Shown here: in pieces, positions 1-64,000 of the stretch
Position numbering within the stretch: the stretch's first letter is position 1
Layout: each line of letters begins with the position of its first letter
Assembly (NCBI RefSeq): GCF_024436435.1
Contig: NZ_JAFMZP010000007.1
Location: forward strand, 124,001-188,000
Direction: 5' to 3'
Length of the DNA stretch: 64,000 nt
Source of the DNA: Desertivirga xinjiangensis
GTDB taxonomy: Bacteria > Bacteroidota > Bacteroidia > Sphingobacteriales > Sphingobacteriaceae
The notes under the pieces: model-generated
Seen by the model: the letters and a program-made list of their open reading frames with translations, nothing else
Database searches by the model: none
Told to the model about the DNA's origin: nothing
Translations under genes and position numbers: made by a program

Positions 1-1
1 T

Positions 2-217
2 GCCGAATATTTGCTGAGAAATACGGGATGGAGCCGTTCAAGGATTGAGAGCCAGATTAGTACCCGGAAAGAAAAGTTCGTTCCCTTAAAGGCGAAACTT
101 CCTGTATATCTTGTCTATTTCACTGTCTCGGCAGATGAGAATGGCAAAGCAAGCTTCTTCGAAGATATCTATGACCACGACAGACAGCTTGCATCCATGT
201 ATTTTAGTAAGTTGTAG
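2..217 (+). CDS. L,D-transpeptidase, YcbB type (C-terminal fragment)
   Basis: Only the last 71 residues are in the window; the frame is open to the left edge. The segment PVYLVYFTV followed by FFEDIYDHD matches the conserved end of large YcbB-type murein L,D-transpeptidases, after the catalytic cysteine, which would lie outside the window. Such enzymes make 3-3 cross-links in periplasmic peptidoglycan. The next gene starts 7 bases after the stop on the same strand, so they may be co-transcribed. The family call rests on a short tail. Confidence 0.75.
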   Translation, partial: AEYLLRNTGWSRSRIESQISTRKEKFVPLKAKLPVYLVYFTVSADENGKASFFEDIYDHDRQLASMYFSKL

Positions 218-224
218 AAAAGAA

Positions 225-956
225 ATGATTGGAGAAGAAGAGATAGTTAGTGTTGCTGAATATCTGAAAGTGATTAAGGAGTATAAAGAGCAAACCAATC
301 ACAAAGGTAATCAGGAAGGCTTTGTATTCAGGGGACAAGCAGGTGACCATCCCCTTATCCCTAAAATCGGCCGCCTTAAACCGAAGGGAGATCTGTTAAG
401 TACTGAACATCTTCTTCTCCAGGAATTCAAAAGAACAAATCCCTTGTTAATAGAGGCGAGGAGACCTTACGACGACTGGGACTATTTGACACTTGGACAG
501 CATTTTGGCTTGCCGACGCGGCTGCTCGACTGGTCGAATAATGCCCTGACCGCTTTATGGTTTGCCACAGACACCAGTAAACAAAGAAATGATTCTGACT
601 ACGCTGTGGTTTGGGTGCTGATTGCTGATAAAGATGATTATGAACTGAACATCGGCGGGTACCATCCTTTTGAAATTAAAGAAACAAAAATATTCCAGCC
701 GCGGATCATAAAACAGCGGATCAATAACCAGTCGGGTGTGTTTTCCATACAAACAAGCGCAGAGGTTGAATGTAAAACAGAGCTTGATAAAACCGATTCA
801 TTTTCACAAAAAGTATTGAAAATCAAGCTGAAGCAGCAGGTTTTTCCTGGAATCAGAGACGATTTGAACACTTTGGGCGTGAATGCATTCACCATTTTTC
901 CCGAGCTTGAAGGTTTATGCAACTACCTGCAATGGAGATATTTTGTTGACGAATGA
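225..956 (+). CDS. FRG domain-containing protein
   Basis: 243 residues from the ATG at 225. The frame is open further upstream to a TTG at 111, but that would overlap the transpeptidase gene. The FRG domain is named for its Phe-Arg-Gly motif, here FVFRGQAGDH with FRG at residues 35-37; a second conserved block, LGQHFGLPTRLLDWSNNAL (about 90-108), is typical of the family. The biochemical role of FRG domains is not established; they occur in presumed toxins and defence-associated proteins. The stop overlaps the next start (ATGA at 953-956), so translation is probably coupled to the PAP2 gene. No signal peptide or membrane segment is seen. Confidence 0.85.
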   Translation: MIGEEEIVSVAEYLKVIKEYKEQTNHKGNQEGFVFRGQAGDHPLIPKIGRLKPKGDLLSTEHLLLQEFKRTNPLLIEARRPYDDWDYLTLGQHFGLPTRLLDWSNNALTALWFATDTSKQRNDSDYAVVWVLIADKDDYELNIGGYHPFEIKETKIFQPRIIKQRINNQSGVFSIQTSAEVECKTELDKTDSFSQKVLKIKLKQQVFPGIRDDLNTLGVNAFTIFPELEGLCNYLQWRYFVDE

Positions 957-1675
957 TTGGATTAAAAAAAATATATCGTCGTACGCTTGCCGGCGTTATG
1001 CTTTTCACCACAGAAGCGGCCCTGGCAATACTATTATTCGGAGCAGCATTATTTGTGTTTTTGGCATTGGCCAAGTATGTGTTTCTTGATAACAAAGTCG
1101 ATTTCGACACAGCTGCATTTTTATTTATTCAGCAATATATCAGTGAGAGTACAACCCGCATAATGCAATTTTTCACGGTGTTCGGAAATTACCAGGTGCT
1201 GGTAACCGCAAATTTGCTTTTGATCTGCTATTTCCTGTTCGTGAGAAAACATAAATGGTATTCCATAAAGATACCCGCCATAGCGCTAAGCAGTGTGATT
1301 GTGATGTCTCTTTTAAAACTATTTTTTAACAGGTCGCGTCCCTTAAGTCCTTTGCTTGAAGCAGCCCGCGGTTTAAGTTTTCCAAGCGGACACGCAATGA
1401 GCAGCGTTACTTTCTTCGGACTGCTGATCTATTATGTATACCGCAATCAAAAGAATCCTGTATGGAAGTTTTTGCTTATTCTGACTTTGGTATTTCTGAT
1501 AAGTATCATTGGGTTCAGCCGGGTATATCTCAGAGTGCACTATGCAAGTGACGTGCTTGCCGGCTTTTGTGCTGGCATCATTTGGTTGATGATCGCTATT
1601 CGAGTTCTGAGAAAAATTGAAATGTATAGTAAGAGAAAACTTAACAAAGTGGTAGAACAAAGCCAAATCATCTGA
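953..1675 (+). CDS. PAP2-superfamily membrane phosphatase
   Basis: 240 residues with about six hydrophobic segments. The three phosphatase signatures are present: KLFFNRSRP at 122-130, PSGH at 144-147, and SR at 189-190 followed by His196 and Asp200 (SRVYLRVHYASD). The family dephosphorylates lipid phosphates such as phosphatidate, phosphatidylglycerophosphate or undecaprenyl pyrophosphate on the outer side of the inner membrane; the substrate cannot be told from sequence. The start overlaps the FRG gene by four bases. With the transpeptidase tail upstream, a cell-envelope role is plausible. Confidence 0.92.
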   Translation: MIGLKKIYRRTLAGVMLFTTEAALAILLFGAALFVFLALAKYVFLDNKVDFDTAAFLFIQQYISESTTRIMQFFTVFGNYQVLVTANLLLICYFLFVRKHKWYSIKIPAIALSSVIVMSLLKLFFNRSRPLSPLLEAARGLSFPSGHAMSSVTFFGLLIYYVYRNQKNPVWKFLLILTLVFLISIIGFSRVYLRVHYASDVLAGFCAGIIWLMIAIRVLRKIEMYSKRKLNKVVEQSQII

Positions 1676-1712
1676 GTTAATATTAAAGTTTTAATAAAAC
1701 ACAACCTGGAAT

Positions 1713-1868
1713 ATGTTAAACGAAATTGAAAAAAACGCAATGAGCTCACCGGATAAGGAACGCGAGGATCATGAAGTTCGCGAAGGGATAGAAACTGTAG
1801 TGCCTGATACAGAGAATCCTGAGCCAGGACCAGACGAAGAAGACGAACAAAATAAGGAAGAAGAATAA
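1713..1868 (+). CDS. small acidic hypothetical protein (51 aa)
   Basis: ATG at 1713, stop TAA at 1866-1868. The product is very acidic, ending in a run rich in Asp/Glu (PDEEDEQNKEEE), with no Cys, no membrane segment and no signal. It begins 37 bases after the PAP2 stop, in the same direction. I do not recognise a family. Coding is supported by the clean ATG-to-stop frame and the consistent charged composition, but the length makes it uncertain. Confidence 0.5.
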   Translation: MLNEIEKNAMSSPDKEREDHEVREGIETVVPDTENPEPGPDEEDEQNKEEE

Positions 1869-1888
1869 TAACCAGCGGGTCTCTTTTA

Positions 1889-1945
1889 ACCACAGTGGAC
1901 ACAGAATATATAAAGTTCTGTGCCCATCTCTGTTTTCTCTGTGGT
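1889..1945. repeat. compound inverted repeat between convergent genes
   Basis: Outer arms ACCACAG (1889-1895) and CTGTGGT (1939-1945) enclose an inner hairpin CACAGAA (1900-1906) / TTCTGTG (1916-1922). It lies between the acidic ORF and the convergent Smr gene. The CACAGNGGACACAG wording resembles intergenic repeats I know from Bacteroidetes genomes, but only one copy is in this window. It may act as a bidirectional terminator, although no clear T-run follows. Confidence 0.45.
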
Positions 1946-1953
1946 GAATCGAT

Positions 1954-2898
1954 TTATTTCAGCACCGCTTCTGTTGCGCCGTAGCCAAATTTCTCTTTAT
2001 AGGCATCTAAAAAGGTTTTTACTTGCTGGTGTTTACTTAAGATCTTATGGATCTCATGCTTCAAGGTGCCGTTGCCTACACCATGAATAAAGATAACAGA
2101 CGGCAGTTTATGTACGATTGCAGCATCCAGGGCCTTACGAAAATGATCGAGCTGGATCTTAATAATCTCGCTGCTGTTTAAAAAATGGTGGTCGTCGCGT
2201 AGTTTCTCAATATGTAAATCCACTTCTTTTTGTGGCTTATCTATTTGTTTTTTTTCTTCAATGGGTCTATAAAAACTCTCCTTCAATTTTTGGGCATCTA
2301 CTATTAACTCTTCTTCGTCAAGACGGATGAACCAGCCTTGCTGATTAATTACCGGTACCAGCTTTTTGGAACCGGAAAAATCCTTTGCCTTGAATTTCTC
2401 TTTGAAAATCAGAGGTTTAGCAAGATCAGCTTCTTGTAATGCATGATAGAGGATATGAAATTCGAATGAAGGCCAGTTAGTCAGTTCTGTTAGAGTGGCC
2501 GTGTACACCTTGATACTCGATTCAGGAGCTAAGATGCCGGCATAAAATCCTTTATATTGGCCGTTTTTTTCAGTGTTTAATGACAGCAGTAATTGATACG
2601 AAGTGTCGTTTATAAGATGAAAGTTTACCACAGAGCCTTTATTAGGGTCGGATATGACCGCAAGAAATACCCCTTTTGTTTTAAAGTTCTCAGCGGCAAT
2701 GGTTTTTTGTTCAATAACCTGGCTTTCAACCCCTTCTTCCATTCTGCCATAAACGCGCGTGACCTTACTCGCAAGAACAGGGATCTCGAAATCGTCATCA
2801 CCCGTAACTCCGATCATTTCCTCATTAATAATCCGGGTAATATATCCTTCCCTTTTTTCCTCAACAAAACGAACGAACTCCCCTAATTTATATTTCAT
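1954..2898 (-). CDS. DUF2027 and Smr domain protein
   Basis: 314 residues. The N-terminal two thirds match DUF2027, starting MKYKLGEFVRFVEE. The C-terminal part, from about residue 225, is a Smr domain with EVDLHIEKL and the glycine-rich IFIHGVGNGTLKHEI. Smr domains are DNA- or RNA-cleaving modules found at the end of MutS2 and as stand-alone proteins; in MutS2 they act on collided ribosomes or branched DNA. The protein looks cytoplasmic. Its divergent neighbour is a MutS-like ATPase without a Smr domain, an arrangement discussed in the findings. Confidence 0.88.
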   Translation of the reverse strand: MKYKLGEFVRFVEEKREGYITRIINEEMIGVTGDDDFEIPVLASKVTRVYGRMEEGVESQVIEQKTIAAENFKTKGVFLAVISDPNKGSVVNFHLINDTSYQLLLSLNTEKNGQYKGFYAGILAPESSIKVYTATLTELTNWPSFEFHILYHALQEADLAKPLIFKEKFKAKDFSGSKKLVPVINQQGWFIRLDEEELIVDAQKLKESFYRPIEEKKQIDKPQKEVDLHIEKLRDDHHFLNSSEIIKIQLDHFRKALDAAIVHKLPSVIFIHGVGNGTLKHEIHKILSKHQQVKTFLDAYKEKFGYGATEAVLK

Positions 2899-3105
2899 AG
2901 ATTAATTAGTAATTGAATTCCTACGAAGTTAAGTGGAATAATTATTAATATCCGGTTTTTTTTAGGCTTTAATGAGCTCGCTTATGTTCGTTTTGTTTTT
3001 TGATGATATTGGGCTTTCCTGTACAGCAGATTTATTATTTGTTGTCGGTTGTCGGTCAACATGAGGGTTTTATTATAAATTCGACTTTTGAAAATTGAAT
3101 ATTTC

Positions 3106-4917
3106 ATGAGTGAAGATATCTTAGCTTATTACAGGGAGGGGAGACAACTAGCTGCAGCGTCATTAAAAAAATATGACCGTTTAATTAACACTTATTCTTT
3201 TTTAAGATTATTTGTATTGCTGTCCGGCGGATTTGCTTTATACAAGAGCTTAGAGTTTGAAATGATCTGGCTTACTGAATGTGCTTTCTTTTTCATAATA
3301 GTACTTTTTGCCTGGCTCGTAAGCAAACAGGCTAAGTTCGAAGAAAGGAAACGCTTTTATACAGCTTTATTGTCAGTACATGAAAATGAAATCAATAGCA
3401 TCCAGGACCAGGAAAATATGTACCAGGATGGTACCAGCTATGCGGACGATGGACATATCTATACTTCTGATCTGGATATTTTTGGAAAGAGATCTTTATT
3501 TGCACTTTTAAACCGGGCAGCAAGTATCCAGGGCTGCGACAGACTTGCCGGGTGGCTGCGTGAAAAGGCAGAAACAGAAGATGTTTTAGCGAGGCAGGAA
3601 GCACTGAAGGAACTAAGTCAGAAACGTAAATGGCTGCAGGACTTTAAGGCGCTTATGTTGTTTGCAAAAGACAATGCTGAAAATGAGGTGCGAAATTTAT
3701 ATAAATACCTTGAAGTACCGCTGAGCCTTCATTCACTGATAAAACTGTATGTCAGATATCAGCCCTTCGTATTCTTTCCTGCAGCGGTGATGTCTTTTTA
3801 TGTTCCTTCAGTCGCGATACTTGTAGTCGTTATGGCAATGCTGAACTTTGGGCTGGTAAGTGCTCAAATGAGAAAGGTGAATACGGCCGATCGCTTGTTG
3901 GGAAAGGCCGGCAGGGTTCTGTATCATTACTCTCAGCCTTTTAAACTACTGGAAAACGAGGCCTTTAATTCAAAACTATGCAAACAGCTTAATTCGGTAA
4001 TAGAAGATGAAAAGGGCGGAAGCTTTTCCCATAAAATAAAGCAGTTGTCGAAACTTTTGAATCGCCTTGAATACCGCTTGAATGTTTTCGTTGGCCCACT
4101 TTTAAACTTTTGTCTGGCCTGGGATCTGAGACAACTGATAGCTATCGAACAATGGAAACAAGCAAATAAAATTCAGATAGCCGAAGCCTTCAATTCACTT
4201 GCTGAATATGAGGCTTTAGTAAGTCTTTGCAGTCTTCACACAAACTACCCTGACTGGTGTTTCCCCGAAATAGTTGAGGGAAAAGCTTATACTTTTAAAG
4301 CCAAAAAACTTGGCCATCCCCTTATACCCGCTAAAAGCCGTGTAGAGAATGACTTTGTTTTAGAAGATGCTTTTAAGGTAGACATTATAACAGGTTCTAA
4401 TATGGCTGGAAAAAGCACCTTCCTTCGCACAATAGGCATAAATATGATTCTTGCTTTAGCGGGCGCTCCAGTATGTGCTGCCCGGTTGACATTAAGTAAT
4501 ATGCATGTTTTTACTTATATGCGAATTAAGGACTCATTAAACGAGAATACATCGACCTTTAAGGCCGAGCTGAACCGTTTAAAACTCTTGCTGGAAACTC
4601 TGAGGGCAGATAGCAAAATATACTTCCTGATCGATGAAATGTTGAGGGGAACAAATTCGGTTGACAAATATCGTGGTTCGAAAGCCGTAATAGAAAAGTT
4701 AATCGGACAGCAGGCAGTGGGAATAGTAGCTACTCACGACCTACAGATAGCCCGACTGGAAGATAAGTATCCCCAATACGTAAGGAACTATTATTTTGAT
4801 ATCCAATTAAACGGTGTGGATATGCATTTTGATTATAAGCTGAAAAATGGAGAGTGTACTACCTTTAATGCTTCACAACTACTGAGGCAACTCGGTATTG
4901 AAGTTGAGGAGGGATAA
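3106..4917 (+). CDS. membrane-anchored MutS-family ATPase
   Basis: 603 residues from ATG 3106; an in-frame TTG at 3088 is less likely. The N-terminus has paired hydrophobic segments (about 30-75) and another pair near 220-250. The C-terminal third is a MutS domain V ATPase: Walker A GSNMAGKST at about 430, Walker B YFLIDEM at about 506, then the GTNS and ATHD motifs. It lacks the mismatch-recognition domain of MutS and the Smr tail of MutS2. These membrane-type MutS relatives are common in Bacteroidetes and their function is unknown to me. A near-consensus promoter element GACTTTTG lies 15 bases before the ATG. Confidence 0.88.
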   Translation: MSEDILAYYREGRQLAAASLKKYDRLINTYSFLRLFVLLSGGFALYKSLEFEMIWLTECAFFFIIVLFAWLVSKQAKFEERKRFYTALLSVHENEINSIQDQENMYQDGTSYADDGHIYTSDLDIFGKRSLFALLNRAASIQGCDRLAGWLREKAETEDVLARQEALKELSQKRKWLQDFKALMLFAKDNAENEVRNLYKYLEVPLSLHSLIKLYVRYQPFVFFPAAVMSFYVPSVAILVVVMAMLNFGLVSAQMRKVNTADRLLGKAGRVLYHYSQPFKLLENEAFNSKLCKQLNSVIEDEKGGSFSHKIKQLSKLLNRLEYRLNVFVGPLLNFCLAWDLRQLIAIEQWKQANKIQIAEAFNSLAEYEALVSLCSLHTNYPDWCFPEIVEGKAYTFKAKKLGHPLIPAKSRVENDFVLEDAFKVDIITGSNMAGKSTFLRTIGINMILALAGAPVCAARLTLSNMHVFTYMRIKDSLNENTSTFKAELNRLKLLLETLRADSKIYFLIDEMLRGTNSVDKYRGSKAVIEKLIGQQAVGIVATHDLQIARLEDKYPQYVRNYYFDIQLNGVDMHFDYKLKNGECTTFNASQLLRQLGIEVEEG

Positions 4918-4965
4918 AACCTGAAAGAGCTTTTAACAGGCTCCACGGTGCCTTTTTAAAATATC

Positions 4966-4992
4966 ATAAAAAAAGGAGCAAAAATGCTCCTC
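4966..4992 (-). terminator. rho-independent terminator downstream of queG
   Basis: On the minus strand GGAGCA-TTTT-TGCTCC (4990-4975) is followed by seven T (4974-4968), a canonical intrinsic terminator oriented for queG, about 110 bases past its stop codon. It has no T-run in the plus direction. Confidence 0.75.
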
Positions 4993-5099
4993 AATTACTC
5001 ATCGAACTATATAATGTATTTTCAATCGCTTTATATACAGTGTTTAACGTGCTGTACTCTCGGGAGGTTACAAGAAAGATAAAAAAGCTCACCGGATAC

Positions 5100-6035
5100 T
5101 TATGATCTTTTCAGGAAGTCGATATTCCGCTTCAAACCTGAAAATTTGGTGCGTTTGACTGCCGAGTTTTTGAAAACTCTTTGAAATACCTCTTCAGTAA
5201 GATCTTCCCAGTCGCTTTTTTTCATATCCGGAAGGCTGGGATGAGGATTAAAAGCGGCTTCATTGTGCAGGGTGGAAAAACGGTTCCAGGGACAAACATC
5301 CTGACATACGTCACATCCAAACATCCAATTATCCATCTTTTGGCTGAATTCTGCCGGGATCTCGTCTTTCAGTTCTATGGTGAGGTATGATATGCAACGG
5401 CTTCCATCAACTATATAAGGAGCAACAATAGCATCAGTTGGACATGCATCTATACATCTGGTACACGTTCCGCAGTGGTCTTTCGTAGATGGTGTATCGT
5501 ATTCGAGCTCGAGGTCAATAATAAGCTCAGCAAGAAAGAAGAACGACCCTGCATTTTTGTTTAAAAGATTTGCATTCTTCCCAATCCAGCCGTTACCAGA
5601 TCTTTTTGCCCAGGCTTTGTCAAGTACCGGAGCTGAATCAACAAAAGCACGGCCAGATACTTCTCCGATCTGATCTGTGATCGATGCCAAAAGCAATTTA
5701 AGCTTGTTTTTAATCACGAAATGATAGTCGTTTCCGTAAGCATAACGTGAAATTTTTGGTGCTTCGGGATCAGACTGCTGCGGCTCGGTAAAGTAGTTAA
5801 GGCCAAGAGAAATAACTGATCTGGCATTATCAACCAATTTCCTTGGATCGAGCCTTTTGTCGAAATGGTTTTCCATATAGGTCATCTTTCCATGATAACC
5901 TTTATTCAACCAATCCTCCAAACGCGGAGCTTCGTCCTCCAAGAACTCCGCTTTAGATATGCCACAAAAAACGAAGCCAAGCTTTGAAGCCTCTTCCTTT
6001 ATCAATTGGCTATATCTAACCTTGTTACTCCACAT
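5100..6035 (-). CDS. queG: epoxyqueuosine reductase
   Basis: 311 residues from ATG 6035. QueG reduces epoxyqueuosine to queuosine in the tRNA anticodon wobble position using cobalamin and two [4Fe-4S] clusters. The cluster motifs are [12 protein letters not shown] and [11 protein letters not shown], and the N-terminal cobalamin-binding reductase domain is complete ([19 protein letters not shown]). The frame extends to an ATG at 6053, but an exact TAnnTTTG promoter element (6043-6050) lies inside that extension, so the shorter start is preferred. The gene stands alone with its own terminator. Confidence 0.95.
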
Positions 6036-6042
6036 TTCGTTA

Positions 6043-6050
6043 CAAAAATA
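6043..6050 (-). promoter_or_regulatory. -7 promoter element for queG
   Basis: TATTTTTG on the minus strand is an exact match to the Bacteroidetes consensus TAnnTTTG. It ends 7 bases before the queG ATG, so the transcript would begin at or next to the start codon. No clear -33 TTG was found. Confidence 0.55.
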
Positions 6051-6163
6051 CACAATTGCATAGCATTATACGCACTACTGATACTTCCTAATTATGGCCG
6101 GTTTATTGTATAATCATCTATATAGATCAGAGAAACTCTTATAACACGCAATATTTAAGTACT

Positions 6164-6838
6164 ATGAAAACAAAAAAGAATACACTTGCGGTCTTGTTAG
6201 CAATGATAATGGCAGCAACAGCGCCTGTTCAGGCGCAGGAAAAGCAGGAAGACAAAATTGCCAAATCTGCTGAGATACTTACAGATTTCAGAACTATGAA
6301 AGAGTCGATCCCTGAACAGCTGATCCAGCAAGCGGAAGGTATGGTCATTATTCCAAGTCTTATCAATGCGGGGCTCGGAATAGGCGGGAAAAGAGGGAAG
6401 GGCATTGCAGTGGTGAAAGACGCCAACGGGCAATGGAGTGATCCGGTGTTCGTAACGCTTACAGGCGGAAGCTTCGGATTGCAGGCAGGTGTGCAGTCGG
6501 TAGACCTAGTACTAGTATTTAAAAACCGGTCTACCCTAATTGGTGTTGGCAAAGGTACTTTTAACCTTGGTGGCGATCTCTCCGTCGCAGCCGGTCCGGT
6601 TGGACGAAGTACCACCGCAGATACTGACTACAAGCTTGAAGCAGAAGTGTACTCCTATTCAAGAAGCAAGGGATTGTTTGCCGGCATCAGTCTTAATGGC
6701 TCAGTTCTTAGTGTTGACGAAAACGCCAATTCTGCCTTTTACGGAAAAAAAGTTACAGCAACGTCTGTATTTGCAGCTCCTAACGATGCACCAGCATCTT
6801 CTGTAAAGTCGTTAAGAACCGCCCTTGACGCATTCTAG
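6164..6838 (+). CDS. exported SYLF/Ysc84-domain lipid-binding protein
   Basis: 224 residues with a signal peptide cut after APVQAQ (about residue 25). The rest is a SYLF (Ysc84, DUF500) domain: IPEQLIQQAEGMVIIPSL, GGKRGKGIAVV, and a glycine-rich core ending near the C-terminus with FYGKKVTATSV. In eukaryotes the domain binds phosphoinositides; bacterial members are exported proteins of unknown role. It is a single gene, closed by a strong terminator. Confidence 0.88.
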   Translation: MKTKKNTLAVLLAMIMAATAPVQAQEKQEDKIAKSAEILTDFRTMKESIPEQLIQQAEGMVIIPSLINAGLGIGGKRGKGIAVVKDANGQWSDPVFVTLTGGSFGLQAGVQSVDLVLVFKNRSTLIGVGKGTFNLGGDLSVAAGPVGRSTTADTDYKLEAEVYSYSRSKGLFAGISLNGSVLSVDENANSAFYGKKVTATSVFAAPNDAPASSVKSLRTALDAF

Positions 6839-6892
6839 ATGAATGCAACTAAGAGGGTAAGAGGTTCTTTGCGGCATTTAAACCAAAGACCA

Positions 6893-6934
6893 TTCATAAA
6901 AAAGGCAAACCTCTAAGTTTGCCTTTTTTATGAA
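6893..6934. terminator. bidirectional terminator, perfect 18-bp stem
   Basis: Arms at 6893-6910 and 6917-6934 are perfectly complementary around a six-base loop CTCTAA; the core is AAAAAAGGCAAAC / GTTTGCCTTTTTT. The T-run at one end and A-run at the other make it work in both directions for the convergent SYLF and RRM genes. Its right edge ends 4 bases before the RRM stop. Confidence 0.9.
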
Positions 6935-6938
6935 TCAT

Positions 6939-7268
6939 TTATCTATTGTTAAAATGTCCGGATCTGTTGTTCCCACCGCCATTACGGTTGAAGCCACCGC
7001 CGCTACCACCACGTGGCGCAGGACTTCCGTCTTCTTTAGCCTCAGTAACCATAATTTTTTGACCGTAGTAATCACCTCCGTTCATATTCCTTATAGCTTC
7101 TTTAGCCTCAGCATCGTTCGGCATTTCAACAAACCCAAAACCTCTGCTTTGGCCTGTCTCACGGTCTTTTACAATTCGTAATGACCTTACTTGCCCGAAG
7201 TCACCGAAGACTTCCTTTAATTCAGGCTCACTTACTTGAAGTGGGAGCCCTTTAATAAAAATTTTCAT
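6939..7268 (-). CDS. RNA-binding protein with one RRM domain
   Basis: 109 residues. The RRM has RNP2 IFIKGL (3-8) and RNP1 RGFGFVEM (42-49), followed by a Gly/Asn/Arg-rich tail. This is the layout of small cold-inducible RNA-binding proteins in cyanobacteria and Bacteroidetes, thought to act as RNA chaperones. The 233 bases upstream (7269-7501) hold no gene and no exact TAnnTTTG; a long 5' UTR as in other cold-induced genes is possible but not shown. Confidence 0.93.
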   Translation of the reverse strand: MKIFIKGLPLQVSEPELKEVFGDFGQVRSLRIVKDRETGQSRGFGFVEMPNDAEAKEAIRNMNGGDYYGQKIMVTEAKEDGSPAPRGGSGGGFNRNGGGNNRSGHFNNR

Positions 7269-7501
7269 TAATATCTAAAAAATTTGATGTATGTGAGTTT
7301 CTGACGACTCAATTCGATAAAGCACTCATTACAGATGAACGCCTTTTAATTAAATCAAATGAATCTACGGATTGGACAGTAGAAAACTTAAATAAAAAGC
7401 CGTTTTCTATAATGTCTGCAAGTTACGCATAATAATTAACAAAAGATGTTAATTAGTGCATTCTTATATTTAAATGACTAATTACACACTCTGTTTCACA
7501 G

Positions 7502-7717
7502 TTATATTCCCGCGGAAGCAGAATGTGGCACTACGCTCGTAAAACGACCATCTATGTTTATCACATTGATAGGGTTGACCCTATAATACCGGTTGTTGTT
7601 TGAGCCGATATAATACTCGCCAAACCGCACTTTGTCTCTCTTTATTTCAGCCTGGTCATTTTCTGTTAAATTACCCAAAATGCCGGCTGCCTCCGTCTCA
7701 GATAGAATTTTTTCCAT
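7502..7717 (-). CDS. hypothetical protein (71 aa)
   Basis: No family recognised. The N-terminus looks helical (EKILSETEAAGILGNLTENDQAEI) and the rest is rich in Asn, Tyr and Val. No signal peptide, Cys pair or membrane segment. It has an isolated position with its own ATG and is divergent from the AIM24-like gene. Coding is likely but unproven. Confidence 0.5.
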   Translation of the reverse strand: MEKILSETEAAGILGNLTENDQAEIKRDKVRFGEYYIGSNNNRYYRVNPINVINIDGRFTSVVPHSASAGI

Positions 7718-7768
7718 ATATGTGGTATTTTAAAGTGATTCCATATCACCTAACGAATATTTTACAAT

Positions 7769-7783
7769 TAGTTTGCCAAACTA
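7769..7783. promoter_or_regulatory. 15-base palindrome between divergent genes
   Basis: TAGTTTG-C-CAAACTA is a perfect interrupted palindrome in the 235-base gap between the 71-aa gene (minus) and the AIM24-like gene (plus). It could be an operator for a dimeric repressor; there is no direct support beyond symmetry. A looser inverted repeat ACGAATATT / AATATTCGT surrounds it. Confidence 0.3.
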
Positions 7784-7952
7784 TTACGAAACCTAATTTT
7801 TATTAAATTAATATTCGTATATACATGTTAGACCAGCCTGCTTTGAAAAGGCTTAATTGTATAGTATACGTAACTTGTTATAAATAGATTCTTCTATTTT
7901 TTGAAATGTAACAAAGTCTAGTAATTAGGGTCAAATCCAAAAATTAGAACGA

Positions 7953-8744
7953 ATGATTAATAACCATGAAATAGATTACCAGATACATGGTGAGGAAATG
8001 CAGTATGTAGAAGTGGAGCTCGATCCACAGGAAACAGCAATAGCCGAAGCAGGCGCCTTTATGATGATGGAGGAAGGCATTCAGATGGAAACAATTTTTG
8101 GTGACGGAAGCCAGCAGCAAAGCGGTATTCTTGGAAAATTGTTTAGTGCAGGAAAGCGGTTGCTGACAGGTGAGAGCCTATTTATGACAGCCTACACTAA
8201 TGTAGCTTATGGAAAGAAAAAAGTCAGCTTCGCTTCTCCATACCCCGGAAAGATCATTCCATTAGATCTGCTTCGTTTAGGCGGAAAGATCGTATGTCAG
8301 AAGGATGCATTTTTGTGTGCAGCTAAAGGGGTAAGTGTGAGCATCGAATTTCAGCGTAAACTGGGAGCCGGTTTCTTTGGAGGTGAGGGTTTCATCATGC
8401 AAAAGTTAGAAGGCGACGGCCTGGCTTTTGTTCACGCAGGAGGACACGTCACAGAAAGGGAGCTTCAGGCCGGAGAGTTGCTTAAGGTAGATACAGGTTG
8501 TTTAGTAGCCTTTACCAGGGAAGTGACTTATGACATTCAGTTTGTTGGTGGAATAAAGAATACACTTTTCGGAGGAGAAGGAGTGTTTTTTGCTACTTTA
8601 AGAGGGCCGGGAAAGGTATGGATACAAACTCTGCCTATCAGCAGACTCGCAGGACGGATACTTCAATATGCTACAACGAATAGAAAAGAAGAAGGAAGTA
8701 TCTTAGGAGGCTTGGGTAATCTTCTGGATGGTGATGGAAGATAG
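7953..8744 (+). CDS. TIGR00266/AIM24-family protein
   Basis: 263 residues matching the AIM24 (DUF124) family over the full length: [20 protein letters not shown] at the start, [12 protein letters not shown], and the glycine-rich [22 protein letters not shown] in the middle, with [17 protein letters not shown] near the end. The fold is a beta-sandwich related to tubby proteins. The bacterial function is unknown; the yeast namesake is mitochondrial. It stands alone on the plus strand. Confidence 0.9.
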
Positions 8745-8792
8745 CTTTTAAGTGATAAGTTTTAAGTTGAGGATTTAAGGTTAAATTGACAA

Positions 8793-8960
8793 TTAGCCGT
8801 TGGGGCACTTCTTGCAGCGCTTGCCTTTTTTATATTTTTTGCAGCACTTTTTATAATCACAGCAGGAAATCATAGAACAAATACCCTTCATAAACTCGGG
8901 GTCGGTAGGCAATGCTTTCTTTGAATCGTCCTCGTAACTTACTCTTACACAATCTTCCAT
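8793..8960 (-). CDS. small cysteine-rich protein (55 aa)
   Basis: 55 residues from ATG 8960, with eight cysteines at 4, 28, 33, 34, 39, 40, 49 and 52 in a basic C-terminal half (DYKKCCKKYKKGKRCKKCP). The spacing suggests metal binding, but I do not recognise the family. The frame is open to 8999, yet an exact promoter element lies in that extension and supports the shorter start. It lies 44 bases downstream of the udk stop on the same strand. Confidence 0.7.
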   Translation of the reverse strand: MEDCVRVSYEDDSKKALPTDPEFMKGICSMISCCDYKKCCKKYKKGKRCKKCPNG

Positions 8961-8967
8961 TTCGCTG

Positions 8968-8997
8968 CAAAGATAGTTGTTTAGAATTGGTCCAAAC
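8968..8997 (-). promoter_or_regulatory. promoter of the cysteine-rich gene
   Basis: Minus strand TATCTTTG (8975-8968) exactly matches TAnnTTTG. A TTTG lies 17 bases further upstream, within the 17-23 base spacing of the Bacteroidetes -33 element. The -7 box ends 7 bases before the ATG, so the mRNA is probably leaderless or nearly so. Confidence 0.65.
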
Positions 8998-9004
8998 AAA
9001 TGTT

Positions 9005-9661
9005 TTATTTTTTTTCTGGGGAAGTGGTATCATGAAAGATACTACTCCTTAGTTCTTGTGATAGCTCCCTTGTTACGGCTATGATGTCATCTGCTACGTG
9101 AGCATTATTTAAAATCACCCTGTCCGCAGTGTCTTTGTAAGGCAACAGATATGAATTATATGCAGGTATAACATGGTTTAACCATTGGTACATGATCATA
9201 TCCCTGGTATACCCCCGCTCGACGGTATCTCTTTTTATCCTCCTGTTAAGTGTCAACTCTTCGTCGGCATCCATAAAGATCCGCATATCGAAAAGTTCAG
9301 CTACTTCCTGAAAGTGAAATATAAACAAGCCTTCTACAATGATAATAGGAGATGAGCGGATTGTAAGCATCCGTGCTTTCTCTTCGTTTACGTTAAAGGT
9401 ATATTCTTTTTTTTGAATAGTGCCTCCAGATATCAGTACTTTAAGATCGTCAAGAAGCTTATTATCTTCAATGCATACCGGTAGATCAAAGTTTATCCAG
9501 CCGTTTTCATCAACAGGCTGCACTTCTTTAGGCTTATAGTAATCATCCTGGGAGATCAGGCAAATCTCCGAGTCTGAGAAATGGTTTAAAAAACAGTTTA
9601 AAAAAAATGTTTTGCCTGAGCCGCTTCCACCTGCAACCCCTACTACGAATGGCTTATTCAT
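9005..9661 (-). CDS. udk: uridine kinase family protein
   Basis: 218 residues from ATG 9661, chosen because it gives the family's usual start (MNKPFVVGVAGGSGSGKT). Walker A GGSGSGKT is at 11-18, followed by SQDDYYKP, NFDLP and IVEGLFIFHF, all typical of uridine/cytidine kinases that make UMP and CMP in pyrimidine salvage. The start overlaps the end of the LysM gene by 8 bases (ATGAATAA), indicating translational coupling in one operon. Confidence 0.9.
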   Translation of the reverse strand: MNKPFVVGVAGGSGSGKTFFLNCFLNHFSDSEICLISQDDYYKPKEVQPVDENGWINFDLPVCIEDNKLLDDLKVLISGGTIQKKEYTFNVNEEKARMLTIRSSPIIIVEGLFIFHFQEVAELFDMRIFMDADEELTLNRRIKRDTVERGYTRDMIMYQWLNHVIPAYNSYLLPYKDTADRVILNNAHVADDIIAVTRELSQELRSSIFHDTTSPEKK

Positions 9662-10517
9662 TGGGCATACCGTAGTCAATATTTACCTGAAAGCGTTTAT
9701 CTAATGCTCCCAACAGATCCGCAGTGGCTTTTGTAAGAACGATTATTACGTCTTTGGTAGTTTCGTTTTCAGTAAACTTTCCCACTACCTTCGCAAAGGT
9801 GGTTCGATCTGTCATCGGATTGGTAATTTTGATGACCGTACCTACGGGTGCAGTCCGGTGTAAGGCAAGCATTTTGGTTGCATCCAGGTTTTCATCTGCA
9901 ATCCATACGGCCACACCCCGCTCAGACCGTTCGGTAACGCCAAGCCTGCTTGTCGCTATTTTCGGTCTTTCCACATGGAAGGTATCTCCAACGCTTGAGT
10001 TTACTACAGAATTACCAATAGCTGCTGCAACCGGGTTTTGAGTGTAAGTAGCGGTCGTCCCTCCCGGAACTTTTAATACTTGTCCCACACTGAGGCTGTT
10101 GCTTCTCAAATTGTTTAAACGCCGGATCTCTTCGATAGTAGTGTTAAATTTCTGAGCGATCCGATAAAGGGTTTCTTTGGGTTGGACTGTATAGTCTCCA
10201 AGAGGTTCTGTCTTCGATTCGGCATCAGATTGTTGCCGGGACTTATTCTCAGACTTTGGCGTAGAGAAAGGTCTTTGAGTAGGTACTTTTAGCAATATGC
10301 CAATCTGAAGGGGGATATTATTATTGAGAGCTATTATGTCCTTTGGTGGAACACTGTAAAGGCGGCCTATAGAATAGTAAGATTCTTTTGGAGCAACTTT
10401 ATGTACGATGACCTGGTTGCCATTACTGTTTTCTACGCCTACAGAGTCTATTCTGTTACTGTAGGCTGAAGCCTGTAAGGTAAAGATGGTGCATAGAACC
10501 GCCAATATAGAACGCAT
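9654..10517 (-). CDS. exported LysM protein with RlpA-like C-terminal domain
   Basis: 287 residues from ATG 10517 with a signal peptide (MRSILAVLCTIFTLQASAYS). Two LysM repeats, VIVHKVAPKESYYSIGRLY and DYTVQPKETLYRIAQKFN, bind peptidoglycan glycans. The C-terminal 110 residues (GVAVWI, LALHRTAPVGTVIKITNP, FAKVVGKF) look like a double-psi beta-barrel of the RlpA kind. A role in peptidoglycan binding or remodelling outside the inner membrane is likely. It is the middle gene of the DUF4905-LysM-udk operon. Confidence 0.85.
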   Translation of the reverse strand: MRSILAVLCTIFTLQASAYSNRIDSVGVENSNGNQVIVHKVAPKESYYSIGRLYSVPPKDIIALNNNIPLQIGILLKVPTQRPFSTPKSENKSRQQSDAESKTEPLGDYTVQPKETLYRIAQKFNTTIEEIRRLNNLRSNSLSVGQVLKVPGGTTATYTQNPVAAAIGNSVVNSSVGDTFHVERPKIATSRLGVTERSERGVAVWIADENLDATKMLALHRTAPVGTVIKITNPMTDRTTFAKVVGKFTENETTKDVIIVLTKATADLLGALDKRFQVNIDYGMPNE

Positions 10518-10552
10518 TTTGCTATAATCTCCGTTTGTCATTAAGTGTGCAA

Positions 10553-11323
10553 TTATACTAAATAGGAAACAATTTCCCGTTTCTCACCACGTATACAGAA
10601 TAAATTGTGTCGAGATATAAAGAACGCTTCAGGATTGAGCTTTTGTATATTTTCTTCCAAATTATCCTGAATTAAAATATTATTACCTTGCGATATAATG
10701 AGTTGCTGTGTAAGATTGCCCCCTTTTTTTATATGATAGGCGTAGCAATTTTTGTCGTCAATAGATAAAACCCATACCGGGCCTTCCACATTAGCAGGGA
10801 AGAAGGAGGGCAGTTCTTTCGAATTGTTGATGATATCGGGTAAACGGATGTCCTGCTCATAAGAGGTATAGTGTTGTATGTTATTTGCAATCGGCATTCC
10901 ATTTTCGGGCTTAAGCAATTCAAGCCGCCTGGGCTGAATTCTGGGGTCATAGGTAACCAAACCATCCACGGATACTGCCTGTAAAGTTTTATTGTATTGC
11001 TGCCATTCAAGGGCTCCGTTTCGGTTTAAGGCAATTATCCCTTTATGTTCCGGACTCTGTTCTGATATATAACTATGCAGGAATATCAGGCCCTCATGTG
11101 CTTTATCAAGGCTCCATAGCCAGCTGTCTTCAACACTTTGCTCCTTAAAAAGGCAGGTTCCTGTCTCGAAATTGTAAGCAGAGTATTCGGAAATATGATT
11201 TTCCGGATCCCTGGTTTCAACTGCTATGACAGGTTCTTGTTCATCCAATACTACTTTCCAGATAATTCCCCTGAACTTTTCCTTTAGAAAAGGCTTTAAT
11301 GTATATTTATCATCAGAATGCAT
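10553..11323 (-). CDS. DUF4905 domain protein
   Basis: 256 residues. The N-terminus (FLKEKFRGIIWKVVLDE, then PVIAVETRD) and the repeated beta-strand pattern identify DUF4905, a Bacteroidetes family without known function. No signal peptide. It is the first gene of an operon: the LysM gene follows after 35 bases. An exact promoter element ends 4 bases before its ATG. Confidence 0.82.
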   Translation of the reverse strand: MHSDDKYTLKPFLKEKFRGIIWKVVLDEQEPVIAVETRDPENHISEYSAYNFETGTCLFKEQSVEDSWLWSLDKAHEGLIFLHSYISEQSPEHKGIIALNRNGALEWQQYNKTLQAVSVDGLVTYDPRIQPRRLELLKPENGMPIANNIQHYTSYEQDIRLPDIINNSKELPSFFPANVEGPVWVLSIDDKNCYAYHIKKGGNLTQQLIISQGNNILIQDNLEENIQKLNPEAFFISRHNLFCIRGEKREIVSYLV

Positions 11324-11327
11324 TTTT

Positions 11328-11335
11328 CAAACTTA
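11328..11335 (-). promoter_or_regulatory. -7 promoter element of the DUF4905-LysM-udk operon
   Basis: TAAGTTTG on the minus strand, exact TAnnTTTG, then four bases and the ATG. Predicts a leaderless operon transcript. No convincing -33 element. Confidence 0.55.
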
Positions 11336-11374
11336 GATAATTCATTTTAATATCCTTAATTTAATAAATCTCTT

Positions 11375-12712
11375 ATGCGATACCTAAAACAGTATATTTT
11401 CTTCCTCTTAGCCTTGAGTTACATTTCTGCAAATGCACAGCGAAAGCCTGTATATGTTTTCGAAATGAAGGATGAAATAGGCCCCGGAGCCTGGCGTTTA
11501 ACCCAGAAAGCTTTCACGAAGGCCAGGGAAGCCAATGCAGGAACAATACTTATCAGGATGAATACCTATGGGGGCATGGTAGACTATGCTGATTCCATAC
11601 GTACAAAGCTTCTACAGTCGCCAATTAAGACAATTGTATTTATAGATAATAACGCCGCCTCGGCAGGTGCACTGATCGCTATTGCTTGTGACCGGATTTA
11701 TATGGCAAAAGGAGCAGGAATAGGGGCTGCAAGTGTTGTCAATCCAAAGGGGGAGATCATGCCTGAAAAATATCAGTCATTCATGCGTGGTTTGATGCGT
11801 TCCACCGCAGAGGCTAAAGGTCGTGATCCTAAAATCGCTGAAGCTTTTGTTGATCCTGATGTAAGTATCCCTGACGTATCGCCCAAAGGAAAAGTGCTTA
11901 CGCTTACGAGCGCAGAGGCCATAAAAGTGGGATATTGTGTTGCCGAACTTAACGATGTGGAGGCGGTCTTAAAAGCCGAAGGTTTGGATGGAAGTTCTGT
12001 GATCCAACATCATGTTAGTGTGATGGATAAGGTTCTTGCCTTCCTGATAAGTCCTGCAATAAGCGGGATCCTGATCCTTCTGATTATTGGGGGTATTTAT
12101 TTCGAAATGCAAAGTCCTGGAATCGGATTTGCCCTACTCGTCTCAGTGGTTGCTGCATTACTATATTTTGCGCCATTATATCTTGAGGGGCTTGCCGCCC
12201 ATTGGGAGATCGGATTGTTCATTCTCGGGATCATTTTATTACTTCTCGAACTGTTTGTGATTCCCGGATTTGGCGTCGCCGGAATTTTGGGCATTATTTG
12301 TATAATAGCCGGATTGGCTTTGAGTTTAGTCCTGAATAATTGGTTTGACTTTACCGTTACAGGATCTGAAAAACTTACCAGTGCATTAATATTGGTACTT
12401 GGGGCGATGGTGCTTTCGGTCGTAGTGTCGGTAGTACTGGGTAAATCCATCATGCGTACGCCTGTATTTCAACGTCTGGTTTTGCAAGACGAGCAACGGG
12501 CCAGGCTGGGATATGTAAGTGGTAAACAATCAGGAGATCTCGTAAACAAAACGGGCATCGCGAAAACAGATATGAGACCATCAGGTAAGGTAGAAATCGA
12601 TGGCAAGTGGTATGATGCGGTCGCTCTTGATGGATATATTGAACAGGGCAGAGGAGTATTGGTTGAAAAACAGGAGAATTATAATGTATTTGTGAGGAAG
12701 ATAAACAGCTAA
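11375..12712 (+). CDS. NfeD-family membrane serine protease
   Basis: 445 residues: signal peptide (to about 21), a ClpP-like protease domain with the nucleophile in NNAASAGAL (Ser96) and a candidate Lys132 base, four or five membrane helices from about 220 to 350, and a C-terminal OB-fold (TDMRPSGKVEIDGKWYDAV). This is the long NfeD form (NfeD1b). In archaea the relative cleaves stomatin; in bacteria the partner is usually a flotillin or stomatin, which is not encoded next to it here. Confidence 0.92.
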   Translation: MRYLKQYIFFLLALSYISANAQRKPVYVFEMKDEIGPGAWRLTQKAFTKAREANAGTILIRMNTYGGMVDYADSIRTKLLQSPIKTIVFIDNNAASAGALIAIACDRIYMAKGAGIGAASVVNPKGEIMPEKYQSFMRGLMRSTAEAKGRDPKIAEAFVDPDVSIPDVSPKGKVLTLTSAEAIKVGYCVAELNDVEAVLKAEGLDGSSVIQHHVSVMDKVLAFLISPAISGILILLIIGGIYFEMQSPGIGFALLVSVVAALLYFAPLYLEGLAAHWEIGLFILGIILLLLELFVIPGFGVAGILGIICIIAGLALSLVLNNWFDFTVTGSEKLTSALILVLGAMVLSVVVSVVLGKSIMRTPVFQRLVLQDEQRARLGYVSGKQSGDLVNKTGIAKTDMRPSGKVEIDGKWYDAVALDGYIEQGRGVLVEKQENYNVFVRKINS

Positions 12713-12737
12713 AACCTTTATTCCTGAATAGGGTTTT
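12711..12737 (+). terminator. possible terminator after the NfeD gene
   Basis: Near-palindrome AAAACCTTTATTC / GAATAGGGTTTT overlapping the stop codon of the NfeD gene. The right arm ends in TTTT but there is no longer T-run, so termination is uncertain. Confidence 0.4.
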
Positions 12738-12767
12738 GTATGAATCAGATTAAAATCTAATAGATAT

Positions 12768-13247
12768 ATGAAAGCAGAAGAAATCGGACTTGAAGAAGTA
12801 AAAGTCAAACCTATAGTTGACCATTTGAATGACCTTTTGGCTAACTACCATATCCATTATCAAAAATTGAGAGGCTGTCACTGGAATGTAAAAGGCAAGA
12901 GCTTCTTTACACTGCACGCAAAGTTTGAAGAACTTTATACTAATGCTATAGCAACTATTGATGAACTTGCAGAGCGCATTCTAACCTTGGGTAAGGCTCC
13001 GATAAGTACCTATAAAAGTTACCTGGAGGTGTCAAGGATCAAAGAAATAAATACGGAAGGAGTGGAAGATGTGCAGCTTGTGAGTGCTATTCTTGATGAT
13101 TTTTCCGCACTGATAGAGATTGAAAGGGAAATTATGGAACTTACCTCTCAGTCCGGCGATGACGGAACGAATGACATGATCAATAAATTCATGCAGTTCA
13201 AAGAAAAGAATACCTGGATGTTAAGAGCTTTTTGCGGTAAAAACTAA
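12768..13247 (+). CDS. dps: Dps-family DNA-protection ferritin
   Basis: 159 residues, the usual Dps length. The ferroxidase-site region is YHIHYQKLRGCHWNVKG with the following LHAKFEELY, and the second half carries AERILTLG. Dps forms dodecamers that store iron, consume peroxide and, in some species, coat DNA in stationary phase. It is a single gene ending at a terminator that lies inside the convergent TPR gene. Confidence 0.94.
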   Translation: MKAEEIGLEEVKVKPIVDHLNDLLANYHIHYQKLRGCHWNVKGKSFFTLHAKFEELYTNAIATIDELAERILTLGKAPISTYKSYLEVSRIKEINTEGVEDVQLVSAILDDFSALIEIEREIMELTSQSGDDGTNDMINKFMQFKEKNTWMLRAFCGKN

Positions 13248-13249
13248 AA

Positions 13250-14722
13250 TTACTCCCCGGAAGGTGGCACATCGTTGTCACCTTTTTCAGAAATTACAAA
13301 AGTCTTATACTTAGGATTATGAAGCATATGGTTGATATTCATAAGTTTATTGTCGATATCTTCAATGCTTTTTCTGATTTCCTGAATGAGCTCCTTATCT
13401 TCCATCAGATCTTCCTCTTCAAGGATTAACAGCCCCTTAATTGTTGCTATAGGGCTTCTTATTTCATGGGAGAGGTGAGAAGAGTACTGTGATAATTTAA
13501 AGTTCTTGTCTTCAAGGTCCTGTGTTCTTTCTTTGATGATCAGCTCCTGATTTTGATTTACCCGGTTTAGATTTTCGCGCTGCAAGGAGATCTCTTCGTT
13601 CAGTTCTCTGAGCTGTCGATAAGTTTTCGCTCTCTTCTTTGACTGCAGCACCAGTAGGGTAATCACCACGAGGGATAAAAGGAGCACAATAGCCGTTGCT
13701 GCAAAAATTACACGGCTGGTTTTTTGTCGCTCAAGAAGGATCTCCGTTTGTTTCTGTTGTTCAATGAATTTAAACTGTTCCTGGTGGAGGGTTATCTTTT
13801 TGCTTTCGACGCTGTTCAGTGCAATGCTATCTATCTTAAACTTCTTTCTCAAGTGCATTAATGCCTGCTCATAGTTTTTCTTTGCAAACTCCAGCTCGTA
13901 TGATGTATGTATGTAATCTTCTTCTAATTTTTTATCCTGAGATAACCGGGCGTTTTGAATCCCTTCGTTAATTAGGTCTTGTGCTTTTTGGTAGTTTTTT
14001 TCCCTGATGTAGATTGATGCCAGCGTCAGATTTATACTTCCGACATTATTGTAAAACTTCTTCTTTTTTGCGAGTTCATTTGCCCTGGTAAGTAAATCTT
14101 TAGCCTTGGCGTGCTGGTTGAGTTTTTCATATATTATGCCTTCATACTGAAGTATCAAAGCTGTCCCAACACTGTTCTTTGTTTTTTGAAAGTATTCGTG
14201 ACTCTGGTTAAGGGTTTTTAATGCGAGATCATATTTTTCCTGTTTGATTTGAATGTGGGCAATATTGATGTAACAACCAGCGGTCAATTCTTCCAGGTTA
14301 AGTTTTTGTGATATTTTGAGGCACTTTTGAAAATAGTTTAATGATTTTTCAACATCATAGTACTTATAAAGGTTGCCAATATTATTATAAACCTTAGCTT
14401 CGCCCTCCCCGTAGCGGGTTGTTTTGAACAGACTCAAAGCCATTGAATACTTCGCTATCGCAGTGTCATTCTCTCCCAAGTACGCGTAGCCGATTCCTAT
14501 AACGCGGTAGGCTTCAGCCATGCCAAGTTCAAAATTTATTTTTCTTGCAACTTCTAAAGCTTGTTTTCCCGTATTAATGGTTTTTCGCGGGTCGGTTAAG
14601 CGGATTTTGTACGAAAGAGCATTTAAATTTTCTACCTGCAAACTATCAGCGCGGTATTGTTGTTGACAATAAGCCGTACACTGATTAAGAAAATATAGAA
14701 AAAGTAGAAGTTTTATTTTCAT
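13250..14722 (-). CDS. TPR protein with HisKA domain, no ATPase domain
   Basis: 490 residues from ATG 14722. A signal peptide (CTAYCQ) precedes about six tetratricopeptide repeats (50-310), a membrane helix (VIFAATAIVLLLSLVVITLLV) near 345, a coiled coil, and a histidine-kinase dimerisation helix with LSHEIRSPIATIKG, phospho-acceptor His419. The protein stops about 70 residues later, without the N, G1 and G2 boxes of a HATPase domain. It resembles Bacteroidetes TPR sensor kinases that have lost catalysis. No ATPase fragment follows: dps begins directly after the stop. Confidence 0.85.
   Translation of the reverse strand: MKIKLLLFLYFLNQCTAYCQQQYRADSLQVENLNALSYKIRLTDPRKTINTGKQALEVARKINFELGMAEAYRVIGIGYAYLGENDTAIAKYSMALSLFKTTRYGEGEAKVYNNIGNLYKYYDVEKSLNYFQKCLKISQKLNLEELTAGCYINIAHIQIKQEKYDLALKTLNQSHEYFQKTKNSVGTALILQYEGIIYEKLNQHAKAKDLLTRANELAKKKKFYNNVGSINLTLASIYIREKNYQKAQDLINEGIQNARLSQDKKLEEDYIHTSYELEFAKKNYEQALMHLRKKFKIDSIALNSVESKKITLHQEQFKFIEQQKQTEILLERQKTSRVIFAATAIVLLLSLVVITLLVLQSKKRAKTYRQLRELNEEISLQRENLNRVNQNQELIIKERTQDLEDKNFKLSQYSSHLSHEIRSPIATIKGLLILEEEDLMEDKELIQEIRKSIEDIDNKLMNINHMLHNPKYKTFVISEKGDNDVPPSGE
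13261..13287 (+). terminator. terminator of dps inside the convergent gene
   Basis: AAGGTGGCA (13261-13269) pairs with TGTCACCTT (13276-13284) with one G-U pair and a six-base loop, followed by TTTTT. It is oriented for dps and lies within the last codons of the TPR-HisKA gene on the other strand. Confidence 0.75.
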
Positions 14723-14818
14723 TTGAAATAATGGCTTAAAATACAAAAAATTTATCCCTCTTTTGTAAAATATTTTATTTTTATAAATTACATTTTATTT
14801 AACGCAACTTTAAGAATT

Positions 14819-14977
14819 ATGAAAAAAGTTTTATTTGCAGCAATCGCTATCAGCATTGCTTTCGCCTCATGTAAAAAGGAATCTGATGAAGTTAAACCGG
14901 CCAAGATTGAGAAAAAGGTGCTGGATGGTGAAGAAGATGGTGGAGACAAGAAAACAGGCGGAAACGGTTGGGATTAA
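14819..14977 (+). CDS. small lipoprotein (52 aa)
   Basis: ATG at 14819, TAA at 14975-14977. A type II signal peptide ends with AFASC, Cys18 being the lipidation site. The mature part is 35 polar residues with Lys, Glu, Asp and a Gly-rich end (KKTGGNGWD). No known family. It starts 97 bases upstream-divergent from the TPR gene and 61 bases before the M20 dipeptidase. Confidence 0.7.
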   Translation: MKKVLFAAIAISIAFASCKKESDEVKPAKIEKKVLDGEEDGGDKKTGGNGWD

Positions 14978-15012
14978 TTTTTAATCCCATTAAATCCACC
15001 TGCATATCCTCT

Positions 15013-15020
15013 TATATTTG
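15013..15020 (+). promoter_or_regulatory. -7 promoter element for the M20 dipeptidase
   Basis: TATATTTG, exact TAnnTTTG, ending 18 bases before ATG 15039. It implies that the dipeptidase is transcribed separately from the small lipoprotein. Confidence 0.6.
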
Positions 15021-15038
15021 TAAAAAAAATCGGATAAT

Positions 15039-16412
15039 ATGCAGGAAATTAAACATTACGCAGAAGCAAACAAGCAGCGCTTCTTAGAAGAGCTGTTTGA
15101 ATTGCTTCGTCTACCTTCCGTAAGCGCTGATCCCAAATTCAAAGATGATGTTTTGAAAACAGCGGATTATGTTGCTGAAAAACTAAGCGCAGCCGGAGCT
15201 GATAACGTAGAGGTTTGTACAACAGCTGGTTATCCCATTGTTTACGGCGAAAAGATCATCGATCCTTCGAAACCCACAGTGCTTGTATACGGGCACTATG
15301 ATGTGCAACCTCCCGATCCTCTTGAGCTCTGGGTTAGCCCTCCTTTTGAACCTACAGTCAGGGATGAAAAGATCTTTGCAAGGGGTGCCTGCGATGATAA
15401 AGGGCAATTCTTCATGCATGTTAAGGCATTTGAATTGATGATGCAGACAAATACACTTCCCTGCAACATCAAATTTATGATTGAAGGGGAAGAAGAAGTA
15501 GGCTCTGATAATTTAGGCTCCTTTGTGACCGAAAATAAAGAACGCTTGAAGGCTGATGTGGTACTTATTTCTGATACCGCAATGATCAGCCTTGAAACAC
15601 CTTCCCTGGAAACAGGATTAAGAGGCCTGTCTTATCTGGAAGTTGAAGTTACGGGTCCCAACAGAGACTTGCACTCCGGTGTGTACGGGGGCGCAGTTGC
15701 TAATCCGGCAACTATCCTTTGTCAATTAATTGCTTCATTACATGACGCGAATAACCATATTACCATCCCCGGATTTTATGACGATGTGGAACATTTGAGT
15801 GAAGAAGACCGCGAAATGTTAAATGCTGCGCCTTATGATGAAGAAGAATTTAAGAAAGATTTGGCGGTTGACGAATTATGGGGTGAACAAGGATATTCCA
15901 CCATAGAAAGGACAGGCACAAGGCCTACCCTGGAAGTGAACGGAATATGGGGAGGCTATATCGGAGAGGGGGCTAAAACGGTTTTACCTTCCAAAGCCTC
16001 TGCAAAAATTTCTATGCGGTTGGTACCAAACCAAAGTTCTGCAAAGATCACTGAACTTTTTATCAGGCATTTTGAGAGCATTGCTCCAAGATATGTAAAA
16101 GTGAAAGTTACGCCGCATCACGGAGGTGAACCTGTGGTAACTCCTACAGACAGTATAGCCTTCAAAGCTGCGGAAAAAGCCATAGAAGAGTCTTTTGGTA
16201 AAAAGCCCATTCCCACACGGGGGGGAGGAAGTATACCGATCGTTGCACTGTTTGAAAAAGAACTGGGTATAAAAACCGTATTGATGGGTTTCGGTTTAGA
16301 CAGTGATAATCTTCATTCGCCTAACGAGAAGTTTGATATTGCTAACTACTTCAAAGGCATCGAAACTATTCCTTTATTTCATAGATATTTTGCTGAGCTG
16401 AGTAACAAATAG
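15039..16412 (+). CDS. M20-family dipeptidase (CNDP-like)
   Basis: 457 residues, close to the usual length. Zinc ligands and catalytic residues are visible: His in YGHYDVQPPD, Asp in RGACDDKGQ, the Glu pair in EGEEEVGS, ISDT, and His in LHSPNEKFD near the C-terminus. A dimerisation domain (LHSGVYGGAVANPA) is inserted in the middle. The family hydrolyses dipeptides such as carnosine or Cys-Gly; bacterial members act in peptide use in the cytoplasm. There is no signal peptide. Confidence 0.93.
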   Translation: MQEIKHYAEANKQRFLEELFELLRLPSVSADPKFKDDVLKTADYVAEKLSAAGADNVEVCTTAGYPIVYGEKIIDPSKPTVLVYGHYDVQPPDPLELWVSPPFEPTVRDEKIFARGACDDKGQFFMHVKAFELMMQTNTLPCNIKFMIEGEEEVGSDNLGSFVTENKERLKADVVLISDTAMISLETPSLETGLRGLSYLEVEVTGPNRDLHSGVYGGAVANPATILCQLIASLHDANNHITIPGFYDDVEHLSEEDREMLNAAPYDEEEFKKDLAVDELWGEQGYSTIERTGTRPTLEVNGIWGGYIGEGAKTVLPSKASAKISMRLVPNQSSAKITELFIRHFESIAPRYVKVKVTPHHGGEPVVTPTDSIAFKAAEKAIEESFGKKPIPTRGGGSIPIVALFEKELGIKTVLMGFGLDSDNLHSPNEKFDIANYFKGIETIPLFHRYFAELSNK

Positions 16413-16431
16413 GCAACAAATAGAGGTACAT

Positions 16432-16472
16432 AACTGAGTGGGCTTTTATTAGTAACAGAAGCTCATTCAGTT
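16432..16472. terminator. hairpin between dipeptidase and convergent gene
   Basis: AACTGAGTGGGCTT (16432-16445) pairs with AAGCTCATTCAGTT (16459-16472), 14 pairs of which two are G-U. It includes the stop of the 130-aa membrane protein gene. There is no strong T-run, but its place between convergent genes suggests bidirectional termination. Confidence 0.55.
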
Positions 16473-16855
16473 AAATTCTCAGCTTTTTTTTCTTCGATCT
16501 TTGTTATAATTCTGCCCTTCTTTAAATCGATCCTTATAAGTGCATACAGGCTCATATAGATGTTTGCAATCCATACAAGTGAGAACCCGGCAATGAGATA
16601 TCCTCTCCAGTCTGTGTAAAGTAATTTGTATCCCGTTATCAACAAGAACAGGATGGTAACATAATGACTAAAACAATATTCGCAGGTAAACAGATAAAAG
16701 AATTTTCGCTGCAGCAGGCGTCTGCCATTTTGTGACCTTTTCACACAAAATTCTCTCGGTTCTTTAAAAACTTCTTCATGGGTTACTGTCCATGCTATAC
16801 AGGCAATAGGTATGGCAAGTAAAAATAGGTGAATAATTTGTTCCGAAAGTTCCAT
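16463..16855 (-). CDS. hypothetical membrane protein (130 aa)
   Basis: 130 residues from ATG 16855; a GTG at 16861 is possible. Three hydrophobic segments: near the N-terminus, then around FSHYVTILFLLITGYKLL, then YLIAGFSLVWIANIYMSLY. A CxxC-like CEYCFSHYV precedes the second helix, reminiscent of DUF1360 proteins (CxxCxGxW), but I cannot assign it. The C-terminal tail is basic and cytoplasmic. Confidence 0.65.
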   Translation of the reverse strand: MELSEQIIHLFLLAIPIACIAWTVTHEEVFKEPREFCVKRSQNGRRLLQRKFFYLFTCEYCFSHYVTILFLLITGYKLLYTDWRGYLIAGFSLVWIANIYMSLYALIRIDLKKGRIITKIEEKKAENLTE

Positions 16856-17003
16856 TATCACTTAAGTACAGTGATAGCGTGCAATTGTTTTACGCTACCC
16901 TGGCATACTCTGCAAAGAAAGTTTAGTCAGGAAATTTTGGAGCATATCGAACATGTTTGGTTTAGAACTGTTTGACATCCATACTATTGATTTTGGAAGA
17001 ACT

Positions 17004-19439
17004 ATGAACCGGCCTTTAAAGATTACTTTAATAATCATTGGAACAATATTAGGGCTGGTTGCTCTCATCTGGCTCGGAGTTGCTGCCTATGTAACAACAC
17101 ACAGGGAAAAAGTGCTGAATACGATAACGGCGCAGCTAAATGAAAATATCACCGGAGTTTTGGCTGTTGAAAAAATGGAACCTTCATTAATACGTGGGTT
17201 TCCCGGCGTCTCGGTATCGCTTAAGAATGTTTTACTTAAAGACAGTTTATTTGATGTTCATGGACACAACCTGTTGAAAGCGAAGGAAGTTTTTGTATCT
17301 GTAAATGCCTTTTCGATCATAACGGGCAAGCCAAATATACAGACGATCAGAATAGACGACGGGGACATTTATTTATATACTGATAGCTCCGGATATCGAA
17401 ATACCCAGCTTTTCAGATCGACGACAGCATCATCCGGAAATAGCAGACCCAAAAGAAGGATAAGTGGAATTTATTTGAACCGGGTTCGCGTTACCCTCGA
17501 TAACAAATTTAAGGGAAAGCTCTTCAGCTTCGATGTTCATCAGCTTTCCGCGAAATTAAAATACAAACGGCATACCTGGATAGCCAATGTCAAGCTAAAA
17601 AGCTTTGTAAAAGCACTGGCATTTAATATTGAAAAAGGAAGTTATCTAAAAGATAAAATGCTTCAAACAAAACTCAATATGGAATATGACCACCGCTCGC
17701 ATATATTATCAATTCCTTTGCAGGAAATGATCATCGATAAGGACAAATTAAAAATAGGAGGTAATTTTTCGTTTGCACCGTATTCCTCCAACTTTATATT
17801 AAATATCGAAGCGCCCAGCTTGAGTCTTAGTTTCGCCCGAACCTTGCTCACGCCGGGGCTTTCAGGTAAACTAAGCATGTATAATCTTGAAAAGCCAATT
17901 GAGGTGAATGCATTGATAAAAGGAAGATTAAAAGGGAAGAACATACCCTTAATCAATATAAAGTGGAATGTGGTGAATAATACGCTTATGCTGCCTGGCG
18001 AAACAATCACTAACTGCAGTTTTAAAGGGAGTTTTAGCAACGAGTTCCAAAGGGGGCAACCTCGCACTGATCCGAATTCAATAGTCAGTATTTATAAACT
18101 GAAAGGGAAATGGTCGGGGATTGGCTTCCAGGCGGATACAGTTAAGGTATGGAATCTGCAGAAGCCTATAATAGAAGGGAGATTTAGTTCAGATTTCCAA
18201 TTGTCGAAGTTGAACACCTTAACGGCTTCCGAAACGTTTAATATAACGAAAGGGCGGGCCAGACTAAACTTGCTGTACAGGGCACCGTTTGCACAGAACG
18301 CGGAGGTTGAACCTTATATTTTTGGAAGTATCAGAATCAACGATGCGGGGCTGATATATGTGCCAAGGGGAGTAAGGTTTGCTAACGTTAGTGGGCTTGT
18401 TGAATTTAAGGGACAGCATCTTTTTCTGAGAAATATGAAGATGCAAAGCGGTTCAACCAAACTGGATATGTACGGTTCCGTATTGGATTTCGTGAATTTA
18501 TATTATTCTAATCCAGGAAAAATGTTGCTCGACTGGCATGTGCAGAGCCCCAGGATCAATCTTGGTGAATTTGTGGCTTTTCTTGGTGCCCGTAGTGCAG
18601 GACCATCTGTACGCAACTCCCGAAGCGGGATAAGGAAGGTCTTCGGACAGCTGAACAACGTCTTAAATCAGGCCAATGTCAAAGTAGAGCTCCAGGCACA
18701 TGAACTGCTTTATAAACGATTTTTAGGATCAGATGCATATTCCAGCCTTAGCCTCAATCAATCAAACATATCGCTGAACAGGGCGAGCCTTCGCCATGCT
18801 GGCGGTTCTTTAGACCTTAAAGGGAATATAGATCAGGGTAGCAGCGTGAATAAATTTGCGCTGGACGCCACCTTGAAGAATGTCGACATTCGCAAGCTTT
18901 TCTACGCTTTTGAGAACTTCGGACAATCAGGTATCAGTTACGAAAACCTCATTGGCAAGCTCTCAGCCAGGGCAAAAGTGCGCGGATTGATAAGAAATAC
19001 CGGCCAAACCGTCCCTAAATCTTTCTTTGGAAAAGTAAGCTTTAACCTGCAGCAGGGAGCACTTATCAACTATGAACCGATGGAGAAGATCGGGAACTTT
19101 GCCTTTCGAAAAAGGAACTTTTCAAACATTACCTTAAATAGCCTCAGTAATGAATTGGATATCCGGGGAGACAAGGTTTATATCCCACGGATGGTCATAC
19201 AGTCAAGTGTTCTAAATTTAATTGTAGAAGGAGTGTACGGTATTCCTACTGGCACAAATATCTCCTTATCTATTCCGATCAGAAATCCCGGTAAAGACGT
19301 TTTTTTATCGGACAGTCTTAAAGAAAAAAGATTAAAGAGGGGAATCGTAATCAATCTGAACGCTGTAGATGGCGAAGATGGCCGGGTAAAATTTAAGCTT
19401 GGCAAGTCAAATGATGATGATGATGATGATGCAAACTAA
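17004..19439 (+). CDS. AsmA-family envelope protein
   Basis: 811 residues from ATG 17004; an in-frame ATG at 16953 would add 17 residues, but the membrane anchor (ITLIIIGTILGLVALIWLG) is at its usual position from 17004, and a near-consensus promoter box TGATTTTG lies between the two starts. The N-terminal helix is followed by a long beta-rich periplasmic region, as in AsmA/TamB-like bridge proteins thought to move phospholipids to the outer membrane. The C-terminus ends with six Asp encoded by a GAT run, which is unusual. Confidence 0.87.
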   Translation: MNRPLKITLIIIGTILGLVALIWLGVAAYVTTHREKVLNTITAQLNENITGVLAVEKMEPSLIRGFPGVSVSLKNVLLKDSLFDVHGHNLLKAKEVFVSVNAFSIITGKPNIQTIRIDDGDIYLYTDSSGYRNTQLFRSTTASSGNSRPKRRISGIYLNRVRVTLDNKFKGKLFSFDVHQLSAKLKYKRHTWIANVKLKSFVKALAFNIEKGSYLKDKMLQTKLNMEYDHRSHILSIPLQEMIIDKDKLKIGGNFSFAPYSSNFILNIEAPSLSLSFARTLLTPGLSGKLSMYNLEKPIEVNALIKGRLKGKNIPLINIKWNVVNNTLMLPGETITNCSFKGSFSNEFQRGQPRTDPNSIVSIYKLKGKWSGIGFQADTVKVWNLQKPIIEGRFSSDFQLSKLNTLTASETFNITKGRARLNLLYRAPFAQNAEVEPYIFGSIRINDAGLIYVPRGVRFANVSGLVEFKGQHLFLRNMKMQSGSTKLDMYGSVLDFVNLYYSNPGKMLLDWHVQSPRINLGEFVAFLGARSAGPSVRNSRSGIRKVFGQLNNVLNQANVKVELQAHELLYKRFLGSDAYSSLSLNQSNISLNRASLRHAGGSLDLKGNIDQGSSVNKFALDATLKNVDIRKLFYAFENFGQSGISYENLIGKLSARAKVRGLIRNTGQTVPKSFFGKVSFNLQQGALINYEPMEKIGNFAFRKRNFSNITLNSLSNELDIRGDKVYIPRMVIQSSVLNLIVEGVYGIPTGTNISLSIPIRNPGKDVFLSDSLKEKRLKRGIVINLNAVDGEDGRVKFKLGKSNDDDDDDAN
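19411..19430 (+). repeat. GAT trinucleotide run in the asmA-like gene
   Basis: Six consecutive GAT codons at the 3' end of the AsmA gene encode poly-Asp. The run could change length by slippage in steps that keep the frame. Confidence 0.7.
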
Positions 19440-19528
19440 CATCAGGCAATATTCGGTCTCATAAACAGCCCTAAAGCAAACACTTAGGGACTGAACTTGT
19501 TAAGACTGGTAAATTTAATCACATATTT

Positions 19529-19852
19529 ATGAGAAAGTTCGTTTTTACTCTTACCACAACCGTTCTTTTGGGCTTTAGTGCTCTAACCTCTGTAGCAGCG
19601 GTAAGCGATAAGGCGCCCAAAAAGGAGCATGCTTTAACCGCAGAACAAGAAATTAAACTTCAGAGAATCGAGAACCGGGTTCTTGAAATTAAGAATATGG
19701 ATAAATCAGATCTGTCCCGTTCAGAGCGCAAAGCTTTAAAGAAAGAACTTCGCGACATGAATCAGCAGGCAAGAGCAATCACAGGAGGAGGCGTTTACCT
19801 TTCTGTGGGTGCGATTATCATAATCATCCTTTTATTAATTCTTATACTTTAA
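19529..19852 (+). CDS. small exported membrane protein (107 aa)
   Basis: A signal peptide (to about residue 24) is followed by a charged helical region (EQEIKLQRIENRVLEIKNMD) probably forming a coiled coil, then a C-terminal membrane helix (SVGAIIIIILLLILIL). This organisation is common among small Bacteroidetes proteins; no function is known. It is closed by a strong terminator 18 bases after the stop. Confidence 0.75.
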   Translation: MRKFVFTLTTTVLLGFSALTSVAAVSDKAPKKEHALTAEQEIKLQRIENRVLEIKNMDKSDLSRSERKALKKELRDMNQQARAITGGGVYLSVGAIIIIILLLILIL

Positions 19853-19870
19853 GAAATAATTATTTCTGTA

Positions 19871-19906
19871 AAACAAAGAGAGCCACGTAAGTGGCTCTCT
19901 TTGTTT
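19871..19906. terminator. terminator, perfect 16-bp stem
   Basis: AAACAAAGAGAGCCAC (19871-19886), loop GTAA, GTGGCTCTCTTTGTTT (19891-19906). Perfect pairing with A/T-rich ends. It separates the 107-aa gene from DUF421. Confidence 0.85.
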
Positions 19907-19919
19907 GTTAATTTTAAAT

Positions 19920-20603
19920 ATGGATATTGAATGGGACTCCCTTTTTCTTGGCGATGAACCTGCCGGTTTTTTGTTGGAGGTTTTGCTCAGGTCATTCGTG
20001 ATGTTTTGCTGTATTCTCATTGCTCTGCGAGCTTCTGGAAAACGGGGAATTAAGCAGCTTTCTATTTTTGAGCTGGTGATCATTATTGGTCTGGGTTCGG
20101 CGGCTGGAGATCCTATGTTTTATAAAGACGTTGGGCTCTTACCGGCCTTCCTGGTTTTCATTGTTATTGTTGGTCTTTACCGCCTAGTTACCTGGTTTAG
20201 CGGGAAGTCGCAGAATTTTGAGCATCTGTTGGAGGGCAAACCTCTCTACCTCATACGCGATGGCAAATTTTCCATCTCTGACTTTGATAAAGAAGACTTG
20301 TCTCAGGACGAGTTTTTCAGCGAACTAAGATTGCAGCAGGTAGAACATCTGGGCCAGATAAAAAGTGCTGTTATGGAAACAACAGGGGAGGTGAGCTTGC
20401 TTTTTTATCCGGATAAGGAGGTGAAATACGGCTTGCCGCTCTACCCGGACCTGTATCAAAAAAAGAGTTCGGTGATCCATAAAGCTGGTTTATATGCCTG
20501 TGCGTATTGCGGAAATACACAGGAACTCGAATCTGCCCGGGCTTGCGATATTTGCGGCCATATTGAATGGGTTGCCGCTATGAATACCACGAGGATAGCC
20601 TGA
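19920..20603 (+). CDS. DUF421/YetF-family membrane protein
   Basis: 227 residues from ATG 19920. Three membrane helices (about 15-35, 45-60, 65-90) carry the family motif RASGKRGIKQLSIFELV; the YetF cytoplasmic domain follows (GKPLYLIRDGK, EDLSQDEFFSELR). The C-terminus has two CxxC pairs (CAYCGNTQE and CDICGH), suggesting a zinc ribbon, which is not part of the usual DUF421 core. Function unknown; Bacillus relatives are sporulation-associated. Confidence 0.88.
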   Translation: MDIEWDSLFLGDEPAGFLLEVLLRSFVMFCCILIALRASGKRGIKQLSIFELVIIIGLGSAAGDPMFYKDVGLLPAFLVFIVIVGLYRLVTWFSGKSQNFEHLLEGKPLYLIRDGKFSISDFDKEDLSQDEFFSELRLQQVEHLGQIKSAVMETTGEVSLLFYPDKEVKYGLPLYPDLYQKKSSVIHKAGLYACAYCGNTQELESARACDICGHIEWVAAMNTTRIA

Positions 20604-20618
20604 TTAGAAGAAAACTGC

Positions 20619-21767
20619 TTAGTTAGAAAGTAGTTTGCTATTGAAGTCGACAATTAATTTAAAAAGATTCTCGTATGCATTTAGGGGGAGGGTAGATGCT
20701 ATATCGTAAACATCGTGGTATGCTTTAATGCCCCCCATTGTGTATATAAAAAATGATGGAATACCCATCTGGCTAAACCAGTAATGATCGCTGTTTGCCG
20801 CCTTACCCCGCGAATTGATCCTGGTTAAATATCCTGACCGGGTGTTTATTTGTTTCAGCAGATCAAATTCTTTTTTAAACTCCGTGGCATTAACTACCGT
20901 GATTCCTTCATTGCCTGTCCCTGTAAGGTCCATATTAAGTAAAAAGCGAATATTGCGCAGGTCGAATGGAGGCTGTTCGCTGAAGTGTTTTGAGCCAAGG
21001 AGGCCTGCTTCCTCTCCGGAGAAACATATAAAGGCTACCGAATAAGGAAGAGGGTTTTGTGCATAATATTTTGCCAGATCTAAAAGCAGGGAGATACCGC
21101 TTGCATTGTCATTTGCTCCGGGAAAGTAGGTGTCGGCTCCCATGCCTCCCAAATGATCATAGTGGGCTGTCAATACAAGGATTGAATCAGGCTCGGTAGT
21201 CCCCCTTACTATCCCGCAAACATTGGAGGCTTTGAAATCTTTTACAAACTGGTTCTCAATGTTCACGTTCAGACTAACAGGCCGCGTATTTATCCGGCCT
21301 CTGTCTATCTTTATTACTGTAGGCGCCACAACTTCCTCCGAAACAGACCATGTTAATTTATTCTCTAATGAGACTAATATGTTGCCTTCCCGATCTGTAA
21401 AATGGATGCTGTCTTTTTGGATCAGTGTGACGGACGACTTTATTCCCGGGCTTGCTGGTCCAACTATAAAGTCCTTTCCCGGTAATAGTTTGCTGCCATT
21501 TAGTTCCACATACATTTTGCCCGGAAAGGTGTTTACTGGATAGCTGTAGTCCTGAAAGTACGATCCCTTGATCAAAGGAGCCACACCATAGGCTTTGAAT
21601 TCTTTCATCAAAAACAGGGCAGCCTTTTGCATGCCGTCCCTGGTATAACCCCTTCCCCAAAAATAAGGCGACGTTAAAGTGTCCACCAGGTTACGCGCAA
21701 ACTGTAGATTTTGAGCAAATGCAGAGTTTAATAGCAAACATAAAAGAGCAGTGACTGATGTTTTCAT
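20619..21767 (-). CDS. exported M28-family metallopeptidase
   Basis: 382 residues with a signal peptide (ending SAFAQ). The five zinc-ligand positions of M28 peptidases are readable: His in LTAHYDHLGG, Asp in NDNASGIS, the GEEAGLLGS Glu pair, Asp in LLNMDLTG, and His in ANSDHYWF. Likely an aminopeptidase acting in the periplasm or outside the cell. The HPP gene lies just upstream (16 bases between stop and start), so the two may be co-transcribed. Confidence 0.9.
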   Translation of the reverse strand: MKTSVTALLCLLLNSAFAQNLQFARNLVDTLTSPYFWGRGYTRDGMQKAALFLMKEFKAYGVAPLIKGSYFQDYSYPVNTFPGKMYVELNGSKLLPGKDFIVGPASPGIKSSVTLIQKDSIHFTDREGNILVSLENKLTWSVSEEVVAPTVIKIDRGRINTRPVSLNVNIENQFVKDFKASNVCGIVRGTTEPDSILVLTAHYDHLGGMGADTYFPGANDNASGISLLLDLAKYYAQNPLPYSVAFICFSGEEAGLLGSKHFSEQPPFDLRNIRFLLNMDLTGTGNEGITVVNATEFKKEFDLLKQINTRSGYLTRINSRGKAANSDHYWFSQMGIPSFFIYTMGGIKAYHDVYDIASTLPLNAYENLFKLIVDFNSKLLSN

Positions 21768-21783
21768 TCTGTAGATCCAGGAT

Positions 21784-22365
21784 TTATCTTTTATACCGGC
21801 GCCATATCTGGTACCAGTTCTTATTTGCGGGATAGTTTCTATGCGAGGTGCTGTTATTCACTATCAGGGCTACCGATAACAATATCAGAACGCCTGATAA
21901 GACAGGGTTAATGAGGTATAAATATCCTAAATTCTTTATTTTTTCCGAGCCAATGTTTGCAATAAGTGCTGTAGCTCCTCCGGGCGGATGGAGGGTCTTG
22001 GTAATTTGCATTAAAACGATCGACAGTGATACAGATAGTGCGGAAGACAGCCAAACCTCCTGGGGAATTAAACGATGAACAGTAACCCCTACAAAAGCAC
22101 ACACAAGATGACCTCCCACCAGGTTACGCGGCTGGGCCAGGGGACTGTTAATGATTCCATAGATCAGTACTGATGATGCTCCGAAGGAACCGATTAAAAA
22201 TAAGTTGTCGACCGAACTAAATCGTAAACTGTTCAGCAAGCCGATAATCCCAATGCCGATAAATGAGCCTAGAAATGTCCAGAAGTGCTCTCTGAAGTCA
22301 ACCAGAGTTTCTTTATAGAATATATAGCGGGTAATTCGTGCATGTCTCTTAATTCTTTGTCTCAT
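21784..22365 (-). CDS. HPP-family integral membrane protein
   Basis: 193 residues with four hydrophobic segments and the family signature HPPGGATALIA preceded by ITKTL. In cyanobacteria HPP proteins carry nitrite into plastid-like compartments; in other bacteria the substrate is unknown. An exact promoter element lies 16 bases before the ATG; the M28 peptidase gene follows. Confidence 0.88.
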   Translation of the reverse strand: MRQRIKRHARITRYIFYKETLVDFREHFWTFLGSFIGIGIIGLLNSLRFSSVDNLFLIGSFGASSVLIYGIINSPLAQPRNLVGGHLVCAFVGVTVHRLIPQEVWLSSALSVSLSIVLMQITKTLHPPGGATALIANIGSEKIKNLGYLYLINPVLSGVLILLSVALIVNNSTSHRNYPANKNWYQIWRRYKR

Positions 22366-22381
22366 ATCCCTTATAAAAGCG

Positions 22382-22389
22382 CAAAAATA
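22382..22389 (-). promoter_or_regulatory. -7 promoter element for HPP gene
   Basis: TATTTTTG on the minus strand, exact TAnnTTTG, 16 bases upstream of ATG 22365. Confidence 0.55.
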
Positions 22390-22468
22390 GACAAATGGCT
22401 TTTATCCGGTAAAAGAATAATTATAAACCATCCCTGACATCGTTTTTTGAGTCAGAGATGATCTAATA

Positions 22469-22918
22469 TTACAGTTTGTTTTCCGCTTCAACAACCTGAT
22501 CTTTCTGTTCAAGGTCTTGTGCTTGTGGATTCTGATCGCCTATAGAAGGCGAGTTGGAGATCACGGGTTTTTTAGAGCCCCTACCTTTGCTTTCTCCTTG
22601 CAGCGTTTGACCAGTCTTAACCTGATCTTCGGGAAGTGGTTCCGGAGTGCTGAAATCGGCTGCATGTCCTTCTTCAGGACTGGTTTCAGTTGAAGCTTTC
22701 TTTATTTCCTGAACGATGGTTTTATCTATCCTTACTATTCCTGCAAGTTTTTTAGCTAACTGTTTAGACGCCTTGTTTATCTCTTTAGTAACTTTTTTCG
22801 ATTCATGCCCAAGATTGCCGATTACCTCTTTAAGATGAGCGTTGATGTTTACTTCCAGTTCTTTCCTGGTGTTTTTTCGGGCGCTTTTAATCAGTGTTTT
22901 ATTTTTTACTTTACTCAT
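22469..22918 (-). CDS. hypothetical lysine-rich protein (149 aa)
   Basis: 149 residues from ATG 22918 (MSKVKNKTLIKSARKN). The first half is basic and helical (HESKKVTKEINKASKQLAKKLAG), the second half low-complexity with Pro, Gln, Glu and Lys. It resembles histone H1-like or phasin-like proteins in composition only; no family assigned. The frame continues to 23002, but a promoter element at 22940-22947 lies within that part. Confidence 0.65.
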   Translation of the reverse strand: MSKVKNKTLIKSARKNTRKELEVNINAHLKEVIGNLGHESKKVTKEINKASKQLAKKLAGIVRIDKTIVQEIKKASTETSPEEGHAADFSTPEPLPEDQVKTGQTLQGESKGRGSKKPVISNSPSIGDQNPQAQDLEQKDQVVEAENKL

Positions 22919-22922
22919 TGTG

Positions 22923-22950
22923 ATGTAGCATTTATCAGTCAAAGCTACAT
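22923..22950 (-). promoter_or_regulatory. promoter with inverted repeat for the Lys-rich gene
   Basis: On the minus strand TAGCTTTG (22947-22940) matches TAnnTTTG, 21 bases before ATG 22918. Arms ATGTAGC (22923-22929) and GCTACAT (22944-22950) form a 7-bp inverted repeat across this element and the predicted transcription start, suitable for an operator or a 5'-end hairpin. Confidence 0.5.
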
Positions 22951-23046
22951 TAACTTTAAATTGAAGGTGCATTATCTTTATGTTAAGAGTCTTTGGCTTC
23001 ATAACATAAACAACACTTGTTTACATAAGTTTGCAAGCCCGTCGAA

Positions 23047-25329
23047 TCAGTTAACAATCCTCAATTTTGCAAATTTAAGAAGCAGTTGTTTCTGGCCAAG
23101 ACCCTGAAAAAAGATAGTAGCTTTCATTTCAGGCTTGTTACCTTCCAGGTTGATCACCTTTCCAAAGCCAAAGCGTTCATGCTCAACCTCCATGCCTACC
23201 TGCAGGTTACTGGTATCGGAAGGGGCGAAACCTTCAGTCGGGACGTGTGCTTTGGGCAGTATAGAAGTTGTTTTAGGTGCTGCCGGTTTAGGTTTAGTAA
23301 AGGCATCTCCGGAAGTGGAAGGCTTGCTGCTCCAGGCAGTACGTTCTTCAAAGAATGGATTTCCTGCCGGTGATTTTTGCGGTTGCTTGAAGTCCAATTC
23401 TAAATATCTTGCATCGATCTCGTCAATAAATCTGCTCGGTTCACAACTTGTTAGCGAACCCCAGCGGTATCTGGAAGTAGCATACGAAACAGTTAACTTC
23501 TTTTCTGCCCGGGTGATGGCTACATAAAATAGACGCCTTTCCTCCTCAAGGTCCGACCGTGAGTTGAGTGACATTTGTGAAGGAAACAGGTTTTCCTCAA
23601 GACCCACGACATAAACGTGCGGAAATTCAAGTCCCTTTGCAGAGTGAATAGTCATCAATGAAACCGTATCTGCATTGGGATTTTTGTCGTTATCATCATT
23701 AGTTAAGAGAGCGACATCCTGCATGAAGATATCAAGAGTTCTTTGGTCGATGTCTTCGCGCTCACTAAATTCTTTGATACCATTCATCAATTCCTGGATG
23801 TTCTCATATCTGCTCAAGCCTTCTACTGATTTGTCATCATATAAGTCTTTAAGCAAGCCTGAATGTTGAGCGATGTGTAAAGCAGCATCGTAAGCTGAGC
23901 TATTTTTTGCCATCACCTGGAAGCTCTGGATCATAGTTCCAAAATTAGCAACAGGGCCTGCGCTTCTTGGTTCAATGTATTTATGAGCATCAATGATCGT
24001 TTCCCATAAGGTCAGGTTATTTTTGTCGGCAGCTACAATGATACGTTCAACCGTTGTGTCGCCTATGCCTCTTTTGGGATAGTTTATTACCCTCTTTAAA
24101 GCTTCCTCATCGTTTGGATTAAAAGTGATCCTGAAATAAGCTATCAGATCTTTAATCTCCTTACGTTGATAAAAAGATAATCCCCCATAGATCTTATAAG
24201 GTACATTCAACTTTCTCAAAGCCTCCTCCATTGCCCTTGACTGGGCATTAGTGCGATAGAGTATAGCGAAATTCTTGTAGTCCATTCCCCTCACAGCGCG
24301 CTCCTGCATAATACTTTCCGCTACAATCTTTCCCTCTTCATTATCGCTGAAGGCTCTTGCAATTTTTATCTTGTCACCTTCTTCATTTTGAGAAAAAACA
24401 TCTTTTTTGAGCTGGTTTTTATTATTGGCAATGATGCTGTTGGCTACATTTACAATATTCTGCGTTGAACGGTAGTTTTGCTCCAGCTTAAATACCTTAA
24501 GATCCGGGTAGTCTTTTTCGAAGTTCAGGATGTTCTGAATATTAGCACCCCTGAATGCATAAATACTTTGTGCATCGTCACCAACTACGCAAATGTTTTC
24601 GGTAATGGCGGCAAGTTTTTTTACTATAAGGTATTGGGAATAGTTAGTATCCTGGTACTCATCTACCATCAGGTATTTAAACTTGTTCTGATATTTATAC
24701 AGAACATCAGGATGTTCTCTTAACAGAACGTTTGTTTTAAATAAAAGGTCGTCGAAGTCCATGGCACCTGCTTTGTAACAACGTGCCGCGTAGATCTGAT
24801 ATATCTCACCCATGCGCCCTCTTCCGGTCGAAAAATCTTCAGCCTGGATGTGTTCGTTTTTCAGGTATTCAGCAGGAGATATCAGGTTGTTTTTTGCAGA
24901 TGAAATGCGGCTGTATACAAAGTTCGCATTGTATAATTTATCATCCAGCTGTTGCTCTTTCAATATTGCCCTGATCAGGCTCTTGCTGTCATCAGTATCA
25001 TAGATGGTAAAATTGCTTGGATAACCTATTTTTTCGGCCTCCACTCTTAATATTTTTGCAAATACAGAGTGGAAAGTTCCCATCCATATGTTTTTTGCTT
25101 CTGTGCCAACTACGCTGGTGATCCTGTCACGCATTTCCTTGGCAGCTTTATTGGTAAAGGTTAAAACTAGAATGTTGAAAGCGTCAACACCTGATTTGAT
25201 AAGATGTGCTACCCGATAGGTAATCACCCGTGTTTTACCTGATCCGGCACCCGCCACAATCATCACCGGCCCTTTAATCTGCTCTACCGCTGCCCTTTGA
25301 GTGGAATTTAATCCCTTTAAATAATCCAA
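23047..25329 (-). CDS. pcrA: UvrD/PcrA-type superfamily 1 DNA helicase
   Basis: 760 residues, usual length. Motifs: Q-motif LNSTQRAAVEQ, Walker A GAGSGKTR (27-34), motif II VDEYQDTN, motif III GDDAQSIYAFRGA, motif IV QNYRST, motif V/VI TIHSAKGLEFPHVYVVG and VAITRAEKKL. The C-terminus carries the tudor-like domain typical of PcrA (VGMEVEHERFGFGKVINLEGN). It unwinds DNA 3' to 5' in repair and removes stalled polymerase. Whether it is the UvrD or PcrA equivalent is a naming choice. Confidence 0.95.
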   Translation of the reverse strand: MDYLKGLNSTQRAAVEQIKGPVMIVAGAGSGKTRVITYRVAHLIKSGVDAFNILVLTFTNKAAKEMRDRITSVVGTEAKNIWMGTFHSVFAKILRVEAEKIGYPSNFTIYDTDDSKSLIRAILKEQQLDDKLYNANFVYSRISSAKNNLISPAEYLKNEHIQAEDFSTGRGRMGEIYQIYAARCYKAGAMDFDDLLFKTNVLLREHPDVLYKYQNKFKYLMVDEYQDTNYSQYLIVKKLAAITENICVVGDDAQSIYAFRGANIQNILNFEKDYPDLKVFKLEQNYRSTQNIVNVANSIIANNKNQLKKDVFSQNEEGDKIKIARAFSDNEEGKIVAESIMQERAVRGMDYKNFAILYRTNAQSRAMEEALRKLNVPYKIYGGLSFYQRKEIKDLIAYFRITFNPNDEEALKRVINYPKRGIGDTTVERIIVAADKNNLTLWETIIDAHKYIEPRSAGPVANFGTMIQSFQVMAKNSSAYDAALHIAQHSGLLKDLYDDKSVEGLSRYENIQELMNGIKEFSEREDIDQRTLDIFMQDVALLTNDDNDKNPNADTVSLMTIHSAKGLEFPHVYVVGLEENLFPSQMSLNSRSDLEEERRLFYVAITRAEKKLTVSYATSRYRWGSLTSCEPSRFIDEIDARYLELDFKQPQKSPAGNPFFEERTAWSSKPSTSGDAFTKPKPAAPKTTSILPKAHVPTEGFAPSDTSNLQVGMEVEHERFGFGKVINLEGNKPEMKATIFFQGLGQKQLLLKFAKLRIVN

Positions 25330-25464
25330 ACCTGCTCCTTATTTTGAAAACGCTAAATTAAAAAATGAGGGCCATATTAGGAGTATTTTTTTGACCATCA
25401 TAATCGGGTTGAAGTTTCTGAAGGTTTCTATATATTGGCTTAAATTTTGTTTGTTAAGATAATT

Positions 25465-26904
25465 ATGAGAAAATTTATAACTATCGGCGTACTTGCAGCT
25501 ACAGTCGCACTGTTTGATATGTGTGCGGTGAATCCGGTAACTGGAAAGAAGCAGATTGTGTTAATGTCTGAGGAACAGGAGATTGAACTTGGCAAGCAAT
25601 CCGATCCTGAAATTATACAGCAATTTGGCTTATATGAAGATAAGGCATTGCAAGAGTTCATTAATCAAAAGGGCAAAGAGATGGCGGCGGTATCGCACCG
25701 GCCCGATCTTCAATACCAGTTCCGAATCGTCGATTCTGACATATTGAACGCTTTTGCTGTGCCGGGAGGTTATGTTTACTTCACCAGGGGCATAATGGCC
25801 CATTTTAACAACGAAGCTGAATTTGCTGGTGTGTTAGGGCACGAAATAGGGCATATTACAGCACGCCACTCCGTTATACAGCAGCGAAATGCAATGCTCG
25901 GGCAGATTGGATTAATAGCAGGCATGGTGATAGCGCCTGAATTAACCGACTTTGCTCAAACAGCATCTCAGGGCATGCAGTTGTTGTTTTTAAAGTTCGG
26001 ACGCGATGATGAAAGGCAATCAGACGATCTTGGTGTAGAATATTCTTCCAAAATTGGCTATGACGCTCAGCAAATGGCGGGCTTTTTTAATACCCTTAAG
26101 CGTAAATCGGCACAAACCTCGTCGGAGGAGTTACCTGCATTTTTATCAACACATCCAGACCCGGGCGACCGTAATGTGGCTGTTTCAAAACTAGCATCGC
26201 AGTGGAAACAGCAGCTGAATCTCTCGGTTCCAAAAGTTAACCGTGATACATATCTGCGACGGATCGACGGCATCATTTACGGAGAGGATCCTAAACAAGG
26301 TTTTGTTGAAAATAGCATTTTCTATCATCCTGTTCTAAAGATCCAGTTTACTATACCTTCCGGCTGGGCGTCCCAAAATTCGCCTCAAACGTTTCAGATG
26401 GCTTCTAAAGACGGAAAAGCCATGATGCTGCTGAATATGGCGCCGGGTAAAACGTTGAAGGAAGCTGCGGATGCTGTGCTTAAACAATATGGTCTTACCT
26501 TGACAGGATCATCTGAAACTACTGTAAACGGGCTGCCTGCTATCAGGATACAAGCGAATCAGGTCTTAGAGCAGGGAACATTAAGCACTCTTTCATATCT
26601 TATTCAGCACGGGGGAAATATCTATCATTTGATAGGAGTAGCGGCACAAGCTGACTATAATAACTATGCTTCTTTATTTGCAGGCAGTATGCAGAGTTTC
26701 AGAAACCTTACAGACGCATCAAAACTAAACCGTAAGCCGGAAAGGGTTCGCATTAAAACGGTCAAACAAACCGGAACACTTGAGCAGGCTCTTAAAAGTT
26801 ATAATGCGCCTGTAAAACGATATGAAGAACTCGCCATTTTAAATGGAATGACTCTAAAGGATAAAGTCCAGCAAGGAAGTTTGTTTAAAGTGATAGAGCA
26901 ATAG
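25465..26904 (+). CDS. M48-family metalloprotease lipoprotein
   Basis: 479 residues from ATG 25465. The signal ends at FDMC, a lipobox-like site with Cys20. The HEXXH zinc motif is HEIGHITARH, and the third ligand is in DDERQSDDLG. The C-terminal region from about 270 holds a beta-rich domain and a LysM-like end (LEQALKSYNAPVKRYEELAILNGM). It resembles BepA/LoiP-like proteases that control outer-membrane protein quality. Confidence 0.9.
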   Translation: MRKFITIGVLAATVALFDMCAVNPVTGKKQIVLMSEEQEIELGKQSDPEIIQQFGLYEDKALQEFINQKGKEMAAVSHRPDLQYQFRIVDSDILNAFAVPGGYVYFTRGIMAHFNNEAEFAGVLGHEIGHITARHSVIQQRNAMLGQIGLIAGMVIAPELTDFAQTASQGMQLLFLKFGRDDERQSDDLGVEYSSKIGYDAQQMAGFFNTLKRKSAQTSSEELPAFLSTHPDPGDRNVAVSKLASQWKQQLNLSVPKVNRDTYLRRIDGIIYGEDPKQGFVENSIFYHPVLKIQFTIPSGWASQNSPQTFQMASKDGKAMMLLNMAPGKTLKEAADAVLKQYGLTLTGSSETTVNGLPAIRIQANQVLEQGTLSTLSYLIQHGGNIYHLIGVAAQADYNNYASLFAGSMQSFRNLTDASKLNRKPERVRIKTVKQTGTLEQALKSYNAPVKRYEELAILNGMTLKDKVQQGSLFKVIEQ

Positions 26905-26920
26905 AATTTCGATCAGGGGC

Positions 26921-27562
26921 TTATGATGCCGCAGTATAAAATTCTTCTTTTTCAGAAGTATGGATGTGAATCACCCCTGATAAAACCAGGTTAACCAATA
27001 TCCTTTGAGCCCTTCTCCTCGATAAGTTGAGTAATTTGCTATATTCTTTTGCTGTAATTCGTTCGTTGTAATCAAGGTATTCCAGGAGAGATTTCTCTTT
27101 TGATGAGTATTCTATTAAAACACCGTCCTCTTTCGAGCTGCCTTTCAGAACATCAACCACAATTTTGCTCGCCAGAAGGCTTTTATCTTTGACCCTGATA
27201 TAAACCCACCATTTTTTGTCTTCGCCCAGAGCGTAGTGAGGTTTTGTATCGCTCTCTTTAATTTCTGCAACGAGAACAATTTTATCGTCTATATACACTT
27301 CTTCAAAGATGGGCTCAATAACCGGTCGGCAAAAAAAAGTCCCCGCTTTCTCAAGCATAAATTTTTCTTCTTCTTCAGCTTTGACGCCTTTTATAGTGCC
27401 GTTGTCGAGTACGCCCACCAATAGTTTCCCCCCTTTATTGTTAGCAAAAGCCACCAGGGTCTTTGCTATTTTTTCGCAGGATGTTATCGTCTTTTTGAAG
27501 TCAAGATTAAAACCTTCTCCTTCAAATATTAGTTGCTTAATGTGATATGGTTTCAAATTCAT
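26921..27562 (-). CDS. AlbA_2/Schlafen-type ATP-binding domain protein
   Basis: 213 residues. The AlbA_2 domain is in the first 125 residues: FEGEGFNLDFKKTI, AKTLVAFANNKGGKLLVGV, DNGTIKGV. The C-terminal part looks like a winged helix (ITAKEYSKLLNLSRRRAQRILVNLVLSG). Such proteins are usually called transcriptional regulators or Schlafen-like; some related proteins serve in phage defence, but nothing in the neighbourhood supports that here. Confidence 0.85.
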   Translation of the reverse strand: MNLKPYHIKQLIFEGEGFNLDFKKTITSCEKIAKTLVAFANNKGGKLLVGVLDNGTIKGVKAEEEEKFMLEKAGTFFCRPVIEPIFEEVYIDDKIVLVAEIKESDTKPHYALGEDKKWWVYIRVKDKSLLASKIVVDVLKGSSKEDGVLIEYSSKEKSLLEYLDYNERITAKEYSKLLNLSRRRAQRILVNLVLSGVIHIHTSEKEEFYTAAS

Positions 27563-27597
27563 CAGGTATTTAATCCTGTATCAAACATTTTTGTTTG

Positions 27598-28062
27598 TTA
27601 AGCTTCAATTAAATGGCGGATATAAATCTCATTCTTAACTAAAGCGCATAGCTGGCCATTCTTATCAGAAACTTCCGTAAGATACGTTTTCAAAAATTTC
27701 TCCCCGGATTGTAAGACGGTACACACTTCTTCAATATCTTCCTTAGATAAACGGATTTCAAAATACAAAGAAGTTCGGCCCGGCTTAATAAAATCAACCT
27801 CGGTATGCTTCACCCAAATCCTGGTCTTGTAACCCCTTCTCAACAATATCTCATGAAATAAAATAGGGTAAAACGGATCGGCCGCACAAAATATGGTACC
27901 TCCAAATATAGAACGATTATAGTTGATGTTTAATATACTCCGCGCAATTTTTACATTTACCCCCATAAAGCCTTTATGGAATTCCATCACCCAAATTCTT
28001 TGCAGGAGCAGTGGCGGATAGATACGCATCGCCCATTTTAGTGCTCTTTCTGAAACTACCAT
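27598..28062 (-). CDS. DUF4442 hotdog-fold protein
   Basis: 154 residues beginning ALKWAMRIYPPLL. The pattern FKGFMGV-like N-terminus, ARSILNINYNRSIFGGTIFCAADPFYPILFH and the closing beta strands match DUF4442, a hotdog-fold thioesterase-like family. Substrate unknown. It lies 35 bases upstream of AlbA_2 on the same strand. Confidence 0.8.
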   Translation of the reverse strand: MVVSERALKWAMRIYPPLLLQRIWVMEFHKGFMGVNVKIARSILNINYNRSIFGGTIFCAADPFYPILFHEILLRRGYKTRIWVKHTEVDFIKPGRTSLYFEIRLSKEDIEEVCTVLQSGEKFLKTYLTEVSDKNGQLCALVKNEIYIRHLIEA

Positions 28063-28188
28063 ACCTCACGAATATCAACTTTAATTAAAAAAATAGCAAT
28101 TAAATAATTTTGTGCTTAAACATTTTTTAAGAAATGAAGTTGAAACTTTTGAGTATTAAAAACTTAAAATAAAAAAAGCTAGCTGCTT

Positions 28189-28467
28189 ATGAAAACGAAA
28201 AATTTGAAGATCGCTTTAGGAATGGCAGTACTTGCCTTCGCTATGGCATGTAACTCCGGCAAAAATGAGTCTGATTCAACAGATTCGATGATGGATTCGG
28301 ATACGATGATGATGGATACCTCTGGCACCATGGGTACCGATACCATGGGTATGGGCACTGGAACCGGTTCTGATATGGGTACAGGTACAGGTACCGGTAC
28401 AGAAACTGGTACTGGAACAGGTACAATGGGTTCGGATACCGCAAGTACGCAAACTCCGGCTCCTTAG
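28189..28467 (+). CDS. low-complexity lipoprotein (92 aa)
   Basis: A type II signal peptide ends AFAMAC, with Cys21 as lipidation site. The mature part consists almost only of Asp, Met, Ser, Thr and Gly (SDTMMMDTSGTMG, then TGTGTGTETGTGTG), encoded by GGTACN-type hexanucleotide repeats. It is probably a surface or periplasmic lipoprotein with an unfolded tail. I know no function. Confidence 0.7.
   Translation: MKTKNLKIALGMAVLAFAMACNSGKNESDSTDSMMDSDTMMMDTSGTMGTDTMGMGTGTGSDMGTGTGTGTETGTGTGTMGSDTASTQTPAP
28370..28430 (+). repeat. GGTACN hexamer repeats in lipoprotein gene
   Basis: Imperfect tandem hexamers GGTACA / GGTACC / GGAACA encode Thr-Gly pairs. Unit changes would keep the reading frame, so tail length may vary between strains. 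Confidence 0.6.
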
Positions 28468-28475
28468 ATCAATTA

Positions 28476-28534
28476 AAGGGACTATCAAATAAACTCTAAA
28501 CAATCATTGTCATAGCAGAATTTGTTAGTCCCTT
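28476..28534 (+). terminator. weak hairpin after lipoprotein gene
   Basis: AAGGGACTA (28476-28484) and TAGTCCCTT (28526-28534) are perfectly complementary, but the loop is 41 bases. An A-run follows, not a T-run. Possible terminator or mRNA end structure. Confidence 0.35.
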
Positions 28535-28592
28535 AAAAAATTATTTCCCTGATCGAACTTTATTCGTAGTTTCAGCCTCCCAATCTGAAAAT

Positions 28593-29819
28593 ATGATTAA
28601 AACCAATTCTTCTCCCAAGAGTGTAATTTTCCTGGTAATTGTCGCCGCCCTTGGATACTTTGTGGATATCTATGATCTTGTATTATTTTCGATAGTTCGT
28701 ATTGAGAGTTTTAAAGATCTGGGCATTGCAGATGAAGATATGCGGGTTATGGGTGAGTATGTGATCAACATGCAGATGGGCGGCTTGCTTTTAGGAGGCA
28801 TTTTATGGGGGATCATAGGCGACAAGCTGGGGCGGATTAAGGTATTATTTGGTTCGATATTAATGTATTCGCTTGCTAACATTGCCAACGGACTGGTAAC
28901 TGACATCAATGCTTATGCGATTATTCGTTTCATTGCCGGTATTGGCCTCGCCGGCGAGCTGGGCGCTGGAGTGACACTGGTGAGCGAAACAATGTCTAAG
29001 GAGAATCGCGGTTATGGAACCATGATAGTAGCGGGAGTAGGGTTGTTTGGTGCTGTTTTAGCGAATACCGTCCACGAGCTTTTCACCTGGCAAACGGCCT
29101 ATTTCGTAGGAGGGGGACTTGGCTTGTTACTGCTTTTTTTACGGATCGGAACCTTTGAATCGGGAATGTTTAACGAGGTTGCCGGCAAGGATATTTCGAA
29201 AGGAAATGTGATGATAATCCTGGGAAACAGGAAAAAATTTATTAAATACTTACACTGCATCATAATTGGTGCTCCTTTATGGTTTGTGGTTGGTATCCTG
29301 GTTACCCAGTCGCCTGAATTTGGAAAGTTTCTGGGCGCCCCGGAACCACTGAGTGCCGGAAAAGGAATTATGTATACCTATATCGGAATTGCCATAGGTG
29401 ACGTTTTTGCAGGCTTATTTGCGCAGTTTACTAAATCCAGGAGACTGACGATGCTGGTATTTCATTTGCTTTCAATTGTCAGTGTGGTATTTTACCTTAG
29501 CAGTTATGGTATCACCCAATCCCAATTTTTAATCCTCTGTGTCTTCATTGGATTCTCTGTAGGTTATTGGGCGACTTTTGTAACGATTGCTTCTGAGCAG
29601 TTTGGAACTAATATCCGGTCAACCGTGACCACAACGGTTCCGAACTTTGTACGGGGCGCATTAATCCCGATCACTTTTCTTTTTGAGTTCTTTGTACACC
29701 GGTATAATATTATTACTGCAGCCTATATACTTACCTTCTTTCTTTCAGTAATAGCGCTGTTCTCTCTGAGCCAGCTTAAAGAAACCTTTGGAAAAGACCT
29801 GGATTATATAGAGGAATAA
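28593..29819 (+). CDS. MFS transporter
   Basis: 408 residues with about 12 membrane helices. The first cytoplasmic loop carries the MFS signature GDKLGRIKVLFGS, and FVDIYDLVLFS in helix 1 resembles the metabolite:H+ symporter group. The substrate cannot be told. It is followed after 55 bases by hemF in the same direction, but no functional link is evident. Confidence 0.88.
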   Translation: MIKTNSSPKSVIFLVIVAALGYFVDIYDLVLFSIVRIESFKDLGIADEDMRVMGEYVINMQMGGLLLGGILWGIIGDKLGRIKVLFGSILMYSLANIANGLVTDINAYAIIRFIAGIGLAGELGAGVTLVSETMSKENRGYGTMIVAGVGLFGAVLANTVHELFTWQTAYFVGGGLGLLLLFLRIGTFESGMFNEVAGKDISKGNVMIILGNRKKFIKYLHCIIIGAPLWFVVGILVTQSPEFGKFLGAPEPLSAGKGIMYTYIGIAIGDVFAGLFAQFTKSRRLTMLVFHLLSIVSVVFYLSSYGITQSQFLILCVFIGFSVGYWATFVTIASEQFGTNIRSTVTTTVPNFVRGALIPITFLFEFFVHRYNIITAAYILTFFLSVIALFSLSQLKETFGKDLDYIEE

Positions 29820-29874
29820 TGCTTTTCTTGATGTTTCCATTGAATCTTAGAGTTTTTCAGTTCATCTTTGCGGT

Positions 29875-30771
29875 ATGATTAGCAAAGAACAAATCGCCTC
29901 AGAATACCAGCTCATACAGAATGAGATCTGTGCCGGCCTGGAAATGCTCGATGGTAAAGCAAAGTTCAGCGAAGAACTATGGGAACGTGAAGGTGGAGGA
30001 GGTGGAAAAACAAGAGTTCTTGAGAACGGAAATGTTCTGGAAAAAGGTGGTGTAAACTTCTCCGCGGTGCACGGTCAGCTACCGGTACTGCTAAAGCAGT
30101 CTTTCAAGGTGAACGATAATCGGTTCTTTGCTACAGGAGTATCCATCGTAATACACCCCAATCATCCAATGGTGCCTATTATTCATATGAACATTCGTTA
30201 TTTCGAAATGAATGAGAATATCAGGTGGTTTGGCGGCGGTATTGATGTTACCCCTCATTATGTCTTTGAAGAGGATGCCCGTTTTTTTCATCAACATTTA
30301 AAAGCGGTTTGCGACGACTACAATGATCAGTTCTACTCAAAATTTAAAAAATGGGCCGACGATTATTTTTTTATCAAGCACCGCAATGAAACACGAGGTA
30401 TAGGCGGTATTTTTTACGACCGTTTGAACCCGGAAAGTGCGGAAATCTCCTGGGAGCAGATCTTTGAGTTTTCTAAAGCTGTAGGACGTTCTTTTATTCC
30501 AATATACAGCGAATTGGTCTCCCGGAACAGAAACAAGCAATATGATGACTTGAATAAACAATGGCAATATCAGCGTCGCAGCAGGTATGTCGAGTTTAAT
30601 CTTGTATACGATGCGGGTACAAAATTTGGCCTGGAAACCAACGGCCGGATCGAATCAATCCTGATGAGTCTTCCACCACAGGCAAACTGGGCTTATAATT
30701 TTCAACCAGCAGAAGGCAGTGAAGAAGAGAGAACTGTAAGCCTGTTGCAAAAGGGTATAGACTGGGTTTAA
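29875..30771 (+). CDS. hemF: oxygen-dependent coproporphyrinogen III oxidase
   Basis: 298 residues, the usual HemF length. Conserved blocks: EGGGGGKTRVLENGNVLEKG, GVNFSAVHG, HPNHPMVPIIHMNIRYF, WFGGGIDVTP and a dimer-interface RRSRYVEFNLVYDAGTKFGL. It converts coproporphyrinogen III to protoporphyrinogen IX using O2, so the organism makes heme aerobically. CATCTTTG, one mismatch from the promoter consensus, ends 4 bases before the ATG. Confidence 0.96.
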   Translation: MISKEQIASEYQLIQNEICAGLEMLDGKAKFSEELWEREGGGGGKTRVLENGNVLEKGGVNFSAVHGQLPVLLKQSFKVNDNRFFATGVSIVIHPNHPMVPIIHMNIRYFEMNENIRWFGGGIDVTPHYVFEEDARFFHQHLKAVCDDYNDQFYSKFKKWADDYFFIKHRNETRGIGGIFYDRLNPESAEISWEQIFEFSKAVGRSFIPIYSELVSRNRNKQYDDLNKQWQYQRRSRYVEFNLVYDAGTKFGLETNGRIESILMSLPPQANWAYNFQPAEGSEEERTVSLLQKGIDWV

Positions 30772-30833
30772 TTCAATGCCGGGCTTTATCTGTTTCTTGC
30801 CAGCCAGTTGAATTTGGTTTTATATCGCTTGCT

Positions 30834-30857
30834 GGCGCACACGTGCCGCGTGTGCTA
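30834..30857 (+). repeat. GC-rich palindromic repeat, copy 1
   Basis: GGCGCACACGTGCC followed by GCGTGTGCTA. It contains the family core GTGCCGCGTGTGCT in the plus direction, within the 197-base gap between hemF and the EVE gene. Confidence 0.8.
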
Positions 30858-30936
30858 AAGGAAACTTCTAACAGGAAAGATCCTGAATGGGGAGCCGATA
30901 ATTGTGCTAACATATCGCCTAATCCTTGAGATTTGC

Positions 30937-30944
30937 TAGTTTTG
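30937..30944 (+). promoter_or_regulatory. -7 promoter element for EVE gene
   Basis: TAGTTTTG, exact TAnnTTTG, 24 bases before ATG 30969. It lies inside a longer open frame from 30933, supporting the later start. Confidence 0.55.
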
Positions 30945-30968
30945 TTGCGGAATATAACAACAAAACGC

Positions 30969-31382
30969 ATGAATTATTTTTTAGTTAAATCAGAACCGTT
31001 CAAATATAGCTGGGATAAATTTAAAGAGGATGGGCGGACCTTCTGGGACGGTGTAAGGAACTTTCAGGCGAGGAATAACCTGAAGGCAATGAAAGAAGGC
31101 GACCTGGTTCTATTTTACCATAGCAATGAGGGTAAAGCTGTTGTTGGTATTGCAAGAGTTGTTAAGGAATTTTACCAGGACCCTACCACCGAAGATCCCA
31201 ACTGGGTTGTTGTTGATCTTGAACCCGTGGAAGCTTTAAAAAGGCCGGTTACCCTGGAAGAAGTAAAGTCAGATGCCAGGCTAAACAACATTGGCCTGGT
31301 GCGACAAGGGCGGCTTTCTGTTATGACGGTGACCCGCGAAGAATTCGATAGGATTGTTGAGTTAGGCTCTTGCGGGCAATAA
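30969..31382 (+). CDS. EVE (PUA-like) domain protein
   Basis: 137 residues from ATG 30969. EVE-domain pattern: NYFLVKSEPFKYSWDKF, WDGVRNFQARNNLKAMKEGDLVLFYHS, VVGIARV and DPNWVVVDLEPVE. EVE proteins fold like PUA and YTH domains and are thought to read modified bases in RNA or DNA. It is a stand-alone protein here, without a fused restriction or nuclease domain, so a housekeeping role is likelier than defence. Confidence 0.93.
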   Translation: MNYFLVKSEPFKYSWDKFKEDGRTFWDGVRNFQARNNLKAMKEGDLVLFYHSNEGKAVVGIARVVKEFYQDPTTEDPNWVVVDLEPVEALKRPVTLEEVKSDARLNNIGLVRQGRLSVMTVTREEFDRIVELGSCGQ

Positions 31383-31487
31383 TATTGTTAAATATCAGGT
31401 CAGATTTTTTAATTATAGCGAATTAGTTTTTTATTCCTGTTTTAAATCCCGAAACTAGTTTACATATTTGCTGAAATAACGCTTTAT

Positions 31488-31976
31488 ATGAGAATAACAT
31501 TACTTGCTTTAATTCTTTCTATCTTTTTTACAGCTAACTCTGTCCAGGCGAAACGTAAGGACAAAGTTTACACCGCCAAGGTGTACTCTGTTGATAAAAA
31601 AGTATTCCGTGGCACCCTGCAGTCAGCCGATGATAAAGGTGTGTACCTTACAACCAGATCAACGCCTGAAGGGCAGCTAATTGCACTTGACCGGATAAAG
31701 TCGATCAAAATTAAATCTAAAAGAGCTGTTAACACTGGTTTTACAGTAGGCTTACTTACAGGACTAGCCGCTGGAACAGCCGGAGCGGTTATTCTGCATT
31801 CAGACGATAAGCTTCAAAACACCGGCCTTATCGTTGGAGGCTTATGGGTAACGTTCCTTGGCGGAGTTATCGGTGGTAAGATAGGAGGACGTCCTAAAGA
31901 AAAGATCAGCATAAATGGTAGCAGCCAGGTTTATGCTGAGAAACTTTCTGTGATAAAAAATTATACGCAAAACTAG
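31488..31976 (+). CDS. exported hypothetical protein (162 aa)
   Basis: A signal peptide (ending SVQAK, about residue 22) is followed by a short beta-rich domain and a glycine-rich membrane stretch (FTVGLLTGLAAGTAGAVIL, then GLWVTFLGGVIGGKIGG). It may be an outer or inner membrane protein; family not recognised. A terminator shared with the convergent thioesterase closes it. Confidence 0.75.
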   Translation: MRITLLALILSIFFTANSVQAKRKDKVYTAKVYSVDKKVFRGTLQSADDKGVYLTTRSTPEGQLIALDRIKSIKIKSKRAVNTGFTVGLLTGLAAGTAGAVILHSDDKLQNTGLIVGGLWVTFLGGVIGGKIGGRPKEKISINGSSQVYAEKLSVIKNYTQN

Positions 31977-31984
31977 AATTCAAA

Positions 31985-32026
31985 AGATATAAAAAAGCAG
32001 AACCCCGGTTTTGCTTTTTTATATCT
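31985..32026. terminator. bidirectional terminator overlapping a stop codon
   Basis: Arms 31985-32004 (AGATATAAAAAAGCAGAACC) and 32007-32026 pair over 20 bases with one G-U. T-run and A-run flank a CCGG core. The stop of the thioesterase gene (32019) lies in the right arm, so its last codons are part of the hairpin. Confidence 0.85.
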
Positions 32027-32543
32027 CCGGGAAAAATAGAGCTTTCAATTCAGTAGCGTCGTCGGGTTTCATTTTCCCGGCCAATATTAACCTTAATTGC
32101 CTTCTCCTCAGGGCGCCGTCAAATAATTGCATTTCTTCCTCAGTCTCCGGAATTAATTCAGGGATACGCATTACCTTGCCATTTTCATCTAAAGAAACAA
32201 ACGTATAAAAGGCTTCGTTACTTTTGGCTTTAGCGCCGGTTGATATATTTTCAGTCCAAACTACTAAACGTACCTCCAAAGAACTATGAAAAGTTCTGGA
32301 GACTTTTGCTTTTATAGTAACTACGTCCCCGAGTTTTATAGGTTGTTTGAAAGAAACGTTATCTACAGATGCGGTGGCAGCTATGCGATTGCAATGTTTC
32401 TGTGCAGAAATGGAGGCTGCAATATCCATCCAATGAAGTAATCGGCCCCCCATCAGGTTGTTCAGGGCATTGGTGTCGTTGGGCAGAACTAACTCGTTCA
32501 TTATGGTTAATGATTGCTCTGCTGTTTTTGCATTAATAGTCAT
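32019..32543 (-). CDS. acyl-CoA thioesterase, hotdog fold
   Basis: 174 residues: MNELVLPNDTNALNNLMGGRLLHWMD is the BACH/YciA hotdog signature, with the catalytic Asn/Asp in NALNNLMGG and ASISAQKHC, then VDNVSFKQPIKLGD. It hydrolyses acyl-CoA in the cytoplasm; chain length is not predictable. A promoter element just before the ATG predicts a leaderless mRNA. Confidence 0.92.
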   Translation of the reverse strand: MTINAKTAEQSLTIMNELVLPNDTNALNNLMGGRLLHWMDIAASISAQKHCNRIAATASVDNVSFKQPIKLGDVVTIKAKVSRTFHSSLEVRLVVWTENISTGAKAKSNEAFYTFVSLDENGKVMRIPELIPETEEEMQLFDGALRRRQLRLILAGKMKPDDATELKALFFPEI

Positions 32544-32548
32544 TACAA

Positions 32549-32556
32549 CAAAGGTA
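32549..32556 (-). promoter_or_regulatory. -7 promoter element for thioesterase
   Basis: TACCTTTG on the minus strand, exact TAnnTTTG, ends 5 bases before ATG 32543. Transcript start is predicted at the ATG. Confidence 0.6.
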
Positions 32557-32699
32557 GCCTAAATGTTATTTTTCACATCATTTTTGTGTTAATTCTGTTT
32601 CACATAATAAAAATTGAGTGCACAATACGTTTTGTCGTTTAAAAAATTAAAACTTATGATTTGCACATCGGTATATATAGTTGAACAAAAATCCTATTT

Positions 32700-33257
32700 A
32701 TGAACAAAGTTCTAATTACAGGCGAAACAGAAGATGAAATTTGGAGAAAGATATCGGATGATCTAGGTCAGAACGAACCATTGGATTATCAGGTGTATAT
32801 TGAAAGTCAGGGCCGTCAAATATCTCTTAATATCGATATTGATCTTGGTGGAGGATTTGAGGGAGGATATGCCGTAACCTCTTTTAGTTCCTTACTTCAT
32901 AAAAACGATGATTTCCGCTTTGCAATACACAGAGAAGATTTTATCGATGAGATCGGAAAGTTTTTCGGGATGCAGGACGTGCTGATCGGATATCCTGAGT
33001 TCGACAACAAGATGATCATCAAAACCAATGACGAAGCCAGAGTTAAATTCATTTTTTCCGATCCTGGAAGTCGCCAGGTGTTTCAATCACTTGAAAACTT
33101 CTCTTTCGGCGTGGCGCATCATCACGTTGCTGATTCTGAATTTAAAGAACCTTTTTTAGAACTGATCATTGAAGACGGTATTACAGAGGTAGCAGCATTA
33201 AGGCAGATCTATAATGCATTCACTGAAGTACTCACGAAGATGGATCCACTGGGCTAG
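32700..33257 (+). CDS. hypothetical protein (185 aa)
   Basis: An alpha/beta protein without signal or membrane segments: alternating beta strands (YQVYIESQGRQISLNIDIDLGGGFEGG), an HHHV stretch at about 141-144 and an acidic helical end. I do not recognise a family. Its last 26 bases overlap the end of the convergent sterol desaturase gene. Confidence 0.7.
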   Translation: MNKVLITGETEDEIWRKISDDLGQNEPLDYQVYIESQGRQISLNIDIDLGGGFEGGYAVTSFSSLLHKNDDFRFAIHREDFIDEIGKFFGMQDVLIGYPEFDNKMIIKTNDEARVKFIFSDPGSRQVFQSLENFSFGVAHHHVADSEFKEPFLELIIEDGITEVAALRQIYNAFTEVLTKMDPLG

Positions 33258-34179
33258 TCTCTCTTGCGAGTCCTCTGCTGATTTCTTGTTTTTTCTCAAA
33301 GGCAATCCGTGAAGGACTTCCGAAAATATAGTACCACTTCTTCTTAAGGCCCCTGGCCATCTTAACATCATGAAGGATATCCAGATATTCGTGAAAGTTG
33401 AGGTAAACGGGGTTTAATTTAACATCGAGCTTGGTAGTAAGTCCGTAAGTTGGCTTCTCTTCTTCTATTTGATATGAACCGAAGAGCCTGTCAAATATAA
33501 TAAACGTAGCCGCGAAATTTTTGTCCAGATACTTGTCATTGGATCCATGGTGTACCCTGTGATTAGAAGGGGTGGCAAAAATATATTCGACGATTGGATG
33601 CAGCTTTCCTATATATTCAGTATGAACCCAAAACTGATAAAGTACCGATAATTGGTTCGATATGAAAAAGATTACCGGGTGAAAGCCCAGGAAAGCCAGA
33701 GGAAGAAAAAATATCAGTTTAAAGTGTTGTACCCAGCTCTGTCTGAATGAAACGGTAAGGTTGTAATGCTCGCCCGAATGATGCACCACGTGGGCTGCCC
33801 AGAAAAAGCGGTGAAAATGCGAAAGGCGGTGCGACCAGTAGCTGCTGAGGTCGTAAAGAACGAAGCAGGGGATCAATGTCCACCAACTGAATGCCATTCT
33901 CCAGGGCACCAGGTTATAAATCCATATAGCGCCATAGAGCAACACAATTTTCAAAAGCATGTTTACAACCAGGTTTCCTATGCCGATAAAGACAGAACCT
34001 ATAGTTTCCCGCAGATCGTAATTCTGTTTATGCGAATACAGGGAGAAAGCGATTTCAAGCAGCGTTAATGCGGCTACGGCGGGCAAGGCGTATAAAATGA
34101 TCTCAGGCGAACTTTTTTCTATCTGAGCTAAGTTTTCCAGCGAAATTTCAGGTGCACCAAATAATTTAAATATATACAT
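33232..34179 (-). CDS. sterol desaturase/fatty acid hydroxylase family protein
   Basis: 315 residues with several membrane helices. The histidine clusters of the di-iron family are HRLSHFHRFFWAAHVVHHS and, further on, HRVHHGSND; a further HTEY follows the fifth helix. Members hydroxylate or desaturate sterols and fatty acids; in bacteria substrates are often carotenoids or lipids. The 3' ends of this gene and the 185-aa gene overlap by 26 bases. Confidence 0.92.
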   Translation of the reverse strand: MYIFKLFGAPEISLENLAQIEKSSPEIILYALPAVAALTLLEIAFSLYSHKQNYDLRETIGSVFIGIGNLVVNMLLKIVLLYGAIWIYNLVPWRMAFSWWTLIPCFVLYDLSSYWSHRLSHFHRFFWAAHVVHHSGEHYNLTVSFRQSWVQHFKLIFFLPLAFLGFHPVIFFISNQLSVLYQFWVHTEYIGKLHPIVEYIFATPSNHRVHHGSNDKYLDKNFAATFIIFDRLFGSYQIEEEKPTYGLTTKLDVKLNPVYLNFHEYLDILHDVKMARGLKKKWYYIFGSPSRIAFEKKQEISRGLARETSPVDPSS

Positions 34180-34263
34180 TAATCAGGTTTACAGGCGATG
34201 TGCCTGAAAAACGTACAATTCCGGTCTTTGTTTAGATATTGACAGCAAATTGTTCCCAATAAC

Positions 34264-34731
34264 TTATTCTTTATTTGGAATAATCAGCACAGGACATTTT
34301 GCTTTTCGTATCACCTTCTCGGCAACGCTTCCCGAAATAAAATGGTCAAATCCGGTACGTCCATGTGTTCCCAGGATGATCATATCTGCATTCCATTCTT
34401 CTGCCGTGTGTAATATTTCATCACGCGGATTTCCAACTTTATGAAAAGAGTATATAGTTGCTTTCCCAAAATAGGTATCGGCTATTCTGTCCAATAATTT
34501 TTTGCTGGCTTCTTCCTGCACGTTTATTAATTCAGGCATCATTACAGGAGGTTCATTTAGCAGGGGATCTGCGACAAAAGGAGTTCCGGTAGGAACTTCG
34601 TTGACGTGGATCAAGCCAACATCTGCACCTAGTTTCTGAGCCAGCTCAAAACCATAGCTTGCCGCACGCTCTGAATATTGGCTGTCTTCAACTGCTATCA
34701 GGATTTTGTGAACTTCATTTAGTGTTTTCAT
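34264..34731 (-). CDS. universal stress protein UspA family
   Basis: 155 residues: KILIAVEDSQYSERAASYGFELAQ at the start and the nucleotide-binding GTHGRTGFDHFISGSVAEKVIRKAKCPVLII at the end, with the G-2x-G-9x-G(S) motif of ATP-binding Usp proteins. A single cytoplasmic domain, probably induced by stress. Confidence 0.94.
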   Translation of the reverse strand: MKTLNEVHKILIAVEDSQYSERAASYGFELAQKLGADVGLIHVNEVPTGTPFVADPLLNEPPVMMPELINVQEEASKKLLDRIADTYFGKATIYSFHKVGNPRDEILHTAEEWNADMIILGTHGRTGFDHFISGSVAEKVIRKAKCPVLIIPNKE

Positions 34732-34806
34732 ATAGTTAAAACAGTATTGGTGTTGGTTAAGTTTTTAACGTTTAATTTCTCTTAATTTTTCAGTTCATTT
34801 GTATAA

Positions 34807-35589
34807 ATGATCATGCAATACGGAATTTGTAATTTATCGCTCGTCCCTTTGCGCGCAGAGGCATCAGATAAGAGTGAAATGCTCTCCCAGCTGCTCTTTG
34901 GCGATAGCTTTATCATACTCAATACTACTGAAAAATGGGTAAATATCAAAACATCGTCAGACGAATATGTGGGCTGGATCGATTCAAAACAATACCAGCC
35001 TGTCGATGAAGAATACTATGAAAAACAAAAAAATGCAAGGATTCTTGGGCCGGTATTTGCCCAGGCAATAAAGAAAGGAAGCATCGGAGAATTGATCCAC
35101 CTTGCTGCCGGAAGCAGCATTCCTGAGGAAGCGCAGGGTTCTTTCAGCCTTGGTACAGAACGTTATTTTTACGACTCAGATCTGGTATTTGGAAGTAGGG
35201 GTATCTTTCAGCAGCAGGTGATAAACTATTCCAGGTTTTTCCTGAACTCACCATATTTATGGGGAGGGAAATCTGTTTTTGGAATTGATTGTTCGGGACT
35301 AACCCAGGTGGTTTTCAAAATGCTGGATATCTCCCTGAAAAGAGATGCCTGGCAGCAGGCAGAGCAGGGAGAAGTTGTTAATTTTTTACAGGAAGTGAAG
35401 CCGGGGGATCTTGCATTCTTCGATAATGCGGAAGGACGGATTACCCATGTAGGTATTATGCTCAATGAGCATCAGATCATTCATGCCTCCGGCAGAGTGA
35501 AAATAGATCCCATTGATGATCAGGGTATTTATAGCCTGGACCTGAAAAAACATTCGCATAAACTAAGGATCATTAAGCGTTATGTTTAG
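34807..35589 (+). CDS. C40 NlpC/P60 cysteine peptidase with SH3 domain
   Basis: 260 residues from ATG 34807 (a second ATG is at 34813). N-terminal SH3-like domain (YGICNLSLVPLRAEASDKSEM), then the NlpC/P60 core with catalytic Cys162 in GIDCSGLTQ and His near 216 in ITHVGIML. These enzymes cut peptidoglycan stem peptides, often in peptide recycling when cytosolic. No signal peptide is evident, so a recycling role is more likely than wall cutting. Confidence 0.92.
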   Translation: MIMQYGICNLSLVPLRAEASDKSEMLSQLLFGDSFIILNTTEKWVNIKTSSDEYVGWIDSKQYQPVDEEYYEKQKNARILGPVFAQAIKKGSIGELIHLAAGSSIPEEAQGSFSLGTERYFYDSDLVFGSRGIFQQQVINYSRFFLNSPYLWGGKSVFGIDCSGLTQVVFKMLDISLKRDAWQQAEQGEVVNFLQEVKPGDLAFFDNAEGRITHVGIMLNEHQIIHASGRVKIDPIDDQGIYSLDLKKHSHKLRIIKRYV

Positions 35590-35601
35590 TAAAATCCTGG
35601 T

Positions 35602-36510
35602 TTAAAAACTCACTTCCCAAACCATAACATTCTTGTCGTCGCTGACGGATATAAGTGCGCCTGATTCCTTATCCCAGCCCAGTTTATTTATAGAATGACT
35701 ATGACTCTCCATGCCCTTTTCTCGGCTGATGATCTTCCTTAGCTTAAAGCTGTCAGCATCCCATATCTTAATGCTTTTATCCTGGCTTGAGGTGGCAAAA
35801 TAGGGAAGGGCCGGATGGAATTTAATATCATATATAGAAAACATATGAGCCACAATGCTTTCCTTCAGGCTGAAATCTCCGCTATTCCAAATGTTGAGCT
35901 TCGCATCCCTGCCGCCGGAAAGAAGGTATTTGCCATCAGGAGAAAACTGCACTGAGGTTAGCGGATGTGTATGTCCGGCTAGTTGAGTAACATAAGAGTA
36001 ATCCTCTATGTTATAGATATAGATCACACTGTCCTTACATCCAAAAGCTACCAGTTTTTGATCCGGACTAATAGCAATGCAACGAATCGTTTGGTCTGAT
36101 ACCTTAAAGTTGTAAAGCAAATTAAAGGTCAGCAAGTCTACAACAGATACAGTGCCGTCTTCGGAAGCCGCAAGTAATTCTTTTTTATGAGGAACAGAGT
36201 TTAGTGCGAAAACCGGCAACTTATGATGATTGAAAACAGCCGTGATCCTCTGCTCTTCAAAGTTAAAAAGGCTGACCTTCCCGCTTCGTTCGGCCACTGC
36301 AAGAACCGGCGCGAAATCCGGGGAATGCAGGGAATATACAGAGCTCGACACGGGCATAAGAACCTTAATAAAAGAAAGCTCTCTGGAGCTCCACTCAACA
36401 ACTCCCTTATCATTGCCTGCCGTAAAAAAGATACCAGGTTTCTGCGACGGTTCAAGGGCATAAATCGGATTCTGATGCCCTGTCAATGATGTTTTCCTAA
36501 CTACCTCCAT
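35602..36510 (-). CDS. WD40-repeat protein
   Basis: 302 residues with six or seven WD40 repeats, e.g. LAGHTHPLTSVQFSPDGKYLLSGGRD and IYDIKFHPALPYFATSSQDKSIKIWD, forming a propeller for protein contacts. It starts 48 bases after hisIE on the same strand without an intervening terminator, so it may be the last gene of the his transcript. No other catalytic domain is attached. Confidence 0.9.
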   Translation of the reverse strand: MEVVRKTSLTGHQNPIYALEPSQKPGIFFTAGNDKGVVEWSSRELSFIKVLMPVSSSVYSLHSPDFAPVLAVAERSGKVSLFNFEEQRITAVFNHHKLPVFALNSVPHKKELLAASEDGTVSVVDLLTFNLLYNFKVSDQTIRCIAISPDQKLVAFGCKDSVIYIYNIEDYSYVTQLAGHTHPLTSVQFSPDGKYLLSGGRDAKLNIWNSGDFSLKESIVAHMFSIYDIKFHPALPYFATSSQDKSIKIWDADSFKLRKIISREKGMESHSHSINKLGWDKESGALISVSDDKNVMVWEVSF

Positions 36511-36558
36511 ACTAACACGCTGTTTTACTCTTCTGCAAGACCAAAAAATAAAGAAGAA

Positions 36559-37146
36559 TTATTTATGCCTGCTCTCCAGGTTCCTGGCAATAGTTTCAAG
36601 GCTTACATTCTTCTCTTTCAGGAGAACAAGCAAATGAAACACAAGGTCAGAAGCTTCGTTGATCAGATCATTCTCAGTTTCATTCAGAGCGGCGATCACG
36701 GTCTCTACACCTTCCTCACCAACCTTTTGAGCAATTTTATTTAAACCTTTTTCTCTCAGCCGGTTCACATACGAACCTTCAACAGGGTTCTTGTACCGGT
36801 CGTTAATGATCTCCGACAGCTTAAAGATGAAGTTTTGGTTATATTCCGTTTTAAAACAACTGCGGGATCCGGTATGACAGGTTGGGCCAACGGGGCTTGC
36901 CTTTATAAGGAGAGTATCATTGTCGCAATCAATATGGGTCGAGCTCACGAACAGAAAGTTACCGCTTTCCTCGCCCTTGGTCCACAAACGGTTCTTCGTC
37001 CTGGAAAAGAAGGTCACTTTGCCTTCAGATTGGGTTTTCTGAAAAGCCTCCTCATTCATGTATCCCAGCATAAGCACCTCCAGGGTTTGCTCATCCTGGA
37101 TAACCACCGGAACGAGGCCGTCCGATTTTGAAAAATCTATAGTCAT
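36559..37146 (-). CDS. hisIE: bifunctional phosphoribosyl-AMP cyclohydrolase / phosphoribosyl-ATP pyrophosphatase
   Basis: 195 residues. The HisI half has the zinc-binding Cys and Asp residues (HIDCDNDTLL, GPTCHTGSRSCF); the HisE half is helical (EEGVETVIAALNETENDLINEASDLVFHLLVLL). Together they do the second and third steps of histidine synthesis. Its ATG overlaps the hisF stop by one base (TAATG). Confidence 0.96.
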   Translation of the reverse strand: MTIDFSKSDGLVPVVIQDEQTLEVLMLGYMNEEAFQKTQSEGKVTFFSRTKNRLWTKGEESGNFLFVSSTHIDCDNDTLLIKASPVGPTCHTGSRSCFKTEYNQNFIFKLSEIINDRYKNPVEGSYVNRLREKGLNKIAQKVGEEGVETVIAALNETENDLINEASDLVFHLLVLLKEKNVSLETIARNLESRHK

Positions 37147-37949
37147 TATAACCTTACTTCAATAGTGTGTTTTCTTAATTCTTCTTTTAGCGACGGAATC
37201 AATATTTCTCCATAATGAAACACAGATGCTGCAAGTGCTGCGTCCACGTTACTTTTCTGAAATACGTCAACAAAGTGCTGCATACTTCCCGCTCCGCCAG
37301 AGGCAATCAGAGGAATAGATATGGAATCATTTATTTTTTTGAGCAGGAAATTGTCAAAGCCAGCTTTGGTTCCGTCGTGATCCATAGAAGTCAAAAGTAT
37401 TTCGCCAGCGCCTCTTTCTTCTGCTTCTTTGATCCATTTTTCGGTCTCGAGCTCGGTAGCAATGCGTCCGCCATTTAAGTGTACCAGATTGGTGTCGCCA
37501 ATAAATTTGGTATCTACAGCAACCACTACAAACTGTTTACCAAAAGCCATTGCCAGCTCGTTGATCAGTTCCGGATTACGCACAGCGGCCGAATTAACAG
37601 ATATTTTATCTGCACCAGCATTTAAAAGGATATCAGCATCCGCTATTTCATTGATTCCACCTCCGATAGTGAAAGGAATATTTATTTGCCGGGCAACGGC
37701 TTTCACCAGCTCGACCATAGTTTTGCGACGCTCATGAGTTGCGGTTATGTCGAGAAAGACAAGTTCATCAGCACCTTGTTGAGAATATTGCCAGGCAAGC
37801 TCTACAGGGTCACCTGCATCACGAAGATCAACGAAATTGACTCCTTTAACCGTGCGGCCGTCTTTAACGTCAAGGCAGGGAATAATGCGCTTGGCAAGCC
37901 CCAGGCCCCCTGTTGGGGGACTTTGTAAAGCGGCTTGAATAGTACTCAA
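37146..37949 (-). CDS. hisF: imidazole glycerol phosphate synthase cyclase subunit
   Basis: 267 residues as annotated from a TTG at 37949. From [14 protein letters not shown] on, it is a full TIM barrel with catalytic Asp in CLDVKDG and in SMDHDGT. The expected ATG directly before Leu-Ala-Lys-Arg is absent; instead 16-17 residues [17 protein letters not shown] precede it, encoded by a C5/G5 intergenic repeat. The best start in frame is TTG 37949. HisF cyclises PRFAR with ammonia delivered by HisH. Confidence 0.92.
37897..37924 (-). repeat. C5/G5 repeat inside hisF 5' end
   Basis: On the minus strand AAAGTCCCCC-AACA-GGGGG followed by CCTGGGGCT. It resembles the repeat in the hisG-hisD gap (43021-43046) and supplies the Ser-Pro-Pro-Thr-Gly-Gly-Leu-Gly part of the HisF N-terminus. 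Confidence 0.7.
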
Positions 37950-37981
37950 ATTTTGTATGTTTTGTATGTTCTTTAAACCAA

Positions 37982-38731
37982 TTAGAATGAAATCAAGGAT
38001 TTCAGGTTCCAGTCTTTAATTTCTTCAATGGTAATATGCCCTTCATAGATAGCTTTACCTACTACGCAAGCTTCTACTTTTATTTCCTGAACTGCACGGA
38101 TATCGTCCATTGAACTGATACCTCCTGAAGCAATTAACTTGATAAACGGAGAATGATCTAATAATTTCTGGTAAAGTTCTACCCCTGCACCCGCAAGCTT
38201 ACCATCTTTGTTGATGTCTGTACATAAAAAACGGAAAAATCCAAGGTTAAGACAACGGTCAACGTAGTCCATTAATTTAATAGGAGAGCTTTCCATCCAT
38301 CCTGAATACTTGATAACCTCATCAAGTACATCGATAGCCACAACGATCTGGTCTGAGCATTTTTCTTTTCCGCACAGATCCTCACTTAACTGAGGCAAAA
38401 AGTCGGGATTGGTGATCGCCTGGGTTCCTACAATGACGCGGTGGATGCCAGCATCAAGCAACTCTTTTACTTTGTCAATACTTCTCACACCACCACCATA
38501 CTGCACTTTCATCTCTGTTTTCTGGATGATGTCAAAAAGATATTCCTGGTTACTAAAATCGCCTTTTGCGCCGTTTAGGTCTATGATGTGAACGAACTCA
38601 GTACCGTTCGACTGGTACTTTTCAATCATTTCCTCTAAAGTTACATCGTATAATGTAGCTTCGTTGTAGTTTCCTTCACGCAAACGGACAACTTTTTTGT
38701 CCAAAATATCAATTGCCGGAATAATGTACAT
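37982..38731 (-). CDS. hisA: ProFAR isomerase
   Basis: 249 residues, TIM barrel with [18 protein letters not shown] at the start (catalytic Asp8) and [12 protein letters not shown] for the second catalytic Asp. It performs the fourth step of histidine synthesis. Lies 33 bases after hisH and 32 before hisF on the same strand. Confidence 0.96.
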
Positions 38732-38764
38732 AGTTTATTTATTTATGTTCAAGGATCAATAAGT

Positions 38765-39385
38765 CTAGAGTGATCCTTCAAGTTTCAATGATGCAAAGTT
38801 TTTTAACAGTTGTTCGCCAGCTTCCCCGGATTTTTCAGGATGAAACTGAACCCCATAATAATTATCCTTTTGCAATGCCGCCGAAAATTTAATTCCATGT
38901 TCGGCAAAAGCGATTGTAAAAGTAGGATTAAATTCTATAAAATAGGAATGTACAAAGTAAAAGTACGATCCCTCATTTATATCCTTAAATAATTCATTAT
39001 CAAGTTTATCATTAAAGCCGGAACTAACTCTGTTCCAACCCATATGAGGGATTTTTAGTTTTATATTTTCTGAAAAATGACACGTTTTTAATGGGGCGAT
39101 TCCAAGCAGGTGCGCATTTCCCTCTTCTGAAAAGTCTGTAAGCAGTTGCATACCCACACAAATACCCAGAACTGGTTTGGAGGTTGCCTTGATTTTTTCG
39201 ACCATTCCGCTTTCTTCAAGTTTCTTCATTGCAGCCCCTGCATGCCCTACACCCGGGATGATGTAGCGTTCATACTTGTCAAACTCGTCGACTGAATTGA
39301 TCATCTCATAAGCAATATTCTGCCTGTCGAGGGCTGCTGTTAATGAAAAGATATTCCCCGCGCCGTAATTAACTATCCCTATCAT
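38765..39385 (-). CDS. hisH: imidazole glycerol phosphate synthase glutaminase subunit
   Basis: 206 residues, class I glutamine amidotransferase. The triad is Cys in GICVGMQLL, and His and Glu in VQFHPEKSGEAG near the C-terminus. It provides ammonia to HisF. The start MIGIVNYGAGN is typical. Confidence 0.96.
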   Translation of the reverse strand: MIGIVNYGAGNIFSLTAALDRQNIAYEMINSVDEFDKYERYIIPGVGHAGAAMKKLEESGMVEKIKATSKPVLGICVGMQLLTDFSEEGNAHLLGIAPLKTCHFSENIKLKIPHMGWNRVSSGFNDKLDNELFKDINEGSYFYFVHSYFIEFNPTFTIAFAEHGIKFSAALQKDNYYGVQFHPEKSGEAGEQLLKNFASLKLEGSL

Positions 39386-39413
39386 GAATTAAGCTCTTAT
39401 TAGAATAAAAGTA

Positions 39414-40613
39414 TTATAAAAGTCCCTTAGTACTTGGCAGCTGCATGTTATTTACGTCTCGCTTTGCTGCAACTTTAATGGCTTTGGCGAAAGCTTTAAA
39501 TATAGCCTCAATCTTATGGTGCTCATTCTGGCCCTCAGCTTTTATATTCAGATTGCTTTTTGAGGCATCGCTGAACGACTTGAAGAAATGGAAGAACATC
39601 TCAGTAGGCATTTCTCCAACTTTTTCACGCTTAAATTCTGCATCCCATACAATCCAGTTCCTGCCGCCAAAGTCGATCGCTACCTGCGCAAGGCAGTCGT
39701 CCATGGGGAGACAAAATCCATAACGTTCGATTCCGCGCTTATCGCCAAGAGCCTTCGCAATTGCTTCACCCAAAGCAATACCAGTATCTTCAATGGTGTG
39801 GTGCTCATCGATATGCAGATCGCCTTTGGCGTTTATCTCTAAATCGATACTGCCATGCCTTGCAATTTGATCAAGCATGTGATCAAAGAAATGTAATCCC
39901 GTGGATATTTTAGCCTCTCCTTTTCCATCAAGATTCAGCTTTATATAAATGTCGGTCTCCTTTGTGGTACGTTTATGCTCGATCTCCCTTTTACCAACCT
40001 TCAAAAACTCATATACATCTTTCCAGTTTGCGGTGTCTAAAGCGATATATGACTTTAGTTCAGCAGCCTGTTCTGTAATTTCATCCAGGCCGAGAGTCGC
40101 ATCGTGTTTCAGCCAGATAGCTTTAGATCCAAGGTTCTTAGCAAGTACAACATCCGTGATCCTGTCTCCAATAACGAAAGAATTCGTCAGGTCGTATCTT
40201 TCAGTATCAAGATAATGTGTAAGGAGAGAGGTGCCCGGTTTGCGGGTCGGAGCATTTTCATGAGCAAACGTCTTGTCAATAATAACCTCTTTAAACTGTA
40301 TCCCTTCGGCTATGAAAGAGTCGATAAGAAAGTTATGAACAGGCCAGAAATTAGCTTCCGGATGTGAATCTGTTCCCAGGCCGTCCTGGTTAGTTACCAT
40401 AACAAGGTCAAAGTCCAGCTCTTCCGTAATTTTTGTCAGGTATTTGAATACTCCTGGATAGAACTTAAGCTTCTCGAAAGAATCTACCTGGTAATCTTCA
40501 GGTTCCAGACAGAGTGTACCATCACGGTCGATAAATAACACTTTACGTGGGGCAGCATTGCCGGCCTCATTCAAAGAAGATGTATCCGCTGTATTTTCTT
40601 GTTCAATTCCCAT
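39414..40613 (-). CDS. hisB: bifunctional histidinol-phosphatase / IGP dehydratase
   Basis: 399 residues. N-terminal HAD phosphatase with nucleophile in FIDRDGTL (Asp29, Asp31 by position), C-terminal IGP dehydratase with the manganese-binding [12 protein letters not shown] and [13 protein letters not shown]. This fused, enterobacterial-type HisB performs steps six and eight. HisC ends one base before it begins. Confidence 0.96.
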
Positions 40614-40614
40614 T

Positions 40615-41667
40615 TTAGGATTGATATTTTGTTAATGTTTCTATTAAGATCTTGTTTTCAGCAGGTGTCCCTATCGTAATACGAAGGCTTCCCTCACATA
40701 ACTCCACTTTTGAGCGGTCGCGAACAATGATTCCCCTTTCTACAAGGAAGTTATAGATGCCTTTCGCATCACTGGTTTTTGCCAGGATAAAATTAGCATC
40801 CGAAGGGAACACTTTTATTACAAACGGAAGCTGCAGTAGCCCGGTAACTAGTTTTTCGCGTTCTACTATGGTTTCTTTGATCCACTCGTTTACTTTTTCA
40901 AGGTTGCCTAAGGCTTGCAGAGCAAGCTGTTGCGATGCCTCATTTATGTTATAAGGGGGTTTTACCTTGTTGAAAACCTCTATGATCTCCTCGCTGGCAA
41001 AGGCCATTCCGACGCGCAAAGCTGCCAGTCCCCAGGCTTTTGATAAAGTTTGAAGGATAACGAGGTTACTGTACTCGGTAAGCTCCTGGATGAAAGTCTT
41101 CTGGCGCGAATAGTTGATATACGCTTCATCGATAACCACCAATCCGGGGAAGTTTGCTAATACAGTTTCAATATCATCCCTGTGGATTGAATTTGCAGTA
41201 GGGTTATTCGGCGAACAAATAAATATAAGCTTAGTGTTTTCGTCAATGGCCTCAGCAATACCCTCCAGATTTAATTGATAGTCCGGTGTCAGGGGAACCT
41301 TCTTAATCTGGACATCATTGATGTTAGCTGATACCTCATACATTCCGTAGGTAGGGGGTACGGTGATCACATTGTCAATGCCCGGACGGCAAAATGCTCT
41401 GAACAGGATATCAATGGCTTCGTCGCTTCCGTTTCCGAGAAAGATGTTTTGCGGTGGAACCCCCTTTATTTCGCTTAAGCGTTTCTTTACCGACCATTGA
41501 AGCGGGTCGGGGTAACGGTTATATTGTCTCTCAAGCGGAGAACCGTAGCTGTTTTCGTTAGCATCCAAATAAACAGATGCTTCACCCTTGAACTCGTCAC
41601 GGGCTGAAGAGTAGGGTACCAGATTTTTTATGTTCTCCCGTAAAATATTGTTTAAATCAAAACTCAT
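40615..41667 (-). CDS. hisC: histidinol-phosphate aminotransferase
   Basis: 350 residues, class I/II aminotransferase fold. The PLP lysine is in [26 protein letters not shown] at the substrate end and [12 protein letters not shown] are typical of HisC. It makes L-histidinol phosphate. Confidence 0.96.
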
Positions 41668-41713
41668 CTTAGCGTTTGTTATTTTAAGCTACAGCTTTTT
41701 ATTATTTGATTTA

Positions 41714-43009
41714 CTAAGTCAATGAAGACTTTCTAACAGTTACAGCGTTTTTGTGGGCCTGTAAACCTTCCAGTTCTGCAAGGATCTCGACGGTATTCCC
41801 CAGGTTATTTATTCCCTCGGGACTAAGATGCTGAAACGTGATTTTTTTTATGAAAGAATCCACCGAGACGCCGGAATAGGAGCGGGCATAAGCGCTGGTT
41901 GGAAGAGTATGATTGGTTCCCGAAGCGTAGTCGCCTGCACTTTCAGGCGTCAGGTTGCCCAGGAATACAGAGCCTGCATTGCTGATCCCGGCAGTTATCT
42001 TCTCCCAGTTGTCAGTAGCCAGGATCAGGTGTTCTGGTGCGTATTTATTACTGAACTCCATAGCTGTATTAAGATCCTGAGCGAGGATGGCGTAAGAGTT
42101 TTCAATTGCCTTAGCGGCAATTTCTTTCCTCGGGAGTTCTTCCAGTTGTTTTTTTAACTCTTCGATCGTTTGCTCAATAATTGAAGAAGAGGTTGATACC
42201 AATACAGCCTGCGAATCAGGACCATGCTCAGCCTGAGCCAGGAGATCTGCCGCAACAAAAACAGGATTAGCTGTTTCATCTGCAATAACCAGGACTTCGG
42301 AGGGGCCGGCGGGCATATCTATAGAAGTTTGAGTACTCGATTGAATGATGGTTTTTGCCCGGGTTACATACTGATTGCCAGGGCCAAAGATCTTGTCAAC
42401 TTTTGTAATTGAAGCTGTTCCATAGGCCATAGCAGCCACTGCTTGAGCTCCGCCTACAAGGTAGATACGGTCGATCTCCAGAAGCTTTGCTACATAAGCG
42501 ATATAACAATTAATTAAGCCATCCTTTTGCGGTGGCGAACAAACTATTATCTCCTTACTTCCGGCAATTTTCGCAGGAATCCCAAGCATCAGGAAGGTAC
42601 TTGGCAGAACCGCTGTTCCGCCGGGAATATACAGGCCAACCTTCTCGATGGGCCGGGTTTCTCTCCAGCAGGTAACTCCAGGCATGGTTTCCACTTTCTG
42701 CTCTTGCTTGAGCTGGCTCTCATGGAACCTGTATATGTTTTGATACGCGGTATTAATGGCCGACTTTTGATCCTCGCCAATACTCTCCGCTATTCTGCCG
42801 ATCTCGTCTCTGTCAAGATACAGGCGGCTCAGTTTTACTTTATCAAAAGCTTCCGCAAACTCCAGCAAGGCAAAGTCGCCCTTTGCTCTAACGGCAGCTA
42901 TAATGGATTCTACACGTTCCCCAATGCTGTTGTTTTCGTCTGCATTGCGTGAAACCAGTTTATCTATAGCAGCCTCACTTAGTTCTGTATAAGTATAAGT
43001 CTTAAGCAT
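41714..43009 (-). CDS. hisD: histidinol dehydrogenase
   Basis: 431 residues. Signatures GPGNQYVTRAK, DMPAGPSEVLVIAD, LAQAEHGPDSQ, and the catalytic EH pair in NKYAPEHL, plus SGTNHTLPT for zinc. It performs the last two steps to histidine. The 35-base gap to hisG contains a C5/G5 repeat. Confidence 0.96.
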   Translation of the reverse strand: MLKTYTYTELSEAAIDKLVSRNADENNSIGERVESIIAAVRAKGDFALLEFAEAFDKVKLSRLYLDRDEIGRIAESIGEDQKSAINTAYQNIYRFHESQLKQEQKVETMPGVTCWRETRPIEKVGLYIPGGTAVLPSTFLMLGIPAKIAGSKEIIVCSPPQKDGLINCYIAYVAKLLEIDRIYLVGGAQAVAAMAYGTASITKVDKIFGPGNQYVTRAKTIIQSSTQTSIDMPAGPSEVLVIADETANPVFVAADLLAQAEHGPDSQAVLVSTSSSIIEQTIEELKKQLEELPRKEIAAKAIENSYAILAQDLNTAMEFSNKYAPEHLILATDNWEKITAGISNAGSVFLGNLTPESAGDYASGTNHTLPTSAYARSYSGVSVDSFIKKITFQHLSPEGINNLGNTVEILAELEGLQAHKNAVTVRKSSLT

Positions 43010-43020
43010 AACATTAATTA

Positions 43021-43046
43021 TTCCCCGAAAGGGGGATTTAAGGGCT
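43021..43046 (-). repeat. C5/G5 repeat between hisG and hisD
   Basis: Minus strand AGCCCTTAAATCCCCC-TTTC-GGGGAA, overlapping the hisG stop codon. Same family as the copy absorbed in hisF, in the opposite orientation. It can form a short G/C hairpin between two operon genes, perhaps affecting mRNA stability. Confidence 0.65.
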
Positions 43047-43896
43047 AAAGAATTATCTTTTCGATTGGCATCACCACAATACCTTGCGCGCCTGCAGCCT
43101 TCAACTGACTTATCTTACTCCAGAAATCCTTTTCAGGAATTACAGTATGTACAGCTACCCAGCCTTCCTCAGCTAAGGGAACAACTGTAGGGCTTTTAAT
43201 GCCAGGCAGTAAGGTTTTTATCTCATCCAAACGAGCTCTTTCCGCATTTAAAACCACATATTTGGTTTCTTTAGCTCTTAGAACAGACTGGATGCGCTGT
43301 ATTAATTCAACGATCAGAGGATTCTCTTCTTCGCCTTTACGGCCGATCAGCACCGCTTCAGAATGTAAAACATCTCCGAACGGCTTTAATCCGTTGCTCT
43401 TCAATGTGCCTCCGGTAGATACCAGGTCGCAGATTGCATCGCTCAGACCTAAGCCTGGTGCAATTTCTACAGATCCGGAAATGGTTCTGATCTCAGCACT
43501 AATGTTATTATCGGTAAGAAACTTTTTGAGAATTACAGGATACGAAGTTGCTATAGCCTTTCCGTTAAGATCAGCAAGCACTTCAATCTCACCTTTATTT
43601 GGAATGGCCAGCTTTAAAGAGCATTTACCAAAACCAAGCTTTTGCAAATAGGCTACCTCTACTTCAGTCTCGCAAATAACGTTCTCACCCACAATACCTA
43701 AGTCGGCAATACCGTCCTGTACGTATTCAGGAATATCATCATCGCGCAGAAAAAGTATCTCCAGTGGAAAATTTGAGACTTGAGAGATTAGGGAGCTTTT
43801 ATAGTTTTCGAAACTTAAACCGCAGTTCTTAAGAAGCTCAACAGATTTTTCGTTTAACCTACCCGATTTCTGGATAGCTATTTTGAGTGTTTTCAA
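43045..43896 (-). CDS. hisG: ATP phosphoribosyltransferase, long form
   Basis: 283 residues, so the long HisG form with a C-terminal ACT-like regulatory domain (TVIPEKDFWSKISQLKAAGAQGIVV) that binds histidine directly; hisZ is not needed. Catalytic part: QKSGRLNEKS, then GLGLSDAICDLVSTGGTLKSNGL for PRPP binding. The start codon is TTG at 43896 (MKTLKIAIQKSG); no in-frame ATG gives a better N-terminus. First enzyme of the pathway, after an unannotated His leader peptide. Confidence 0.94.
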   Translation of the reverse strand: MKTLKIAIQKSGRLNEKSVELLKNCGLSFENYKSSLISQVSNFPLEILFLRDDDIPEYVQDGIADLGIVGENVICETEVEVAYLQKLGFGKCSLKLAIPNKGEIEVLADLNGKAIATSYPVILKKFLTDNNISAEIRTISGSVEIAPGLGLSDAICDLVSTGGTLKSNGLKPFGDVLHSEAVLIGRKGEEENPLIVELIQRIQSVLRAKETKYVVLNAERARLDEIKTLLPGIKSPTVVPLAEEGWVAVHTVIPEKDFWSKISQLKAAGAQGIVVMPIEKIIL

Positions 43897-43923
43897 TATT
43901 TATAATTTTATAATCAGACCAAC

Positions 43924-43961
43924 AAAAAAGTTCGGGGTATCAGTTTCACGTAGAAACATAC
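43924..43961 (-). promoter_or_regulatory. competing hairpin region of his leader RNA
   Basis: Hairpin GTAT-GTTTC (43961-43953) with GAAAC-TG-ATAC (43947-43937), then CCCCGAAC and six T (43929-43924). The segment GTGAAACTGAT can instead pair with ATCAGT-A-TTCAC of the leader ORF (codons 3-6), eleven pairs with one bulged base. The two structures exclude each other, as in attenuators, but no G/C-rich stem abuts the T-run. Confidence 0.45.
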
Positions 43962-43977
43962 ATTTATATCTATCGCC

Positions 43978-44025
43978 TCAATGGCGATGATGGAAATGCA
44001 TGTGATGAGTGAATACTGATGTCAT
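43978..44025 (-). CDS. hisL: histidine leader peptide
   Basis: ATG at 44025-44023, TGA at 43980-43978: MTSVFTHHMHFHHRH, 15 residues with six His, at codons 7, 8, 10, 12, 13 and 15. It lies 33 bases after an exact promoter element and 81 bases before hisG. A small hairpin ATCGCC-ATTGA-GGCGAT covers its stop codon. This is the expected architecture of ribosome-mediated regulation by histidyl-tRNA supply. It lies in a 330-base gap (43897-44226) that otherwise holds only a palindromic repeat. The reading is mine; the composition is far from random. Confidence 0.85.
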   Translation of the reverse strand: MTSVFTHHMHFHHRH

Positions 44026-44057
44026 ACTTGTTGATATCCTGATTAAACAGGGAGCCG

Positions 44058-44065
44058 CAAATATA
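44058..44065 (-). promoter_or_regulatory. -7 promoter element of the his operon
   Basis: TATATTTG on the minus strand, exact TAnnTTTG, 32 bases upstream of the leader ATG. Transcription would start near 44052. No clear -33 TTG. Confidence 0.65.
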
Positions 44066-44137
44066 AGCATCCATATTATAAATTAAAATATATTTATTAG
44101 AGGATGAGAGTTTCAAGACGGCCGAATGCCCATTCAG

Positions 44138-44165
44138 GCACACGAGGCACGCGTGCCGCGTGTGC
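44138..44165. repeat. GC-rich palindromic repeat, copy 2
   Basis: A 28-base palindrome with one mismatch: GCACACGAGGCACG / CGTGCCGCGTGTGC. It contains the family core GTGCCGCGTGTGCT in the plus direction. It lies between the his promoter and the flavoprotein gene. Confidence 0.85.
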
Positions 44166-44226
44166 TAACCAGACCTTCAACCAAACCCGCCCCCCACCAA
44201 TCATATTAAATGTTATTTTTGCAGCA

Positions 44227-45414
44227 ATGTATGATGCTATAATTATTGGTGGAGGTGCTTGTGGTCTTATGTGTGCCGTCCAGGCTGGGTTTTTAGGCAA
44301 AAAGGTACTCGTCCTCGAAAAATCCGATAAAGCAGGATCAAAGATCCTGATTTCCGGAGGTGGCCGCTGTAATTATACGAACCTCTACGCCGGGCCGGCA
44401 AACTTCATATCCGAAAATGAACACTTCGCAAAATCAGCTTTTTCTCAATGGACAGTTGAGGATACCATCCAGTTCTTCGAAACATACGGCATAAAAGGCC
44501 AGGAGAAAACCCTTGGACAACTGTTCCCTTTAAGCAATAAAGCTAAAGACATAGTTGATGTGTTCCTGAATCTCTGTGATGACCTTGGCCAGGAAGTTTA
44601 TTGTAGTGCAGAGGTAAGCTCTGTTAAAAAAGAGGAAGAAATCTTCATTATAAAATATCGGCACCAGGGATCAGAGAGGATACAAAAGTCGCCTAAAATA
44701 GTTATTGTATCTGGCGGTTTGCCCATCCCAAAAATGGGAGCCACCGACTTCGGACTTAATGTCGCCAGGCAATTTGGTTTGCGGGTGACTCCGACGGCGC
44801 CGGCACTTGTTCCTTTAACGGTCACAGGAAAAGATGCGGAATGGTTTGCCCACTTGTCTGGCAATAGTATCTTTTGCCGGGTAAGCAATTCAAAGATCAG
44901 CTTTGAAGAGAATATTCTGTTTACTCACTGGGGCTTAAGCGGACCGGCAATCCTTCAGATATCTTCTTACTGGAAGCCCGGTGAGGCCATAGAAATTGAT
45001 ATGCTGCCCAATCGATCTGTTACTGACTTGCTCGAAAAGGAGAAAATGGTGAATGGTAAAAAGACCTTGTTGACGGTTTTGGCTGGGATTTACACCAGGA
45101 AGTTTGCCGAGGCCTTAGCAAAATACCTGCCGGTAGATAAAAACCTGGCTTCACTCACACGTGAGGACCTGAATACGATCGACCGTTTTATTCACCAGTT
45201 TAAACTAAAACCTGCGGGCGATAAAGGATACGATAAAGCGGAAGTAATGCGGGGAGGGGTGGCCACTGATGAGCTTTCCTCCAAAACCCTCGAAGCCAAA
45301 AAGATCTCCGGATTATTCTTTGGAGGCGAGTGTGTTGATGTTACGGGCTGGCTGGGTGGATATAATTTTCAATGGGCATGGGCCAGCGGTTTTGTAATTG
45401 CTCAGAATATCTAG
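44227..45414 (+). CDS. HI0933/YhiN-family flavoprotein
   Basis: 395 residues from ATG 44227 (MYDAIIIGGGACGLMCA). The frame is open from 44104, but that extension crosses a repeat and the dinucleotide-binding motif would be displaced. FAD-binding GGGACG at 8-13, the family block SGGGRCNYTN, and the C-terminal GGVATDELSSKTLEAKKISG with GEcvDVTGWLGGYNFQWAW. Predicted flavin-dependent oxidoreductase, substrate unknown. Confidence 0.92.
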   Translation: MYDAIIIGGGACGLMCAVQAGFLGKKVLVLEKSDKAGSKILISGGGRCNYTNLYAGPANFISENEHFAKSAFSQWTVEDTIQFFETYGIKGQEKTLGQLFPLSNKAKDIVDVFLNLCDDLGQEVYCSAEVSSVKKEEEIFIIKYRHQGSERIQKSPKIVIVSGGLPIPKMGATDFGLNVARQFGLRVTPTAPALVPLTVTGKDAEWFAHLSGNSIFCRVSNSKISFEENILFTHWGLSGPAILQISSYWKPGEAIEIDMLPNRSVTDLLEKEKMVNGKKTLLTVLAGIYTRKFAEALAKYLPVDKNLASLTREDLNTIDRFIHQFKLKPAGDKGYDKAEVMRGGVATDELSSKTLEAKKISGLFFGGECVDVTGWLGGYNFQWAWASGFVIAQNI

Positions 45415-45476
45415 GATCAAACATCCATCACCACCCGTTGTTATCTATGTTTAAACTTATCGTATAAACCCGGATT

Positions 45477-45878
45477 ATGAAATATTTTTTACCTTTAATA
45501 TGCAGTTTAATATTAGGAAGCTGTAATGTTATTCAGCCTCAGCGGGCTCCTTTAAAGCTGGACGGTCAGCGGTGGACTTTGACTGCCATTAATCATAAAC
45601 CAATTAGCAGTGATGGCAAAGCTTTTCTTGAATTTGAGGATAATCTCGATGTCAAGGGTAAGGCCTTTTGCAATTCAATCAGTGGAGGGTATGAACTAAT
45701 GGGTAAAGATCAGCTAACCTTTCAGGAGCTAGTATCAACAAAGATGTTTTGCGACGGGGTAATGAATCTCGAAAATGAGATGATGACCAACCTGCAGAAT
45801 GTTAGAAGATACGAAATTAAAAACGGTATGCTGTATTTGTACGGATCTGATGCCGTATTGCTGACCTTTAAAAAATAG
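45477..45878 (+). CDS. META (DUF306) domain lipoprotein
   Basis: 133 residues; lipobox LILGSC with Cys16. The META/HslJ domain follows: LDGQRWTLTAIN, GKAFLEFEDN, CNSISGGYELMG, MFCDGVMNLENEMMTNLQNV. Related HslJ proteins are heat-induced outer-membrane lipoproteins with roles in envelope stress or novobiocin resistance. Confidence 0.88.
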   Translation: MKYFLPLICSLILGSCNVIQPQRAPLKLDGQRWTLTAINHKPISSDGKAFLEFEDNLDVKGKAFCNSISGGYELMGKDQLTFQELVSTKMFCDGVMNLENEMMTNLQNVRRYEIKNGMLYLYGSDAVLLTFKK

Positions 45879-45905
45879 AGCTACGAGACAAAATCCGGCT
45901 TTTTC

Positions 45906-45935
45906 AGCACACGCGGCACACTCGCCGCATGTGCT
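45906..45935. repeat. GC-rich palindromic repeat, copy 3
   Basis: Arms AGCACACGCGGC and GCCGCATGTGCT with one mismatch around ACACTC. The core GTGCCGCGTGTGCT is on the minus strand. It lies in the 59-base gap between the convergent META and amidohydrolase genes, where it may also serve as terminator. Confidence 0.85.
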
Positions 45936-45937
45936 GA

Positions 45938-48900
45938 TCAATCACATTCAGGATGAGTGTAAATGAACGTTTCCGATTGGGTTGAAAGGTTGAAACTTTC
46001 AGACCGTCCTGTTTGCCACCAGAATTTGCTTCTGATTTTTTCCAGGTTGCCCGTCTCATTCATCGTCTCGCCGTCAAACAACCTTCCATTTTGCATTACA
46101 TACCTGATTTTTTCGGTGTTCCGAATATCTTCCAGGGGATTTTCATCTAAAACTATCAGGTCGGCAAGTTTTCCCGGCTCCAGTGAACCAAGTTCTTTAG
46201 ACACTCCCAGGTATTCGGCTCCATTTATTGTTCCGGCTCTAAGGACTTCCATGGACGACATACCTCCCTGCGCAAGCATCCAGAGTTCCCAGTGTGTGCC
46301 TAATCCCTGCAGCTGACCATGTCCTCCGACATTTATTTTTGTGCCGCCGTCTGCTATTTGTTTCACTGCCTTCGAAATTTCGATGTGACCATAGTCGCCA
46401 AATTCGGAGGTGGTTCTTCTGCGGGCACGGCTATCAATAAGGGCTCTCGGAGTAAATGAAAGTAAACGCTCGTTCTCCCAAACGTTCGTTCTGTCGTACC
46501 AGAAGTTTTCTCCCGACTGAGCGCCGTAACTTACAATAAGGGTAGGAGTGTAGGCAGTTTTGCTGGCATTCCATAAAGCTTTAACATCTTTATACACAGG
46601 CACCACAGGGATGTTATGCTCAATTCCTGTATGCCCGTCTAGTATCATCGACATGTTATGAGCGAATGTTGAACCGCCTTCAGGCACAACCTGCATTTTT
46701 AACTCTCTGGCCGCCTGAATAATCTGTTGGCGTTGTTCACGCCTCGGCTGATTATAGGATTTTACCGTAAAGGCACCAACGGCTTTCATTCTTCTTAAAT
46801 GAGAGCGGGCGTCGTCCAGGCTGTTAATAACTGCTTTAAAATCGCCGTCAGCACCATAAAGGATCGTCCCGGTGGAATACATCCGGGGTCCCACAATGGT
46901 GCCGGCCTTTTGCATTTCCGATTGGCTGAACACCATTTCGGTATTACTGGAAGGGTCATGCGCTGTAGTCACTCCGTATGCCAGATTAGCATAATACGCC
47001 CAGTCCTGTTCGGGTGTTAAGCCGTCGGGACTTGTAGGGATATGTGCATGTACGTCAATAAGTCCCGGTATGATTGTCTGATTATCAGCATTTATGATCT
47101 TTGCATCCTCAGGAACTTTCACCTGGTCGGCCGGACCGACTGCCGAAATACGGTTTTCTTTAATTACAATAGTTCCCTTTTCTATCACCTGCTCGCCCTT
47201 CATCGTGATGATCCGCGCATTGGTTAAGGCGATTGTGCCTGTCGGAACATCGGTTTTAAGCTTTAAACCCAGATCGAGGCCGGTACTGTCAACCAGCGAA
47301 TTGGTTGAGGCGTTGTCAGCGAAGCTGAAAATGTTCTTTAATTCCTGTGAGAAATATTCAGGGCCTAAGGTCCAGTTCAGCTTCTTACTGTCTTTACTCC
47401 AGTGTAAAAACGTCCCTGCATCCCTGGTTACCTTAGACAAAGGCAAAGATTTGTTGCTGCTGGACAGTTCGAGGGAATTATTTGTATTTACCAGCGGCGT
47501 GATATAAGCGTTAAATAGTTCGGTAAAAGCAAGCCATTTACCATCGGGACTGGGCACAAACTGGTTAGCATACCTGGAAACATAATGAGTACGGACGTTC
47601 CCGCCGTTAGTGTCCATGCTTTTAAAGGCCTTCATCTCTCCCTGTGTCGATTGAAAATAAATCCGGGAGTCGGAAGAATTAAAAGATGGTCTGATGCCGT
47701 TATCTGATACTTTTATGCCAGTGCCTCCTGTGGCCGGCATAATATAGATACCGGGATTTTTACCGTGATTGAATCCCAGCATAACATTCCCAACTCCTTT
47801 CCGGTACACGATCTTGTCGCCTTTCGAAGAAAATTTTGGGGAATAGTAAAAGCCCTTTTCAGTGGTCAGGACTGTGATCTCTTTAGTTGTAAGATCAATT
47901 TTATTAACCGATCCCTTAGCTTCATCACCCCAGTTGATATAGATCAGGGACTTCCCGTCGGGACTGAAGTCAGGTTCATACTCAAAATCTGTCCCGGTGC
48001 TGAGACGTTCCGGCCTCCCGTTAGGCAGATCTTTCAGATATAAATGACCAGCAGCATGGAAAGCAACCCTTTTGCCATCGGGTGAAGTAGTAAGCTGGCG
48101 GATCATGCGGACCTTAAAGTCATCAGTAAATACTTTCTGGTCAAAGTGCAGAGCCTCTGAGATGTTATGTGAAGAGTTTACTTCAAATGGAATAACTGAT
48201 ACGACTTGGGAGCTCACATCCAGGCTTCTAATTTTTCCCTTTGCGTAGAAAATAATATTCCGGCTATCGGGCGTCCAGGCAAAATTCGGATAAACGCCAA
48301 ATACAGCCCAGGTTTCCTGCTGATCACGAGACAGATCGTCGTAAACAGGCCATTCTTCGCCCGTCGCGAGATCCTGAATGAACAAGGCAGTTTTCAGTCG
48401 TACGCGTTTTACAAATGCCATTAATTTACCATCAGGCGAAATCTCAGGGCGAACAGCTCCTCCCTGTCCCCGCGCTACAACTTCAATTTCATTAGTTTCG
48501 CGATTCAGGCGTTTAATCTGGTAGATTTCGCCGTTAGGGTCCTTATTGTATTGAAAATATGGACCTGGACTTACATCTTCACTGAAATAGACGTATTTTC
48601 CATCAGGGGAAACCTCAGGTTCTCCGGCATCCTGCTGATCATTTTTTCGCTTAGTCAGTTGGATACCCTCACCGCCGGCGATATGGTATTGCCACATCTC
48701 ACCGGCCCCGAGAGACCGTGTGCTCGTGAAGTGTTTTCTTGCAATAATGTATTGGTTGTCGGGAGTCCAGCTTGCATTGTTCAACAGGCGAAAATTTTCT
48801 TTCGTGATCGAATGCTTGCCGCTTCCATCCGCATTCATGATCCAGATATTATCGCCACCCTCTTTGTCGCTAGTATACGATATATACTTTCCGTTTGGAC

Positions 48901-49165
48901 TGAACCGTGGCTGTACTTCAAAAGCGGCGCCACCCGACAGTATGGTGGCTTTGCCCCCGGTCACAGGCATTTTGTAAATATCACCTAACAGGTCAAAAAC
49001 GATCTCTTTTCCATCCGGACTTACATCCAGGTTCATCCAGGTTCCTTCATCGGTGCTGAAGGAGGCTGATTTGGAAGGTCCTCCCGGTCGCTCAACATTC
49101 CATTTCGATTGTGTGTAGCCTAAGTGTGTGGTAAAGGATAGGAGGATGATGTATAATTTCTTCAT
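45938..49165 (-). CDS. exported TolB-propeller amidohydrolase
   Basis: 1075 residues with a signal peptide (to about 19). The first 650 residues hold TolB/WD40-like beta-propeller blades, many with SPDGK motifs. The C-terminal 400 residues are an amidohydrolase: VIPGLIDVHAHIP with the metal-binding HAH, HTGIEHN, GGHGQLQGLG and the closing LADLIVLDENPLEDI. Such fusions in Bacteroidetes are thought to degrade peptides or amides in the periplasm. Substrate unknown. Confidence 0.93.
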   Translation of the reverse strand: MKKLYIILLSFTTHLGYTQSKWNVERPGGPSKSASFSTDEGTWMNLDVSPDGKEIVFDLLGDIYKMPVTGGKATILSGGAAFEVQPRFSPNGKYISYTSDKEGGDNIWIMNADGSGKHSITKENFRLLNNASWTPDNQYIIARKHFTSTRSLGAGEMWQYHIAGGEGIQLTKRKNDQQDAGEPEVSPDGKYVYFSEDVSPGPYFQYNKDPNGEIYQIKRLNRETNEIEVVARGQGGAVRPEISPDGKLMAFVKRVRLKTALFIQDLATGEEWPVYDDLSRDQQETWAVFGVYPNFAWTPDSRNIIFYAKGKIRSLDVSSQVVSVIPFEVNSSHNISEALHFDQKVFTDDFKVRMIRQLTTSPDGKRVAFHAAGHLYLKDLPNGRPERLSTGTDFEYEPDFSPDGKSLIYINWGDEAKGSVNKIDLTTKEITVLTTEKGFYYSPKFSSKGDKIVYRKGVGNVMLGFNHGKNPGIYIMPATGGTGIKVSDNGIRPSFNSSDSRIYFQSTQGEMKAFKSMDTNGGNVRTHYVSRYANQFVPSPDGKWLAFTELFNAYITPLVNTNNSLELSSSNKSLPLSKVTRDAGTFLHWSKDSKKLNWTLGPEYFSQELKNIFSFADNASTNSLVDSTGLDLGLKLKTDVPTGTIALTNARIITMKGEQVIEKGTIVIKENRISAVGPADQVKVPEDAKIINADNQTIIPGLIDVHAHIPTSPDGLTPEQDWAYYANLAYGVTTAHDPSSNTEMVFSQSEMQKAGTIVGPRMYSTGTILYGADGDFKAVINSLDDARSHLRRMKAVGAFTVKSYNQPRREQRQQIIQAARELKMQVVPEGGSTFAHNMSMILDGHTGIEHNIPVVPVYKDVKALWNASKTAYTPTLIVSYGAQSGENFWYDRTNVWENERLLSFTPRALIDSRARRRTTSEFGDYGHIEISKAVKQIADGGTKINVGGHGQLQGLGTHWELWMLAQGGMSSMEVLRAGTINGAEYLGVSKELGSLEPGKLADLIVLDENPLEDIRNTEKIRYVMQNGRLFDGETMNETGNLEKIRSKFWWQTGRSESFNLSTQSETFIYTHPECD

Positions 49166-49190
49166 TCTTTACTAAGGATGATTAAAATGC

Positions 49191-49198
49191 AAATATAT
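49191..49198 (-). promoter_or_regulatory. -7 promoter element for amidohydrolase gene
   Basis: TATATTTG on the minus strand, exact TAnnTTTG, 25 bases upstream of ATG 49165. Confidence 0.6.
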
Positions 49199-49252
49199 TG
49201 CTTGTTCAATGCCATAAACTATTTTTGAAAAGATTTATTATCACAGGTTTGT

Positions 49253-49260
49253 TAGTTTTG
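49253..49260 (+). promoter_or_regulatory. -7 promoter element for recQ
   Basis: TAGTTTTG, exact TAnnTTTG, ends 5 bases before ATG 49266, so the recQ mRNA is probably leaderless. Confidence 0.6.
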
Positions 49261-49265
49261 GAACG

Positions 49266-51158
49266 ATGTCCATTTATCAGGTCTTAAAGAAATACTGGAA
49301 TTACGATTCATTCCGACCTATACAGGAAGATGTTATCAATTCTGTGCTGGAGGGAAGGGATACACTTGCATTACTGCCAACCGGTGGTGGTAAATCCGTT
49401 TGTTTCCAGGTGCCGGCGATGCTTCAACCAGGGATATGTATAGTGGTTTCGCCTCTCATCGCGTTGATGAAAGATCAGGTGGAAAACCTGCAGGCTAAAG
49501 GCATTCAGGCGGTGGCCATCATTTCGGGAATGGGTAAGCGGGAGGTTGATATAGTGCTTGATAATTGTGTATATGGTCCCATTAAATTTCTATACCTCTC
49601 GCCGGAACGACTGATGTCTGATCTGGTTCGCGAACGGATCAAATATATGAATGTCAATCTGTTCGCTATCGACGAAGCCCATTGTATATCTCAATGGGGA
49701 TATGATTTTCGGCCGCCTTATCTTCACCTGGCGGAGCTGCGTGAATTACATCCCAGGGTACCCGTGCTTGCTTTAACAGCAAGTGCTACCAGCCTGGTGG
49801 TGCAGGATATCCAGGAAAAACTGAAATTCAGCAAAGAGAATGTCTTCAGGAAAAGCTTTGAGCGAAAGAATTTAAGTTATGTAGTTAGCCATGAGGACAA
49901 TAAGCTTCGCAAGCTTTTTTCTATTACCAAAAAAGTGAACGGAACAGGCATCGTGTATGTACGTAACCGGCGTGAAACCCAGGAGGTCGTTAAGCAACTA
50001 AAGGCACAGGGCGTTGCCGCTGATTTTTATCATGCCGGACTAAGCACTATGCTCCGCAATGAGAAACAGGAAGCCTGGAAGAAAAATGTGATCCGGGTTA
50101 TTGTGGCAACGAATGCTTTCGGAATGGGTATCGATAAACCGGATGTCCGGTTCGTGGTCCACTTGGATCTGCCGGAAAGTCTTGAGGCCTATTACCAGGA
50201 GGCAGGAAGAGCGGGCCGTGATGAGAAAAAAGCATATGCCGTTTTACTTTACAATGCGTCCGACAGGGCAAAACTGGAAAAAAAACTGGAGTTAAGCTTT
50301 CCTTCAGTTGAAGAGATCAAACAGGCCTATCATTTTTTGGGTAACTATTTTCAGCTCGCCTATGAGGCGGGGGAGGGATTGAACTTTGAAATAGACATCG
50401 CAGATTTCTGTTCGCGTTATAAGCTTGATGCGATTAAAACTTTAAATGCATTCAAGTTTCTGGAACACGATGAGTACATTACTTTAAGTGAAAGTGTTTA
50501 TTTGCCATCCAGGGTGAAGATCCTTGTTTCTTCCGAGGAAATGTATCGCTTCCAGATCGAGTATGCGAACTATGATTCCTTTATCAAAATTTTGCTTCGG
50601 TCGTATGGAGGACTGTTCGACCAGTTCTCTAATATCCGGGAATCTGATCTGGCTAAAAGAACAGGACTGCATTATAACGAAGTGGTGCAGATATTGGAAA
50701 AACTGGAAGAGTTTGAACTGATCACCTATCTCAAGCAGACAGACAAGCCTCAAATAAATTTTATTAAAGCGCGCGTAGATTCTCAGCGTCTGTTTATCGA
50801 CCACAAGTACATTCAGCAGCGCAAAAAGATCATGGAAAAACAGGTAGAGGCTGTATTGGATTATGCGGAATCGTACCAATGCAGAAGTAATGGCCTGCTT
50901 AAATATTTTGATGAAGTGCGGACAGACAAATGCGGCGTTTGCGATGTGTGTATTGAGGAAAGAAAACAAAAAGCGCAGCATGATCTGCATGGGGAAATAA
51001 TGGCTGAAATAATTGAGCTTCTGGCTTCAAATCATTTTACCATCGATCAAATTATTTCTTCTCTAAAGCAGGGAAATGAAAATGAACGGATTGAAGTGTT
51101 CAGGAATTTGCTCGACGCCGGTAAGATCAAAACCGACGGGGAGCGGTATTATTTATAG
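49266..51158 (+). CDS. recQ: RecQ-family DNA helicase without HRDC domain
   Basis: 630 residues. Helicase core: LPTGGGKSVCFQ (Walker A), IDEAHCISQWG (DEAH box), TASAT, and QEAGRAGRD (motif VI). A zinc-binding RQC region has four Cys (YQCRSNG and CGVCDVC, about 540-560). The protein ends after a winged helix; the HRDC domain of E. coli RecQ is absent. Short RecQ forms like this are common in Bacteroidetes, which often also carry a long form. It unwinds DNA 3' to 5' in recombination. Confidence 0.95.
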   Translation: MSIYQVLKKYWNYDSFRPIQEDVINSVLEGRDTLALLPTGGGKSVCFQVPAMLQPGICIVVSPLIALMKDQVENLQAKGIQAVAIISGMGKREVDIVLDNCVYGPIKFLYLSPERLMSDLVRERIKYMNVNLFAIDEAHCISQWGYDFRPPYLHLAELRELHPRVPVLALTASATSLVVQDIQEKLKFSKENVFRKSFERKNLSYVVSHEDNKLRKLFSITKKVNGTGIVYVRNRRETQEVVKQLKAQGVAADFYHAGLSTMLRNEKQEAWKKNVIRVIVATNAFGMGIDKPDVRFVVHLDLPESLEAYYQEAGRAGRDEKKAYAVLLYNASDRAKLEKKLELSFPSVEEIKQAYHFLGNYFQLAYEAGEGLNFEIDIADFCSRYKLDAIKTLNAFKFLEHDEYITLSESVYLPSRVKILVSSEEMYRFQIEYANYDSFIKILLRSYGGLFDQFSNIRESDLAKRTGLHYNEVVQILEKLEEFELITYLKQTDKPQINFIKARVDSQRLFIDHKYIQQRKKIMEKQVEAVLDYAESYQCRSNGLLKYFDEVRTDKCGVCDVCIEERKQKAQHDLHGEIMAEIIELLASNHFTIDQIISSLKQGNENERIEVFRNLLDAGKIKTDGERYYL

Positions 51159-51183
51159 GCTGTTAGCTAATAGCTAACAGCCT
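51157..51183. terminator. terminator shared by recQ and trpA
   Basis: AGGCTGTTAGCT, loop AAT, AGCTAACAGCCT: a perfect 12-bp stem. It begins on the last stop base of recQ and covers the trpA stop (51167) and last codons. TTTT follows in the plus direction. Confidence 0.85.
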
Positions 51184-51955
51184 CTTTTCCTTTCAGCGAT
51201 CCAATAAACTCAGGAATCTTTTCCAGATAGTTCTCTTCAGCCAATATCTTTACAAAAGCGCTTCCTACAATAGCTCCATTAGCATATTCACTTGCCTTAC
51301 TGAAACTTTTATTATCAGAGATCCCAAAGCCGATCATGGTCGGATTTCTAAGCTCCATGCTTTTAATCCTGGAAAAGTAATCCTCTACCTGGCTTGATAC
51401 CGACAGGTTTTTACCGGTAGTTGATGACGTAGAAAGCAAATAGATAAAACCATTACTTAATTCGTCAATTCTCCGGATACGAGCCTCTGAAGTGGTTGGC
51501 GTGATTAAAAAGATGTTGCTTAACTGGTTCTGTATAAAGCAATCCTGGTAAAGTTCTTCATACTCGTACATAGGCAGATCAGGAACAATAACTCCATCCA
51601 CGCCAACTTCCGCGCATTTCGAACAAAAATTCTCAACACCATACTGCAATACAGGATTCACATAACCCATTAGCAGTACCGGGATAGATACCCGTTTTCT
51701 CAGGTCTTTTAACTGCTCGAATAACACCTTTACCGTCATCCCATTTTCAATAGCCTTTTGCGAGCTATTCTGGATAACCGGTCCATCAGCCAGAGGATCA
51801 GAGTACGGCACTCCGATTTCAAGGAAGTCGGCGCCTGCTTTCTCCAGGGCTTCTGCAATATCCAATGTGCTGTCTATATTCGGGTAACCGGCAGTAAAAT
51901 ATATGGAGAGAACGTTGTTCCTTTTTTGTTCGAAAAGCTGTTTGATTCTATTCAT
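51167..51955 (-). CDS. trpA: tryptophan synthase alpha subunit
   Basis: 262 residues, TIM barrel. Catalytic Glu and Asp in FLEIGVPYSDPLADGP, plus GVDGVIVPDLP and LLSTSSTTG. It cleaves indole-3-glycerol phosphate and passes indole to TrpB. Last gene of the trpDFBA operon; 44 bases after trpB. Confidence 0.97.
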   Translation of the reverse strand: MNRIKQLFEQKRNNVLSIYFTAGYPNIDSTLDIAEALEKAGADFLEIGVPYSDPLADGPVIQNSSQKAIENGMTVKVLFEQLKDLRKRVSIPVLLMGYVNPVLQYGVENFCSKCAEVGVDGVIVPDLPMYEYEELYQDCFIQNQLSNIFLITPTTSEARIRRIDELSNGFIYLLSTSSTTGKNLSVSSQVEDYFSRIKSMELRNPTMIGFGISDNKSFSKASEYANGAIVGSAFVKILAEENYLEKIPEFIGSLKGKEAVSY

Positions 51956-51999
51956 TGTTTTCTGATGAGCTCTTATTTAATAAATACTTTAATGATCAA

Positions 52000-53181
52000 T
52001 TATAATCCAAAATGCGTCATATAGGTGCTCAGATCTTTATCACCGCGGCCCGACAGACAAATCACCACAGTCTCATCTCCCTTAAATTCCATTTTATCAA
52101 GATAAGCCAGTGCATGAGAGCTCTCTATGGCAGGAATGATCCCCTCAAGCCTGGCTAATTGTAAACCGGCATCCATAGCTTCGTTGTCAGTGATACTTAC
52201 GTATTTGGCCCTTGCTGAGGCAAATAAATGTGCATGCTGAGGGCCAATGCCCGGGTAATCCAATCCGGCAGAAATAGAATATGGCTCCACTACCTGACCG
52301 TCTTCAGTTTGCATCACAATAGAACGGCTTCCATGAAGAACACCTTCCTTTCCCAAAAGGGTGGTAGCTGCAGATTCTCCCGACTCGACTCCTTTTCCCG
52401 CTGCCTCTACTGCGATTAGTTTCACATCATCCTGGTCAAGGAAATGATAGAACATCCCCATGGCATTGCTGCCTCCGCCGACACAAGCCAGTACATAGTC
52501 AGGGTTTACTTTTCCGGTTTTCTCTTTTAGTTGCGCCCTGGTCTCTTCTGAGATGATCGACTGAAAACGTGCAACCATATCAGGGTAGGGATGCGGACCA
52601 ACCACCGAACCAATAATATAGTGAGTATCTACAGGATTATTGATCCAATCACGTAAAGCCTCATTTGTAGCGTCTTTTAAAGTTTGACTGCCTGAAGTTG
52701 CAGGTATAACCGTAGCGCCCATCATTTTCATACGGGCGACATTCGGTGCCTGACGTTCAATATCTACAGCCCCCATGTAAACTACACACTCAAGCCCTTT
52801 TAAGGCACATACAGTAGCTGTAGCTACTCCATGCTGACCCGCGCCGGTTTCCGCGATAATTCGTTTTTTTCCTAAACGCTCGGCTAAAAGGATCTGCCCT
52901 ATAGTATTGTTAATTTTGTGCGCCCCAGTATGATTAAGGTCTTCACGCTTCAGATAAATAGTTGTACCATATTTCTCAGAAAGGCGCTCTGCCAGATATA
53001 GGGGAGAAGGACGGCCTACATAATCCTTCAGTAAAAGAAGAAATTCATGCTGAAACGCAGGTTCGCTCATAATACTGAGATACTTTTCTCTAAGTTCTTC
53101 CACATTAGGATATAACATTTCCGGCACGTATGCACCTCCGAAATTTCCGTAATACCCTTTTTCGTTTACATGATAGCTCAT
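52000..53181 (-). CDS. trpB: tryptophan synthase beta subunit
   Basis: 393 residues, PLP enzyme. The PLP lysine lies in [25 protein letters not shown] and the phosphate-binding GGGSNAMG are present. TrpB1-type length and the adjacent trpA fit a normal alpha2beta2 complex. Four bases after trpF. Confidence 0.98.
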
Positions 53182-53185
53182 TTTG

Positions 53186-53851
53186 TTATTTTATTAGGCC
53201 TGTCGGCTTCGTTTTGATTCTGTTTATTGCTTGTGATAATTTCGCTATGTCTTTCAATCCAGGTGCCAGCTCAAACCGGCTGTTCAGATCCAAAGCATAA
53301 AACCTTTCGTCTCTGATGTCTAATGCCTGTTCTATATTAGCAGTATCTAGTCCGCCGCTTAAAAAATAAGGAACGTCCAGGGAATACGCGTCGAGCAGGT
53401 CCCAGTTAAAGGTCTGGCCCGAGCCGCCGTGAAGCTTCGTCTTTGTATCAAATAAAAAATAATCCACTACATCCTTATACTCGTTTAAAACGGCAAAGTT
53501 GAAACTTTCGTCCACCCCGAAGGCTTTTATTACCTCTGTTTGATGATCCTGCAGAGCTTGACAAACCTCTGCTGATTCGTTGCCGTGCAACTGCACAGCA
53601 TTTAAATTGTAGAGTGATTTCGTTTCCAGAATTTCATCGAGCCCGGCATCGACAAACACACCTGTCTTTTTAATTGGGCGGGGCAGTTGCTGCAGCACAT
53701 CTCTATCCAGTTCGCCCGCGTAGCGTTTAGAGGGGCCATAGAATATAAATCCAATATAATCTGGTAATAATGCAGCCAGTGACAGAATGTTATCCGGCTC
53801 ACGCATGCCACATACTTTTATCCTTATCGTATTTTGCAGATTGTCTGACAT
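53186..53851 (-). CDS. trpF: phosphoribosylanthranilate isomerase
   Basis: 221 residues, TIM barrel. [11 protein letters not shown] carries the catalytic Cys; [19 protein letters not shown] contains the catalytic Asp, and [11 protein letters not shown] binds phosphate. Overlaps the trpD stop by one base (TAATG). It is directly after trpD, with no trpC between. Confidence 0.96.
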
Positions 53852-54849
53852 TAGGCGTAAGCTCCTGCTAACAGTGTTTCGAAACTTTTTAATGCTTTTT
53901 TACTGAAAAGTGATTCTTCTGCTTCATAAAAGCAGTCGGCAAATGATTTATCTGCATTTATGGTTCTTATTGCAAGAGCCGCATTACATAACACCACGTT
54001 GTTTTGTTCTGTTGTAGCTCCTCCGTTTAAAACACTGCTGAATATTTTTGCCGATTCTTCCACCGTACTGCCACCGCTTATTTTTTCTGCCTGTATTGGT
54101 TCAAATCCCAGGGTATCCAGAGCATAGATATGTTCGCCACTGTTAGAGAACGTTTTAAAGCTTCCAGTCAGTGAAATCTCGTCATACCCGTCAAGAGCAT
54201 GAAGTATGGTGTATTTTTTATCTGATTTCTGGTATAAGTAAGCATAAATCCTGGCCAGTTCCAGACTGAACACTCCCACAGACTGATAGAAAGGTTTAGC
54301 GGGATTTACCAGAGGCCCCAGCATATTGAAAAAGGTTTTTACGCCGAGCTCTTTCCTTATAGGCGCCATTGTTTTCATCGCCGGATGGAACAACGGGGCA
54401 TGAAGGAAACAAATTCCAGCTTCTTCAATATTCCTTTTTAATAAAGAGGTATCATTGGTAAATTGATACCCGAGGTACTCCATCACATTTGAGGAACCGC
54501 AACCAGATGAAACACCATAGTTTCCGTGTTTTGCTACCTTGTATCCGGCTCCCGCTACTACGAAAGAGGCAAGGGTTGAGATGTTAAAGGTGTTTTTGCC
54601 ATCACCTCCCGTGCCGCATAGGTCAATCAGATCATAGTTTTCCAGGCCTGTTTGCAAACAAAGGTCAAGCATGGCATCCCGAAATCCTTCAAGCTCCTGA
54701 ACGGTAATTGTCCGCATGCAATAGGCCGTCATAAATGCAGCCATTTGAGAGTTATTATAGATCCCTTTGGTGATATTGGTTAAGATCTCCTTAGCTTCTG
54801 TTTTGGTAAAGCTCTTATGTTCAAAAAGGTGATTTAGTATTGCTTTCAT
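53851..54849 (-). CDS. trpD: anthranilate phosphoribosyltransferase
   Basis: 332 residues from ATG 54849. A TTG at 54879 would add ten residues but lies at the end of the terminator T-run. PRPP-binding DLCGTGGDGKNTFNIST, KHGNYGVSSGCGSSNVME and a nucleoside phosphorylase fold. First structural gene of this operon, preceded by the Trp leader and attenuator; trpE and trpG are not upstream, where a divergent YitT gene lies. Confidence 0.96.
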   Translation of the reverse strand: MKAILNHLFEHKSFTKTEAKEILTNITKGIYNNSQMAAFMTAYCMRTITVQELEGFRDAMLDLCLQTGLENYDLIDLCGTGGDGKNTFNISTLASFVVAGAGYKVAKHGNYGVSSGCGSSNVMEYLGYQFTNDTSLLKRNIEEAGICFLHAPLFHPAMKTMAPIRKELGVKTFFNMLGPLVNPAKPFYQSVGVFSLELARIYAYLYQKSDKKYTILHALDGYDEISLTGSFKTFSNSGEHIYALDTLGFEPIQAEKISGGSTVEESAKIFSSVLNGGATTEQNNVVLCNAALAIRTINADKSFADCFYEAEESLFSKKALKSFETLLAGAYA

Positions 54850-54877
54850 TTGTTCGTACGCGTTATGTGAGCCGGGC

Positions 54878-54907
54878 AAAAAAAAAGGTTGCCTGATAAG
54901 AGCAACC
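54878..54907 (-). terminator. trp attenuator terminator (3:4)
   Basis: On the minus strand GGTTGC (54907-54902), loop TCTTATCAG, GCAACC (54892-54887), then nine T (54886-54878). It lies 53 bases downstream of the Trp leader stop and 28 bases before the trpD ATG. Regions before it can form the competing antiterminator. Confidence 0.9.
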
Positions 54908-54979
54908 CTGTTTTTATATTTATTGTAATACAGCTTGCCTTCCGATTCAATCGAAATGCCACCATTTAGCTGTATTTAC
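54902..54979 (-). promoter_or_regulatory. trp attenuator pairing region (1:2 and 2:3)
   Basis: Segment 1, GTAAATACAGCT (54979-54968; codons 6-9 of the leader), pairs with segment 2, AGCTGTATTAC (54935-54925), over 11 bases with one bulged A. Segment 2 with its 5' neighbours, GCAAGCTGTATT (54938-54927), also pairs with segment 3, AAACAGGGTTGC (54913-54902), as GCAA/TTGC plus CTGT/ACAG. A ribosome stalled at the Trp codons would cover segment 1 and free 2 to pair with 3, blocking the terminator. Confidence 0.8.
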
Positions 54980-54994
54980 TGTTTTTAAAATCAT
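54947..54994 (-). CDS. trpL: tryptophan leader peptide
   Basis: ATG at 54994-54992, TGA at 54949-54947: MILKTVNTAKWWHFD, 15 residues with tandem Trp at codons 11-12, directly after pairing segment 1. It is followed by a full attenuator. Trp is the rarest codon, and two in a row in a 15-codon ORF in front of trpD is very unlikely by chance. Confidence 0.9.
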   Translation of the reverse strand: MILKTVNTAKWWHFD

Positions 54995-55004
54995 TTATTA
55001 AGCA

Positions 55005-55035
55005 CAAATATCAATATATCTTTTTTTTTATGCAA
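55005..55035 (-). promoter_or_regulatory. trp operon promoter
   Basis: Minus strand GATATTTG (55012-55005), one mismatch from TAnnTTTG, with TTG (55035-55033) 20 bases upstream as -33 element. The -7 box is 10 bases before the leader ATG. The -33 TTG is within a small palindrome ATGCAA / TTGCAT (55030-55046). Confidence 0.65.
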
Positions 55036-55126
55036 CTGTTTTGCATGATAATTCAAAAGAATAATTTTTTATTATTGATAACTATTGTATTCAAAAACAT
55101 CGCATTTATTTCAAGGATTCTTTTTC

Positions 55127-55134
55127 TATTTTAG
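55127..55134 (+). promoter_or_regulatory. possible -7 element for YitT gene
   Basis: TATTTTAG, one mismatch from TAnnTTTG, 5 bases before ATG 55140. Confidence 0.4.
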
Positions 55135-55139
55135 CAAAT

Positions 55140-56024
55140 ATGAAAAGCCGAAGAACCAAATATATGTTATCCCTGGAACAAAAGATAGGGAAGTTAGCAT
55201 TCGTAATTGCGGGAGTTTTGCTGGCTGCATTTGGACTAAAAGGTTTTTTGGTGCCGAATGGGTTTATCGATGGAGGGGTAACTGGTATTTCCCTGCTGGC
55301 AAATCACATCACCCACATCCCCGTTTCTGTCTGGCTGGTTGTTTTTAATGCACCATTTATCTACCTGGGCTTAAAGCAGATCGGGAAGGATTTTGCAAAG
55401 CAGACACTGGCTGCGGTAGCGGGATTGGCAGTAGTAATATTCTTTTTAGATTTTCCGGTTATTACTCATGATAAACTGCTCATCTCAATCTTTGGAGGGT
55501 TCTTTTTAGGCGCAGGAATCGGTTTGGCTATGAGAGGTGGCTGTGTGCTCGATGGAACAGAGATCATCGCGGTCTATATAAACCGGAAGAGTGTTTTTTC
55601 TATAGGAGATATCATTCTCATCATCAATGTTGTGATATTTATCGTTGCGGCTTTTATTCTTGGTATTGAGGCTGCACTATACTCGATACTAACCTATCTT
55701 TCAGCCTCTAAAACAGTGGATTTTATTATTCAGGGTATCGAAGAATACACCGGGGTAACTATCATCTCTGCCAAGAGTAAAGAGATCCGTGAAGCCATTA
55801 TTCATAGCCTCGGCCGGGGAGTAACCATATATAAAGGTGAACGCGGTTACGGCAGCAATATTTATGCAGACAAGGAAATAGATATTATTTTTACTGTAGT
55901 AACCCGCCTTGAGGTATCAAAAGTAAAGGAAGTAACTAAGCTGATTGACAGGAAAGCCTTCATGGTAATGAATGTGATCACAGAAACCAACGGCGGGATC
56001 ATCAAGCAGCGGCCCCTGCATTAG
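55140..56024 (+). CDS. YitT-family membrane protein (DUF161/DUF2179)
   Basis: 294 residues with five membrane helices (about 15-170), bearing the YitT pattern LVPNGFIDGGVTGISLL, GLAMRGGCVLDGTEIIAVYI, then a C-terminal DUF2179 domain (GVTIISAKSKEIREAIIH, GRGVTIYKGERGY). Function unknown; the DUF2179 domain may be a regulatory sensor. Divergent from the trp operon. Confidence 0.92.
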   Translation: MKSRRTKYMLSLEQKIGKLAFVIAGVLLAAFGLKGFLVPNGFIDGGVTGISLLANHITHIPVSVWLVVFNAPFIYLGLKQIGKDFAKQTLAAVAGLAVVIFFLDFPVITHDKLLISIFGGFFLGAGIGLAMRGGCVLDGTEIIAVYINRKSVFSIGDIILIINVVIFIVAAFILGIEAALYSILTYLSASKTVDFIIQGIEEYTGVTIISAKSKEIREAIIHSLGRGVTIYKGERGYGSNIYADKEIDIIFTVVTRLEVSKVKEVTKLIDRKAFMVMNVITETNGGIIKQRPLH

Positions 56025-56062
56025 AAACATAGTTTCTGAGCTGTTCAAAAAGCCAGTTTCTT

Positions 56063-56086
56063 AGCACACGCGGCACGCGTGGGCTA
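56063..56086 (-). repeat. GC-rich palindromic repeat, copy 4
   Basis: AGCACACGCGGCACGCGTGGGCTA on the plus strand; the core GTGCCGCGTGTGCT is on the minus strand. It lies 25 bases from copy 5, in opposite orientation. Confidence 0.8.
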
Positions 56087-56111
56087 GCAAGAGTACTAAC
56101 AAGCTTGCATG

Positions 56112-56138
56112 TTGGCGCACGCGTGCCGCGTGCGTGTG
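56112..56138 (+). repeat. GC-rich palindromic repeat, copy 5 (variant)
   Basis: TTGGCGCACGCGTGCC then GCGTGCGTGTG, the first ten bases of the core with a diverged end. With copy 4 it forms an inverted pair in the gap between YitT and the convergent SDR gene. Confidence 0.75.
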
Positions 56139-56162
56139 ACATAGGAACGGCCTATTAAAACC

Positions 56163-56978
56163 TTACTTTATCAGCGGATCCCTTTCCTTGGCAAACAGCT
56201 CAAATACCTTCTTATCTACCCATGCAGGCAGCAGCTTATTCATCAGCACAGCAAGCTTACCCTGCGAAGTCATTATCAAGGTTCGTTTTCTTTGCACTAC
56301 ACCAGCCACGATGGTTTTAGCCACTTCTTCCGGGGACATCATGCTGGCTTCATCCATGCTCGTTTCACCCTGCGAACTGCCATCTTTAGCGAGCGCCGTA
56401 TTGCGGATATTAGAAGCAGTAAATCCTGGGGCGGCGATCATTACATGCAGACCCGTCTTTAAGTTTTCAACTCTTAAAGCCTCCAGGAAACCATTCATCG
56501 CAAACTTAGATGCAGAGTATCCGGTCCTGCCGGGAAGGCCCCGGTACCCGGCAATCGAAGAAACCCCCACTACCGATCCCTGATTTTTAAGCAATTCAGG
56601 CAATGCAAATTTGGTACAGTATACAGTGCCCCAGAAGTTGATATTCATCAGGTTTTTGATCACAACCAGATCAAGATCTTTAAATAGTGCCCGCATACTA
56701 ATGCCCGCATTATTTATAAGCACATCGATCCGTCCGAAAGTGGATACGGCCTGCTTTATCAAATGCTCACAGTCTTCTTCAATGGAAACATCGCATTGAA
56801 CAGCTATCGCTCCCACCCCGAATTCCCTTTGAATCTGCTCCGCAATCTCACATAGCGTTACAAATTGACGGGCAGCTAAAATCAGATTCGCGCCCTGTCT
56901 TGCAAACTCTTCGGCACAAGCTTTACCGATACCCGATGAAGCACCTGTAATTATAACAGTTTTATTTTTCAGACTCAT
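56163..56978 (-). CDS. short-chain dehydrogenase/reductase
   Basis: 271 residues, classical SDR: cofactor motif TGASSGIGKA, NNAG, and the catalytic Ser, Tyr and Lys in GVSSIAGYRGLPGRTGYSASK. NADP or NAD specificity and substrate are not clear. 18 bases after topA on the same strand, likely in one transcript. Confidence 0.93.
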   Translation of the reverse strand: MSLKNKTVIITGASSGIGKACAEEFARQGANLILAARQFVTLCEIAEQIQREFGVGAIAVQCDVSIEEDCEHLIKQAVSTFGRIDVLINNAGISMRALFKDLDLVVIKNLMNINFWGTVYCTKFALPELLKNQGSVVGVSSIAGYRGLPGRTGYSASKFAMNGFLEALRVENLKTGLHVMIAAPGFTASNIRNTALAKDGSSQGETSMDEASMMSPEEVAKTIVAGVVQRKRTLIMTSQGKLAVLMNKLLPAWVDKKVFELFAKERDPLIK

Positions 56979-56996
56979 TGTATGGCGAAACCCAGC

Positions 56997-59345
56997 TTAT
57001 TTCTTTTTAGTGAATTTGCGGCCCGTTTTCTTTGGCTCTTTCTCGGCAGCCTCGGCCAGCGCTTTAACTTCTTCATAAGTAAGATCGGCGGCTTCTTTAC
57101 CTTTAGGAATCTTTACGTTTAGTTTTCCGTATTCAATATACGGGCCCCAGCGACCATTCAATATCTTAACATTCGGATCTTCCTCAAAAGTCTTGATAAG
57201 TTTCTCGATGTCTTTTTTACGTTTATCTTCGATTACCTGGATGGCCACCTCTTCAGTAACACTGTGAGGGTCAATATCCTTCGGTAAAGAGTAGAAAGCA
57301 CTGTTATGACGAATATAAGGTCCGAAGCGACCAATAGCCACTGTCATCTCCTTATCCTCATAACTACCCACTTTCTTAGGTAACTTAAATAACTCAAGGG
57401 CTTCCTCAATGGTGATGGTTTCAATCATCTGACCCGAACGCAGACTTGCATACCGAGGTTTTTCGTCGCCCTCATTTTCTGCATTTTCACCGATCTGTAC
57501 AAAGGGGCCAAATCGTCCAATACGGACAGACATCCTTTTCCCTGATTCAGGGTCTATACCCAGATCACGTTCGCCGCGGGCTTTTTCAGCAGTCTGTATT
57601 GTAGTTTCCACTTCCTGATGAAAAGGACTATAAAATGCCTTGAGCATCTCTGTCCATTCTTTCAGTCCGTGTGCTATCTCATCAAATTCCTTCTCAACGT
57701 TAGCCGTGAAATGGAAGTCTACAATCCCGTTAAAATGCTGAACAAGAAAGTCGTTTACTACAGCGCCGATATCTGTAGGAAATAGTTTTCCCTTTTCAGC
57801 ACCGGTGATTTCTGTTTTTACATCTTTCTGTATTTCTGACTTGTTCAGTGTCAGAACGGTAAATTGTCTCTGTTTACCTTCACGTTCTTCCTTGATAACA
57901 TAACCGCGATTTTGAACGGTCGATATAGTAGGGGCATAAGTAGAGGGACGGCCAATTCCAAGCTCCTCAAGTTTTTTCACAAGACTAGCCTCCGTATAAC
58001 GTGCTGGCGGTCTGCTGAAGCGCTCGGTTGCTTTGATCTCCTGGGCCTGTAAGTCCTGCCCCTTTGATAGCGGAGGAAGAATAGCATTTGGGCTGTCATC
58101 ATCCAGGTTACTTTCCTGATCTTCATCGGTAGATTCCATATAGACTTTCAGGAATCCGTCGAATTTCATTACTTCCCCGTTTGCTACGAAATTTTCGCTC
58201 CTTGAGGATATTGAAATTTTTGCGGTAGTTTTCTCGAACTGCGCCTCACTCATTTGAGAAGCGATAGCTCGTTTCCAGATCAGTTCATATAGCCGTTTTT
58301 CCGACGCGTCGCCATCGATGGTGTGCTGCTCAAAATAGGTAGGCCTGATGGCCTCGTGAGCTTCCTGAGCTCCCGCAGATTTTGTTTTAAACTTTCTCTG
58401 CTGGAGATATTTTTCTCCGTAAGCAGATAATATTTCTGCTGATGATGCATTTAACGCCGTATCAGACAAATTCACTGAATCTGTACGCATGTAAGTGATA
58501 AACCCGTGCTCATATAGCTTCTGAGCAATCGACATTGTTCTTGAAACGGAATATCCAAGCTTCCGGCTCGCTTCCTGCTGCAAGGTAGAGGTAGTGAATG
58601 GAGGGGCTGGACTACGTTTGGTGGGACGGGTTTCAAGATTAACTATTTGATAAAGCGCATTTTTGCAGTCTTCAAGAAACTTGCTGGCTGCAGCTTCCTC
58701 ATTAAAGCGCTCCGGCAATTCTGCCCTGAAAAGTTCTTTCTGCTTCCCGGTAGAAAAGATGGCCGTAACTTTAAAAGCTGCGGTTGCTTTGAACTTATTT
58801 ATTTCACGCTCGCGATCCACTATAAGTCTCACCGCCACTGATTGAACCCTGCCGGCAGATAAAGAAGGCTTCACCTTTCTCCATAGAACGGGAGATAGTT
58901 CAAATCCTACCAACCTGTCGAGAACACGCCTGGCCTGCTGGGCATTTACCAGGTTGTAGTCGATCTTTCGCGGATTTTCAATAGCCTTTAAGATGGCCGG
59001 CTTAGTGATCTCATGAAAAACGATCCTCCTGGTTTTATCCTCTTTAAGTCCCAGCGTTTCAAAAAGGTGCCATGAAATAGCTTCCCCCTCGCGGTCCTCA
59101 TCGGATGCTAACCATACGGTTTCCGCTTCCTTCGCCAGTTTCTTTAATTCGGCAACAACAGCTTTTTTATCTGAGGGCACCTCGTATTTCTGAATGAAGT
59201 TATTGTTCACATCTATTGCATCATCGGTTTTAACCAGATCCCGGATGTGACCATAACTGGACTTCACGAGGAAATCTTTTCCAAGATAACCTTCTATGGT
59301 TTTTGCTTTCGCAGGGGACTCAACTATTAGTAGATTTTTGGCCAT
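56997..59345 (-). CDS. topA: type IA DNA topoisomerase I
   Basis: 782 residues from ATG 59345 (a TTG at 59348 precedes). TOPRIM domain with LLIVESPAKAKTIEGYLG and DEDREGEAI; the catalytic Tyr is in FITYMRTDS. The C-terminus has repeated domains (GRFGPFVQIG, GRFGPYIRHN, GRWGPYIEYG), the zinc-free type found in Bacteroidetes, and a Lys-rich end. It relaxes negative supercoils. Confidence 0.97.
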   Translation of the reverse strand: MAKNLLIVESPAKAKTIEGYLGKDFLVKSSYGHIRDLVKTDDAIDVNNNFIQKYEVPSDKKAVVAELKKLAKEAETVWLASDEDREGEAISWHLFETLGLKEDKTRRIVFHEITKPAILKAIENPRKIDYNLVNAQQARRVLDRLVGFELSPVLWRKVKPSLSAGRVQSVAVRLIVDREREINKFKATAAFKVTAIFSTGKQKELFRAELPERFNEEAAASKFLEDCKNALYQIVNLETRPTKRSPAPPFTTSTLQQEASRKLGYSVSRTMSIAQKLYEHGFITYMRTDSVNLSDTALNASSAEILSAYGEKYLQQRKFKTKSAGAQEAHEAIRPTYFEQHTIDGDASEKRLYELIWKRAIASQMSEAQFEKTTAKISISSRSENFVANGEVMKFDGFLKVYMESTDEDQESNLDDDSPNAILPPLSKGQDLQAQEIKATERFSRPPARYTEASLVKKLEELGIGRPSTYAPTISTVQNRGYVIKEEREGKQRQFTVLTLNKSEIQKDVKTEITGAEKGKLFPTDIGAVVNDFLVQHFNGIVDFHFTANVEKEFDEIAHGLKEWTEMLKAFYSPFHQEVETTIQTAEKARGERDLGIDPESGKRMSVRIGRFGPFVQIGENAENEGDEKPRYASLRSGQMIETITIEEALELFKLPKKVGSYEDKEMTVAIGRFGPYIRHNSAFYSLPKDIDPHSVTEEVAIQVIEDKRKKDIEKLIKTFEEDPNVKILNGRWGPYIEYGKLNVKIPKGKEAADLTYEEVKALAEAAEKEPKKTGRKFTKKK

Positions 59346-59450
59346 CAAAAAATTCTATTTTTTGCAAATAAAGTCATTAATAGCACTAATGCAAAATAGA
59401 ATGGAAATATTCAGGTATAAAAAATGGGGACAGAAAGGTAAAAATGTATA

Positions 59451-60137
59451 CTATTTATACGATTTTAGCGTCATCGTATATCTATAACCATCTTTAATTT
59501 CAGTTTCGGTGATCTCCGTTTCTCCATTAACCTCAGAACGTTGTACAAGACCAATGTTTTTGGCGTAGATGGCGGTGGAGTAATACTGCCTGATAAGATT
59601 GTTTTCCTGTTCTTCCTCAACAGTTAATGTCGAATCCAGTACCAGGGAATTGACCTCCAGTTTTTTATCGACATCGGTAATGCTGAAGACAGCGTAATCG
59701 CTTAAAGTATTATAGGTATTCCCTTTCCAGTATTTGCCGGCTTCCGGAGGGAACACCAGGCGTACAAAGCGTACATTGTCGATAAACTCTTCAGCCCGCT
59801 GACCCGTTATAGTTCTGGTGATAACTTTCTGGAAGGTCCAGTTACCATTCTCAGGCTTTTTAAAGCGGTGAATGATCACGGTTTTCCTGTCGCCTTCAGA
59901 TATATCGTTAACCACAGAATCCTTTAGCTCAAAGTTATACTGAGTTTGGCTATTGTTAAATCCTGAATAGTGTATGGAATCGACTTCGTAAATGTTTACT
60001 CTGCCTGCTTCCAGTGGATAGTAGTTGAATTTAAAATCAAGAGGTGCTGAAGTTTCTTTTTTCTCGCAGGCAGATAACAAAATGATGATTAAAGCGACAG
60101 ACGCAGAAGTTCTTAAATTGCTGAGAGCTTTAAACAT
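59451..60137 (-). CDS. hypothetical lipoprotein (228 aa)
   Basis: A lipobox ILLSAC, Cys24, follows the hydrophobic N-terminus. The mature domain is beta-rich (YYPLEAGRVNIYEVDSIHY) and I do not recognise a family; Bacteroidetes lipoproteins of this type often lie in the outer membrane. It is 32 bases after mnmA and may share its transcript. Confidence 0.8.
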   Translation of the reverse strand: MFKALSNLRTSASVALIIILLSACEKKETSAPLDFKFNYYPLEAGRVNIYEVDSIHYSGFNNSQTQYNFELKDSVVNDISEGDRKTVIIHRFKKPENGNWTFQKVITRTITGQRAEEFIDNVRFVRLVFPPEAGKYWKGNTYNTLSDYAVFSITDVDKKLEVNSLVLDSTLTVEEEQENNLIRQYYSTAIYAKNIGLVQRSEVNGETEITETEIKDGYRYTMTLKSYK

Positions 60138-60169
60138 AACGGTTATTTAAGCGAATATAATAAAAGCCT

Positions 60170-61258
60170 TTAAAGTAAAAAACCTCCCCCTAACAAATCA
60201 TTACCTTCGTAAAAAACAGCGGACTGCCCTGGCGCAATTCCGGCAACTTCATGATGGAAATTGACCTTCATTATATCACCTTCCTGTACAATGCTGCTAA
60301 GTGTACCTGCGTCTTTGTATCTTATTTTAGTTACCGCTTCAATAGGCTCAGGGATGGTTTCGTACTTAACCATGTTAACGTTTCTCACTAAAGCGGTGCT
60401 GCTGTTCAATTCGTTTTGCGTGCCAAGCATCACAGTGTTGCTTTCAGGCATTATTTTGGTAACGAACATAGGTTGCCCAAGTGCTATGCCTAGGCCTTTA
60501 CGCTGGCCCACCGTATAAAAAGGATAGCCCTGATGCTGCCCCACTACCGTGCCATCGGAAAGGATATAGTTTCCTTTGCCGATTTTTTCATCCAGACCCT
60601 CCACCTGATGGCGTAAAAAAGACCGGTAATCGTTATCCGGAACGAAACAGATCTCGTAGCTCTCACTTTTTTTAGCGAGTTCTTCCTGTCCCATGTCCAG
60701 CGCCATCTGGCGAATTTCAGCTTTGGTGAAACTACCGAGAGGGAACTTTGTGCGGGCGAGGTTTTCCTGAGAAACACCCCATAGCACATAAGACTGATCC
60801 TTATTCTCGTCCTTTCCTTTTGATATAACGAAACGTCCGCTGTCTTGCTTGCGAATATTAGCGTAATGCCCGGTGGCAATAAACTCGCAGTCCAGTTTGT
60901 CAGCACGCTTTAAAAGAGCTTCCCATTTTATATAGGTATTGCATAATACGCATGGATTAGGCGTGCGTCCGGCAAGGTATTCATCCACGAAATTGTCGAT
61001 CACAAAGTCGCCAAACTCATTACGTATATCTAAAATGTAATGCGGAAATCCATAAGACACAGCCAGTGCGCGGGCGTCGTTAATAGAATCCAGGCTGCAG
61101 CAGCCTGTTTCTTTAGAGGTACTGCCAGAAGACGCATAATCCCATGTCTTCATGGTAAGGCCAATTACTTCATATCCCTGCTCATGCAGCATTACAGAAG
61201 CAACAGAGCTATCTACTCCACCACTCATTGCAACTAAAATTCGTCCGTGCTTACTCAT
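60170..61258 (-). CDS. mnmA: tRNA-specific 2-thiouridylase
   Basis: 362 residues. PP-loop SGGVDSSVAS, the catalytic Cys pair in TPNPCVLCN and SYEICFVPD, and GKGNYILSDGTVVG and GLGIALGQPM of the C-terminal barrel. It adds the 2-thio group to U34 of Lys, Glu and Gln tRNAs. An exact promoter element is 10 bases before the ATG. Confidence 0.97.
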   Translation of the reverse strand: MSKHGRILVAMSGGVDSSVASVMLHEQGYEVIGLTMKTWDYASSGSTSKETGCCSLDSINDARALAVSYGFPHYILDIRNEFGDFVIDNFVDEYLAGRTPNPCVLCNTYIKWEALLKRADKLDCEFIATGHYANIRKQDSGRFVISKGKDENKDQSYVLWGVSQENLARTKFPLGSFTKAEIRQMALDMGQEELAKKSESYEICFVPDNDYRSFLRHQVEGLDEKIGKGNYILSDGTVVGQHQGYPFYTVGQRKGLGIALGQPMFVTKIMPESNTVMLGTQNELNSSTALVRNVNMVKYETIPEPIEAVTKIRYKDAGTLSSIVQEGDIMKVNFHHEVAGIAPGQSAVFYEGNDLLGGGFLL

Positions 61259-61268
61259 AATAAAGTGG

Positions 61269-61276
61269 CAAAGATA
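61269..61276 (-). promoter_or_regulatory. -7 promoter element for mnmA
   Basis: TATCTTTG on the minus strand, exact TAnnTTTG, 10 bases before ATG 61258. Confidence 0.6.
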
Positions 61277-61332
61277 CCTTTTTCGTATGGGATATTTATT
61301 TTACGGGAGGTCAGTTACTTGTAAAATATCTG

Positions 61333-62877
61333 CTATGCGTTTCCGCCTTCAGCAGCCACATGATAAACAGGGTCTTCGAGGATATTTACCTCAATAATAC
61401 TCTCAGCATTTTTCAGCAGAAGCCGACAGTCTTCACTAAGATGCCTTAGATGAAGGGTTTTACCTGCTTGCTGGTACCGCTCAGTGAGTTTGTTCAGAGC
61501 TTCTATTCCCGACATATCAGCAACCCGGCTGTCCCTGAAGTCTACGATAACTTGTTCAGGGTCTTCAGCGATGGTAAATTTTTCATTAAAAGCAGTCACG
61601 GAGCCAAAAAATAGGGGACCATAGATTTCATAATGCTTTACTCCATCGGCGGTGGTATACTTGCGGGCTCTTATTCTGATTGCGCTTTCCCATGCAAATG
61701 CTAATGCCGAGATGATAACGCCAATTAACACAGCCAGGGCCAGGTTATGGAGCCATACTGTAATCACAGCGACAAGAATTCCCACAAACACATCCTGCTT
61801 AGGCATCTTATTGATCACCCTGAAACTCATCCATTCAAATGTGCCGATAGCAACCATGATCATTACACCTGTTAGCGCAGCAATTGGTACCCGTTCAATT
61901 ATTGGTGCTCCAAACAGGATGATCACCAGGATGGTCAGAGAAGCAATTATTCCCGACAACCTGGCCCGGGCGCCTGCGGAGAGGTTTACGAGCGTTTGGG
62001 CAATCATCGGACAGCCTCCCATTCCAAAGAAAAAGCCATTCAGAATGTTAGCGCCACCCTGGGCAAGGCATTCGCGGTTACTATTGCCCCGTGAAGCCGT
62101 AATTTCATCAACCAAATTTAGCGTCAGCAAACCCTCGGTTAAGCCTACGGCCGCCATTATCAGGGCATAGGGAAAAATAACCTGTAAAGTTTCGGTGTTA
62201 AACGGGATTTCGGGAATACGAAAAGGAGGGAAGCCTCCGCTTACTGAAGCAATATCTTTGACTGTTTTAGTGTCGATGTTGAATCCCAGGACTAAAACGA
62301 ATACAACGAGGATGGCTGCAAGGGAAGGAGGAAAGGCTTTAGTAATACGAGGCATTACTAAAACAATCGCAATAGTTAATGCTACCAGGCCTGCCATGGT
62401 CAGCAAGGGTGGGCCGCTAAGCCAGGTTAGTCGACCATCTACAACTGTTTTAAATTGTTCAATCTGAGCCATGAAGATAATTATCGCCAGGCCATTCACA
62501 AATCCAAACATGACTGGCTGAGGTACCAGGCGTACAAATTTGCCGAATTTAAAGACTCCTATAAGCACCTGTATCACGCCAGCCAACACCACTGCTGCAA
62601 AAACATATTCAATTCCATGCGATTTCATGAGGGCAATCAGAACAATCACGGTAGCTCCCGCGCCTCCTGAGATTAGTCCGGGCCTCCCGCCGAAAACCGA
62701 GGTTATCAGCCCCATAGTAAAAGCAGCATATAATCCAACAAGCGGCGGGAAACCTGCCAGGATCGCAAACGATAATGACTCTGGCATCATGGTCATGGCA
62801 ACTGTAAGGCCGGCCAAAATTTCATTTCTATAATTTATTTTCTCGGAAAAGTCAAATAAGTGCAGATATGGCTTCAT
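61333..62877 (-). CDS. SulP-family anion transporter with STAS domain
   Basis: 514 residues. About ten to twelve membrane helices with the SLC26 pattern LAGLTVAMTMMPESLSFAI and GRPGLISGGAGATVIVL; the C-terminal STAS domain (about 430-510) contains VIVDFRDSRVADMSGIEAL. Substrate could be sulfate, bicarbonate or another anion. An exact promoter box is 29 bases upstream. Confidence 0.94.
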   Translation of the reverse strand: MKPYLHLFDFSEKINYRNEILAGLTVAMTMMPESLSFAILAGFPPLVGLYAAFTMGLITSVFGGRPGLISGGAGATVIVLIALMKSHGIEYVFAAVVLAGVIQVLIGVFKFGKFVRLVPQPVMFGFVNGLAIIIFMAQIEQFKTVVDGRLTWLSGPPLLTMAGLVALTIAIVLVMPRITKAFPPSLAAILVVFVLVLGFNIDTKTVKDIASVSGGFPPFRIPEIPFNTETLQVIFPYALIMAAVGLTEGLLTLNLVDEITASRGNSNRECLAQGGANILNGFFFGMGGCPMIAQTLVNLSAGARARLSGIIASLTILVIILFGAPIIERVPIAALTGVMIMVAIGTFEWMSFRVINKMPKQDVFVGILVAVITVWLHNLALAVLIGVIISALAFAWESAIRIRARKYTTADGVKHYEIYGPLFFGSVTAFNEKFTIAEDPEQVIVDFRDSRVADMSGIEALNKLTERYQQAGKTLHLRHLSEDCRLLLKNAESIIEVNILEDPVYHVAAEGGNA

Positions 62878-62906
62878 TCTGATATTAAGATGTTGGAACA
62901 GGGCTG

Positions 62907-62914
62907 CAAAAGTA
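62907..62914 (-). promoter_or_regulatory. -7 promoter element for SulP gene
   Basis: TACTTTTG on the minus strand, exact TAnnTTTG, 29 bases before ATG 62877. Confidence 0.55.
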
Positions 62915-63003
62915 TCGAATTTCCCTGGAGCTGGGATATTTAATTTGTTAACCGGAATTTAACCCGCAAAATTGTACTTTGGAATCAAATTTTTTCAATT
63001 GAT

Positions 63004-63858
63004 ATGGAAAGAGTCTTTACTGCAGCGCTTTTTATGTTGTTCATTGTTCCTAACCTGGGCGCGCAAACCTTAAGGATAGCATCATATAATCTCCGTTTTG
63101 CAAATGAGGGAGATTCGTTGAACGCTTGGCGTTACAGAAAATCCACCGTGTCTGATCTGATTCGTTTTCATGATTTCGATATTTTCGGTACGCAGGAAGG
63201 TCTGCATCAGCAGCTCACCGAGCTCAAGGCAGAGCTGAAGCTGTACGATTACACCGGGATTGGTAGAAACGATGGAAAGGCTGCAGGTGAGTTCTGCGCT
63301 ATCTTTTATAAAAAAAGCAAATTTAGCTTCCGGAAAGGGGGAACTTTCTGGCTTTCTGAGAAAGATACAGATAAACCCATTAAAGGATGGGATGCCGTCC
63401 TGCCACGGATTTGCACCTGGGGGCTTTTTAAAGACAATGAGTCTGGACTCAGCTTTTATTTTTTCAATACACACTTTGATCACAAAGGTGTGCAAGCCCG
63501 GCTGGAAAGTTCGAAGCTAATTCTATCAAAGATCAAACAGATTGCCGGCAACTCTCCGGTTGTATTGGCAGGTGATTTTAACGTAGACCAGCATGATAAC
63601 AGCTATGCAATATTAAATGATTCTCCGCTTATAGAAGATGCCTACCGGCTGGCTGATATTAAACTTGCCAATAACGGAACCTTCAACGGCTTTCGTGTCG
63701 GGACGACATCCTCGTCTCGTATTGATCATATCTTTTTGAGTAATAACTTCAAGGTGAACAGATATGGCATTCTAACCGATAGCTACCAGGGGCGCTTACC
63801 CTCAGATCATTATCCGGTGCTCATTGTTGTAGAACCAAAAACCGGAAAGAAAGATTAA
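63004..63858 (+). CDS. exported endonuclease/exonuclease/phosphatase family protein
   Basis: 284 residues with a signal peptide (to about 21, NLGAQT). Fold motifs: ASYNLRF, FGTQEGLHQQL with the metal-binding Glu, FNTHFDHKG, AGDFNVDQHD, and the closing SDHYPVLIVV. Exported EEP proteins in Bacteroidetes may cut phosphodiesters or phospholipids, possibly for phosphate or nucleotide use. Confidence 0.92.
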   Translation: MERVFTAALFMLFIVPNLGAQTLRIASYNLRFANEGDSLNAWRYRKSTVSDLIRFHDFDIFGTQEGLHQQLTELKAELKLYDYTGIGRNDGKAAGEFCAIFYKKSKFSFRKGGTFWLSEKDTDKPIKGWDAVLPRICTWGLFKDNESGLSFYFFNTHFDHKGVQARLESSKLILSKIKQIAGNSPVVLAGDFNVDQHDNSYAILNDSPLIEDAYRLADIKLANNGTFNGFRVGTTSSSRIDHIFLSNNFKVNRYGILTDSYQGRLPSDHYPVLIVVEPKTGKKD

Positions 63859-63924
63859 TCAGGTACAAAAACAGCAAAAAACCTATCTAATTACCCAAAA
63901 CGCAAAGATTAATTACTGGTATAA

Positions 63925-64000
63925 TTATTCAGGATTTTCAGCCAGCGGTATCGTAAAATAAAAAGTTGAGCCTTTGTTTAGCTCGCTTTCTACCCGCATA
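63925..64000 (-). CDS. sensor histidine kinase (C-terminal fragment)
   Basis: Minus strand frame from the window edge to TAA 63927-63925. It reads MRVESELNKGSTFYFTIP and LAENPE, the usual end of a HATPase_c domain (VES...GKGSTFYFTLP). Only 24 residues are visible; the rest lies to the right of the window. Confidence 0.7.
   Translation of the reverse strand, partial: MRVESELNKGSTFYFTIPLAENPE

Follow-up and report, generated by a model that had tools for sequence, protein, structure and literature searches.

A divergent tryptophan leader upstream of trpDFBA in Desertivirga xinjiangensis with the predicted workings of a ribosome-mediated attenuator

The principle of attenuation has long been known from Escherichia coli, where the leader trpL contains a short open reading frame (ORF) with tandem Trp codons, where the pairings 2:3 and 3:4 are mutually exclusive and where a ribosome stalled at the Trp codons frees segment 2. 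For the Bacteroidetes, the Bacteroidete tryptophan peptide leader RNA (Bacteroid-trp, Rfam RF01692) was described computationally by Weinberg et al. in 2010 (PMC2864571), and a discussion from 2019 takes it, for Flavobacterium psychrophilum, to be a probable Trp attenuator (PMC6414381); a first-pass annotation of the DNA analysed here also stated that attenuators had been predicted in this phylum. The papers that we found treat leader-peptide control of the trp genes of Bacteroidetes from sequence only, and a text search of open-licence papers returned no experimental study of trp attenuation in these bacteria. We focus here on a leader upstream of trpD in a stretch of 64,000 nucleotides from Desertivirga xinjiangensis (the window). 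We regard this leader as a new and divergent member of that class, which is known from computation, and its sequence speaks well for classical ribosome-mediated attenuation.

Against RF01692, the window reaches 36.8 bits and so stays short of the 49-bit gathering threshold (E = 0.012 in a 501-base search), with the consensus architecture aligned over the full model length (model positions 1–131). The likeness lies in the placement, in a long hairpin that spans the Trp codons and the stop codon, and in a shared AGUAAAUACA...UGGUGG core. In the window, an outer stem and an inner hairpin (Table 1) stack to form one long hairpin, as in the Rfam consensus; the model itself stops at the first half of the terminator. 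Its cut-off is passed by only 1 of 60 related genomes, and a second Trp leader in the same genome, located at trpE, was not reported by the RF01692 search even at an E value of 10. The current Rfam model misses nearly all of the Sphingobacteriaceae trp leader family. In other phyla, trp genes are controlled by T-box, Trp-binding protein or riboswitch systems, and given this precedent the leader could be read by a sensor of such a kind, with the ORF as a by-product. We consider this extremely unlikely: no Rfam family reaches its gathering threshold in the window, the best weak leader match is Bacteroid-trp itself, and the conserved features described below, Trp codons and stop-proximal pairing, are needed only by a translating ribosome. 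The best explanation, which we hold with high confidence, is a ribosome-mediated transcription attenuator of the trpDFBA operon.

The leader ORF lies on the minus strand between a promoter and trpD, with the 15 codons and the tandem Trp codons that the first-pass annotation had given it (Table 1). The annotated promoter (TTG, 20 bases, GATATTTG) also stood up to comparison: 61 of the 62 trpD leaders have the −7 element nAnnTTTG no more than 45 nt ahead of their ATG, as compared with 21% of shuffles, and the family median of the TTTG-to-ATG distance is 11 nt. In F. johnsoniae, 87% of transcripts have leaders longer than 10 nt, and a distance of 4–5 nt between the transcription start and the −7 element was the basis for calling probable promoters (PMC6847099). 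With this spacing, the 5′ UTR of the window's leader would be about 5–6 nt long and transcription would start near 55000, and the Trp leader may, on the strength of the promoter motif spacing, be translated almost leaderlessly. Relatives of trpD align from ATG 54849, which is thus its most likely start, rather than TTG 54879. The order trpDFBA without trpE, trpG or trpC recurs across Sphingobacteriaceae loci. On the other side of the leader, the neighbouring yitT-like gene points the opposite way, and the terminator is thus unusable by any directly upstream gene on the minus strand. Furthermore, the 64-kb window contains four short ORFs with WW, and only the leader ORF has a terminator within 110 nt. 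The 5′ end of this trp operon is opened by a short tandem-Trp ORF, and an intrinsic terminator on the same strand lies between that ORF and the first gene.

Table 1. Features of the trpD leader region in window coordinates, with the trpE leader of the same genome
Feature	Position	Strand	Basis or remark
Predicted sigma-ABfr promoter (TTG, 20 nt, GATATTTG)	TTG 55035-55033; GATATTTG 55012-55005	minus	Motif; relatives
Leader peptide ORF MILKTVNTAKWWHFD, 15 codons	ATG 54994 to TGA 54947	minus	Sequence; WW/WWW leaders at equivalent place in 61 relatives
Tandem Trp codons 11-12 (predicted stall site)	54964-54959	minus	Sequence; Trp codons conserved in 62-sequence alignment
Segment 1, 5′ arm of outer stem (codons 6-9)	54979-54968	minus	Predicted to pair with 54935-54925
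3′ arm of outer stem, AGCTGTATTAC	54925-54935	minus	Predicted fold; shuffle test
Inner hairpin around stop codon, TTTCGAT/ATCGGAA, part of 1:2 structure	54956-54950 with 54946-54940	minus	Predicted fold; family equivalent covaries
Segment 2, GGCAA plus CTG, predicted antiterminator 5′ side	54931..54939	minus	GGCAA-type segment just past stop in most relatives; pairs with segment 3
Segment 3, predicted antiterminator 3′ side and terminator left arm, CAGGGTTGCT	54901..54910	minus	Pairing and terminator analyses
Intrinsic terminator 3:4, AGGGTTGC, loop, GCAACCTT, nine T	54878..54909; T-run 54886-54878	minus	Fold; terminator in 62/62 leaders
trpD, first regulated gene	53851..54849	minus	TIGR01245, 301 bits (cut-off 199)
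trpF, trpB, trpA, same operon as trpD	51167..53851	minus	Gene order
yitT-like gene, divergent neighbour of leader	55140-56024	plus	Leader lies between it and trpD
trpE leader, WWW ORF MLKVIHTKNWWWQAIACAG, terminator ACCCGACG/CGTCGGGT	G000:C20, L106 about 749-880		Upstream of trpEGC

Conservation of the ORF, of WW and of the stems in relatives had been set beforehand as the check on this locus, and a lack of it as a refutation; the locus withstands this check, as both ORF and stems are conserved. A search for TrpD gave 80 loci, 61 of them Sphingobacteriaceae loci with enough upstream sequence (L060, with 204 bases upstream only, was left out of the leader count). Every one of the 61 has a short ORF with WW or WWW upstream of trpD and, with the window included, a terminator follows 26–51 nt past the leader stop codon in all 62 leaders; such an arrangement is thus not due to chance. 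The terminator itself had been read correctly as GGTTGC/GCAACC plus nine T, and its stem covaries in the family, column pair 117–135 being G-C in 29 rows and C-G in 13. In two Pedobacter loci (L048 and L049), the terminator lies 394 and 388 nt before trpD, far beyond the distance in most relatives. Beyond the Trp run, the leader peptides have little in common apart from a frequent His or Leu after it and Asn-rich stretches. This variability bears on the idea that the terminated leader RNA, or the peptide encoded by it, has a role in trans in addition to its role in cis: termination would free a short RNA carrying an ORF, and a trans role of a Trp leader peptide, peTrpL of Sinorhizobium meliloti, is reported (PMC7298713), but the wide variation of the non-W letters over the family argues against a conserved peptide target, and we regard such an additional role as unlikely.

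Covariation was assessed by counting pairs on the named structure, together with shuffle and partner-swap tests. The whole structure scores 0.254, a value reached by none of 500 shuffles, and controls in which the structure was slid along the alignment score 0.123 at most. RNAalifold returned no pairs on the plain 62-sequence alignment, apparently because MAFFT moves several clades by one base in the hairpins. Turning to the individual stems, the proposed 1:2 pairing of codons 6–9 with a later segment holds in the window and its congeners. This outer stem has 11 pairs and one bulged A (−12.8 kcal/mol; p = 0.001 against shuffles), and two congeners keep it with quite different letters (ATTTACACATA/TATGTGTAAAT and AACGTATATAT/ATGTATATGTT); in the window and these two congeners, the arms bind their own partners at −12.8, −11.7 and −10.5 kcal/mol, as against −4.0 to −7.0 kcal/mol when swapped. 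As a family-wide feature, on the other hand, the outer stem was rejected, since it is significant in only 13% of leaders. On these comparisons, the outer stem is real, with a range of about the genus, and the family-wide equivalent of 1:2 is a shorter, covarying hairpin around the stop codon, to which the inner hairpin of the window, missed in the first-pass list of stems, corresponds. This hairpin begins directly after the Trp codons and ends just before or within GGCAA; pair 38–58 is U-A in 24 rows, A-U in 15 and C-G in 3, and pair 39–57 is U-A in 33, C-G in 10, U-G in 8 and A-U in 2.

The antiterminator 2:3 is formed by GGCAA (54939–54935), which is able to pair with UUGCU of the terminator left arm (54905–54901). 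In the window alone the pairing is weak (−8.2 kcal/mol, p = 0.19), and the support for this part of the earlier claim thus comes from relatives and from the switching test described below. Across the trpD set, 77% of cells show 2:3 (GGCAA(Y)CC with GGGUUGCC), against 25–57% in slid controls, and the pairing is mostly conserved rather than clearly covarying. Its support comes from the comparison of the trpD and trpE leader classes: the middle regions of trpD leaders have a median of −10.0 kcal/mol with the trpD terminator arm of the locus they come from, as compared with −4.8 kcal/mol with trpE arms; for the middle regions of trpE leaders, the values are −8.7 kcal/mol with their own arms and −6.8 kcal/mol with those of trpD. 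The trpE middle of the same genome binds the trpD arm about as strongly as its own (−9.3 and −9.1 kcal/mol), and thus without showing specificity. In the non-Sphingobacteriaceae trpE leaders of this arm-swap test the antiterminator seems to extend into the terminator loop. In one congener (G002, L174), GGGGCCCTCTG stands in place of GGCAA and could instead bind CAGGG in segment 3; the simulated switch is kept.

In order to follow the effect of ribosome position, we folded the growing leader as far as the end of segment 3 and kept the bases under the ribosome unpaired; the calculation treats truncated RNA at equilibrium and not its kinetics. In the window, 2:3 has a probability of 0.94 when Trp codon 11 occupies the A site, as compared with 0.03 both when the stop codon is there and when no ribosome is present. 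It is 0.90–0.95 for stalls at codons 8–14 and 0.03 at codons 15–16, with identical values over five assumed footprint sizes. The resulting switching index of 0.91 is matched by none of 300 shuffles of the stretch from the Trp codons to segment 3 (mean 0.04), and the index averages 0.65 across all 62 trpD leaders, as compared with 0.05 in shuffles. In silico, an antiterminator excludes the terminator under the control of ribosome position, and the enterobacterial logic proposed for this locus is the best reading. In the complete leader, the minimum-energy fold always favours the terminator; the switch thus relies, like that of E. coli, on the order in which the segments are transcribed. The same fold would suit an unregulated 5′ terminator that merely sets the level of trpDFBA, with an incidental WW ORF. 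Yet WW is kept in 62 of 62 leaders, the switching index is unlike that of shuffles, and other genomes combine the terminator with the leader and the pairing segments at trpE, trpD and trpB, all of which makes an unregulated terminator very improbable.

From the parts, their conservation and the ribosome-dependent switching in silico, we infer the course of events in a ribosome-mediated attenuator, from transcription and the translation of the leader to termination and the Trp response. RNA polymerase would start just upstream of the leader ORF, with a ribosome following. When charged tRNA-Trp is sufficient, the ribosome would pass codons 11–12 and get to the last codons, segments 1 and 2 would pair, and the GGCAA segment would be covered by the ribosome. 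Segment 3, left free, would pair with segment 4, and the terminator would end transcription some 30 nt short of trpD. Under a shortage of charged tRNA-Trp, the ribosome would stall at the Trp codons and mask segment 1 together with the 5′ arm of the inner hairpin. Segment 3 would then be captured by GGCAA ahead of the synthesis of segment 4, no terminator would form, and trpDFBA would be transcribed. The switch very probably turns the trp genes off when tryptophan is plentiful.

The remaining genes of the pathway, trpE, trpG and trpC, lie together on another contig of the same genome, behind the trpE leader listed in Table 1, and 27 of 30 trpE loci from Sphingobacteriaceae have a leader of this kind. 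Among more distant relatives, 17 loci have trpE and trpG just upstream of trpD, with a leader at trpE and none at trpD; one of these (L086) has WRW in place of WW. The Sphingobacteriaceae trp genes thus lie in two operons, each with an attenuator. Like the trpD leader, the trpE leader of the same genome has a segment 2 complementary to the left arm of its terminator, but its segments 2 and 3 are different (GCCGGGT and ACCCG), and its simulated 2:3 forms even without a ribosome (0.88), unlike that of the trpD leader; untranslated trpE leader RNA should thus behave differently. We give even chances to the wider proposal that, in Sphingobacteriaceae, trpEGC and trpDFBA each have their own attenuator and antiterminator sequences, so that one tRNA-Trp signal would feed two independently tuned switches, with translation of both leaders beginning very close to the 5′ end.

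We built a covariance model from the trpD leaders and used it to search 198 genomes belonging to the same class. Among the best 30 loci, 25 have trpE, trpD or trpB directly downstream, 3 run off the contig and 2 look false. The window scores 2e-8 as part of the training set, and the trpE leader of the same genome, from outside that set, has an E value of 0.015. In two other genomes of the class (L152 and L161), a Trp leader stands before trpB, itself ahead of trpE; the leader thus goes with whichever gene comes first.

A leader of a different kind was seen at another locus of the same genome (L001). The Rfam hit there (41 bits, better than the window's own) was rejected as a Trp leader, as it has no Trp codons. 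The region (L001:1521-1801, G000:C4) lies before a PLP aminotransferase-like gene (L001:1823-3007) and contains two tandem leader ORFs, MSTKKVNTIYVAAVAKTTVEG and MKIQALYISLFVVVAVAIAVAVAVVNKRRVD, which are rich in Val, Ala and Ile codons and have a terminator each. Equivalent tandem V/A/I leaders occur in all four other genomes found with the gene, where segments close to the stop codons are complementary to the arms of the terminators. The arrangement looks like a tandem attenuator sensing valine/alanine.

Overall, the first observation of this leader proved right in nearly every detail. What the Bacteroidetes branch adds to the attenuation principle is that it has the switch twice, one for each half of a split pathway. 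The trpD leader is compact and well conserved, its mutually exclusive stems are explicit, and together with the trpE leader it makes a natural pair of switches in one cell; a direct test of the mechanism is thus within reach in relatives that can be cultivated, such as Pedobacter or Mucilaginibacter. With E. coli trpL the trpD leader shares the tandem-Trp ORF, the exclusive 2:3 and 3:4 pairings and the predicted freeing of segment 2 by a Trp stall. It differs from trpL in that segment 1 includes a part upstream of the Trp codons, in that its 5′ UTR is predicted to be about 5–6 nt, and in that it would control trpDFBA and not trpE, which has a second leader. As far as sequence can tell, this is a leader that would work like the Bacteroid-trp leader and E. 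coli trpL, without Rfam's formal membership score.
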